Shown piece by piece: positions 1 to 64,000 of a stretch of DNA of 64,000 bases. Source of the DNA: Crossaster papposus (lineage: Eukaryota; Echinodermata; Asteroidea; Velatida; Solasteridae); the NCBI GenBank assembly GCA_037893245.1, contig JBAIAA010000738.1, forward strand, positions 248,001-312,000, given 5' to 3'. Made by a program: the position numbers and the translations under genes. Positions within the stretch are counted from its first letter, which is position 1. Every line of letters begins with the position of its first letter. The notes beneath the pieces are model-generated. The model searched no databases. It was not told the origin of the DNA and saw only the letters and a list, made by a program, of their open reading frames with translations.

Positions 1-53
1 CTAATTTTGCCATTCCTGGAGGCCCCCCTCTATCTCCTAACACCCAGCCCCTT

Positions 54-68
54 CCCGGGGCATGCTTT
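54..68 (+). repeat. Left arm of 15-bp inverted repeat (one per monomer)
   Basis: CCCGGGGCATGCTTT, the exact reverse complement of the arm at 177-191 in the same monomer. The spacer within the monomer is 108 bp, and the spacer from the previous monomer's right arm is 61 bp (15+108+15+61=199). The arm recurs in essentially every copy. Bases 58-67 also fit the p53-family half-site consensus RRRCWWGYYY. The pair could form hairpins or cruciforms in single-stranded or supercoiled DNA; that is inference. Confidence 0.95.
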
Positions 69-176
69 CCTTCATGCCCTTATTTGTGGGCGGGGATTGT
101 GTGCACAAACCTATGGCGAATTTGAAACGCGTGTGTTAACGTTATAATTTTCAGAAAATCGAAATAAAATACTAAC

Positions 177-191
177 AAAGCATGCCCCGGG
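177..191 (+). repeat. Right arm of 15-bp inverted repeat (one per monomer)
   Basis: AAAGCATGCCCCGGG, the exact reverse complement of the arm at 54-68. Complementarity stops at both ends: the outer neighbours are T53/T192 and the inner neighbours C69/C176, so 15 bp is the full perfect length. Bases 178-187 fit the p53-family half-site pattern. Because arms alternate, each can pair with a partner on either side, with a 108-bp or a 61-bp loop. Confidence 0.95.
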
Positions 192-597
192 TCAAATTGC
201 TAATTTTGCCATTCCTGGAGGCCCCCCTCTATCTCCTAACACCCAGCCCCTTCCCGGGGCATGCTTTCCTTCATGCCCTTATTTGTGGGCGGGGATTGTG
301 TGCACAAACCTATGGCGAATTTGAAACGCGTGTGTTAACGTTATAATTTTCAGAAAATCGAAATAAAATACTAACAAAGCATGCCCCGGGTCAAATTGCT
401 AATTTTGCCATTCCTGGAGGCCCCCCTCTATCTCCTAACACCCAGCCCCTTCCCGGGGCATGCTTTCCTTCATGCCCTTATTTGTGGGCGGGGATTGTGT
501 GCACAAACCTATGGCGAATTTGAAACGCGTGTGTTAACGTTATAATTTTCAGAAAATCGAAATAAAATACTAACAAAGCATGCCCCGGGTCAAATTG

Positions 598-795
598 CTA
601 ATTTTGCCATTCCTGGAGGCCCCCCTCTATCTCCTAACACCCAGCCCCTTCCCGGGGCATGCTTTCCTTCATGCCCTTATTTGTGGGGGGGATTGTGTGC
701 ACAAACCTATGGCGAATTTGAAACGCGTGTGTTAACGTTATAATTTTCAGAAAATCGAAATAAAATACTAACAAAGCATGCCCCGGGTCAAATTG
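598..795 (+). repeat. 198-bp variant monomer
   Basis: Fourth copy in the window. The usual GGGCGGGG is a run of seven G here, so one C (a CpG) is lost at about 687/688. The next copy starts at 796 instead of 797. The rest matches consensus. Confidence 0.95.
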
Positions 796-3700
796 CTAAT
801 TTTGCCATTCCTGGAGGCCCCCCTCTATCTCCTAACACCCAGCCCCTTCCCGGGGCATGCTTTCCTTCATGCCCTTATTTGTGGGCGGGGATTGTGTGCA
901 CAAACCTATGGCGAATTTGAAACGCGTGTGTTAACGTTATAATTTTCAGAAAATCGAAATAAAATACTAACAAAGCATGCCCCGGGTCAAATTGCTAATT
1001 TTGCCATTCCTGGAGGCCCCCCTCTATCTCCTAACACCCAGCCCCTTCCCGGGGCATGCTTTCCTTCATGCCCTTATTTGTGGGCGGGGATTGTGTGCAC
1101 AAACCTATGGCGAATTTGAAACGCGTGTGTTAACGTTATAATTTTCAGAAAATCGAAATAAAATACTAACAAAGCATGCCCCGGGTCAAATTGCTAATTT
1201 TGCCATTCCTGGAGGCCCCCCTCTATCTCCTAACACCCAGCCCCTTCCCGGGGCATGCTTTCCTTCATGCCCTTATTTGTGGGCGGGGATTGTGTGCACA
1301 AACCTATGGCGAATTTGAAACGCGTGTGTTAACGTTATAATTTTCAGAAAATCGAAATAAAATACTAACAAAGCATGCCCCGGGTCAAATTGCTAATTTT
1401 GCCATTCCTGGAGGCCCCCCTCTATCTCCTAACACCCAGCCCCTTCCCGGGGCATGCTTTCCTTCATGCCCTTATTTGTGGGCGGGGATTGTGTGCACAA
1501 ACCTATGGCGAATTTGAAACGCGTGTGTTAACGTTATAATTTTCAGAAAATCGAAATAAAATACTAACAAAGCATGCCCCGGGTCAAATTGCTAATTTTG
1601 CCATTCCTGGAGGCCCCCCTCTATCTCCTAACACCCAGCCCCTTCCCGGGGCATGCTTTCCTTCATGCCCTTATTTGTGGGCGGGGATTGTGTGCACAAA
1701 CCTATGGCGAATTTGAAACGCGTGTGTTAACGTTATAATTTTCAGAAAATCGAAATAAAATACTAACAAAGCATGCCCCGGGTCAAATTGCTAATTTTGC
1801 CATTCCTGGAGGCCCCCCTCTATCTCCTAACACCCAGCCCCTTCCCGGGGCATGCTTTCCTTCATGCCCTTATTTGTGGGCGGGGATTGTGTGCACAAAC
1901 CTATGGCGAATTTGAAACGCGTGTGTTAACGTTATAATTTTCAGAAAATCGAAATAAAATACTAACAAAGCATGCCCCGGGTCAAATTGCTAATTTTGCC
2001 ATTCCTGGAGGCCCCCCTCTATCTCCTAACACCCAGCCCCTTCCCGGGGCATGCTTTCCTTCATGCCCTTATTTGTGGGCGGGGATTGTGTGCACAAACC
2101 TATGGCGAATTTGAAACGCGTGTGTTAACGTTATAATTTTCAGAAAATCGAAATAAAATACTAACAAAGCATGCCCCGGGTCAAATTGCTAATTTTGCCA
2201 TTCCTGGAGGCCCCCCTCTATCTCCTAACACCCAGCCCCTTCCCGGGGCATGCTTTCCTTCATGCCCTTATTTGTGGGCGGGGATTGTGTGCACAAACCT
2301 ATGGCGAATTTGAAACGCGTGTGTTAACGTTATAATTTTCAGAAAATCGAAATAAAATACTAACAAAGCATGCCCCGGGTCAAATTGCTAATTTTGCCAT
2401 TCCTGGAGGCCCCCCTCTATCTCCTAACACCCAGCCCCTTCCCGGGGCATGCTTTCCTTCATGCCCTTATTTGTGGGCGGGGATTGTGTGCACAAACCTA
2501 TGGCGAATTTGAAACGCGTGTGTTAACGTTATAATTTTCAGAAAATCGAAATAAAATACTAACAAAGCATGCCCCGGGTCAAATTGCTAATTTTGCCATT
2601 CCTGGAGGCCCCCCTCTATCTCCTAACACCCAGCCCCTTCCCGGGGCATGCTTTCCTTCATGCCCTTATTTGTGGGCGGGGATTGTGTGCACAAACCTAT
2701 GGCGAATTTGAAACGCGTGTGTTAACGTTATAATTTTCAGAAAATCGAAATAAAATACTAACAAAGCATGCCCCGGGTCAAATTGCTAATTTTGCCATTC
2801 CTGGAGGCCCCCCTCTATCTCCTAACACCCAGCCCCTTCCCGGGGCATGCTTTCCTTCATGCCCTTATTTGTGGGCGGGGATTGTGTGCACAAACCTATG
2901 GCGAATTTGAAACGCGTGTGTTAACGTTATAATTTTCAGAAAATCGAAATAAAATACTAACAAAGCATGCCCCGGGTCAAATTGCTAATTTTGCCATTCC
3001 TGGAGGCCCCCCTCTATCTCCTAACACCCAGCCCCTTCCCGGGGCATGCTTTCCTTCATGCCCTTATTTGTGGGCGGGGATTGTGTGCACAAACCTATGG
3101 CGAATTTGAAACGCGTGTGTTAACGTTATAATTTTCAGAAAATCGAAATAAAATACTAACAAAGCATGCCCCGGGTCAAATTGCTAATTTTGCCATTCCT
3201 GGAGGCCCCCCTCTATCTCCTAACACCCAGCCCCTTCCCGGGGCATGCTTTCCTTCATGCCCTTATTTGTGGGCGGGGATTGTGTGCACAAACCTATGGC
3301 GAATTTGAAACGCGTGTGTTAACGTTATAATTTTCAGAAAATCGAAATAAAATACTAACAAAGCATGCCCCGGGTCAAATTGCTAATTTTGCCATTCCTG
3401 GAGGCCCCCCTCTATCTCCTAACACCCAGCCCCTTCCCGGGGCATGCTTTCCTTCATGCCCTTATTTGTGGGCGGGGATTGTGTGCACAAACCTATGGCG
3501 AATTTGAAACGCGTGTGTTAACGTTATAATTTTCAGAAAATCGAAATAAAATACTAACAAAGCATGCCCCGGGTCAAATTGCTAATTTTGCCATTCCTGG
3601 AGGCCCCCCTCTATCTCCTAACACCCAGCCCCTTCCCGGGGCATGCTTTCCTTCATGCCCTTATTTGTGGGCGGGGATTGTGTGCACAAACCTATGGCGA

Positions 3701-4377
3701 ATTTGAAACGCGTGTGTTAACGTTATAATTTTCAGAAAATCGAAATAAAATACTAACAAAGCATGCCCCGGGTCAAATTGCTAATTTTGCCATTCCTGGA
3801 GGCCCCCCTCTATCTCCTAACACCCAGCCCCTTCCCGGGGCATGCTTTCCTTCATGCCCTTATTTGTGGGCGGGGATTGTGTGCACAAACCTATGGCGAA
3901 TTTGAAACGCGTGTGTTAACGTTATAATTTTCAGAAAATCGAAATAAAATACTAACAAAGCATGCCCCGGGTCAAATTGCTAATTTTGCCATTCCTGGAG
4001 GCCCCCCTCTATCTCCTAACACCCAGCCCCTTCCCGGGGCATGCTTTCCTTCATGCCCTTATTTGTGGGCGGGGATTGTGTGCACAAACCTATGGCGAAT
4101 TTGAAACGCGTGTGTTAACGTTATAATTTTCAGAAAATCGAAATAAAATACTAACAAAGCATGCCCCGGGTCAAATTGCTAATTTTGCCATTCCTGGAGG
4201 CCCCCCTCTATCTCCTAACACCCAGCCCCTTCCCGGGGCATGCTTTCCTTCATGCCCTTATTTGTGGGCGGGGATTGTGTGCACAAACCTATGGCGAATT
4301 TGAAACGCGTGTGTTAACGTTATAATTTTCAGAAAATCGAAATAAAATACTAACAAAGCATGCCCCGGGTCAAATTG

Positions 4378-4777
4378 CTAATTTTGCCATTCCTGGAGGC
4401 CCCCCTCTATCTCCTAACACCCAGCCCCTTCCCGGGGCATGCTTTCCTTCAGTGCCCTTATTTGTGGGCGGGGATTGTGTGCACAAACCTATGGCGAATT
4501 TGAAACGCGTGTGTTAACGTTATAATTTTCAGAAAATCGAAATAAAATACTAACAAAGCATGCCCCGGGTCAAATTGCTAATTTTGCCATTCCTGGAGGC
4601 CCCCCTCTATCTCCTAACACCCAGCCCCTTCCCGGGGCATGCTTTCCTTCATGCCCTTATTTGTGGGCGGGGATTGTGTGCACAAACCTATGGCGAATTT
4701 GAAACGCGTGTGTTAACGTTATAATTTTCAGAAAATCGAAATAAAATACTTAACAAAGCATGCCCCGGGTCAAATTG
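4378..4777 (+). repeat. Two adjacent 200-bp variant monomers
   Basis: The first unit (4378-4577) carries an extra G at 4452 (TTCAGTGCCC instead of TTCATGCCC). The second (4578-4777) carries an extra T at about 4750 (ATACTTAAC instead of ATACTAAC). Two single-base insertions in neighbouring copies within otherwise clean sequence may be true private variants or a local consensus error. Confidence 0.93.
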
Positions 4778-7031
4778 CTAATTTTGCCATTCCTGGAGGC
4801 CCCCCTCTATCTCCTAACACCCAGCCCCTTCCCGGGGCATGCTTTCCTTCATGCCCTTATTTGTGGGCGGGGATTGTGTGCACAAACCTATGGCGAATTT
4901 GAAACGCGTGTGTTAACGTTATAATTTTCAGAAAATCGAAATAAAATACTAACAAAGCATGCCCCGGGTCAAATTGCTAATTTTGCCATTCCTGGAGGCC
5001 CCCCTCTATCTCCTAACACCCAGCCCCTTCCCGGGGCATGCTTTCCTTCATGCCCTTATTTGTGGGCGGGGATTGTGTGCACAAACCTATGGCGAATTTG
5101 AAACGCGTGTGTTAACGTTATAATTTTCAGAAAATCGAAATAAAATACTAACAAAGCATGCCCCGGGTCAAATTGCTAATTTTGCCATTCCTGGAGGCCC
5201 CCCTCTATCTCCTAACACCCAGCCCCTTCCCGGGGCATGCTTTCCTTCATGCCCTTATTTGTGGGCGGGGATTGTGTGCACAAACCTATGGCGAATTTGA
5301 AACGCGTGTGTTAACGTTATAATTTTCAGAAAATCGAAATAAAATACTAACAAAGCATGCCCCGGGTCAAATTGCTAATTTTGCCATTCCTGGAGGCCCC
5401 CCTCTATCTCCTAACACCCAGCCCCTTCCCGGGGCATGCTTTCCTTCATGCCCTTATTTGTGGGCGGGGATTGTGTGCACAAACCTATGGCGAATTTGAA
5501 ACGCGTGTGTTAACGTTATAATTTTCAGAAAATCGAAATAAAATACTAACAAAGCATGCCCCGGGTCAAATTGCTAATTTTGCCATTCCTGGAGGCCCCC
5601 CTCTATCTCCTAACACCCAGCCCCTTCCCGGGGCATGCTTTCCTTCATGCCCTTATTTGTGGGCGGGGATTGTGTGCACAAACCTATGGCGAATTTGAAA
5701 CGCGTGTGTTAACGTTATAATTTTCAGAAAATCGAAATAAAATACTAACAAAGCATGCCCCGGGTCAAATTGCTAATTTTGCCATTCCTGGAGGCCCCCC
5801 TCTATCTCCTAACACCCAGCCCCTTCCCGGGGCATGCTTTCCTTCATGCCCTTATTTGTGGGCGGGGATTGTGTGCACAAACCTATGGCGAATTTGAAAC
5901 GCGTGTGTTAACGTTATAATTTTCAGAAAATCGAAATAAAATACTAACAAAGCATGCCCCGGGTCAAATTGCTAATTTTGCCATTCCTGGAGGCCCCCCT
6001 CTATCTCCTAACACCCAGCCCCTTCCCGGGGCATGCTTTCCTTCATGCCCTTATTTGTGGGCGGGGATTGTGTGCACAAACCTATGGCGAATTTGAAACG
6101 CGTGTGTTAACGTTATAATTTTCAGAAAATCGAAATAAAATACTAACAAAGCATGCCCCGGGTCAAATTGCTAATTTTGCCATTCCTGGAGGCCCCCCTC
6201 TATCTCCTAACACCCAGCCCCTTCCCGGGGCATGCTTTCCTTCATGCCCTTATTTGTGGGCGGGGATTGTGTGCACAAACCTATGGCGAATTTGAAACGC
6301 GTGTGTTAACGTTATAATTTTCAGAAAATCGAAATAAAATACTAACAAAGCATGCCCCGGGTCAAATTGCTAATTTTGCCATTCCTGGAGGCCCCCCTCT
6401 ATCTCCTAACACCCAGCCCCTTCCCGGGGCATGCTTTCCTTCATGCCCTTATTTGTGGGCGGGGATTGTGTGCACAAACCTATGGCGAATTTGAAACGCG
6501 TGTGTTAACGTTATAATTTTCAGAAAATCGAAATAAAATACTAACAAAGCATGCCCCGGGTCAAATTGCTAATTTTGCCATTCCTGGAGGCCCCCCTCTA
6601 TCTCCTAACACCCAGCCCCTTCCCGGGGCATGCTTTCCTTCATGCCCTTATTTGTGGGCGGGGATTGTGTGCACAAACCTATGGCGAATTTGAAACGCGT
6701 GTGTTAACGTTATAATTTTCAGAAAATCGAAATAAAATACTAACAAAGCATGCCCCGGGTCAAATTGCTAATTTTGCCATTCCTGGAGGCCCCCCTCTAT
6801 CTCCTAACACCCAGCCCCTTCCCGGGGCATGCTTTCCTTCATGCCCTTATTTGTGGGCGGGGATTGTGTGCACAAACCTATGGCGAATTTGAAACGCGTG
6901 TGTTAACGTTATAATTTTCAGAAAATCGAAATAAAATACTAACAAAGCATGCCCCGGGTCAAATTGCTAATTTTGCCATTCCTGGAGGCCCCCCTCTATC
7001 TCCTAACACCCAGCCCCTTCCCGGGGCATGC

Positions 7032-7032
7032 A
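7032..7032 (+). other. Isolated T-to-A variant in an inverted-repeat arm
   Basis: GCATGCATT replaces GCATGCTTT, changing the inner end of the left arm. The partner arms on either side are unchanged, so pairing loses one base pair. No other copy was seen with this change. Confidence 0.9.
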
Positions 7033-9155
7033 TTCCTTCATGCCCTTATTTGTGGGCGGGGATTGTGTGCACAAACCTATGGCGAATTTGAAACGCGTGT
7101 GTTAACGTTATAATTTTCAGAAAATCGAAATAAAATACTAACAAAGCATGCCCCGGGTCAAATTGCTAATTTTGCCATTCCTGGAGGCCCCCCTCTATCT
7201 CCTAACACCCAGCCCCTTCCCGGGGCATGCTTTCCTTCATGCCCTTATTTGTGGGCGGGGATTGTGTGCACAAACCTATGGCGAATTTGAAACGCGTGTG
7301 TTAACGTTATAATTTTCAGAAAATCGAAATAAAATACTAACAAAGCATGCCCCGGGTCAAATTGCTAATTTTGCCATTCCTGGAGGCCCCCCTCTATCTC
7401 CTAACACCCAGCCCCTTCCCGGGGCATGCTTTCCTTCATGCCCTTATTTGTGGGCGGGGATTGTGTGCACAAACCTATGGCGAATTTGAAACGCGTGTGT
7501 TAACGTTATAATTTTCAGAAAATCGAAATAAAATACTAACAAAGCATGCCCCGGGTCAAATTGCTAATTTTGCCATTCCTGGAGGCCCCCCTCTATCTCC
7601 TAACACCCAGCCCCTTCCCGGGGCATGCTTTCCTTCATGCCCTTATTTGTGGGCGGGGATTGTGTGCACAAACCTATGGCGAATTTGAAACGCGTGTGTT
7701 AACGTTATAATTTTCAGAAAATCGAAATAAAATACTAACAAAGCATGCCCCGGGTCAAATTGCTAATTTTGCCATTCCTGGAGGCCCCCCTCTATCTCCT
7801 AACACCCAGCCCCTTCCCGGGGCATGCTTTCCTTCATGCCCTTATTTGTGGGCGGGGATTGTGTGCACAAACCTATGGCGAATTTGAAACGCGTGTGTTA
7901 ACGTTATAATTTTCAGAAAATCGAAATAAAATACTAACAAAGCATGCCCCGGGTCAAATTGCTAATTTTGCCATTCCTGGAGGCCCCCCTCTATCTCCTA
8001 ACACCCAGCCCCTTCCCGGGGCATGCTTTCCTTCATGCCCTTATTTGTGGGCGGGGATTGTGTGCACAAACCTATGGCGAATTTGAAACGCGTGTGTTAA
8101 CGTTATAATTTTCAGAAAATCGAAATAAAATACTAACAAAGCATGCCCCGGGTCAAATTGCTAATTTTGCCATTCCTGGAGGCCCCCCTCTATCTCCTAA
8201 CACCCAGCCCCTTCCCGGGGCATGCTTTCCTTCATGCCCTTATTTGTGGGCGGGGATTGTGTGCACAAACCTATGGCGAATTTGAAACGCGTGTGTTAAC
8301 GTTATAATTTTCAGAAAATCGAAATAAAATACTAACAAAGCATGCCCCGGGTCAAATTGCTAATTTTGCCATTCCTGGAGGCCCCCCTCTATCTCCTAAC
8401 ACCCAGCCCCTTCCCGGGGCATGCTTTCCTTCATGCCCTTATTTGTGGGCGGGGATTGTGTGCACAAACCTATGGCGAATTTGAAACGCGTGTGTTAACG
8501 TTATAATTTTCAGAAAATCGAAATAAAATACTAACAAAGCATGCCCCGGGTCAAATTGCTAATTTTGCCATTCCTGGAGGCCCCCCTCTATCTCCTAACA
8601 CCCAGCCCCTTCCCGGGGCATGCTTTCCTTCATGCCCTTATTTGTGGGCGGGGATTGTGTGCACAAACCTATGGCGAATTTGAAACGCGTGTGTTAACGT
8701 TATAATTTTCAGAAAATCGAAATAAAATACTAACAAAGCATGCCCCGGGTCAAATTGCTAATTTTGCCATTCCTGGAGGCCCCCCTCTATCTCCTAACAC
8801 CCAGCCCCTTCCCGGGGCATGCTTTCCTTCATGCCCTTATTTGTGGGCGGGGATTGTGTGCACAAACCTATGGCGAATTTGAAACGCGTGTGTTAACGTT
8901 ATAATTTTCAGAAAATCGAAATAAAATACTAACAAAGCATGCCCCGGGTCAAATTGCTAATTTTGCCATTCCTGGAGGCCCCCCTCTATCTCCTAACACC
9001 CAGCCCCTTCCCGGGGCATGCTTTCCTTCATGCCCTTATTTGTGGGCGGGGATTGTGTGCACAAACCTATGGCGAATTTGAAACGCGTGTGTTAACGTTA
9101 TAATTTTCAGAAAATCGAAATAAAATACTAACAAAGCATGCCCCGGGTCAAATTG

Positions 9156-9553
9156 CTAATTTTGCCATTCCTGGAGGCCCCCCTCTATCTCCTAACACCC
9201 AGCCCCTTCCCGGGGCATGCTTTCCTTCATGCCCTTATTTGTGGGCGGGGATTGTTAACGTTATAATTTCAGGAAAATCAGAATAAAAAATACTAACTAA
9301 GCATGCCCAGGGCTTTCAATTGCTAATTTTGCCATTCCTGGAGGGCCCCCCCTCTATCTCACTAACACCCAGCCCGAGGCCCCCCTCTATCTCCTAACAC
9401 CCAGCTTTCCCGGGGCATGCTTCCTTCATGCCCTTATTTGTGGGCGGCGGTTGTGTGCACAAACCTATGGCGAATTTGAAACGCGTGTGTTAACGTTATA
9501 ATTTTCAGAAAATCGAAATAAAATACTAACAAAGCATGCCCCGGGTCAAATTG
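9156..9553 (+). repeat. Rearranged, diverged monomer pair (167 + 231 bp)
   Basis: The first unit (9156-9322) lacks 36 bp corresponding to monomer positions 101-136: ATTGT joins directly to TAACG at about 9256. This removes the GTGCAC and ACGCGT palindromes. The following sequence to about 9320 carries many substitutions and small indels. The second unit (9323-9553) contains a partial tandem duplication of monomer positions about 20-49, with copies at about 9341-9375 and 9376-9405, followed by an altered CAGCTTTCCC and further changes to about 9451. Despite this the pair totals exactly 398 bp, so phase is kept. Perfect monomers lie on both sides. It is either an old relic copy that escaped homogenisation or a poorly corrected assembly patch. 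Confidence 0.93.
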
Positions 9554-9808
9554 CTAATTTTGCCATTCCTGGAGGCCCCCCTCTATCTCCTAACACCCAG
9601 CCCCTTCCCGGGGCATGCTTTCCTTCATGCCCTTATTTGTGGGCGGGGATTGTGTGCACAAACCTATGGCGAATTTGAAACGCGTGTGTTAACGTTATAA
9701 TTTTCAGAAAATCGAAATAAAATACTAACAAAGCATGCCCCGGGTCAAATTGCTAATTTTGCCATTCCTGGAGGCCCCCCTCTATCTCCTAACACCCAGC
9801 CCCTTCCC

Positions 9809-9809
9809 A
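9809..9809 (+). other. G-to-A variant in left inverted-repeat arm
   Basis: CCCAGGGCATGC replaces CCCGGGGCATGC, removing one CpG and the CCCGGG palindrome. The arms on either side are normal. It fits a methyl-CpG transition read on the other strand, but a single case proves nothing. Confidence 0.9.
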
Positions 9810-10320
9810 GGGCATGCTTTCCTTCATGCCCTTATTTGTGGGCGGGGATTGTGTGCACAAACCTATGGCGAATTTGAAACGCGTGTGTTAACGTTATAAT
9901 TTTCAGAAAATCGAAATAAAATACTAACAAAGCATGCCCCGGGTCAAATTGCTAATTTTGCCATTCCTGGAGGCCCCCCTCTATCTCCTAACACCCAGCC
10001 CCTTCCCGGGGCATGCTTTCCTTCATGCCCTTATTTGTGGGCGGGGATTGTGTGCACAAACCTATGGCGAATTTGAAACGCGTGTGTTAACGTTATAATT
10101 TTCAGAAAATCGAAATAAAATACTAACAAAGCATGCCCCGGGTCAAATTGCTAATTTTGCCATTCCTGGAGGCCCCCCTCTATCTCCTAACACCCAGCCC
10201 CTTCCCGGGGCATGCTTTCCTTCATGCCCTTATTTGTGGGCGGGGATTGTGTGCACAAACCTATGGCGAATTTGAAACGCGTGTGTTAACGTTATAATTT
10301 TCAGAAAATCGAAATAAAAT

Positions 10321-10321
10321 C
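10321..10321 (+). other. Isolated A-to-C variant
   Basis: AAATCCTAAC replaces AAATACTAAC at monomer position 171. After this base no further variant was seen for about 13.3 kb. Confidence 0.9.
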
Positions 10322-13300
10322 CTAACAAAGCATGCCCCGGGTCAAATTGCTAATTTTGCCATTCCTGGAGGCCCCCCTCTATCTCCTAACACCCAGCCCC
10401 TTCCCGGGGCATGCTTTCCTTCATGCCCTTATTTGTGGGCGGGGATTGTGTGCACAAACCTATGGCGAATTTGAAACGCGTGTGTTAACGTTATAATTTT
10501 CAGAAAATCGAAATAAAATACTAACAAAGCATGCCCCGGGTCAAATTGCTAATTTTGCCATTCCTGGAGGCCCCCCTCTATCTCCTAACACCCAGCCCCT
10601 TCCCGGGGCATGCTTTCCTTCATGCCCTTATTTGTGGGCGGGGATTGTGTGCACAAACCTATGGCGAATTTGAAACGCGTGTGTTAACGTTATAATTTTC
10701 AGAAAATCGAAATAAAATACTAACAAAGCATGCCCCGGGTCAAATTGCTAATTTTGCCATTCCTGGAGGCCCCCCTCTATCTCCTAACACCCAGCCCCTT
10801 CCCGGGGCATGCTTTCCTTCATGCCCTTATTTGTGGGCGGGGATTGTGTGCACAAACCTATGGCGAATTTGAAACGCGTGTGTTAACGTTATAATTTTCA
10901 GAAAATCGAAATAAAATACTAACAAAGCATGCCCCGGGTCAAATTGCTAATTTTGCCATTCCTGGAGGCCCCCCTCTATCTCCTAACACCCAGCCCCTTC
11001 CCGGGGCATGCTTTCCTTCATGCCCTTATTTGTGGGCGGGGATTGTGTGCACAAACCTATGGCGAATTTGAAACGCGTGTGTTAACGTTATAATTTTCAG
11101 AAAATCGAAATAAAATACTAACAAAGCATGCCCCGGGTCAAATTGCTAATTTTGCCATTCCTGGAGGCCCCCCTCTATCTCCTAACACCCAGCCCCTTCC
11201 CGGGGCATGCTTTCCTTCATGCCCTTATTTGTGGGCGGGGATTGTGTGCACAAACCTATGGCGAATTTGAAACGCGTGTGTTAACGTTATAATTTTCAGA
11301 AAATCGAAATAAAATACTAACAAAGCATGCCCCGGGTCAAATTGCTAATTTTGCCATTCCTGGAGGCCCCCCTCTATCTCCTAACACCCAGCCCCTTCCC
11401 GGGGCATGCTTTCCTTCATGCCCTTATTTGTGGGCGGGGATTGTGTGCACAAACCTATGGCGAATTTGAAACGCGTGTGTTAACGTTATAATTTTCAGAA
11501 AATCGAAATAAAATACTAACAAAGCATGCCCCGGGTCAAATTGCTAATTTTGCCATTCCTGGAGGCCCCCCTCTATCTCCTAACACCCAGCCCCTTCCCG
11601 GGGCATGCTTTCCTTCATGCCCTTATTTGTGGGCGGGGATTGTGTGCACAAACCTATGGCGAATTTGAAACGCGTGTGTTAACGTTATAATTTTCAGAAA
11701 ATCGAAATAAAATACTAACAAAGCATGCCCCGGGTCAAATTGCTAATTTTGCCATTCCTGGAGGCCCCCCTCTATCTCCTAACACCCAGCCCCTTCCCGG
11801 GGCATGCTTTCCTTCATGCCCTTATTTGTGGGCGGGGATTGTGTGCACAAACCTATGGCGAATTTGAAACGCGTGTGTTAACGTTATAATTTTCAGAAAA
11901 TCGAAATAAAATACTAACAAAGCATGCCCCGGGTCAAATTGCTAATTTTGCCATTCCTGGAGGCCCCCCTCTATCTCCTAACACCCAGCCCCTTCCCGGG
12001 GCATGCTTTCCTTCATGCCCTTATTTGTGGGCGGGGATTGTGTGCACAAACCTATGGCGAATTTGAAACGCGTGTGTTAACGTTATAATTTTCAGAAAAT
12101 CGAAATAAAATACTAACAAAGCATGCCCCGGGTCAAATTGCTAATTTTGCCATTCCTGGAGGCCCCCCTCTATCTCCTAACACCCAGCCCCTTCCCGGGG
12201 CATGCTTTCCTTCATGCCCTTATTTGTGGGCGGGGATTGTGTGCACAAACCTATGGCGAATTTGAAACGCGTGTGTTAACGTTATAATTTTCAGAAAATC
12301 GAAATAAAATACTAACAAAGCATGCCCCGGGTCAAATTGCTAATTTTGCCATTCCTGGAGGCCCCCCTCTATCTCCTAACACCCAGCCCCTTCCCGGGGC
12401 ATGCTTTCCTTCATGCCCTTATTTGTGGGCGGGGATTGTGTGCACAAACCTATGGCGAATTTGAAACGCGTGTGTTAACGTTATAATTTTCAGAAAATCG
12501 AAATAAAATACTAACAAAGCATGCCCCGGGTCAAATTGCTAATTTTGCCATTCCTGGAGGCCCCCCTCTATCTCCTAACACCCAGCCCCTTCCCGGGGCA
12601 TGCTTTCCTTCATGCCCTTATTTGTGGGCGGGGATTGTGTGCACAAACCTATGGCGAATTTGAAACGCGTGTGTTAACGTTATAATTTTCAGAAAATCGA
12701 AATAAAATACTAACAAAGCATGCCCCGGGTCAAATTGCTAATTTTGCCATTCCTGGAGGCCCCCCTCTATCTCCTAACACCCAGCCCCTTCCCGGGGCAT
12801 GCTTTCCTTCATGCCCTTATTTGTGGGCGGGGATTGTGTGCACAAACCTATGGCGAATTTGAAACGCGTGTGTTAACGTTATAATTTTCAGAAAATCGAA
12901 ATAAAATACTAACAAAGCATGCCCCGGGTCAAATTGCTAATTTTGCCATTCCTGGAGGCCCCCCTCTATCTCCTAACACCCAGCCCCTTCCCGGGGCATG
13001 CTTTCCTTCATGCCCTTATTTGTGGGCGGGGATTGTGTGCACAAACCTATGGCGAATTTGAAACGCGTGTGTTAACGTTATAATTTTCAGAAAATCGAAA
13101 TAAAATACTAACAAAGCATGCCCCGGGTCAAATTGCTAATTTTGCCATTCCTGGAGGCCCCCCTCTATCTCCTAACACCCAGCCCCTTCCCGGGGCATGC
13201 TTTCCTTCATGCCCTTATTTGTGGGCGGGGATTGTGTGCACAAACCTATGGCGAATTTGAAACGCGTGTGTTAACGTTATAATTTTCAGAAAATCGAAAT

Positions 13301-16300
13301 AAAATACTAACAAAGCATGCCCCGGGTCAAATTGCTAATTTTGCCATTCCTGGAGGCCCCCCTCTATCTCCTAACACCCAGCCCCTTCCCGGGGCATGCT
13401 TTCCTTCATGCCCTTATTTGTGGGCGGGGATTGTGTGCACAAACCTATGGCGAATTTGAAACGCGTGTGTTAACGTTATAATTTTCAGAAAATCGAAATA
13501 AAATACTAACAAAGCATGCCCCGGGTCAAATTGCTAATTTTGCCATTCCTGGAGGCCCCCCTCTATCTCCTAACACCCAGCCCCTTCCCGGGGCATGCTT
13601 TCCTTCATGCCCTTATTTGTGGGCGGGGATTGTGTGCACAAACCTATGGCGAATTTGAAACGCGTGTGTTAACGTTATAATTTTCAGAAAATCGAAATAA
13701 AATACTAACAAAGCATGCCCCGGGTCAAATTGCTAATTTTGCCATTCCTGGAGGCCCCCCTCTATCTCCTAACACCCAGCCCCTTCCCGGGGCATGCTTT
13801 CCTTCATGCCCTTATTTGTGGGCGGGGATTGTGTGCACAAACCTATGGCGAATTTGAAACGCGTGTGTTAACGTTATAATTTTCAGAAAATCGAAATAAA
13901 ATACTAACAAAGCATGCCCCGGGTCAAATTGCTAATTTTGCCATTCCTGGAGGCCCCCCTCTATCTCCTAACACCCAGCCCCTTCCCGGGGCATGCTTTC
14001 CTTCATGCCCTTATTTGTGGGCGGGGATTGTGTGCACAAACCTATGGCGAATTTGAAACGCGTGTGTTAACGTTATAATTTTCAGAAAATCGAAATAAAA
14101 TACTAACAAAGCATGCCCCGGGTCAAATTGCTAATTTTGCCATTCCTGGAGGCCCCCCTCTATCTCCTAACACCCAGCCCCTTCCCGGGGCATGCTTTCC
14201 TTCATGCCCTTATTTGTGGGCGGGGATTGTGTGCACAAACCTATGGCGAATTTGAAACGCGTGTGTTAACGTTATAATTTTCAGAAAATCGAAATAAAAT
14301 ACTAACAAAGCATGCCCCGGGTCAAATTGCTAATTTTGCCATTCCTGGAGGCCCCCCTCTATCTCCTAACACCCAGCCCCTTCCCGGGGCATGCTTTCCT
14401 TCATGCCCTTATTTGTGGGCGGGGATTGTGTGCACAAACCTATGGCGAATTTGAAACGCGTGTGTTAACGTTATAATTTTCAGAAAATCGAAATAAAATA
14501 CTAACAAAGCATGCCCCGGGTCAAATTGCTAATTTTGCCATTCCTGGAGGCCCCCCTCTATCTCCTAACACCCAGCCCCTTCCCGGGGCATGCTTTCCTT
14601 CATGCCCTTATTTGTGGGCGGGGATTGTGTGCACAAACCTATGGCGAATTTGAAACGCGTGTGTTAACGTTATAATTTTCAGAAAATCGAAATAAAATAC
14701 TAACAAAGCATGCCCCGGGTCAAATTGCTAATTTTGCCATTCCTGGAGGCCCCCCTCTATCTCCTAACACCCAGCCCCTTCCCGGGGCATGCTTTCCTTC
14801 ATGCCCTTATTTGTGGGCGGGGATTGTGTGCACAAACCTATGGCGAATTTGAAACGCGTGTGTTAACGTTATAATTTTCAGAAAATCGAAATAAAATACT
14901 AACAAAGCATGCCCCGGGTCAAATTGCTAATTTTGCCATTCCTGGAGGCCCCCCTCTATCTCCTAACACCCAGCCCCTTCCCGGGGCATGCTTTCCTTCA
15001 TGCCCTTATTTGTGGGCGGGGATTGTGTGCACAAACCTATGGCGAATTTGAAACGCGTGTGTTAACGTTATAATTTTCAGAAAATCGAAATAAAATACTA
15101 ACAAAGCATGCCCCGGGTCAAATTGCTAATTTTGCCATTCCTGGAGGCCCCCCTCTATCTCCTAACACCCAGCCCCTTCCCGGGGCATGCTTTCCTTCAT
15201 GCCCTTATTTGTGGGCGGGGATTGTGTGCACAAACCTATGGCGAATTTGAAACGCGTGTGTTAACGTTATAATTTTCAGAAAATCGAAATAAAATACTAA
15301 CAAAGCATGCCCCGGGTCAAATTGCTAATTTTGCCATTCCTGGAGGCCCCCCTCTATCTCCTAACACCCAGCCCCTTCCCGGGGCATGCTTTCCTTCATG
15401 CCCTTATTTGTGGGCGGGGATTGTGTGCACAAACCTATGGCGAATTTGAAACGCGTGTGTTAACGTTATAATTTTCAGAAAATCGAAATAAAATACTAAC
15501 AAAGCATGCCCCGGGTCAAATTGCTAATTTTGCCATTCCTGGAGGCCCCCCTCTATCTCCTAACACCCAGCCCCTTCCCGGGGCATGCTTTCCTTCATGC
15601 CCTTATTTGTGGGCGGGGATTGTGTGCACAAACCTATGGCGAATTTGAAACGCGTGTGTTAACGTTATAATTTTCAGAAAATCGAAATAAAATACTAACA
15701 AAGCATGCCCCGGGTCAAATTGCTAATTTTGCCATTCCTGGAGGCCCCCCTCTATCTCCTAACACCCAGCCCCTTCCCGGGGCATGCTTTCCTTCATGCC
15801 CTTATTTGTGGGCGGGGATTGTGTGCACAAACCTATGGCGAATTTGAAACGCGTGTGTTAACGTTATAATTTTCAGAAAATCGAAATAAAATACTAACAA
15901 AGCATGCCCCGGGTCAAATTGCTAATTTTGCCATTCCTGGAGGCCCCCCTCTATCTCCTAACACCCAGCCCCTTCCCGGGGCATGCTTTCCTTCATGCCC
16001 TTATTTGTGGGCGGGGATTGTGTGCACAAACCTATGGCGAATTTGAAACGCGTGTGTTAACGTTATAATTTTCAGAAAATCGAAATAAAATACTAACAAA
16101 GCATGCCCCGGGTCAAATTGCTAATTTTGCCATTCCTGGAGGCCCCCCTCTATCTCCTAACACCCAGCCCCTTCCCGGGGCATGCTTTCCTTCATGCCCT
16201 TATTTGTGGGCGGGGATTGTGTGCACAAACCTATGGCGAATTTGAAACGCGTGTGTTAACGTTATAATTTTCAGAAAATCGAAATAAAATACTAACAAAG

Positions 16301-19300
16301 CATGCCCCGGGTCAAATTGCTAATTTTGCCATTCCTGGAGGCCCCCCTCTATCTCCTAACACCCAGCCCCTTCCCGGGGCATGCTTTCCTTCATGCCCTT
16401 ATTTGTGGGCGGGGATTGTGTGCACAAACCTATGGCGAATTTGAAACGCGTGTGTTAACGTTATAATTTTCAGAAAATCGAAATAAAATACTAACAAAGC
16501 ATGCCCCGGGTCAAATTGCTAATTTTGCCATTCCTGGAGGCCCCCCTCTATCTCCTAACACCCAGCCCCTTCCCGGGGCATGCTTTCCTTCATGCCCTTA
16601 TTTGTGGGCGGGGATTGTGTGCACAAACCTATGGCGAATTTGAAACGCGTGTGTTAACGTTATAATTTTCAGAAAATCGAAATAAAATACTAACAAAGCA
16701 TGCCCCGGGTCAAATTGCTAATTTTGCCATTCCTGGAGGCCCCCCTCTATCTCCTAACACCCAGCCCCTTCCCGGGGCATGCTTTCCTTCATGCCCTTAT
16801 TTGTGGGCGGGGATTGTGTGCACAAACCTATGGCGAATTTGAAACGCGTGTGTTAACGTTATAATTTTCAGAAAATCGAAATAAAATACTAACAAAGCAT
16901 GCCCCGGGTCAAATTGCTAATTTTGCCATTCCTGGAGGCCCCCCTCTATCTCCTAACACCCAGCCCCTTCCCGGGGCATGCTTTCCTTCATGCCCTTATT
17001 TGTGGGCGGGGATTGTGTGCACAAACCTATGGCGAATTTGAAACGCGTGTGTTAACGTTATAATTTTCAGAAAATCGAAATAAAATACTAACAAAGCATG
17101 CCCCGGGTCAAATTGCTAATTTTGCCATTCCTGGAGGCCCCCCTCTATCTCCTAACACCCAGCCCCTTCCCGGGGCATGCTTTCCTTCATGCCCTTATTT
17201 GTGGGCGGGGATTGTGTGCACAAACCTATGGCGAATTTGAAACGCGTGTGTTAACGTTATAATTTTCAGAAAATCGAAATAAAATACTAACAAAGCATGC
17301 CCCGGGTCAAATTGCTAATTTTGCCATTCCTGGAGGCCCCCCTCTATCTCCTAACACCCAGCCCCTTCCCGGGGCATGCTTTCCTTCATGCCCTTATTTG
17401 TGGGCGGGGATTGTGTGCACAAACCTATGGCGAATTTGAAACGCGTGTGTTAACGTTATAATTTTCAGAAAATCGAAATAAAATACTAACAAAGCATGCC
17501 CCGGGTCAAATTGCTAATTTTGCCATTCCTGGAGGCCCCCCTCTATCTCCTAACACCCAGCCCCTTCCCGGGGCATGCTTTCCTTCATGCCCTTATTTGT
17601 GGGCGGGGATTGTGTGCACAAACCTATGGCGAATTTGAAACGCGTGTGTTAACGTTATAATTTTCAGAAAATCGAAATAAAATACTAACAAAGCATGCCC
17701 CGGGTCAAATTGCTAATTTTGCCATTCCTGGAGGCCCCCCTCTATCTCCTAACACCCAGCCCCTTCCCGGGGCATGCTTTCCTTCATGCCCTTATTTGTG
17801 GGCGGGGATTGTGTGCACAAACCTATGGCGAATTTGAAACGCGTGTGTTAACGTTATAATTTTCAGAAAATCGAAATAAAATACTAACAAAGCATGCCCC
17901 GGGTCAAATTGCTAATTTTGCCATTCCTGGAGGCCCCCCTCTATCTCCTAACACCCAGCCCCTTCCCGGGGCATGCTTTCCTTCATGCCCTTATTTGTGG
18001 GCGGGGATTGTGTGCACAAACCTATGGCGAATTTGAAACGCGTGTGTTAACGTTATAATTTTCAGAAAATCGAAATAAAATACTAACAAAGCATGCCCCG
18101 GGTCAAATTGCTAATTTTGCCATTCCTGGAGGCCCCCCTCTATCTCCTAACACCCAGCCCCTTCCCGGGGCATGCTTTCCTTCATGCCCTTATTTGTGGG
18201 CGGGGATTGTGTGCACAAACCTATGGCGAATTTGAAACGCGTGTGTTAACGTTATAATTTTCAGAAAATCGAAATAAAATACTAACAAAGCATGCCCCGG
18301 GTCAAATTGCTAATTTTGCCATTCCTGGAGGCCCCCCTCTATCTCCTAACACCCAGCCCCTTCCCGGGGCATGCTTTCCTTCATGCCCTTATTTGTGGGC
18401 GGGGATTGTGTGCACAAACCTATGGCGAATTTGAAACGCGTGTGTTAACGTTATAATTTTCAGAAAATCGAAATAAAATACTAACAAAGCATGCCCCGGG
18501 TCAAATTGCTAATTTTGCCATTCCTGGAGGCCCCCCTCTATCTCCTAACACCCAGCCCCTTCCCGGGGCATGCTTTCCTTCATGCCCTTATTTGTGGGCG
18601 GGGATTGTGTGCACAAACCTATGGCGAATTTGAAACGCGTGTGTTAACGTTATAATTTTCAGAAAATCGAAATAAAATACTAACAAAGCATGCCCCGGGT
18701 CAAATTGCTAATTTTGCCATTCCTGGAGGCCCCCCTCTATCTCCTAACACCCAGCCCCTTCCCGGGGCATGCTTTCCTTCATGCCCTTATTTGTGGGCGG
18801 GGATTGTGTGCACAAACCTATGGCGAATTTGAAACGCGTGTGTTAACGTTATAATTTTCAGAAAATCGAAATAAAATACTAACAAAGCATGCCCCGGGTC
18901 AAATTGCTAATTTTGCCATTCCTGGAGGCCCCCCTCTATCTCCTAACACCCAGCCCCTTCCCGGGGCATGCTTTCCTTCATGCCCTTATTTGTGGGCGGG
19001 GATTGTGTGCACAAACCTATGGCGAATTTGAAACGCGTGTGTTAACGTTATAATTTTCAGAAAATCGAAATAAAATACTAACAAAGCATGCCCCGGGTCA
19101 AATTGCTAATTTTGCCATTCCTGGAGGCCCCCCTCTATCTCCTAACACCCAGCCCCTTCCCGGGGCATGCTTTCCTTCATGCCCTTATTTGTGGGCGGGG
19201 ATTGTGTGCACAAACCTATGGCGAATTTGAAACGCGTGTGTTAACGTTATAATTTTCAGAAAATCGAAATAAAATACTAACAAAGCATGCCCCGGGTCAA

Positions 19301-22300
19301 ATTGCTAATTTTGCCATTCCTGGAGGCCCCCCTCTATCTCCTAACACCCAGCCCCTTCCCGGGGCATGCTTTCCTTCATGCCCTTATTTGTGGGCGGGGA
19401 TTGTGTGCACAAACCTATGGCGAATTTGAAACGCGTGTGTTAACGTTATAATTTTCAGAAAATCGAAATAAAATACTAACAAAGCATGCCCCGGGTCAAA
19501 TTGCTAATTTTGCCATTCCTGGAGGCCCCCCTCTATCTCCTAACACCCAGCCCCTTCCCGGGGCATGCTTTCCTTCATGCCCTTATTTGTGGGCGGGGAT
19601 TGTGTGCACAAACCTATGGCGAATTTGAAACGCGTGTGTTAACGTTATAATTTTCAGAAAATCGAAATAAAATACTAACAAAGCATGCCCCGGGTCAAAT
19701 TGCTAATTTTGCCATTCCTGGAGGCCCCCCTCTATCTCCTAACACCCAGCCCCTTCCCGGGGCATGCTTTCCTTCATGCCCTTATTTGTGGGCGGGGATT
19801 GTGTGCACAAACCTATGGCGAATTTGAAACGCGTGTGTTAACGTTATAATTTTCAGAAAATCGAAATAAAATACTAACAAAGCATGCCCCGGGTCAAATT
19901 GCTAATTTTGCCATTCCTGGAGGCCCCCCTCTATCTCCTAACACCCAGCCCCTTCCCGGGGCATGCTTTCCTTCATGCCCTTATTTGTGGGCGGGGATTG
20001 TGTGCACAAACCTATGGCGAATTTGAAACGCGTGTGTTAACGTTATAATTTTCAGAAAATCGAAATAAAATACTAACAAAGCATGCCCCGGGTCAAATTG
20101 CTAATTTTGCCATTCCTGGAGGCCCCCCTCTATCTCCTAACACCCAGCCCCTTCCCGGGGCATGCTTTCCTTCATGCCCTTATTTGTGGGCGGGGATTGT
20201 GTGCACAAACCTATGGCGAATTTGAAACGCGTGTGTTAACGTTATAATTTTCAGAAAATCGAAATAAAATACTAACAAAGCATGCCCCGGGTCAAATTGC
20301 TAATTTTGCCATTCCTGGAGGCCCCCCTCTATCTCCTAACACCCAGCCCCTTCCCGGGGCATGCTTTCCTTCATGCCCTTATTTGTGGGCGGGGATTGTG
20401 TGCACAAACCTATGGCGAATTTGAAACGCGTGTGTTAACGTTATAATTTTCAGAAAATCGAAATAAAATACTAACAAAGCATGCCCCGGGTCAAATTGCT
20501 AATTTTGCCATTCCTGGAGGCCCCCCTCTATCTCCTAACACCCAGCCCCTTCCCGGGGCATGCTTTCCTTCATGCCCTTATTTGTGGGCGGGGATTGTGT
20601 GCACAAACCTATGGCGAATTTGAAACGCGTGTGTTAACGTTATAATTTTCAGAAAATCGAAATAAAATACTAACAAAGCATGCCCCGGGTCAAATTGCTA
20701 ATTTTGCCATTCCTGGAGGCCCCCCTCTATCTCCTAACACCCAGCCCCTTCCCGGGGCATGCTTTCCTTCATGCCCTTATTTGTGGGCGGGGATTGTGTG
20801 CACAAACCTATGGCGAATTTGAAACGCGTGTGTTAACGTTATAATTTTCAGAAAATCGAAATAAAATACTAACAAAGCATGCCCCGGGTCAAATTGCTAA
20901 TTTTGCCATTCCTGGAGGCCCCCCTCTATCTCCTAACACCCAGCCCCTTCCCGGGGCATGCTTTCCTTCATGCCCTTATTTGTGGGCGGGGATTGTGTGC
21001 ACAAACCTATGGCGAATTTGAAACGCGTGTGTTAACGTTATAATTTTCAGAAAATCGAAATAAAATACTAACAAAGCATGCCCCGGGTCAAATTGCTAAT
21101 TTTGCCATTCCTGGAGGCCCCCCTCTATCTCCTAACACCCAGCCCCTTCCCGGGGCATGCTTTCCTTCATGCCCTTATTTGTGGGCGGGGATTGTGTGCA
21201 CAAACCTATGGCGAATTTGAAACGCGTGTGTTAACGTTATAATTTTCAGAAAATCGAAATAAAATACTAACAAAGCATGCCCCGGGTCAAATTGCTAATT
21301 TTGCCATTCCTGGAGGCCCCCCTCTATCTCCTAACACCCAGCCCCTTCCCGGGGCATGCTTTCCTTCATGCCCTTATTTGTGGGCGGGGATTGTGTGCAC
21401 AAACCTATGGCGAATTTGAAACGCGTGTGTTAACGTTATAATTTTCAGAAAATCGAAATAAAATACTAACAAAGCATGCCCCGGGTCAAATTGCTAATTT
21501 TGCCATTCCTGGAGGCCCCCCTCTATCTCCTAACACCCAGCCCCTTCCCGGGGCATGCTTTCCTTCATGCCCTTATTTGTGGGCGGGGATTGTGTGCACA
21601 AACCTATGGCGAATTTGAAACGCGTGTGTTAACGTTATAATTTTCAGAAAATCGAAATAAAATACTAACAAAGCATGCCCCGGGTCAAATTGCTAATTTT
21701 GCCATTCCTGGAGGCCCCCCTCTATCTCCTAACACCCAGCCCCTTCCCGGGGCATGCTTTCCTTCATGCCCTTATTTGTGGGCGGGGATTGTGTGCACAA
21801 ACCTATGGCGAATTTGAAACGCGTGTGTTAACGTTATAATTTTCAGAAAATCGAAATAAAATACTAACAAAGCATGCCCCGGGTCAAATTGCTAATTTTG
21901 CCATTCCTGGAGGCCCCCCTCTATCTCCTAACACCCAGCCCCTTCCCGGGGCATGCTTTCCTTCATGCCCTTATTTGTGGGCGGGGATTGTGTGCACAAA
22001 CCTATGGCGAATTTGAAACGCGTGTGTTAACGTTATAATTTTCAGAAAATCGAAATAAAATACTAACAAAGCATGCCCCGGGTCAAATTGCTAATTTTGC
22101 CATTCCTGGAGGCCCCCCTCTATCTCCTAACACCCAGCCCCTTCCCGGGGCATGCTTTCCTTCATGCCCTTATTTGTGGGCGGGGATTGTGTGCACAAAC
22201 CTATGGCGAATTTGAAACGCGTGTGTTAACGTTATAATTTTCAGAAAATCGAAATAAAATACTAACAAAGCATGCCCCGGGTCAAATTGCTAATTTTGCC

Positions 22301-23610
22301 ATTCCTGGAGGCCCCCCTCTATCTCCTAACACCCAGCCCCTTCCCGGGGCATGCTTTCCTTCATGCCCTTATTTGTGGGCGGGGATTGTGTGCACAAACC
22401 TATGGCGAATTTGAAACGCGTGTGTTAACGTTATAATTTTCAGAAAATCGAAATAAAATACTAACAAAGCATGCCCCGGGTCAAATTGCTAATTTTGCCA
22501 TTCCTGGAGGCCCCCCTCTATCTCCTAACACCCAGCCCCTTCCCGGGGCATGCTTTCCTTCATGCCCTTATTTGTGGGCGGGGATTGTGTGCACAAACCT
22601 ATGGCGAATTTGAAACGCGTGTGTTAACGTTATAATTTTCAGAAAATCGAAATAAAATACTAACAAAGCATGCCCCGGGTCAAATTGCTAATTTTGCCAT
22701 TCCTGGAGGCCCCCCTCTATCTCCTAACACCCAGCCCCTTCCCGGGGCATGCTTTCCTTCATGCCCTTATTTGTGGGCGGGGATTGTGTGCACAAACCTA
22801 TGGCGAATTTGAAACGCGTGTGTTAACGTTATAATTTTCAGAAAATCGAAATAAAATACTAACAAAGCATGCCCCGGGTCAAATTGCTAATTTTGCCATT
22901 CCTGGAGGCCCCCCTCTATCTCCTAACACCCAGCCCCTTCCCGGGGCATGCTTTCCTTCATGCCCTTATTTGTGGGCGGGGATTGTGTGCACAAACCTAT
23001 GGCGAATTTGAAACGCGTGTGTTAACGTTATAATTTTCAGAAAATCGAAATAAAATACTAACAAAGCATGCCCCGGGTCAAATTGCTAATTTTGCCATTC
23101 CTGGAGGCCCCCCTCTATCTCCTAACACCCAGCCCCTTCCCGGGGCATGCTTTCCTTCATGCCCTTATTTGTGGGCGGGGATTGTGTGCACAAACCTATG
23201 GCGAATTTGAAACGCGTGTGTTAACGTTATAATTTTCAGAAAATCGAAATAAAATACTAACAAAGCATGCCCCGGGTCAAATTGCTAATTTTGCCATTCC
23301 TGGAGGCCCCCCTCTATCTCCTAACACCCAGCCCCTTCCCGGGGCATGCTTTCCTTCATGCCCTTATTTGTGGGCGGGGATTGTGTGCACAAACCTATGG
23401 CGAATTTGAAACGCGTGTGTTAACGTTATAATTTTCAGAAAATCGAAATAAAATACTAACAAAGCATGCCCCGGGTCAAATTGCTAATTTTGCCATTCCT
23501 GGAGGCCCCCCTCTATCTCCTAACACCCAGCCCCTTCCCGGGGCATGCTTTCCTTCATGCCCTTATTTGTGGGCGGGGATTGTGTGCACAAACCTATGGC
23601 GAATTTGAAA

Positions 23611-26397
23611 TGCGTGTGTTAACGTTATAATTTTCAGAAAATCGAAATAAAATACTAACAAAGCATGCCCCGGGTCAAATTGCTAATTTTGCCATTCCTG
23701 GAGGCCCCCCTCTATCTCCTAACACCCAGCCCCTTCCCGGGGCATGCTTTCCTTCATGCCCTTATTTGTGGGCGGGGATTGTGTGCACAAACCTATGGCG
23801 AATTTGAAACGCGTGTGTTAACGTTATAATTTTCAGAAAATCGAAATAAAATACTAACAAAGCATGCCCCGGGTCAAATTGCTAATTTTGCCATTCCTGG
23901 AGGCCCCCCTCTATCTCCTAACACCCAGCCCCTTCCCGGGGCATGCTTTCCTTCATGCCCTTATTTGTGGGCGGGGATTGTGTGCACAAACCTATGGCGA
24001 ATTTGAAATGCGTGTGTTAACGTTATAATTTTCAGAAAATCGAAATAAAATACTAACAAAGCATGCCCCGGGTCAAATTGCTAATTTTGCCATTCCTGGA
24101 GGCCCCCCTCTATCTCCTAACACCCAGCCCCTTCCCGGGGCATGCTTTCCTTCATGCCCTTATTTGTGGGCGGGGATTGTGTGCACAAACCTATGGCGAA
24201 TTTGAAACGCGTGTGTTAACGTTATAATTTTCAGAAAATCGAAATAAAATACTAACAAAGCATGCCCCGGGTCAAATTGCTAATTTTGCCATTCCTGGAG
24301 GCCCCCCTCTATCTCCTAACACCCAGCCCCTTCCCGGGGCATGCTTTCCTTCATGCCCTTATTTGTGGGCGGGGATTGTGTGCACAAACCTATGGCGAAT
24401 TTGAAACGCGTGTGTTAACGTTATAATTTTCAGAAAATCGAAATAAAATACTAACAAAGCATGCCCCGGGTCAAATTGCTAATTTTGCCATTCCTGGAGG
24501 CCCCCCTCTATCTCCTAACACCCAGCCCCTTCCCGGGGCATGCTTTCCTTCATGCCCTTATTTGTGGGCGGGGATTGTGTGCACAAACCTATGGCGAATT
24601 TGAAACGCGTGTGTTAACGTTATAATTTTCAGAAAATCGAAATAAAATACTAACAAAGCATGCCCCGGGTCAAATTGCTAATTTTGCCATTCCTGGAGGC
24701 CCCCCTCTATCTCCTAACACCCAGCCCCTTCCCGGGGCATGCTTTCCTTCATGCCCTTATTTGTGGGCGGGGATTGTGTGCACAAACCTATGGCGAATTT
24801 GAAACGCGTGTGTTAACGTTATAATTTTCAGAAAATCGAAATAAAATACTAACAAAGCATGCCCCGGGTCAAATTGCTAATTTTGCCATTCCTGGAGGCC
24901 CCCCTCTATCTCCTAACACCCAGCCCCTTCCCGGGGCATGCTTTCCTTCATGCCCTTATTTGTGGGCGGGGATTGTGTGCACAAACCTATGGCGAATTTG
25001 AAATGCGTGTGTTAACGTTATAATTTTCAGAAAATCGAAATAAAATACTAACAAAGCATGCCCCGGGTCAAATTGCTAATTTTGCCATTCCTGGAGGCCC
25101 CCCTCTATCTCCTAACACCCAGCCCCTTCCCGGGGCATGCTTTCCTTCATGCCCTTATTTGTGGGCGGGGATTGTGTGCACAAACCTATGGCGAATTTGA
25201 AACGCGTGTGTTAACGTTATAATTTTCAGAAAATCGAAATAAAATACTAACAAAGCATGCCCCGGGTCAAATTGCTAATTTTGCCATTCCTGGAGGCCCC
25301 CCTCTATCTCCTAACACCCAGCCCCTTCCCGGGGCATGCTTTCCTTCATGCCCTTATTTGTGGGCGGGGATTGTGTGCACAAACCTATGGCGAATTTGAA
25401 ATGCGTGTGTTAACGTTATAATTTTCAGAAAATCGAAATAAAATACTAACAAAGCATGCCCCGGGTCAAATTGCTAATTTTGCCATTCCTGGAGGCCCCC
25501 CTCTATCTCCTAACACCCAGCCCCTTCCCGGGGCATGCTTTCCTTCATGCCCTTATTTGTGGGCGGGGATTGTGTGCACAAACCTATGGCGAATTTGAAA
25601 CGCGTGTGTTAACGTTATAATTTTCAGAAAATCGAAATAAAATACTAACAAAGCATGCCCCGGGTCAAATTGCTAATTTTGCCATTCCTGGAGGCCCCCC
25701 TCTATCTCCTAACACCCAGCCCCTTCCCGGGGCATGCTTTCCTTCATGCCCTTATTTGTGGGCGGGGATTGTGTGCACAAACCTATGGCGAATTTGAAAC
25801 GCGTGTGTTAACGTTATAATTTTCAGAAAATCGAAATAAAATACTAACAAAGCATGCCCCGGGTCAAATTGCTAATTTTGCCATTCCTGGAGGCCCCCCT
25901 CTATCTCCTAACACCCAGCCCCTTCCCGGGGCATGCTTTCCTTCATGCCCTTATTTGTGGGCGGGGATTGTGTGCACAAACCTATGGCGAATTTGAAATG
26001 CGTGTGTTAACGTTATAATTTTCAGAAAATCGAAATAAAATACTAACAAAGCATGCCCCGGGTCAAATTGCTAATTTTGCCATTCCTGGAGGCCCCCCTC
26101 TATCTCCTAACACCCAGCCCCTTCCCGGGGCATGCTTTCCTTCATGCCCTTATTTGTGGGCGGGGATTGTGTGCACAAACCTATGGCGAATTTGAAACGC
26201 GTGTGTTAACGTTATAATTTTCAGAAAATCGAAATAAAATACTAACAAAGCATGCCCCGGGTCAAATTGCTAATTTTGCCATTCCTGGAGGCCCCCCTCT
26301 ATCTCCTAACACCCAGCCCCTTCCCGGGGCATGCTTTCCTTCATGCCCTTATTTGTGGGCGGGGATTGTGTGCACAAACCTATGGCGAATTTGAAAT
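23611..26397 (+). repeat. Block with recurring C-to-T variant (AAATGCG)
   Basis: Six monomers carry AAATGCG instead of AAACGCG (monomer position 128), with T at 23611, 24009, 25004, 25402, 25999 and 26397. Spacings are 398, 995, 398, 597 and 398 bp: exactly 2, 5, 2, 3 and 2 monomers. The intervening copies have C. The change removes one CpG and the ACGCGT palindrome. The T-C-T triplet of monomers therefore occurs three times, offset by 7 and then 5 monomers, which looks like segmental copying in the array. No such T was seen elsewhere in either arm. Confidence 0.93.
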
Positions 26398-27662
26398 GCG
26401 TGTGTTAACGTTATAATTTTCAGAAAATCGAAATAAAATACTAACAAAGCATGCCCCGGGTCAAATTGCTAATTTTGCCATTCCTGGAGGCCCCCCTCTA
26501 TCTCCTAACACCCAGCCCCTTCCCGGGGCATGCTTTCCTTCATGCCCTTATTTGTGGGCGGGGATTGTGTGCACAAACCTATGGCGAATTTGAAACGCGT
26601 GTGTTAACGTTATAATTTTCAGAAAATCGAAATAAAATACTAACAAAGCATGCCCCGGGTCAAATTGCTAATTTTGCCATTCCTGGAGGCCCCCCTCTAT
26701 CTCCTAACACCCAGCCCCTTCCCGGGGCATGCTTTCCTTCATGCCCTTATTTGTGGGCGGGGATTGTGTGCACAAACCTATGGCGAATTTGAAACGCGTG
26801 TGTTAACGTTATAATTTTCAGAAAATCGAAATAAAATACTAACAAAGCATGCCCCGGGTCAAATTGCTAATTTTGCCATTCCTGGAGGCCCCCCTCTATC
26901 TCCTAACACCCAGCCCCTTCCCGGGGCATGCTTTCCTTCATGCCCTTATTTGTGGGCGGGGATTGTGTGCACAAACCTATGGCGAATTTGAAACGCGTGT
27001 GTTAACGTTATAATTTTCAGAAAATCGAAATAAAATACTAACAAAGCATGCCCCGGGTCAAATTGCTAATTTTGCCATTCCTGGAGGCCCCCCTCTATCT
27101 CCTAACACCCAGCCCCTTCCCGGGGCATGCTTTCCTTCATGCCCTTATTTGTGGGCGGGGATTGTGTGCACAAACCTATGGCGAATTTGAAACGCGTGTG
27201 TTAACGTTATAATTTTCAGAAAATCGAAATAAAATACTAACAAAGCATGCCCCGGGTCAAATTGCTAATTTTGCCATTCCTGGAGGCCCCCCTCTATCTC
27301 CTAACACCCAGCCCCTTCCCGGGGCATGCTTTCCTTCATGCCCTTATTTGTGGGCGGGGATTGTGTGCACAAACCTATGGCGAATTTGAAACGCGTGTGT
27401 TAACGTTATAATTTTCAGAAAATCGAAATAAAATACTAACAAAGCATGCCCCGGGTCAAATTGCTAATTTTGCCATTCCTGGAGGCCCCCCTCTATCTCC
27501 TAACACCCAGCCCCTTCCCGGGGCATGCTTTCCTTCATGCCCTTATTTGTGGGCGGGGATTGTGTGCACAAACCTATGGCGAATTTGAAACGCGTGTGTT
27601 AACGTTATAATTTTCAGAAAATCGAAATAAAATACTAACAAAGCATGCCCCGGGTCAAATTG

Positions 27663-27778
27663 CTAATTTTGCCATTCCTGGAGGCCCCCCTCTATCTCCT
27701 AACACCCAGGAAAGCATGCCCCGGGAAGGGGCTGGGTGTTAGGAGATAGAGGGGGGCCTCCAGGAACGGCAAAATTAG
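27663..27778. other. Inversion (fold-back) junction of the array
   Basis: Forward monomer sequence ends at 27709 (monomer position 47) and reverse-complement sequence starts at 27710 (position 69). Bases AG at 27708-27709 fit both sides, so the join has 2 bp of microhomology. Positions 47 and below exist on both sides, giving a dyad whose arms abut a 22-bp unpaired spacer at 27710-27731; the spacer holds one complete 15-bp inverted-repeat arm. The near arms pair perfectly for 35 bp, then C27767 (consensus T) faces A27674. The switch occurs within the array and no foreign sequence lies at the join. Confidence 0.97.
27767..27767 (-). other. Private variant in first monomer after inversion
   Basis: GGAACGGC replaces GGAATGGC, 58 bp after the join. 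It was not seen in other monomers. It is one of the few marks that distinguish the two arms of the dyad near the junction. Confidence 0.9.
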
Positions 27779-28601
27779 CAATTTGACCCGGGGCATGCTT
27801 TGTTAGTATTTTATTTCGATTTTCTGAAAATTATAACGTTAACACACGCGTTTCAAATTCGCCATAGGTTTGTGCACACAATCCCCGCCCACAAATAAGG
27901 GCATGAAGGAAAGCATGCCCCGGGAAGGGGCTGGGTGTTAGGAGATAGAGGGGGGCCTCCAGGAATGGCAAAATTAGCAATTTGACCCGGGGCATGCTTT
28001 GTTAGTATTTTATTTCGATTTTCTGAAAATTATAACGTTAACACACGCGTTTCAAATTCGCCATAGGTTTGTGCACACAATCCCCGCCCACAAATAAGGG
28101 CATGAAGGAAAGCATGCCCCGGGAAGGGGCTGGGTGTTAGGAGATAGAGGGGGGCCTCCAGGAATGGCAAAATTAGCAATTTGACCCGGGGCATGCTTTG
28201 TTAGTATTTTATTTCGATTTTCTGAAAATTATAACGTTAACACACGCGTTTCAAATTCGCCATAGGTTTGTGCACACAATCCCCGCCCACAAATAAGGGC
28301 ATGAAGGAAAGCATGCCCCGGGAAGGGGCTGGGTGTTAGGAGATAGAGGGGGGCCTCCAGGAATGGCAAAATTAGCAATTTGACCCGGGGCATGCTTTGT
28401 TAGTATTTTATTTCGATTTTCTGAAAATTATAACGTTAACACACGCGTTTCAAATTCGCCATAGGTTTGTGCACACAATCCCCGCCCACAAATAAGGGCA
28501 TGAAGGAAAGCATGCCCCGGGAAGGGGCTGGGTGTTAGGAGATAGAGGGGGGCCTCCAGGAATGGCAAAATTAGCAATTTGACCCGGGGCATGCTTTGTT
28601 A

Positions 28602-28602
28602 T
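28602..28602 (-). other. Isolated G-to-T variant (plus-strand reading)
   Basis: GTTATTATTT replaces GTTAGTATTT. It is a single-copy change. The monomer ten units further on (around 30592) has the normal base. Confidence 0.9.
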
Positions 28603-29280
28603 TATTTTATTTCGATTTTCTGAAAATTATAACGTTAACACACGCGTTTCAAATTCGCCATAGGTTTGTGCACACAATCCCCGCCCACAAATAAGGGCAT
28701 GAAGGAAAGCATGCCCCGGGAAGGGGCTGGGTGTTAGGAGATAGAGGGGGGCCTCCAGGAATGGCAAAATTAGCAATTTGACCCGGGGCATGCTTTGTTA
28801 GTATTTTATTTCGATTTTCTGAAAATTATAACGTTAACACACGCGTTTCAAATTCGCCATAGGTTTGTGCACACAATCCCCGCCCACAAATAAGGGCATG
28901 AAGGAAAGCATGCCCCGGGAAGGGGCTGGGTGTTAGGAGATAGAGGGGGGCCTCCAGGAATGGCAAAATTAGCAATTTGACCCGGGGCATGCTTTGTTAG
29001 TATTTTATTTCGATTTTCTGAAAATTATAACGTTAACACACGCGTTTCAAATTCGCCATAGGTTTGTGCACACAATCCCCGCCCACAAATAAGGGCATGA
29101 AGGAAAGCATGCCCCGGGAAGGGGCTGGGTGTTAGGAGATAGAGGGGGGCCTCCAGGAATGGCAAAATTAGCAATTTGACCCGGGGCATGCTTTGTTAGT
29201 ATTTTATTTCGATTTTCTGAAAATTATAACGTTAACACACGCGTTTCAAATTCGCCATAGGTTTGTGCACACAATCCCCG

Positions 29281-31271
29281 ACCACAAATAAGGGCATGAA
29301 GGAAAGCATGCCCCGGGAAGGGGCTGGGTGTTAGGAGATAGAGGGGGGCCTCCAGGAATGGCAAAATTAGCAATTTGACCCGGGGCATGCTTTGTTAGTA
29401 TTTTATTTCGATTTTCTGAAAATTATAACGTTAACACACGCGTTTCAAATTCGCCATAGGTTTGTGCACACAATCCCCGCCCACAAATAAGGGCATGAAG
29501 GAAAGCATGCCCCGGGAAGGGGCTGGGTGTTAGGAGATAGAGGGGGGCCTCCAGGAATGGCAAAATTAGCAATTTGACCCGGGGCATGCTTTGTTAGTAT
29601 TTTATTTCGATTTTCTGAAAATTATAACGTTAACACACGCGTTTCAAATTCGCCATAGGTTTGTGCACACAATCCCCGCCCACAAATAAGGGCATGAAGG
29701 AAAGCATGCCCCGGGAAGGGGCTGGGTGTTAGGAGATAGAGGGGGGCCTCCAGGAATGGCAAAATTAGCAATTTGACCCGGGGCATGCTTTGTTAGTATT
29801 TTATTTCGATTTTCTGAAAATTATAACGTTAACACACGCGTTTCAAATTCGCCATAGGTTTGTGCACACAATCCCCGCCCACAAATAAGGGCATGAAGGA
29901 AAGCATGCCCCGGGAAGGGGCTGGGTGTTAGGAGATAGAGGGGGGCCTCCAGGAATGGCAAAATTAGCAATTTGACCCGGGGCATGCTTTGTTAGTATTT
30001 TATTTCGATTTTCTGAAAATTATAACGTTAACACACGCGTTTCAAATTCGCCATAGGTTTGTGCACACAATCCCCGCCCACAAATAAGGGCATGAAGGAA
30101 AGCATGCCCCGGGAAGGGGCTGGGTGTTAGGAGATAGAGGGGGGCCTCCAGGAATGGCAAAATTAGCAATTTGACCCGGGGCATGCTTTGTTAGTATTTT
30201 ATTTCGATTTTCTGAAAATTATAACGTTAACACACGCGTTTCAAATTCGCCATAGGTTTGTGCACACAATCCCCGCCCACAAATAAGGGCATGAAGGAAA
30301 GCATGCCCCGGGAAGGGGCTGGGTGTTAGGAGATAGAGGGGGGCCTCCAGGAATGGCAAAATTAGCAATTTGACCCGGGGCATGCTTTGTTAGTATTTTA
30401 TTTCGATTTTCTGAAAATTATAACGTTAACACACGCGTTTCAAATTCGCCATAGGTTTGTGCACACAATCCCCGCCCACAAATAAGGGCATGAAGGAAAG
30501 CATGCCCCGGGAAGGGGCTGGGTGTTAGGAGATAGAGGGGGGCCTCCAGGAATGGCAAAATTAGCAATTTGACCCGGGGCATGCTTTGTTAGTATTTTAT
30601 TTCGATTTTCTGAAAATTATAACGTTAACACACGCGTTTCAAATTCGCCATAGGTTTGTGCACACAATCCCCGCCCACAAATAAGGGCATGAAGGAAAGC
30701 ATGCCCCGGGAAGGGGCTGGGTGTTAGGAGATAGAGGGGGGCCTCCAGGAATGGCAAAATTAGCAATTTGACCCGGGGCATGCTTTGTTAGTATTTTATT
30801 TCGATTTTCTGAAAATTATAACGTTAACACACGCGTTTCAAATTCGCCATAGGTTTGTGCACACAATCCCCGCCCACAAATAAGGGCATGAAGGAAAGCA
30901 TGCCCCGGGAAGGGGCTGGGTGTTAGGAGATAGAGGGGGGCCTCCAGGAATGGCAAAATTAGCAATTTGACCCGGGGCATGCTTTGTTAGTATTTTATTT
31001 CGATTTTCTGAAAATTATAACGTTAACACACGCGTTTCAAATTCGCCATAGGTTTGTGCACACAATCCCCGCCCACAAATAAGGGCATGAAGGAAAGCAT
31101 GCCCCGGGAAGGGGCTGGGTGTTAGGAGATAGAGGGGGGCCTCCAGGAATGGCAAAATTAGCAATTTGACCCGGGGCATGCTTTGTTAGTATTTTATTTC
31201 GATTTTCTGAAAATTATAACGTTAACACACGCGTTTCAAATTCGCCATAGGTTTGTGCACACAATCCCCGA
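29281..31271 (-). repeat. Ten-monomer interval bounded by a shared C-to-A variant
   Basis: CCCCGACCACAAA replaces CCCCGCCCACAAA at 29281 and again at 31271. The distance is 1990 bp, exactly 10 monomers. No other copy with this change was seen. The simplest readings are a copy of one variant monomer by unequal exchange or gene conversion over ten units, or two independent errors at the same site. Confidence 0.88.
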
Positions 31272-32737
31272 CCACAAATAAGGGCATGAAGGAAAGCATG
31301 CCCCGGGAAGGGGCTGGGTGTTAGGAGATAGAGGGGGGCCTCCAGGAATGGCAAAATTAGCAATTTGACCCGGGGCATGCTTTGTTAGTATTTTATTTCG
31401 ATTTTCTGAAATTTATAACGTTAACACACGCGTTTCAAATTCGCCATAGGTTTGTGCACACAATCCCCGCCCACAAATAAGGGCATGAAGGAAAGCATGC
31501 CCCGGGAAGGGGCTGGGTGTTAGGAGATAGAGGGGGGCCTCCAGGAATGGCAAAATTAGCAATTTGACCCGGGCATGCTTTGTTAGTATTTTATTTCGAT
31601 TTTCTGAAAATTATAACGTTAACACACGCGTTTCAAATTCGCCATAGGTTTGTGCACACAATCCCCGCCCACAAATAAGGGCATGAAGGAAAGCATGCCC
31701 GGGAAGGGGCTGGGTGTTAGGAGATAGAGGGGGGCCTCCAGGAATGGCAAAATTAGCAATTTGACCCGGGGCATGCTTTGTTAGTATTTTATTTCGATTT
31801 TCTGAAAATTATAACGTTAACACACGCGTTTCAAATTCGCCAGAGGTTTGTGCACACAATCCCCGCCCACAAATAAGGGCATGAAGGAAAGCATGCCCCG
31901 GGAAGAGGCTGGGTGTTAGGAGATAGAGGGGGGCCTCCAGGGATGGCAAAATTAGCAATTTGACCCGGGGCATGCTTTGTTAGTATTTTATTTCGATTTT
32001 CTGAAAATTATAACGTTAACACACGCGTTTCAAATTCGCCATAGGTTTGTGCACACAATCCCCGCCCACAAATAAGGGCATGAAGGAAAGCATGCCCCGG
32101 AAGGGGCTGGGTGTTAGGAGATAGAGGGGGGCCTCCAGGAATGGCAAAATTAGCAATTTGACCCGGGGCATGCTTTGTTAGTATTTTATTTCGATTTTCT
32201 GAAAATTATAACGTTAACACACGCGTTTCAAATTCGCCATAGGTTTGTGCACACAATCCCCGCCCACAAATAAGGGCATGAAGGAAAGCATGCCCCGGGA
32301 AGGGGCTGGGTGTTAGGAGATAGAGGGGGGCCTCCAGGGATGGCAAAATTAGCAATTTGACCCGGGGCATGCTTTGTTAGTATTTTATTTCGATTTTCTG
32401 AAAATTATAACGTTAACACACGCGTTTCAAATTCGCCATAGGTTTGTGCACACAATCCCCGCCCACAAATAAGGGCATGAAGGAAAGCATGCCCCGGGAA
32501 GGGGCTGGGTGTTAGGAGATAGAGGGGGGCCTCCAGGAATGGCAAAATTAGCAATTTGACCCGGGGCATGCTTTGTTAGTATTTTATTTCGATTTTCTGA
32601 AAATTATAACGTTAACACACGCGTTTCAAATTCGCCATAGGTTTGTGCACACAATCCCCGCCCACAAATAAGGGCATGAAGGAAAGCATGCCCCGGGAAG
32701 GGGCTGGGTGTTAGGAGATAGAGGGGGGCCTCCAGGG
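31271..32737 (-). repeat. Variant-rich block with alternating A-to-G monomers
   Basis: Within 1.5 kb at least ten differences from consensus occur (plus-strand reading): C>A 31271, A>T 31412, loss of one G at about 31573, loss of one C at about 31700, T>G 31843, G>A 31906, A>G 31942, loss of one G at about 32100, A>G 32339 and A>G 32737. The A>G change (CCAGGGATGG for CCAGGAATGG) is at 31942, 32339 and 32737, every second monomer (397 bp with the intervening deletion, then 398 bp). Clean monomers lie on both sides. Confidence 0.92.
31568..31703 (-). repeat. Monomer whose two inverted-repeat arms are shortened symmetrically
   Basis: The arm at 31568-31581 reads CCCGGGCATGCTTT (one G lost) and its partner at 31690-31703 reads AAAGCATGCCCGGG (one C lost). 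The arms are still perfect reverse complements, now 14 bp, with the usual 108-bp spacer. Both changes are private to this monomer. In a nearby copy (about 32100) only one arm has lost a base, so symmetry is not automatic. Confidence 0.9.
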
Positions 32738-35700
32738 ATGGCAAAATTAGCAATTTGACCCGGGGCATGCTTTGTTAGTATTTTATTTCGATTTTCTGAA
32801 AATTATAACGTTAACACACGCGTTTCAAATTCGCCATAGGTTTGTGCACACAATCCCCGCCCACAAATAAGGGCATGAAGGAAAGCATGCCCCGGGAAGG
32901 GGCTGGGTGTTAGGAGATAGAGGGGGGCCTCCAGGAATGGCAAAATTAGCAATTTGACCCGGGGCATGCTTTGTTAGTATTTTATTTCGATTTTCTGAAA
33001 ATTATAACGTTAACACACGCGTTTCAAATTCGCCATAGGTTTGTGCACACAATCCCCGCCCACAAATAAGGGCATGAAGGAAAGCATGCCCCGGGAAGGG
33101 GCTGGGTGTTAGGAGATAGAGGGGGGCCTCCAGGAATGGCAAAATTAGCAATTTGACCCGGGGCATGCTTTGTTAGTATTTTATTTCGATTTTCTGAAAA
33201 TTATAACGTTAACACACGCGTTTCAAATTCGCCATAGGTTTGTGCACACAATCCCCGCCCACAAATAAGGGCATGAAGGAAAGCATGCCCCGGGAAGGGG
33301 CTGGGTGTTAGGAGATAGAGGGGGGCCTCCAGGAATGGCAAAATTAGCAATTTGACCCGGGGCATGCTTTGTTAGTATTTTATTTCGATTTTCTGAAAAT
33401 TATAACGTTAACACACGCGTTTCAAATTCGCCATAGGTTTGTGCACACAATCCCCGCCCACAAATAAGGGCATGAAGGAAAGCATGCCCCGGGAAGGGGC
33501 TGGGTGTTAGGAGATAGAGGGGGGCCTCCAGGAATGGCAAAATTAGCAATTTGACCCGGGGCATGCTTTGTTAGTATTTTATTTCGATTTTCTGAAAATT
33601 ATAACGTTAACACACGCGTTTCAAATTCGCCATAGGTTTGTGCACACAATCCCCGCCCACAAATAAGGGCATGAAGGAAAGCATGCCCCGGGAAGGGGCT
33701 GGGTGTTAGGAGATAGAGGGGGGCCTCCAGGAATGGCAAAATTAGCAATTTGACCCGGGGCATGCTTTGTTAGTATTTTATTTCGATTTTCTGAAAATTA
33801 TAACGTTAACACACGCGTTTCAAATTCGCCATAGGTTTGTGCACACAATCCCCGCCCACAAATAAGGGCATGAAGGAAAGCATGCCCCGGGAAGGGGCTG
33901 GGTGTTAGGAGATAGAGGGGGGCCTCCAGGAATGGCAAAATTAGCAATTTGACCCGGGGCATGCTTTGTTAGTATTTTATTTCGATTTTCTGAAAATTAT
34001 AACGTTAACACACGCGTTTCAAATTCGCCATAGGTTTGTGCACACAATCCCCGCCCACAAATAAGGGCATGAAGGAAAGCATGCCCCGGGAAGGGGCTGG
34101 GTGTTAGGAGATAGAGGGGGGCCTCCAGGAATGGCAAAATTAGCAATTTGACCCGGGGCATGCTTTGTTAGTATTTTATTTCGATTTTCTGAAAATTATA
34201 ACGTTAACACACGCGTTTCAAATTCGCCATAGGTTTGTGCACACAATCCCCGCCCACAAATAAGGGCATGAAGGAAAGCATGCCCCGGGAAGGGGCTGGG
34301 TGTTAGGAGATAGAGGGGGGCCTCCAGGAATGGCAAAATTAGCAATTTGACCCGGGGCATGCTTTGTTAGTATTTTATTTCGATTTTCTGAAAATTATAA
34401 CGTTAACACACGCGTTTCAAATTCGCCATAGGTTTGTGCACACAATCCCCGCCCACAAATAAGGGCATGAAGGAAAGCATGCCCCGGGAAGGGGCTGGGT
34501 GTTAGGAGATAGAGGGGGGCCTCCAGGAATGGCAAAATTAGCAATTTGACCCGGGGCATGCTTTGTTAGTATTTTATTTCGATTTTCTGAAAATTATAAC
34601 GTTAACACACGCGTTTCAAATTCGCCATAGGTTTGTGCACACAATCCCCGCCCACAAATAAGGGCATGAAGGAAAGCATGCCCCGGGAAGGGGCTGGGTG
34701 TTAGGAGATAGAGGGGGGCCTCCAGGAATGGCAAAATTAGCAATTTGACCCGGGGCATGCTTTGTTAGTATTTTATTTCGATTTTCTGAAAATTATAACG
34801 TTAACACACGCGTTTCAAATTCGCCATAGGTTTGTGCACACAATCCCCGCCCACAAATAAGGGCATGAAGGAAAGCATGCCCCGGGAAGGGGCTGGGTGT
34901 TAGGAGATAGAGGGGGGCCTCCAGGAATGGCAAAATTAGCAATTTGACCCGGGGCATGCTTTGTTAGTATTTTATTTCGATTTTCTGAAAATTATAACGT
35001 TAACACACGCGTTTCAAATTCGCCATAGGTTTGTGCACACAATCCCCGCCCACAAATAAGGGCATGAAGGAAAGCATGCCCCGGGAAGGGGCTGGGTGTT
35101 AGGAGATAGAGGGGGGCCTCCAGGAATGGCAAAATTAGCAATTTGACCCGGGGCATGCTTTGTTAGTATTTTATTTCGATTTTCTGAAAATTATAACGTT
35201 AACACACGCGTTTCAAATTCGCCATAGGTTTGTGCACACAATCCCCGCCCACAAATAAGGGCATGAAGGAAAGCATGCCCCGGGAAGGGGCTGGGTGTTA
35301 GGAGATAGAGGGGGGCCTCCAGGAATGGCAAAATTAGCAATTTGACCCGGGGCATGCTTTGTTAGTATTTTATTTCGATTTTCTGAAAATTATAACGTTA
35401 ACACACGCGTTTCAAATTCGCCATAGGTTTGTGCACACAATCCCCGCCCACAAATAAGGGCATGAAGGAAAGCATGCCCCGGGAAGGGGCTGGGTGTTAG
35501 GAGATAGAGGGGGGCCTCCAGGAATGGCAAAATTAGCAATTTGACCCGGGGCATGCTTTGTTAGTATTTTATTTCGATTTTCTGAAAATTATAACGTTAA
35601 CACACGCGTTTCAAATTCGCCATAGGTTTGTGCACACAATCCCCGCCCACAAATAAGGGCATGAAGGAAAGCATGCCCCGGGAAGGGGCTGGGTGTTAGG

Positions 35701-37997
35701 AGATAGAGGGGGGCCTCCAGGAATGGCAAAATTAGCAATTTGACCCGGGGCATGCTTTGTTAGTATTTTATTTCGATTTTCTGAAAATTATAACGTTAAC
35801 ACACGCGTTTCAAATTCGCCATAGGTTTGTGCACACAATCCCCGCCCACAAATAAGGGCATGAAGGAAAGCATGCCCCGGGAAGGGGCTGGGTGTTAGGA
35901 GATAGAGGGGGGCCTCCAGGAATGGCAAAATTAGCAATTTGACCCGGGGCATGCTTTGTTAGTATTTTATTTCGATTTTCTGAAAATTATAACGTTAACA
36001 CACGCGTTTCAAATTCGCCATAGGTTTGTGCACACAATCCCCGCCCACAAATAAGGGCATGAAGGAAAGCATGCCCCGGGAAGGGGCTGGGTGTTAGGAG
36101 ATAGAGGGGGGCCTCCAGGAATGGCAAAATTAGCAATTTGACCCGGGGCATGCTTTGTTAGTATTTTATTTCGATTTTCTGAAAATTATAACGTTAACAC
36201 ACGCGTTTCAAATTCGCCATAGGTTTGTGCACACAATCCCCGCCCACAAATAAGGGCATGAAGGAAAGCATGCCCCGGGAAGGGGCTGGGTGTTAGGAGA
36301 TAGAGGGGGGCCTCCAGGAATGGCAAAATTAGCAATTTGACCCGGGGCATGCTTTGTTAGTATTTTATTTCGATTTTCTGAAAATTATAACGTTAACACA
36401 CGCGTTTCAAATTCGCCATAGGTTTGTGCACACAATCCCCGCCCACAAATAAGGGCATGAAGGAAAGCATGCCCCGGGAAGGGGCTGGGTGTTAGGAGAT
36501 AGAGGGGGGCCTCCAGGAATGGCAAAATTAGCAATTTGACCCGGGGCATGCTTTGTTAGTATTTTATTTCGATTTTCTGAAAATTATAACGTTAACACAC
36601 GCGTTTCAAATTCGCCATAGGTTTGTGCACACAATCCCCGCCCACAAATAAGGGCATGAAGGAAAGCATGCCCCGGGAAGGGGCTGGGTGTTAGGAGATA
36701 GAGGGGGGCCTCCAGGAATGGCAAAATTAGCAATTTGACCCGGGGCATGCTTTGTTAGTATTTTATTTCGATTTTCTGAAAATTATAACGTTAACACACG
36801 CGTTTCAAATTCGCCATAGGTTTGTGCACACAATCCCCGCCCACAAATAAGGGCATGAAGGAAAGCATGCCCCGGGAAGGGGCTGGGTGTTAGGAGATAG
36901 AGGGGGGCCTCCAGGAATGGCAAAATTAGCAATTTGACCCGGGGCATGCTTTGTTAGTATTTTATTTCGATTTTCTGAAAATTATAACGTTAACACACGC
37001 GTTTCAAATTCGCCATAGGTTTGTGCACACAATCCCCGCCCACAAATAAGGGCATGAAGGAAAGCATGCCCCGGGAAGGGGCTGGGTGTTAGGAGATAGA
37101 GGGGGGCCTCCAGGAATGGCAAAATTAGCAATTTGACCCGGGGCATGCTTTGTTAGTATTTTATTTCGATTTTCTGAAAATTATAACGTTAACACACGCG
37201 TTTCAAATTCGCCATAGGTTTGTGCACACAATCCCCGCCCACAAATAAGGGCATGAAGGAAAGCATGCCCCGGGAAGGGGCTGGGTGTTAGGAGATAGAG
37301 GGGGGCCTCCAGGAATGGCAAAATTAGCAATTTGACCCGGGGCATGCTTTGTTAGTATTTTATTTCGATTTTCTGAAAATTATAACGTTAACACACGCGT
37401 TTCAAATTCGCCATAGGTTTGTGCACACAATCCCCGCCCACAAATAAGGGCATGAAGGAAAGCATGCCCCGGGAAGGGGCTGGGTGTTAGGAGATAGAGG
37501 GGGGCCTCCAGGAATGGCAAAATTAGCAATTTGACCCGGGGCATGCTTTGTTAGTATTTTATTTCGATTTTCTGAAAATTATAACGTTAACACACGCGTT
37601 TCAAATTCGCCATAGGTTTGTGCACACAATCCCCGCCCACAAATAAGGGCATGAAGGAAAGCATGCCCCGGGAAGGGGCTGGGTGTTAGGAGATAGAGGG
37701 GGGCCTCCAGGAATGGCAAAATTAGCAATTTGACCCGGGGCATGCTTTGTTAGTATTTTATTTCGATTTTCTGAAAATTATAACGTTAACACACGCGTTT
37801 CAAATTCGCCATAGGTTTGTGCACACAATCCCCGCCCACAAATAAGGGCATGAAGGAAAGCATGCCCCGGGAAGGGGCTGGGTGTTAGGAGATAGAGGGG
37901 GGCCTCCAGGAATGGCAAAATTAGCAATTTGACCCGGGGCATGCTTTGTTAGTATTTTATTTCGATTTTCTGAAAATTATAACGTTAACACACGCGT

Positions 37998-37998
37998 C
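37998..37998 (-). other. Isolated T-to-C variant
   Basis: CGCGTCTCAAATT replaces CGCGTTTCAAATT. It is a single change in an otherwise clean stretch from about 32738 to 45446. Confidence 0.9.
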
Positions 37999-40900
37999 TC
38001 AAATTCGCCATAGGTTTGTGCACACAATCCCCGCCCACAAATAAGGGCATGAAGGAAAGCATGCCCCGGGAAGGGGCTGGGTGTTAGGAGATAGAGGGGG
38101 GCCTCCAGGAATGGCAAAATTAGCAATTTGACCCGGGGCATGCTTTGTTAGTATTTTATTTCGATTTTCTGAAAATTATAACGTTAACACACGCGTTTCA
38201 AATTCGCCATAGGTTTGTGCACACAATCCCCGCCCACAAATAAGGGCATGAAGGAAAGCATGCCCCGGGAAGGGGCTGGGTGTTAGGAGATAGAGGGGGG
38301 CCTCCAGGAATGGCAAAATTAGCAATTTGACCCGGGGCATGCTTTGTTAGTATTTTATTTCGATTTTCTGAAAATTATAACGTTAACACACGCGTTTCAA
38401 ATTCGCCATAGGTTTGTGCACACAATCCCCGCCCACAAATAAGGGCATGAAGGAAAGCATGCCCCGGGAAGGGGCTGGGTGTTAGGAGATAGAGGGGGGC
38501 CTCCAGGAATGGCAAAATTAGCAATTTGACCCGGGGCATGCTTTGTTAGTATTTTATTTCGATTTTCTGAAAATTATAACGTTAACACACGCGTTTCAAA
38601 TTCGCCATAGGTTTGTGCACACAATCCCCGCCCACAAATAAGGGCATGAAGGAAAGCATGCCCCGGGAAGGGGCTGGGTGTTAGGAGATAGAGGGGGGCC
38701 TCCAGGAATGGCAAAATTAGCAATTTGACCCGGGGCATGCTTTGTTAGTATTTTATTTCGATTTTCTGAAAATTATAACGTTAACACACGCGTTTCAAAT
38801 TCGCCATAGGTTTGTGCACACAATCCCCGCCCACAAATAAGGGCATGAAGGAAAGCATGCCCCGGGAAGGGGCTGGGTGTTAGGAGATAGAGGGGGGCCT
38901 CCAGGAATGGCAAAATTAGCAATTTGACCCGGGGCATGCTTTGTTAGTATTTTATTTCGATTTTCTGAAAATTATAACGTTAACACACGCGTTTCAAATT
39001 CGCCATAGGTTTGTGCACACAATCCCCGCCCACAAATAAGGGCATGAAGGAAAGCATGCCCCGGGAAGGGGCTGGGTGTTAGGAGATAGAGGGGGGCCTC
39101 CAGGAATGGCAAAATTAGCAATTTGACCCGGGGCATGCTTTGTTAGTATTTTATTTCGATTTTCTGAAAATTATAACGTTAACACACGCGTTTCAAATTC
39201 GCCATAGGTTTGTGCACACAATCCCCGCCCACAAATAAGGGCATGAAGGAAAGCATGCCCCGGGAAGGGGCTGGGTGTTAGGAGATAGAGGGGGGCCTCC
39301 AGGAATGGCAAAATTAGCAATTTGACCCGGGGCATGCTTTGTTAGTATTTTATTTCGATTTTCTGAAAATTATAACGTTAACACACGCGTTTCAAATTCG
39401 CCATAGGTTTGTGCACACAATCCCCGCCCACAAATAAGGGCATGAAGGAAAGCATGCCCCGGGAAGGGGCTGGGTGTTAGGAGATAGAGGGGGGCCTCCA
39501 GGAATGGCAAAATTAGCAATTTGACCCGGGGCATGCTTTGTTAGTATTTTATTTCGATTTTCTGAAAATTATAACGTTAACACACGCGTTTCAAATTCGC
39601 CATAGGTTTGTGCACACAATCCCCGCCCACAAATAAGGGCATGAAGGAAAGCATGCCCCGGGAAGGGGCTGGGTGTTAGGAGATAGAGGGGGGCCTCCAG
39701 GAATGGCAAAATTAGCAATTTGACCCGGGGCATGCTTTGTTAGTATTTTATTTCGATTTTCTGAAAATTATAACGTTAACACACGCGTTTCAAATTCGCC
39801 ATAGGTTTGTGCACACAATCCCCGCCCACAAATAAGGGCATGAAGGAAAGCATGCCCCGGGAAGGGGCTGGGTGTTAGGAGATAGAGGGGGGCCTCCAGG
39901 AATGGCAAAATTAGCAATTTGACCCGGGGCATGCTTTGTTAGTATTTTATTTCGATTTTCTGAAAATTATAACGTTAACACACGCGTTTCAAATTCGCCA
40001 TAGGTTTGTGCACACAATCCCCGCCCACAAATAAGGGCATGAAGGAAAGCATGCCCCGGGAAGGGGCTGGGTGTTAGGAGATAGAGGGGGGCCTCCAGGA
40101 ATGGCAAAATTAGCAATTTGACCCGGGGCATGCTTTGTTAGTATTTTATTTCGATTTTCTGAAAATTATAACGTTAACACACGCGTTTCAAATTCGCCAT
40201 AGGTTTGTGCACACAATCCCCGCCCACAAATAAGGGCATGAAGGAAAGCATGCCCCGGGAAGGGGCTGGGTGTTAGGAGATAGAGGGGGGCCTCCAGGAA
40301 TGGCAAAATTAGCAATTTGACCCGGGGCATGCTTTGTTAGTATTTTATTTCGATTTTCTGAAAATTATAACGTTAACACACGCGTTTCAAATTCGCCATA
40401 GGTTTGTGCACACAATCCCCGCCCACAAATAAGGGCATGAAGGAAAGCATGCCCCGGGAAGGGGCTGGGTGTTAGGAGATAGAGGGGGGCCTCCAGGAAT
40501 GGCAAAATTAGCAATTTGACCCGGGGCATGCTTTGTTAGTATTTTATTTCGATTTTCTGAAAATTATAACGTTAACACACGCGTTTCAAATTCGCCATAG
40601 GTTTGTGCACACAATCCCCGCCCACAAATAAGGGCATGAAGGAAAGCATGCCCCGGGAAGGGGCTGGGTGTTAGGAGATAGAGGGGGGCCTCCAGGAATG
40701 GCAAAATTAGCAATTTGACCCGGGGCATGCTTTGTTAGTATTTTATTTCGATTTTCTGAAAATTATAACGTTAACACACGCGTTTCAAATTCGCCATAGG
40801 TTTGTGCACACAATCCCCGCCCACAAATAAGGGCATGAAGGAAAGCATGCCCCGGGAAGGGGCTGGGTGTTAGGAGATAGAGGGGGGCCTCCAGGAATGG

Positions 40901-43900
40901 CAAAATTAGCAATTTGACCCGGGGCATGCTTTGTTAGTATTTTATTTCGATTTTCTGAAAATTATAACGTTAACACACGCGTTTCAAATTCGCCATAGGT
41001 TTGTGCACACAATCCCCGCCCACAAATAAGGGCATGAAGGAAAGCATGCCCCGGGAAGGGGCTGGGTGTTAGGAGATAGAGGGGGGCCTCCAGGAATGGC
41101 AAAATTAGCAATTTGACCCGGGGCATGCTTTGTTAGTATTTTATTTCGATTTTCTGAAAATTATAACGTTAACACACGCGTTTCAAATTCGCCATAGGTT
41201 TGTGCACACAATCCCCGCCCACAAATAAGGGCATGAAGGAAAGCATGCCCCGGGAAGGGGCTGGGTGTTAGGAGATAGAGGGGGGCCTCCAGGAATGGCA
41301 AAATTAGCAATTTGACCCGGGGCATGCTTTGTTAGTATTTTATTTCGATTTTCTGAAAATTATAACGTTAACACACGCGTTTCAAATTCGCCATAGGTTT
41401 GTGCACACAATCCCCGCCCACAAATAAGGGCATGAAGGAAAGCATGCCCCGGGAAGGGGCTGGGTGTTAGGAGATAGAGGGGGGCCTCCAGGAATGGCAA
41501 AATTAGCAATTTGACCCGGGGCATGCTTTGTTAGTATTTTATTTCGATTTTCTGAAAATTATAACGTTAACACACGCGTTTCAAATTCGCCATAGGTTTG
41601 TGCACACAATCCCCGCCCACAAATAAGGGCATGAAGGAAAGCATGCCCCGGGAAGGGGCTGGGTGTTAGGAGATAGAGGGGGGCCTCCAGGAATGGCAAA
41701 ATTAGCAATTTGACCCGGGGCATGCTTTGTTAGTATTTTATTTCGATTTTCTGAAAATTATAACGTTAACACACGCGTTTCAAATTCGCCATAGGTTTGT
41801 GCACACAATCCCCGCCCACAAATAAGGGCATGAAGGAAAGCATGCCCCGGGAAGGGGCTGGGTGTTAGGAGATAGAGGGGGGCCTCCAGGAATGGCAAAA
41901 TTAGCAATTTGACCCGGGGCATGCTTTGTTAGTATTTTATTTCGATTTTCTGAAAATTATAACGTTAACACACGCGTTTCAAATTCGCCATAGGTTTGTG
42001 CACACAATCCCCGCCCACAAATAAGGGCATGAAGGAAAGCATGCCCCGGGAAGGGGCTGGGTGTTAGGAGATAGAGGGGGGCCTCCAGGAATGGCAAAAT
42101 TAGCAATTTGACCCGGGGCATGCTTTGTTAGTATTTTATTTCGATTTTCTGAAAATTATAACGTTAACACACGCGTTTCAAATTCGCCATAGGTTTGTGC
42201 ACACAATCCCCGCCCACAAATAAGGGCATGAAGGAAAGCATGCCCCGGGAAGGGGCTGGGTGTTAGGAGATAGAGGGGGGCCTCCAGGAATGGCAAAATT
42301 AGCAATTTGACCCGGGGCATGCTTTGTTAGTATTTTATTTCGATTTTCTGAAAATTATAACGTTAACACACGCGTTTCAAATTCGCCATAGGTTTGTGCA
42401 CACAATCCCCGCCCACAAATAAGGGCATGAAGGAAAGCATGCCCCGGGAAGGGGCTGGGTGTTAGGAGATAGAGGGGGGCCTCCAGGAATGGCAAAATTA
42501 GCAATTTGACCCGGGGCATGCTTTGTTAGTATTTTATTTCGATTTTCTGAAAATTATAACGTTAACACACGCGTTTCAAATTCGCCATAGGTTTGTGCAC
42601 ACAATCCCCGCCCACAAATAAGGGCATGAAGGAAAGCATGCCCCGGGAAGGGGCTGGGTGTTAGGAGATAGAGGGGGGCCTCCAGGAATGGCAAAATTAG
42701 CAATTTGACCCGGGGCATGCTTTGTTAGTATTTTATTTCGATTTTCTGAAAATTATAACGTTAACACACGCGTTTCAAATTCGCCATAGGTTTGTGCACA
42801 CAATCCCCGCCCACAAATAAGGGCATGAAGGAAAGCATGCCCCGGGAAGGGGCTGGGTGTTAGGAGATAGAGGGGGGCCTCCAGGAATGGCAAAATTAGC
42901 AATTTGACCCGGGGCATGCTTTGTTAGTATTTTATTTCGATTTTCTGAAAATTATAACGTTAACACACGCGTTTCAAATTCGCCATAGGTTTGTGCACAC
43001 AATCCCCGCCCACAAATAAGGGCATGAAGGAAAGCATGCCCCGGGAAGGGGCTGGGTGTTAGGAGATAGAGGGGGGCCTCCAGGAATGGCAAAATTAGCA
43101 ATTTGACCCGGGGCATGCTTTGTTAGTATTTTATTTCGATTTTCTGAAAATTATAACGTTAACACACGCGTTTCAAATTCGCCATAGGTTTGTGCACACA
43201 ATCCCCGCCCACAAATAAGGGCATGAAGGAAAGCATGCCCCGGGAAGGGGCTGGGTGTTAGGAGATAGAGGGGGGCCTCCAGGAATGGCAAAATTAGCAA
43301 TTTGACCCGGGGCATGCTTTGTTAGTATTTTATTTCGATTTTCTGAAAATTATAACGTTAACACACGCGTTTCAAATTCGCCATAGGTTTGTGCACACAA
43401 TCCCCGCCCACAAATAAGGGCATGAAGGAAAGCATGCCCCGGGAAGGGGCTGGGTGTTAGGAGATAGAGGGGGGCCTCCAGGAATGGCAAAATTAGCAAT
43501 TTGACCCGGGGCATGCTTTGTTAGTATTTTATTTCGATTTTCTGAAAATTATAACGTTAACACACGCGTTTCAAATTCGCCATAGGTTTGTGCACACAAT
43601 CCCCGCCCACAAATAAGGGCATGAAGGAAAGCATGCCCCGGGAAGGGGCTGGGTGTTAGGAGATAGAGGGGGGCCTCCAGGAATGGCAAAATTAGCAATT
43701 TGACCCGGGGCATGCTTTGTTAGTATTTTATTTCGATTTTCTGAAAATTATAACGTTAACACACGCGTTTCAAATTCGCCATAGGTTTGTGCACACAATC
43801 CCCGCCCACAAATAAGGGCATGAAGGAAAGCATGCCCCGGGAAGGGGCTGGGTGTTAGGAGATAGAGGGGGGCCTCCAGGAATGGCAAAATTAGCAATTT

Positions 43901-45439
43901 GACCCGGGGCATGCTTTGTTAGTATTTTATTTCGATTTTCTGAAAATTATAACGTTAACACACGCGTTTCAAATTCGCCATAGGTTTGTGCACACAATCC
44001 CCGCCCACAAATAAGGGCATGAAGGAAAGCATGCCCCGGGAAGGGGCTGGGTGTTAGGAGATAGAGGGGGGCCTCCAGGAATGGCAAAATTAGCAATTTG
44101 ACCCGGGGCATGCTTTGTTAGTATTTTATTTCGATTTTCTGAAAATTATAACGTTAACACACGCGTTTCAAATTCGCCATAGGTTTGTGCACACAATCCC
44201 CGCCCACAAATAAGGGCATGAAGGAAAGCATGCCCCGGGAAGGGGCTGGGTGTTAGGAGATAGAGGGGGGCCTCCAGGAATGGCAAAATTAGCAATTTGA
44301 CCCGGGGCATGCTTTGTTAGTATTTTATTTCGATTTTCTGAAAATTATAACGTTAACACACGCGTTTCAAATTCGCCATAGGTTTGTGCACACAATCCCC
44401 GCCCACAAATAAGGGCATGAAGGAAAGCATGCCCCGGGAAGGGGCTGGGTGTTAGGAGATAGAGGGGGGCCTCCAGGAATGGCAAAATTAGCAATTTGAC
44501 CCGGGGCATGCTTTGTTAGTATTTTATTTCGATTTTCTGAAAATTATAACGTTAACACACGCGTTTCAAATTCGCCATAGGTTTGTGCACACAATCCCCG
44601 CCCACAAATAAGGGCATGAAGGAAAGCATGCCCCGGGAAGGGGCTGGGTGTTAGGAGATAGAGGGGGGCCTCCAGGAATGGCAAAATTAGCAATTTGACC
44701 CGGGGCATGCTTTGTTAGTATTTTATTTCGATTTTCTGAAAATTATAACGTTAACACACGCGTTTCAAATTCGCCATAGGTTTGTGCACACAATCCCCGC
44801 CCACAAATAAGGGCATGAAGGAAAGCATGCCCCGGGAAGGGGCTGGGTGTTAGGAGATAGAGGGGGGCCTCCAGGAATGGCAAAATTAGCAATTTGACCC
44901 GGGGCATGCTTTGTTAGTATTTTATTTCGATTTTCTGAAAATTATAACGTTAACACACGCGTTTCAAATTCGCCATAGGTTTGTGCACACAATCCCCGCC
45001 CACAAATAAGGGCATGAAGGAAAGCATGCCCCGGGAAGGGGCTGGGTGTTAGGAGATAGAGGGGGGCCTCCAGGAATGGCAAAATTAGCAATTTGACCCG
45101 GGGCATGCTTTGTTAGTATTTTATTTCGATTTTCTGAAAATTATAACGTTAACACACGCGTTTCAAATTCGCCATAGGTTTGTGCACACAATCCCCGCCC
45201 ACAAATAAGGGCATGAAGGAAAGCATGCCCCGGGAAGGGGCTGGGTGTTAGGAGATAGAGGGGGGCCTCCAGGAATGGCAAAATTAGCAATTTGACCCGG
45301 GGCATGCTTTGTTAGTATTTTATTTCGATTTTCTGAAAATTATAACGTTAACACACGCGTTTCAAATTCGCCATAGGTTTGTGCACACAATCCCCGCCCA
45401 CAAATAAGGGCATGAAGGAAAGCATGCCCCGGGAAGGGG

Positions 45440-45455
45440 CTGGGTGTGAGATAGA
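45440..45455 (-). other. Isolated 3-bp deletion
   Basis: TGGGTGTGAGATAG replaces TGGGTGTTAGGAGATAG: three bases (TAG, after 45447) are lost, giving a 196-bp monomer. Phase downstream confirms the loss. Confidence 0.92.
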
Positions 45456-48400
45456 GGGGGGCCTCCAGGAATGGCAAAATTAGCAATTTGACCCGGGGCA
45501 TGCTTTGTTAGTATTTTATTTCGATTTTCTGAAAATTATAACGTTAACACACGCGTTTCAAATTCGCCATAGGTTTGTGCACACAATCCCCGCCCACAAA
45601 TAAGGGCATGAAGGAAAGCATGCCCCGGGAAGGGGCTGGGTGTTAGGAGATAGAGGGGGGCCTCCAGGAATGGCAAAATTAGCAATTTGACCCGGGGCAT
45701 GCTTTGTTAGTATTTTATTTCGATTTTCTGAAAATTATAACGTTAACACACGCGTTTCAAATTCGCCATAGGTTTGTGCACACAATCCCCGCCCACAAAT
45801 AAGGGCATGAAGGAAAGCATGCCCCGGGAAGGGGCTGGGTGTTAGGAGATAGAGGGGGGCCTCCAGGAATGGCAAAATTAGCAATTTGACCCGGGGCATG
45901 CTTTGTTAGTATTTTATTTCGATTTTCTGAAAATTATAACGTTAACACACGCGTTTCAAATTCGCCATAGGTTTGTGCACACAATCCCCGCCCACAAATA
46001 AGGGCATGAAGGAAAGCATGCCCCGGGAAGGGGCTGGGTGTTAGGAGATAGAGGGGGGCCTCCAGGAATGGCAAAATTAGCAATTTGACCCGGGGCATGC
46101 TTTGTTAGTATTTTATTTCGATTTTCTGAAAATTATAACGTTAACACACGCGTTTCAAATTCGCCATAGGTTTGTGCACACAATCCCCGCCCACAAATAA
46201 GGGCATGAAGGAAAGCATGCCCCGGGAAGGGGCTGGGTGTTAGGAGATAGAGGGGGGCCTCCAGGAATGGCAAAATTAGCAATTTGACCCGGGGCATGCT
46301 TTGTTAGTATTTTATTTCGATTTTCTGAAAATTATAACGTTAACACACGCGTTTCAAATTCGCCATAGGTTTGTGCACACAATCCCCGCCCACAAATAAG
46401 GGCATGAAGGAAAGCATGCCCCGGGAAGGGGCTGGGTGTTAGGAGATAGAGGGGGGCCTCCAGGAATGGCAAAATTAGCAATTTGACCCGGGGCATGCTT
46501 TGTTAGTATTTTATTTCGATTTTCTGAAAATTATAACGTTAACACACGCGTTTCAAATTCGCCATAGGTTTGTGCACACAATCCCCGCCCACAAATAAGG
46601 GCATGAAGGAAAGCATGCCCCGGGAAGGGGCTGGGTGTTAGGAGATAGAGGGGGGCCTCCAGGAATGGCAAAATTAGCAATTTGACCCGGGGCATGCTTT
46701 GTTAGTATTTTATTTCGATTTTCTGAAAATTATAACGTTAACACACGCGTTTCAAATTCGCCATAGGTTTGTGCACACAATCCCCGCCCACAAATAAGGG
46801 CATGAAGGAAAGCATGCCCCGGGAAGGGGCTGGGTGTTAGGAGATAGAGGGGGGCCTCCAGGAATGGCAAAATTAGCAATTTGACCCGGGGCATGCTTTG
46901 TTAGTATTTTATTTCGATTTTCTGAAAATTATAACGTTAACACACGCGTTTCAAATTCGCCATAGGTTTGTGCACACAATCCCCGCCCACAAATAAGGGC
47001 ATGAAGGAAAGCATGCCCCGGGAAGGGGCTGGGTGTTAGGAGATAGAGGGGGGCCTCCAGGAATGGCAAAATTAGCAATTTGACCCGGGGCATGCTTTGT
47101 TAGTATTTTATTTCGATTTTCTGAAAATTATAACGTTAACACACGCGTTTCAAATTCGCCATAGGTTTGTGCACACAATCCCCGCCCACAAATAAGGGCA
47201 TGAAGGAAAGCATGCCCCGGGAAGGGGCTGGGTGTTAGGAGATAGAGGGGGGCCTCCAGGAATGGCAAAATTAGCAATTTGACCCGGGGCATGCTTTGTT
47301 AGTATTTTATTTCGATTTTCTGAAAATTATAACGTTAACACACGCGTTTCAAATTCGCCATAGGTTTGTGCACACAATCCCCGCCCACAAATAAGGGCAT
47401 GAAGGAAAGCATGCCCCGGGAAGGGGCTGGGTGTTAGGAGATAGAGGGGGGCCTCCAGGAATGGCAAAATTAGCAATTTGACCCGGGGCATGCTTTGTTA
47501 GTATTTTATTTCGATTTTCTGAAAATTATAACGTTAACACACGCGTTTCAAATTCGCCATAGGTTTGTGCACACAATCCCCGCCCACAAATAAGGGCATG
47601 AAGGAAAGCATGCCCCGGGAAGGGGCTGGGTGTTAGGAGATAGAGGGGGGCCTCCAGGAATGGCAAAATTAGCAATTTGACCCGGGGCATGCTTTGTTAG
47701 TATTTTATTTCGATTTTCTGAAAATTATAACGTTAACACACGCGTTTCAAATTCGCCATAGGTTTGTGCACACAATCCCCGCCCACAAATAAGGGCATGA
47801 AGGAAAGCATGCCCCGGGAAGGGGCTGGGTGTTAGGAGATAGAGGGGGGCCTCCAGGAATGGCAAAATTAGCAATTTGACCCGGGGCATGCTTTGTTAGT
47901 ATTTTATTTCGATTTTCTGAAAATTATAACGTTAACACACGCGTTTCAAATTCGCCATAGGTTTGTGCACACAATCCCCGCCCACAAATAAGGGCATGAA
48001 GGAAAGCATGCCCCGGGAAGGGGCTGGGTGTTAGGAGATAGAGGGGGGCCTCCAGGAATGGCAAAATTAGCAATTTGACCCGGGGCATGCTTTGTTAGTA
48101 TTTTATTTCGATTTTCTGAAAATTATAACGTTAACACACGCGTTTCAAATTCGCCATAGGTTTGTGCACACAATCCCCGCCCACAAATAAGGGCATGAAG
48201 GAAAGCATGCCCCGGGAAGGGGCTGGGTGTTAGGAGATAGAGGGGGGCCTCCAGGAATGGCAAAATTAGCAATTTGACCCGGGGCATGCTTTGTTAGTAT
48301 TTTATTTCGATTTTCTGAAAATTATAACGTTAACACACGCGTTTCAAATTCGCCATAGGTTTGTGCACACAATCCCCGCCCACAAATAAGGGCATGAAGG

Positions 48401-48944
48401 AAAGCATGCCCCGGGAAGGGGCTGGGTGTTAGGAGATAGAGGGGGGCCTCCAGGAATGGCAAAATTAGCAATTTGACCCGGGGCATGCTTTGTTAGTATT
48501 TTATTTCGATTTTCTGAAAATTATAACGTTAACACACGCGTTTCAAATTCGCCATAGGTTTGTGCACACAATCCCCGCCCACAAATAAGGGCATGAAGGA
48601 AAGCATGCCCCGGGAAGGGGCTGGGTGTTAGGAGATAGAGGGGGGCCTCCAGGAATGGCAAAATTAGCAATTTGACCCGGGGCATGCTTTGTTAGTATTT
48701 TATTTCGATTTTCTGAAAATTATAACGTTAACACACGCGTTTCAAATTCGCCATAGGTTTGTGCACACAATCCCCGCCCACAAATAAGGGCATGAAGGAA
48801 AGCATGCCCCGGGAAGGGGCTGGGTGTTAGGAGATAGAGGGGGGCCTCCAGGAATGGCAAAATTAGCAATTTGACCCGGGGCATGCTTTGTTAGTATTTT
48901 ATTTCGATTTTCTGAAAATTATAACGTTAACACACGCGTTTCAA

Positions 48945-50145
48945 AAAACCATAGGTTTAGTGCACACAATCCCCGCCCACAAATAAGGGCATGAAGGAAA
49001 GCATGCCCCGGGAAGGGGCTGGGTGTTAGGAAGATAGAGGGGGGCCTCCAGGAATGCAAAATTAGCAATTTGACCCCGGGGCATGCTTTGTTAGTATTTT
49101 ATTTCGATTTTCTGAAAATTATAACGTTAAACACACGCGTTTCAAATTCGCAATAGGTTTGTGCACACAATCCCCGCCCACAAATAAGGGCATGAAGGAA
49201 AGCATGCCCCGGGAAGAGGGCCTGGGTGTTGGGAGATAGAGGGGGGCCTCCAGGAATGGCAAAATTAGCAATTTGACCCGGGGCATGCTTTGTTAGTATT
49301 TTATTTCGATTTTCTGAAATTATAACGTTAACACACGCGTTTCAAATTCGCCATAGGTTTGTGCACACAATCCCCGCCCACAAATAAGGGCATGAAGGAA
49401 AGCATGCCCCGGGAAGGGGCTGGGTGTTAGGAGATAGAGGGGGGCCTCCAGGAATGGCAAAATTAGCAATTTGACCCGGGGCAATGCTTTGTTAGTATTT
49501 TATTTCGATTTTCTGAAAATTATAACGTTAACACACGCGTTTCAAATTCGCAATAGGTTTGTGCACACAATCCCCGCCCACAAATAAGGGCATGAAGGAA
49601 AGCATGCCCCGGGAAGGGGCTGGGGTGTTAGAGATAGAGGGGGGCCTCCAGGAATGGCAAATTTAGCAATTTGACCCGGGGCATGCTTTGTTAGTATTTT
49701 ATTTCGATTTTCTGAAAATTATAACGTTAACACACGCGTTTCAAATTCGCCATAGGTTTGTGCACACAATCCCCGCCCACAAATAAGGGCATGAAGGAAA
49801 GCATGCCCCGGGAAGGGGCTGGGTGTTAGGAGATAGAGGGGGGCCTCCAGGAATGGCAAAATTAGCAATTTGACCCGGGGCATGCTTTGTTAGTATTTTA
49901 TTTCGATTTTCTGAAATTATAACGTTAACACACGCGTTTCAAATTCGCAATAGGTTTGTGCACACAATCCCCGCCCACAAATAAGGGCATGAAGGAAAGC
50001 ATGCCACGGGAAGGGGCTGGGTGTTAGGAGATAGAGGGGGGCCTCCAGGAATGGCAAAATTAGCAATTTGACCCGGGGCATGCTTTGTTAGTATTTTATT
50101 TCGATTTTCTGAAAATTATAACGTTAACACACGCGTTTCAAATTT
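48945..50145 (-). repeat. Indel-rich block of about six diverged monomers
   Basis: Differences include a replaced stretch at 48945-48950, extra bases at about 48959, 49031, 49075, 49131 and 49483, lost bases at about 49056, 49317 and 49914, a 2-bp gain around 49207-49222, a compensated pair at 49622-49631, and substitutions at 49152, 49552, 49949 (all C>A, CGCAATAGG), 49662, 50006 and 50145. Net length change is +3, matching the phase shift. CGCAATAGG recurs about every second monomer (400 and 397 bp apart), and the lost A in CTGAAATT recurs exactly three monomers apart (597 bp). Sharing between copies argues for real sequence; the scatter of homopolymer indels argues for residual read error. 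Confidence 0.92.
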
Positions 50146-53100
50146 GCCATAGGTTTGTGCACACAATCCCCGCCCACAAATAAGGGCATGAAGGAAAGCA
50201 TGCCCCGGGAAGGGGCTGGGTGTTAGGAGATAGAGGGGGGCCTCCAGGAATGGCAAAATTAGCAATTTGACCCGGGGCATGCTTTGTTAGTATTTTATTT
50301 CGATTTTCTGAAAATTATAACGTTAACACACGCGTTTCAAATTCGCCATAGGTTTGTGCACACAATCCCCGCCCACAAATAAGGGCATGAAGGAAAGCAT
50401 GCCCCGGGAAGGGGCTGGGTGTTAGGAGATAGAGGGGGGCCTCCAGGAATGGCAAAATTAGCAATTTGACCCGGGGCATGCTTTGTTAGTATTTTATTTC
50501 GATTTTCTGAAAATTATAACGTTAACACACGCGTTTCAAATTCGCCATAGGTTTGTGCACACAATCCCCGCCCACAAATAAGGGCATGAAGGAAAGCATG
50601 CCCCGGGAAGGGGCTGGGTGTTAGGAGATAGAGGGGGGCCTCCAGGAATGGCAAAATTAGCAATTTGACCCGGGGCATGCTTTGTTAGTATTTTATTTCG
50701 ATTTTCTGAAAATTATAACGTTAACACACGCGTTTCAAATTCGCCATAGGTTTGTGCACACAATCCCCGCCCACAAATAAGGGCATGAAGGAAAGCATGC
50801 CCCGGGAAGGGGCTGGGTGTTAGGAGATAGAGGGGGGCCTCCAGGAATGGCAAAATTAGCAATTTGACCCGGGGCATGCTTTGTTAGTATTTTATTTCGA
50901 TTTTCTGAAAATTATAACGTTAACACACGCGTTTCAAATTCGCCATAGGTTTGTGCACACAATCCCCGCCCACAAATAAGGGCATGAAGGAAAGCATGCC
51001 CCGGGAAGGGGCTGGGTGTTAGGAGATAGAGGGGGGCCTCCAGGAATGGCAAAATTAGCAATTTGACCCGGGGCATGCTTTGTTAGTATTTTATTTCGAT
51101 TTTCTGAAAATTATAACGTTAACACACGCGTTTCAAATTCGCCATAGGTTTGTGCACACAATCCCCGCCCACAAATAAGGGCATGAAGGAAAGCATGCCC
51201 CGGGAAGGGGCTGGGTGTTAGGAGATAGAGGGGGGCCTCCAGGAATGGCAAAATTAGCAATTTGACCCGGGGCATGCTTTGTTAGTATTTTATTTCGATT
51301 TTCTGAAAATTATAACGTTAACACACGCGTTTCAAATTCGCCATAGGTTTGTGCACACAATCCCCGCCCACAAATAAGGGCATGAAGGAAAGCATGCCCC
51401 GGGAAGGGGCTGGGTGTTAGGAGATAGAGGGGGGCCTCCAGGAATGGCAAAATTAGCAATTTGACCCGGGGCATGCTTTGTTAGTATTTTATTTCGATTT
51501 TCTGAAAATTATAACGTTAACACACGCGTTTCAAATTCGCCATAGGTTTGTGCACACAATCCCCGCCCACAAATAAGGGCATGAAGGAAAGCATGCCCCG
51601 GGAAGGGGCTGGGTGTTAGGAGATAGAGGGGGGCCTCCAGGAATGGCAAAATTAGCAATTTGACCCGGGGCATGCTTTGTTAGTATTTTATTTCGATTTT
51701 CTGAAAATTATAACGTTAACACACGCGTTTCAAATTCGCCATAGGTTTGTGCACACAATCCCCGCCCACAAATAAGGGCATGAAGGAAAGCATGCCCCGG
51801 GAAGGGGCTGGGTGTTAGGAGATAGAGGGGGGCCTCCAGGAATGGCAAAATTAGCAATTTGACCCGGGGCATGCTTTGTTAGTATTTTATTTCGATTTTC
51901 TGAAAATTATAACGTTAACACACGCGTTTCAAATTCGCCATAGGTTTGTGCACACAATCCCCGCCCACAAATAAGGGCATGAAGGAAAGCATGCCCCGGG
52001 AAGGGGCTGGGTGTTAGGAGATAGAGGGGGGCCTCCAGGAATGGCAAAATTAGCAATTTGACCCGGGGCATGCTTTGTTAGTATTTTATTTCGATTTTCT
52101 GAAAATTATAACGTTAACACACGCGTTTCAAATTCGCCATAGGTTTGTGCACACAATCCCCGCCCACAAATAAGGGCATGAAGGAAAGCATGCCCCGGGA
52201 AGGGGCTGGGTGTTAGGAGATAGAGGGGGGCCTCCAGGAATGGCAAAATTAGCAATTTGACCCGGGGCATGCTTTGTTAGTATTTTATTTCGATTTTCTG
52301 AAAATTATAACGTTAACACACGCGTTTCAAATTCGCCATAGGTTTGTGCACACAATCCCCGCCCACAAATAAGGGCATGAAGGAAAGCATGCCCCGGGAA
52401 GGGGCTGGGTGTTAGGAGATAGAGGGGGGCCTCCAGGAATGGCAAAATTAGCAATTTGACCCGGGGCATGCTTTGTTAGTATTTTATTTCGATTTTCTGA
52501 AAATTATAACGTTAACACACGCGTTTCAAATTCGCCATAGGTTTGTGCACACAATCCCCGCCCACAAATAAGGGCATGAAGGAAAGCATGCCCCGGGAAG
52601 GGGCTGGGTGTTAGGAGATAGAGGGGGGCCTCCAGGAATGGCAAAATTAGCAATTTGACCCGGGGCATGCTTTGTTAGTATTTTATTTCGATTTTCTGAA
52701 AATTATAACGTTAACACACGCGTTTCAAATTCGCCATAGGTTTGTGCACACAATCCCCGCCCACAAATAAGGGCATGAAGGAAAGCATGCCCCGGGAAGG
52801 GGCTGGGTGTTAGGAGATAGAGGGGGGCCTCCAGGAATGGCAAAATTAGCAATTTGACCCGGGGCATGCTTTGTTAGTATTTTATTTCGATTTTCTGAAA
52901 ATTATAACGTTAACACACGCGTTTCAAATTCGCCATAGGTTTGTGCACACAATCCCCGCCCACAAATAAGGGCATGAAGGAAAGCATGCCCCGGGAAGGG
53001 GCTGGGTGTTAGGAGATAGAGGGGGGCCTCCAGGAATGGCAAAATTAGCAATTTGACCCGGGGCATGCTTTGTTAGTATTTTATTTCGATTTTCTGAAAA

Positions 53101-56100
53101 TTATAACGTTAACACACGCGTTTCAAATTCGCCATAGGTTTGTGCACACAATCCCCGCCCACAAATAAGGGCATGAAGGAAAGCATGCCCCGGGAAGGGG
53201 CTGGGTGTTAGGAGATAGAGGGGGGCCTCCAGGAATGGCAAAATTAGCAATTTGACCCGGGGCATGCTTTGTTAGTATTTTATTTCGATTTTCTGAAAAT
53301 TATAACGTTAACACACGCGTTTCAAATTCGCCATAGGTTTGTGCACACAATCCCCGCCCACAAATAAGGGCATGAAGGAAAGCATGCCCCGGGAAGGGGC
53401 TGGGTGTTAGGAGATAGAGGGGGGCCTCCAGGAATGGCAAAATTAGCAATTTGACCCGGGGCATGCTTTGTTAGTATTTTATTTCGATTTTCTGAAAATT
53501 ATAACGTTAACACACGCGTTTCAAATTCGCCATAGGTTTGTGCACACAATCCCCGCCCACAAATAAGGGCATGAAGGAAAGCATGCCCCGGGAAGGGGCT
53601 GGGTGTTAGGAGATAGAGGGGGGCCTCCAGGAATGGCAAAATTAGCAATTTGACCCGGGGCATGCTTTGTTAGTATTTTATTTCGATTTTCTGAAAATTA
53701 TAACGTTAACACACGCGTTTCAAATTCGCCATAGGTTTGTGCACACAATCCCCGCCCACAAATAAGGGCATGAAGGAAAGCATGCCCCGGGAAGGGGCTG
53801 GGTGTTAGGAGATAGAGGGGGGCCTCCAGGAATGGCAAAATTAGCAATTTGACCCGGGGCATGCTTTGTTAGTATTTTATTTCGATTTTCTGAAAATTAT
53901 AACGTTAACACACGCGTTTCAAATTCGCCATAGGTTTGTGCACACAATCCCCGCCCACAAATAAGGGCATGAAGGAAAGCATGCCCCGGGAAGGGGCTGG
54001 GTGTTAGGAGATAGAGGGGGGCCTCCAGGAATGGCAAAATTAGCAATTTGACCCGGGGCATGCTTTGTTAGTATTTTATTTCGATTTTCTGAAAATTATA
54101 ACGTTAACACACGCGTTTCAAATTCGCCATAGGTTTGTGCACACAATCCCCGCCCACAAATAAGGGCATGAAGGAAAGCATGCCCCGGGAAGGGGCTGGG
54201 TGTTAGGAGATAGAGGGGGGCCTCCAGGAATGGCAAAATTAGCAATTTGACCCGGGGCATGCTTTGTTAGTATTTTATTTCGATTTTCTGAAAATTATAA
54301 CGTTAACACACGCGTTTCAAATTCGCCATAGGTTTGTGCACACAATCCCCGCCCACAAATAAGGGCATGAAGGAAAGCATGCCCCGGGAAGGGGCTGGGT
54401 GTTAGGAGATAGAGGGGGGCCTCCAGGAATGGCAAAATTAGCAATTTGACCCGGGGCATGCTTTGTTAGTATTTTATTTCGATTTTCTGAAAATTATAAC
54501 GTTAACACACGCGTTTCAAATTCGCCATAGGTTTGTGCACACAATCCCCGCCCACAAATAAGGGCATGAAGGAAAGCATGCCCCGGGAAGGGGCTGGGTG
54601 TTAGGAGATAGAGGGGGGCCTCCAGGAATGGCAAAATTAGCAATTTGACCCGGGGCATGCTTTGTTAGTATTTTATTTCGATTTTCTGAAAATTATAACG
54701 TTAACACACGCGTTTCAAATTCGCCATAGGTTTGTGCACACAATCCCCGCCCACAAATAAGGGCATGAAGGAAAGCATGCCCCGGGAAGGGGCTGGGTGT
54801 TAGGAGATAGAGGGGGGCCTCCAGGAATGGCAAAATTAGCAATTTGACCCGGGGCATGCTTTGTTAGTATTTTATTTCGATTTTCTGAAAATTATAACGT
54901 TAACACACGCGTTTCAAATTCGCCATAGGTTTGTGCACACAATCCCCGCCCACAAATAAGGGCATGAAGGAAAGCATGCCCCGGGAAGGGGCTGGGTGTT
55001 AGGAGATAGAGGGGGGCCTCCAGGAATGGCAAAATTAGCAATTTGACCCGGGGCATGCTTTGTTAGTATTTTATTTCGATTTTCTGAAAATTATAACGTT
55101 AACACACGCGTTTCAAATTCGCCATAGGTTTGTGCACACAATCCCCGCCCACAAATAAGGGCATGAAGGAAAGCATGCCCCGGGAAGGGGCTGGGTGTTA
55201 GGAGATAGAGGGGGGCCTCCAGGAATGGCAAAATTAGCAATTTGACCCGGGGCATGCTTTGTTAGTATTTTATTTCGATTTTCTGAAAATTATAACGTTA
55301 ACACACGCGTTTCAAATTCGCCATAGGTTTGTGCACACAATCCCCGCCCACAAATAAGGGCATGAAGGAAAGCATGCCCCGGGAAGGGGCTGGGTGTTAG
55401 GAGATAGAGGGGGGCCTCCAGGAATGGCAAAATTAGCAATTTGACCCGGGGCATGCTTTGTTAGTATTTTATTTCGATTTTCTGAAAATTATAACGTTAA
55501 CACACGCGTTTCAAATTCGCCATAGGTTTGTGCACACAATCCCCGCCCACAAATAAGGGCATGAAGGAAAGCATGCCCCGGGAAGGGGCTGGGTGTTAGG
55601 AGATAGAGGGGGGCCTCCAGGAATGGCAAAATTAGCAATTTGACCCGGGGCATGCTTTGTTAGTATTTTATTTCGATTTTCTGAAAATTATAACGTTAAC
55701 ACACGCGTTTCAAATTCGCCATAGGTTTGTGCACACAATCCCCGCCCACAAATAAGGGCATGAAGGAAAGCATGCCCCGGGAAGGGGCTGGGTGTTAGGA
55801 GATAGAGGGGGGCCTCCAGGAATGGCAAAATTAGCAATTTGACCCGGGGCATGCTTTGTTAGTATTTTATTTCGATTTTCTGAAAATTATAACGTTAACA
55901 CACGCGTTTCAAATTCGCCATAGGTTTGTGCACACAATCCCCGCCCACAAATAAGGGCATGAAGGAAAGCATGCCCCGGGAAGGGGCTGGGTGTTAGGAG
56001 ATAGAGGGGGGCCTCCAGGAATGGCAAAATTAGCAATTTGACCCGGGGCATGCTTTGTTAGTATTTTATTTCGATTTTCTGAAAATTATAACGTTAACAC

Positions 56101-56290
56101 ACGCGTTTCAAATTCGCCATAGGTTTGTGCACACAATCCCCGCCCACAAATAAGGGCATGAAGGAAAGCATGCCCCGGGAAGGGGCTGGGTGTTAGGAGA
56201 TAGAGGGGGGCCTCCAGGAATGGCAAAATTAGCAATTTGACCCGGGGCATGCTTTGTTAGTATTTTATTTCGATTTTCTGAAAATTATAA

Positions 56291-56302
56291 CGTTAACAAC
56301 GC
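56291..56302 (-). other. Isolated 1-bp deletion
   Basis: TTAACAACGCG replaces TTAACACACGCG; one base is lost at about 56299. Phase before and after (offset -3, then -4) confirms a single-base loss. Confidence 0.9.
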
Positions 56303-59300
56303 GTTTCAAATTCGCCATAGGTTTGTGCACACAATCCCCGCCCACAAATAAGGGCATGAAGGAAAGCATGCCCCGGGAAGGGGCTGGGTGTTAGGAGATA
56401 GAGGGGGGCCTCCAGGAATGGCAAAATTAGCAATTTGACCCGGGGCATGCTTTGTTAGTATTTTATTTCGATTTTCTGAAAATTATAACGTTAACACACG
56501 CGTTTCAAATTCGCCATAGGTTTGTGCACACAATCCCCGCCCACAAATAAGGGCATGAAGGAAAGCATGCCCCGGGAAGGGGCTGGGTGTTAGGAGATAG
56601 AGGGGGGCCTCCAGGAATGGCAAAATTAGCAATTTGACCCGGGGCATGCTTTGTTAGTATTTTATTTCGATTTTCTGAAAATTATAACGTTAACACACGC
56701 GTTTCAAATTCGCCATAGGTTTGTGCACACAATCCCCGCCCACAAATAAGGGCATGAAGGAAAGCATGCCCCGGGAAGGGGCTGGGTGTTAGGAGATAGA
56801 GGGGGGCCTCCAGGAATGGCAAAATTAGCAATTTGACCCGGGGCATGCTTTGTTAGTATTTTATTTCGATTTTCTGAAAATTATAACGTTAACACACGCG
56901 TTTCAAATTCGCCATAGGTTTGTGCACACAATCCCCGCCCACAAATAAGGGCATGAAGGAAAGCATGCCCCGGGAAGGGGCTGGGTGTTAGGAGATAGAG
57001 GGGGGCCTCCAGGAATGGCAAAATTAGCAATTTGACCCGGGGCATGCTTTGTTAGTATTTTATTTCGATTTTCTGAAAATTATAACGTTAACACACGCGT
57101 TTCAAATTCGCCATAGGTTTGTGCACACAATCCCCGCCCACAAATAAGGGCATGAAGGAAAGCATGCCCCGGGAAGGGGCTGGGTGTTAGGAGATAGAGG
57201 GGGGCCTCCAGGAATGGCAAAATTAGCAATTTGACCCGGGGCATGCTTTGTTAGTATTTTATTTCGATTTTCTGAAAATTATAACGTTAACACACGCGTT
57301 TCAAATTCGCCATAGGTTTGTGCACACAATCCCCGCCCACAAATAAGGGCATGAAGGAAAGCATGCCCCGGGAAGGGGCTGGGTGTTAGGAGATAGAGGG
57401 GGGCCTCCAGGAATGGCAAAATTAGCAATTTGACCCGGGGCATGCTTTGTTAGTATTTTATTTCGATTTTCTGAAAATTATAACGTTAACACACGCGTTT
57501 CAAATTCGCCATAGGTTTGTGCACACAATCCCCGCCCACAAATAAGGGCATGAAGGAAAGCATGCCCCGGGAAGGGGCTGGGTGTTAGGAGATAGAGGGG
57601 GGCCTCCAGGAATGGCAAAATTAGCAATTTGACCCGGGGCATGCTTTGTTAGTATTTTATTTCGATTTTCTGAAAATTATAACGTTAACACACGCGTTTC
57701 AAATTCGCCATAGGTTTGTGCACACAATCCCCGCCCACAAATAAGGGCATGAAGGAAAGCATGCCCCGGGAAGGGGCTGGGTGTTAGGAGATAGAGGGGG
57801 GCCTCCAGGAATGGCAAAATTAGCAATTTGACCCGGGGCATGCTTTGTTAGTATTTTATTTCGATTTTCTGAAAATTATAACGTTAACACACGCGTTTCA
57901 AATTCGCCATAGGTTTGTGCACACAATCCCCGCCCACAAATAAGGGCATGAAGGAAAGCATGCCCCGGGAAGGGGCTGGGTGTTAGGAGATAGAGGGGGG
58001 CCTCCAGGAATGGCAAAATTAGCAATTTGACCCGGGGCATGCTTTGTTAGTATTTTATTTCGATTTTCTGAAAATTATAACGTTAACACACGCGTTTCAA
58101 ATTCGCCATAGGTTTGTGCACACAATCCCCGCCCACAAATAAGGGCATGAAGGAAAGCATGCCCCGGGAAGGGGCTGGGTGTTAGGAGATAGAGGGGGGC
58201 CTCCAGGAATGGCAAAATTAGCAATTTGACCCGGGGCATGCTTTGTTAGTATTTTATTTCGATTTTCTGAAAATTATAACGTTAACACACGCGTTTCAAA
58301 TTCGCCATAGGTTTGTGCACACAATCCCCGCCCACAAATAAGGGCATGAAGGAAAGCATGCCCCGGGAAGGGGCTGGGTGTTAGGAGATAGAGGGGGGCC
58401 TCCAGGAATGGCAAAATTAGCAATTTGACCCGGGGCATGCTTTGTTAGTATTTTATTTCGATTTTCTGAAAATTATAACGTTAACACACGCGTTTCAAAT
58501 TCGCCATAGGTTTGTGCACACAATCCCCGCCCACAAATAAGGGCATGAAGGAAAGCATGCCCCGGGAAGGGGCTGGGTGTTAGGAGATAGAGGGGGGCCT
58601 CCAGGAATGGCAAAATTAGCAATTTGACCCGGGGCATGCTTTGTTAGTATTTTATTTCGATTTTCTGAAAATTATAACGTTAACACACGCGTTTCAAATT
58701 CGCCATAGGTTTGTGCACACAATCCCCGCCCACAAATAAGGGCATGAAGGAAAGCATGCCCCGGGAAGGGGCTGGGTGTTAGGAGATAGAGGGGGGCCTC
58801 CAGGAATGGCAAAATTAGCAATTTGACCCGGGGCATGCTTTGTTAGTATTTTATTTCGATTTTCTGAAAATTATAACGTTAACACACGCGTTTCAAATTC
58901 GCCATAGGTTTGTGCACACAATCCCCGCCCACAAATAAGGGCATGAAGGAAAGCATGCCCCGGGAAGGGGCTGGGTGTTAGGAGATAGAGGGGGGCCTCC
59001 AGGAATGGCAAAATTAGCAATTTGACCCGGGGCATGCTTTGTTAGTATTTTATTTCGATTTTCTGAAAATTATAACGTTAACACACGCGTTTCAAATTCG
59101 CCATAGGTTTGTGCACACAATCCCCGCCCACAAATAAGGGCATGAAGGAAAGCATGCCCCGGGAAGGGGCTGGGTGTTAGGAGATAGAGGGGGGCCTCCA
59201 GGAATGGCAAAATTAGCAATTTGACCCGGGGCATGCTTTGTTAGTATTTTATTTCGATTTTCTGAAAATTATAACGTTAACACACGCGTTTCAAATTCGC

Positions 59301-61103
59301 CATAGGTTTGTGCACACAATCCCCGCCCACAAATAAGGGCATGAAGGAAAGCATGCCCCGGGAAGGGGCTGGGTGTTAGGAGATAGAGGGGGGCCTCCAG
59401 GAATGGCAAAATTAGCAATTTGACCCGGGGCATGCTTTGTTAGTATTTTATTTCGATTTTCTGAAAATTATAACGTTAACACACGCGTTTCAAATTCGCC
59501 ATAGGTTTGTGCACACAATCCCCGCCCACAAATAAGGGCATGAAGGAAAGCATGCCCCGGGAAGGGGCTGGGTGTTAGGAGATAGAGGGGGGCCTCCAGG
59601 AATGGCAAAATTAGCAATTTGACCCGGGGCATGCTTTGTTAGTATTTTATTTCGATTTTCTGAAAATTATAACGTTAACACACGCGTTTCAAATTCGCCA
59701 TAGGTTTGTGCACACAATCCCCGCCCACAAATAAGGGCATGAAGGAAAGCATGCCCCGGGAAGGGGCTGGGTGTTAGGAGATAGAGGGGGGCCTCCAGGA
59801 ATGGCAAAATTAGCAATTTGACCCGGGGCATGCTTTGTTAGTATTTTATTTCGATTTTCTGAAAATTATAACGTTAACACACGCGTTTCAAATTCGCCAT
59901 AGGTTTGTGCACACAATCCCCGCCCACAAATAAGGGCATGAAGGAAAGCATGCCCCGGGAAGGGGCTGGGTGTTAGGAGATAGAGGGGGGCCTCCAGGAA
60001 TGGCAAAATTAGCAATTTGACCCGGGGCATGCTTTGTTAGTATTTTATTTCGATTTTCTGAAAATTATAACGTTAACACACGCGTTTCAAATTCGCCATA
60101 GGTTTGTGCACACAATCCCCGCCCACAAATAAGGGCATGAAGGAAAGCATGCCCCGGGAAGGGGCTGGGTGTTAGGAGATAGAGGGGGGCCTCCAGGAAT
60201 GGCAAAATTAGCAATTTGACCCGGGGCATGCTTTGTTAGTATTTTATTTCGATTTTCTGAAAATTATAACGTTAACACACGCGTTTCAAATTCGCCATAG
60301 GTTTGTGCACACAATCCCCGCCCACAAATAAGGGCATGAAGGAAAGCATGCCCCGGGAAGGGGCTGGGTGTTAGGAGATAGAGGGGGGCCTCCAGGAATG
60401 GCAAAATTAGCAATTTGACCCGGGGCATGCTTTGTTAGTATTTTATTTCGATTTTCTGAAAATTATAACGTTAACACACGCGTTTCAAATTCGCCATAGG
60501 TTTGTGCACACAATCCCCGCCCACAAATAAGGGCATGAAGGAAAGCATGCCCCGGGAAGGGGCTGGGTGTTAGGAGATAGAGGGGGGCCTCCAGGAATGG
60601 CAAAATTAGCAATTTGACCCGGGGCATGCTTTGTTAGTATTTTATTTCGATTTTCTGAAAATTATAACGTTAACACACGCGTTTCAAATTCGCCATAGGT
60701 TTGTGCACACAATCCCCGCCCACAAATAAGGGCATGAAGGAAAGCATGCCCCGGGAAGGGGCTGGGTGTTAGGAGATAGAGGGGGGCCTCCAGGAATGGC
60801 AAAATTAGCAATTTGACCCGGGGCATGCTTTGTTAGTATTTTATTTCGATTTTCTGAAAATTATAACGTTAACACACGCGTTTCAAATTCGCCATAGGTT
60901 TGTGCACACAATCCCCGCCCACAAATAAGGGCATGAAGGAAAGCATGCCCCGGGAAGGGGCTGGGTGTTAGGAGATAGAGGGGGGCCTCCAGGAATGGCA
61001 AAATTAGCAATTTGACCCGGGGCATGCTTTGTTAGTATTTTATTTCGATTTTCTGAAAATTATAACGTTAACACACGCGTTTCAAATTCGCCATAGGTTT
61101 GTG

Positions 61104-61654
61104 ACACACAATCCCCGCCCACAAATAAGGGCATGAAGGAAAGCATGCCCCGGGAAGGGGCTGGGTGTTAGGAGATAGAGGGGGGCCTCCAGGAATGGCA
61201 AAATTAGCAATTTGACCCGGGGCATGCTTTGTTAGTATTTTATTTCGATTTTCTGAAAATTATAACGTTAACACACGCGTTTCAAATTCGCCATAGGTTT
61301 GTGCACACAATCCCCGCCCACAAATAAGGGCATGAAGGAAAGCATGCCCCGGGAAGGGGCTGGGTGTTAGGAGATAGAGGGGGGCCTCCAGGAATGGCAA
61401 AATTAGCAATTTGACCCGGGGCATGCTTTGTTAGTATTTTATTTCGATTTTCTGAAAATTATAACGTTAACACACGCGTTTCAAATTCGCCATAGGTTTG
61501 TGCACACATCCCCGCCCACAAATAAGGGCATGAAGGAAAGCATGCCCCGGGAAGGGGCTGGGTGTTAGGAGATAGAGGGGTGCCTCCAGGAATGGCAAAA
61601 TTAGCAATTTGACCCGGGGCATGCTTTGTTAGTATTTTATTTCGATTTTCTGAG
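61104..61654 (-). repeat. Small cluster of variant monomers
   Basis: Four private changes lie in three or four neighbouring copies: an extra A at 61104 (GTGACACACA), a lost A at about 61508 (CACACATCCCC), G>T at 61581 and A>G at 61654. None is shared between copies. The sequence on both sides is clean to the window end. Confidence 0.9.
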
Positions 61655-64000
61655 AATTATAACGTTAACACACGCGTTTCAAATTCGCCATAGGTTTGTG
61701 CACACAATCCCCGCCCACAAATAAGGGCATGAAGGAAAGCATGCCCCGGGAAGGGGCTGGGTGTTAGGAGATAGAGGGGGGCCTCCAGGAATGGCAAAAT
61801 TAGCAATTTGACCCGGGGCATGCTTTGTTAGTATTTTATTTCGATTTTCTGAAAATTATAACGTTAACACACGCGTTTCAAATTCGCCATAGGTTTGTGC
61901 ACACAATCCCCGCCCACAAATAAGGGCATGAAGGAAAGCATGCCCCGGGAAGGGGCTGGGTGTTAGGAGATAGAGGGGGGCCTCCAGGAATGGCAAAATT
62001 AGCAATTTGACCCGGGGCATGCTTTGTTAGTATTTTATTTCGATTTTCTGAAAATTATAACGTTAACACACGCGTTTCAAATTCGCCATAGGTTTGTGCA
62101 CACAATCCCCGCCCACAAATAAGGGCATGAAGGAAAGCATGCCCCGGGAAGGGGCTGGGTGTTAGGAGATAGAGGGGGGCCTCCAGGAATGGCAAAATTA
62201 GCAATTTGACCCGGGGCATGCTTTGTTAGTATTTTATTTCGATTTTCTGAAAATTATAACGTTAACACACGCGTTTCAAATTCGCCATAGGTTTGTGCAC
62301 ACAATCCCCGCCCACAAATAAGGGCATGAAGGAAAGCATGCCCCGGGAAGGGGCTGGGTGTTAGGAGATAGAGGGGGGCCTCCAGGAATGGCAAAATTAG
62401 CAATTTGACCCGGGGCATGCTTTGTTAGTATTTTATTTCGATTTTCTGAAAATTATAACGTTAACACACGCGTTTCAAATTCGCCATAGGTTTGTGCACA
62501 CAATCCCCGCCCACAAATAAGGGCATGAAGGAAAGCATGCCCCGGGAAGGGGCTGGGTGTTAGGAGATAGAGGGGGGCCTCCAGGAATGGCAAAATTAGC
62601 AATTTGACCCGGGGCATGCTTTGTTAGTATTTTATTTCGATTTTCTGAAAATTATAACGTTAACACACGCGTTTCAAATTCGCCATAGGTTTGTGCACAC
62701 AATCCCCGCCCACAAATAAGGGCATGAAGGAAAGCATGCCCCGGGAAGGGGCTGGGTGTTAGGAGATAGAGGGGGGCCTCCAGGAATGGCAAAATTAGCA
62801 ATTTGACCCGGGGCATGCTTTGTTAGTATTTTATTTCGATTTTCTGAAAATTATAACGTTAACACACGCGTTTCAAATTCGCCATAGGTTTGTGCACACA
62901 ATCCCCGCCCACAAATAAGGGCATGAAGGAAAGCATGCCCCGGGAAGGGGCTGGGTGTTAGGAGATAGAGGGGGGCCTCCAGGAATGGCAAAATTAGCAA
63001 TTTGACCCGGGGCATGCTTTGTTAGTATTTTATTTCGATTTTCTGAAAATTATAACGTTAACACACGCGTTTCAAATTCGCCATAGGTTTGTGCACACAA
63101 TCCCCGCCCACAAATAAGGGCATGAAGGAAAGCATGCCCCGGGAAGGGGCTGGGTGTTAGGAGATAGAGGGGGGCCTCCAGGAATGGCAAAATTAGCAAT
63201 TTGACCCGGGGCATGCTTTGTTAGTATTTTATTTCGATTTTCTGAAAATTATAACGTTAACACACGCGTTTCAAATTCGCCATAGGTTTGTGCACACAAT
63301 CCCCGCCCACAAATAAGGGCATGAAGGAAAGCATGCCCCGGGAAGGGGCTGGGTGTTAGGAGATAGAGGGGGGCCTCCAGGAATGGCAAAATTAGCAATT
63401 TGACCCGGGGCATGCTTTGTTAGTATTTTATTTCGATTTTCTGAAAATTATAACGTTAACACACGCGTTTCAAATTCGCCATAGGTTTGTGCACACAATC
63501 CCCGCCCACAAATAAGGGCATGAAGGAAAGCATGCCCCGGGAAGGGGCTGGGTGTTAGGAGATAGAGGGGGGCCTCCAGGAATGGCAAAATTAGCAATTT
63601 GACCCGGGGCATGCTTTGTTAGTATTTTATTTCGATTTTCTGAAAATTATAACGTTAACACACGCGTTTCAAATTCGCCATAGGTTTGTGCACACAATCC
63701 CCGCCCACAAATAAGGGCATGAAGGAAAGCATGCCCCGGGAAGGGGCTGGGTGTTAGGAGATAGAGGGGGGCCTCCAGGAATGGCAAAATTAGCAATTTG
63801 ACCCGGGGCATGCTTTGTTAGTATTTTATTTCGATTTTCTGAAAATTATAACGTTAACACACGCGTTTCAAATTCGCCATAGGTTTGTGCACACAATCCC
63901 CGCCCACAAATAAGGGCATGAAGGAAAGCATGCCCCGGGAAGGGGCTGGGTGTTAGGAGATAGAGGGGGGCCTCCAGGAATGGCAAAATTAGCAATTTGA

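Follow-up and report, generated by a model that had tools for sequence, protein, structure and literature searches.

A head-to-head orientation switch in a 199-bp satellite of Crossaster papposus, carried by two contigs

Orientation switches within satellite arrays have been described in human and mouse. In human, the active alpha satellite array of chromosome 1 contains a 1.7-Mb inversion, and more than 200 inversions have been reported in the HSat3 (chromosome 9) and beta-satellite arrays (PMC10813616); the chromosome 1 inversion is also given in PMC9549924. In mouse, directional switches were reported in 1.7% of the minor-satellite arrays and in 1.9% of the major-satellite arrays, which the authors take as suggesting inversions (PMC10880262). 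Primate centromeres have been modelled as a very homogeneous young layer lying beside more diverged layers (PMC9549924). As far as the available portions of two further sources go, they contain nothing comparable to the switch presented here: inversions made mainly of satellites were filtered out of the study in PMC12597820, and PMC10264360 describes no similar case. Among the literature matches listed there was no recognisable description of an echinoderm satellite of 199-bp size or of its orientation.

The window analysed here is the whole stretch of 64,000 nucleotides taken from the forward strand of contig C738 (C738:248001-312000), in an assembly of C. papposus of 1.02 Gb and 1,841 contigs.

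Structure of the join

The whole window consists of one 199-bp satellite in two opposite orientations. The same monomer is present on both sides of the join, its orientation is reversed, and nothing unrelated lies between the two arrays. The features of the region, in window positions, are the following:

1 to 27709, forward strand: forward 199-bp satellite array, continuing leftward on C738
27708 to 64000, reverse strand: reverse 199-bp satellite array, continuing rightward on C738 and ending between 362.7 and 370 kb of the contig
27708 to 27709, no strand: AG, the 2-bp overlap of the arms (unit positions 13-14 forward, 38-37 reverse)
27710 to 27731, no strand: unpaired spacer of 22 bp at the palindrome centre, the reverse complement of unit positions 15-36
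27711 to 27725, reverse strand: AAAGCATGCCCCGGG, an arm of the monomer's internal inverted repeat, within the spacer
within 23517 to 26501, forward strand: C95T in left monomers 6, 8, 11, 13, 18 and 20, common to contig C988 and without a mirror on the right arm
27767, reverse strand: A178G, found in right monomer 1 but not in left monomer 1, and common to C988

The last base of the left arm, 27709, corresponds to unit position 14, and 27708, taken as the first base of the right arm, corresponds to unit position 38, with no inserted base at 27708-27709. The symmetry centre falls between 27720 and 27721, leaving 11 unpaired bases on either side. Beyond the spacer, the arms pair over the first 3.85 kb with 10 mismatches, and then an indel shifts the register. 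The internal inverted repeat of the monomer is 15 bp long and occupies unit positions 21-35 and 144-158.

This anatomy bears out what a sequence-only reading of the window had described, namely about 27.7 kb of forward monomers abutting at least 36.3 kb of reverse monomers, with a 22-bp unpaired spacer, a 2-bp AG microhomology and no insertion. The same reading had held that no other base order in the window was unique. This was wrong, since 28 separate clusters of 31-mers are single-copy in the window and the join is one of these 28.

Both arms of the window yield an identical 199-base consensus (obtained from 134 left and 171 right monomers). The left arm contains 124 monomers equal to the consensus out of 138, the other 14 being different, and the right arm contains 158 out of 180, with 22 that differ. 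Small groups of rearranged or multiply altered monomers were observed at 9189-9590 and 48834-50031 of the window, the arrays being otherwise uniform.

Regarding the features of the join itself, 16.8% of random blunt joins are expected to overlap by at least 2 bp over the 199 x 199 possible combinations of unit positions, a share that drops to 6.6% when identical junctions are counted a single time, and the chance of a spacer of 22 or less among 199 offsets is about 11% by simple arithmetic. The overlap (P about 0.17) and the spacer (about 0.11) are both near chance, and neither of them alone points to a mechanism or proves a fold-back. The near-perfect palindrome provides no extra evidence either, because any orientation switch in so uniform an array makes one.

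Two copies of the switch and their position in the young layer

The join is present on a second contig, C988. A 24-base junction query gave two matches assembly-wide (allowing up to 2 mismatches), at C738:275698 and C988:59934, on the same strand, and a 251-base query over the join gave two full-length matches with 100% identity in the assembly. Around the join the two contigs show no difference for about 4.3 kb, and their first differences appear within 0.9 kb to the right and 3.4 kb to the left. The comparison of the left flanks showed 5 mismatches and no gaps over 6.7 kb, and that of the right flanks 9 mismatches and 7 gaps over 6 kb. Similar closeness was found in the contig pair C1672/C808 (2 mismatches in 3,143 bases), while the pair C1103/C969 is less close (98.6%).

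All seven flanking variants (six C95T and one A178G) are present in both C738 and C988. Neither variant is private to the join, as A178G has 38 exact matches genome-wide and C95T has 482. Among the changes private to C988, left monomer 17 carries C139A and right monomer 21 has an insertion of 2 bases. Furthermore, C988 carries a mobile-element-like insertion of about 1.5 kb (C988:51463-53166) in left monomer 34, about 6.8 kb from the join, without a counterpart at the matching place of C738. Since the flanking variants are common to both contigs and private changes are found besides them, the join is most likely older than the separation of the two copies. It constitutes a base-resolved marker in a near-uniform satellite, available in two slightly diverged copies, which lets the homogenisation of two opposite orientations be studied.

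No mirrored variants were found across the join over the 138 monomer pairs compared, nor at offsets from -3 to +3. The lack of mirroring argues against a fold-back read as the source of the join, as well as against any mirror copy that arose after the shared variants, and for this reason the join is not classified here as a fold-back inverted duplication. In the 20 monomers nearest the join, an approximate count gives 7 asymmetric sites common to both contigs, six of them being the same variant, and roughly as many private differences acquired since the copies parted, so that an older mirror copy is compatible with the data.

To place the switch in its surroundings, two sets of 20 samples each were taken from C738 besides the window, one with pieces no longer than 10 kb and the other with pieces of 221 bases. 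The samples from 1 to 57.7 kb are reverse satellite, with 87-98% identity to the unit by 10-kb piece. Those at 60-75 kb are tandem repeats with units of 10-11 bp, and the sample at 77.5 kb is non-satellite. From 80,183 to the switch at 275.7 kb every sample is forward satellite, and these samples cover 80-100 kb with short gaps, then 100-110 kb, 150-160 kb and 200-275.7 kb. From the switch, reverse satellite continues until a point between 362.7 and 370 kb, with other sequence beyond. The edge at 80,183 (C738:80000-80220) is a border of the satellite with a dispersed repeat. Of the 40 candidates scored, five other places have an identical border (twice in C891, twice in C538 and once in C239), and therefore this stretch has been copied between arrays.

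Not all of this satellite is equally uniform. The per-monomer counts include monomers of 190 to 208 bases, and the most diverged pieces gave no countable monomer. In the forward array of C738, the pieces at 100-110, 150-160 and 200-210 kb contain no monomer identical to the unit (0/49 in each); their monomers show 3.5-3.9 base differences each and carry A at consensus position 112. From C738:210,020 onwards most monomers are identical to the unit and carry T at position 112, with 48/50, 45/49, 40/44 and 48/49 identical monomers in the next four 10-kb pieces. On the reverse side of the same contig, 144 of the 147 monomers at 310-340 kb are identical, and three of the four 221-base samples at 342.5-362.5 kb show 100% identity, the remaining one, at 347.5 kb, showing 96.4%.

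The samples of C988 to the left of its switch gave 46/49, 50/50 and 49/49 identical monomers, and the piece that includes the insertion and the switch gave 28/41. The young layer of this contig extends to about 79.4 kb, where a diverged reverse layer starts. The border between the old (A112) and the young (T112) types is sharp, both at C738 around 210,020 and at C988 around 79.4 kb. To the right of the switch, the young layer spans at least about 87 kb of C738, as sampled, versus 19.5 kb of C988.

The switch sits inside the youngest layer of near-identical monomers in both copies, and this placement is the most interesting observation of the analysis. Either the switch arose within a layer that was already uniform, or homogenisation worked on both orientations.

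Abundance of the satellite and other orientation switches

A conserved 32-mer of the satellite gave 104,572 matches in the assembly with up to 2 mismatches (52,568 and 52,004 by strand). If each match represents one unit, the satellite amounts to about 20.8 Mb, 2% of the assembly. The T112 type showed 17,291 exact matches. On the grounds of abundance and layering, this satellite is possibly the centromeric one. No CENP-B box pattern, strict or relaxed, was found in the 199-bp consensus, and no telomere repeat (two TTAGGG units) was found in the loci examined for it.

Two observations concern the assembly as a whole. Contig C1841 (16,330 bp) encodes a mitochondrial COX1 with AAA at Asn-like, AGA at Ser-like and TGA at Trp-like positions (table 9), which fits an echinoderm host. 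Apart from this mitochondrial contig, COX1-like genes without internal stops are located at about 2.87 and 5.21 Mb of C8, a contig of more than 5.2 Mb that is possibly a bacterial chromosome within the assembly.

The orientation of the satellite in other contigs was tallied by hand from the strands of the matches listed, and contigs were kept when they had at least two places about 900 bases or more apart. Among these matches, 18 of the 22 contigs present a single orientation, with spans up to about 1.2 Mb (C337), and both orientations were found on four contigs (C30, C738, C988 and C1041). It should be noted that C738 and C988 entered the tally as starting points of the analysis and that thin sampling undercounts switches. 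Outside the 22 contigs, C538 and C891 show one orientation each at two places. In C30, the satellite matches turn from forward to reverse between 536 and 654 kb, which is either a further switch or a second array.

The switch of C1041 goes from reverse to forward and is located at 137,052-137,066 (region 136900-137300). There, the reverse and forward monomers share the 15 bases AAAGCATGCCCCGGG, which are the unit's own inverted repeat. This join has 1 exact match in the assembly and 4 more with 2 mismatches, of which three look like ordinary monomers lengthened by one base. Its head-to-head counterpart has no exact match among the 100 of 517 matches listed (up to 2 mismatches), which comprise 5 with 1 mismatch (4 in C337 and 1 in C590) and 95 with 2 mismatches that are like ordinary monomer variants. 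Two distinct switches have been read to the base, the shared sequence being 2 bp in C738/C988 and 15 bp in C1041.

Origin of the switch and comparison with known systems

The sequence-only reading had proposed a template-switch fold-back or an inversion. A genuine orientation switch is supported by the present data, but the join does not single out a specific mechanism: the spacer and the microhomology are within chance, no variants are mirrored and the reciprocal junction of a clean inversion is not found.

The explanation we prefer, with moderate confidence, is that the join is a real inherited head-to-head switch, which would have been made once by the joining of satellite ends sharing little or no sequence (2 bp) and is now present in C738 and C988. 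A break, or a collapsed or stalled fork, could have occurred within the satellite array, and the broken end could have been joined by short homology, or the strand could have switched template, onto the opposite strand nearby in a one-sided event. Later array turnover would have made the two arms differ, and the join would have been carried into both assembled copies. Short-homology joining is seen at the second switch too, with 15 bp in C1041. The repair pathway and the one-sided form outlined here would be the most likely ones; the leaning to a one-sided event is due to the fact that a clean reciprocal inversion junction was not found and that un-inverting the block would split the young layer. 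The switch can be explained without assuming a function. Against this explanation, the overlap and the spacer are not significant, and a fold-back that made a mirror copy would leave mirrored variants unless it were older than the shared ones.

A two-break inversion is possible, albeit doubtful. A block of the uniform array, for instance from about 60-80 kb of C738 to 275.7 kb, would have been flipped, and a reverse-to-forward change would be found at its other end. The order of C738 fits this proposal, as it consists of reverse satellite (1-57.7 kb), other repeats (60-77.7 kb), forward satellite (from 80.18 kb) and reverse satellite again (from 275.7 kb to at least 362.7 kb), and unmirrored arms are what a two-break inversion predicts. 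However, the clean reciprocal junction expected from it gave 0 matches assembly-wide (up to 2 mismatches over 28 bases, a search that a decayed, lost or unassembled partner would escape). Moreover, the far end is formed by the 10/11-bp minisatellite and the dispersed repeat and not by a clean join, and turning the block back as far as 58-80 kb would cut in two the young layer starting at C738:210,020.

It is unlikely that the switch was the seed of the young layer. In this reading, the latest satellite expansion on this chromosome would have proceeded via an inverted intermediate (e.g. fold-back or double-rolling-circle-like replication) and laid down identical monomers both ways around the switch. 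If this were true, the switch would be a cause of array growth instead of a by-product, and it would indicate that satellites can expand through an inverted intermediate.

An artefact, either a chimeric fold-back read or a mis-joined path in the assembly graph, is improbable. Satellite arrays are difficult to assemble, and one shared stretch of the graph could serve both contigs over the 4.3 kb in which they are identical. Nevertheless, the arms are not mirrored, contrary to what a chimeric fold-back read would give, and the join is carried by two contigs that differ. Their differences at 0.9 kb to the right and 3.4 kb to the left imply that each join would need its own spanning reads if the reads are longer than these distances, and the insertion about 6.8 kb away is present in C988 alone.

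Finally, it is very improbable that the C738 join comes directly from recombination within the 15-bp inverted repeat internal to the monomer, later masked by a small change: the spacer does hold one arm of the repeat (27711-27725) and C1041 switches exactly there, but the breakpoints do not fit, as the left arm stops short of the repeat, at unit position 14, and the right arm runs past it to unit positions 36-38, and the head-to-head product of such recombination has no exact match among the matches listed.

Returning to the preferred explanation of an inherited switch, orientation switches are already known from human and mouse satellites, and the case of C738 mostly extends the phenomenon to an echinoderm. 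The human arrays (alpha satellite of chromosome 1, HSat3 of chromosome 9 and beta satellite) likewise contain satellite stretches in opposite orientation, but they belong to another repeat and another phylum, and the likeness lies in the orientation (PMC10813616). Compared with the switches counted in mouse (PMC10880262), that of C738 has been read to the base, occurs on both C738 and C988 and is located within the youngest layer. Concerning the layered centromeres of primates, C738 shows a similar layer edge at 210,020 (PMC9549924). In primate arrays, however, structural disorder, including inversions, is least in the homogeneous arrays (PMC9549924), whereas in C. papposus the switch lies inside the most homogeneous layer.
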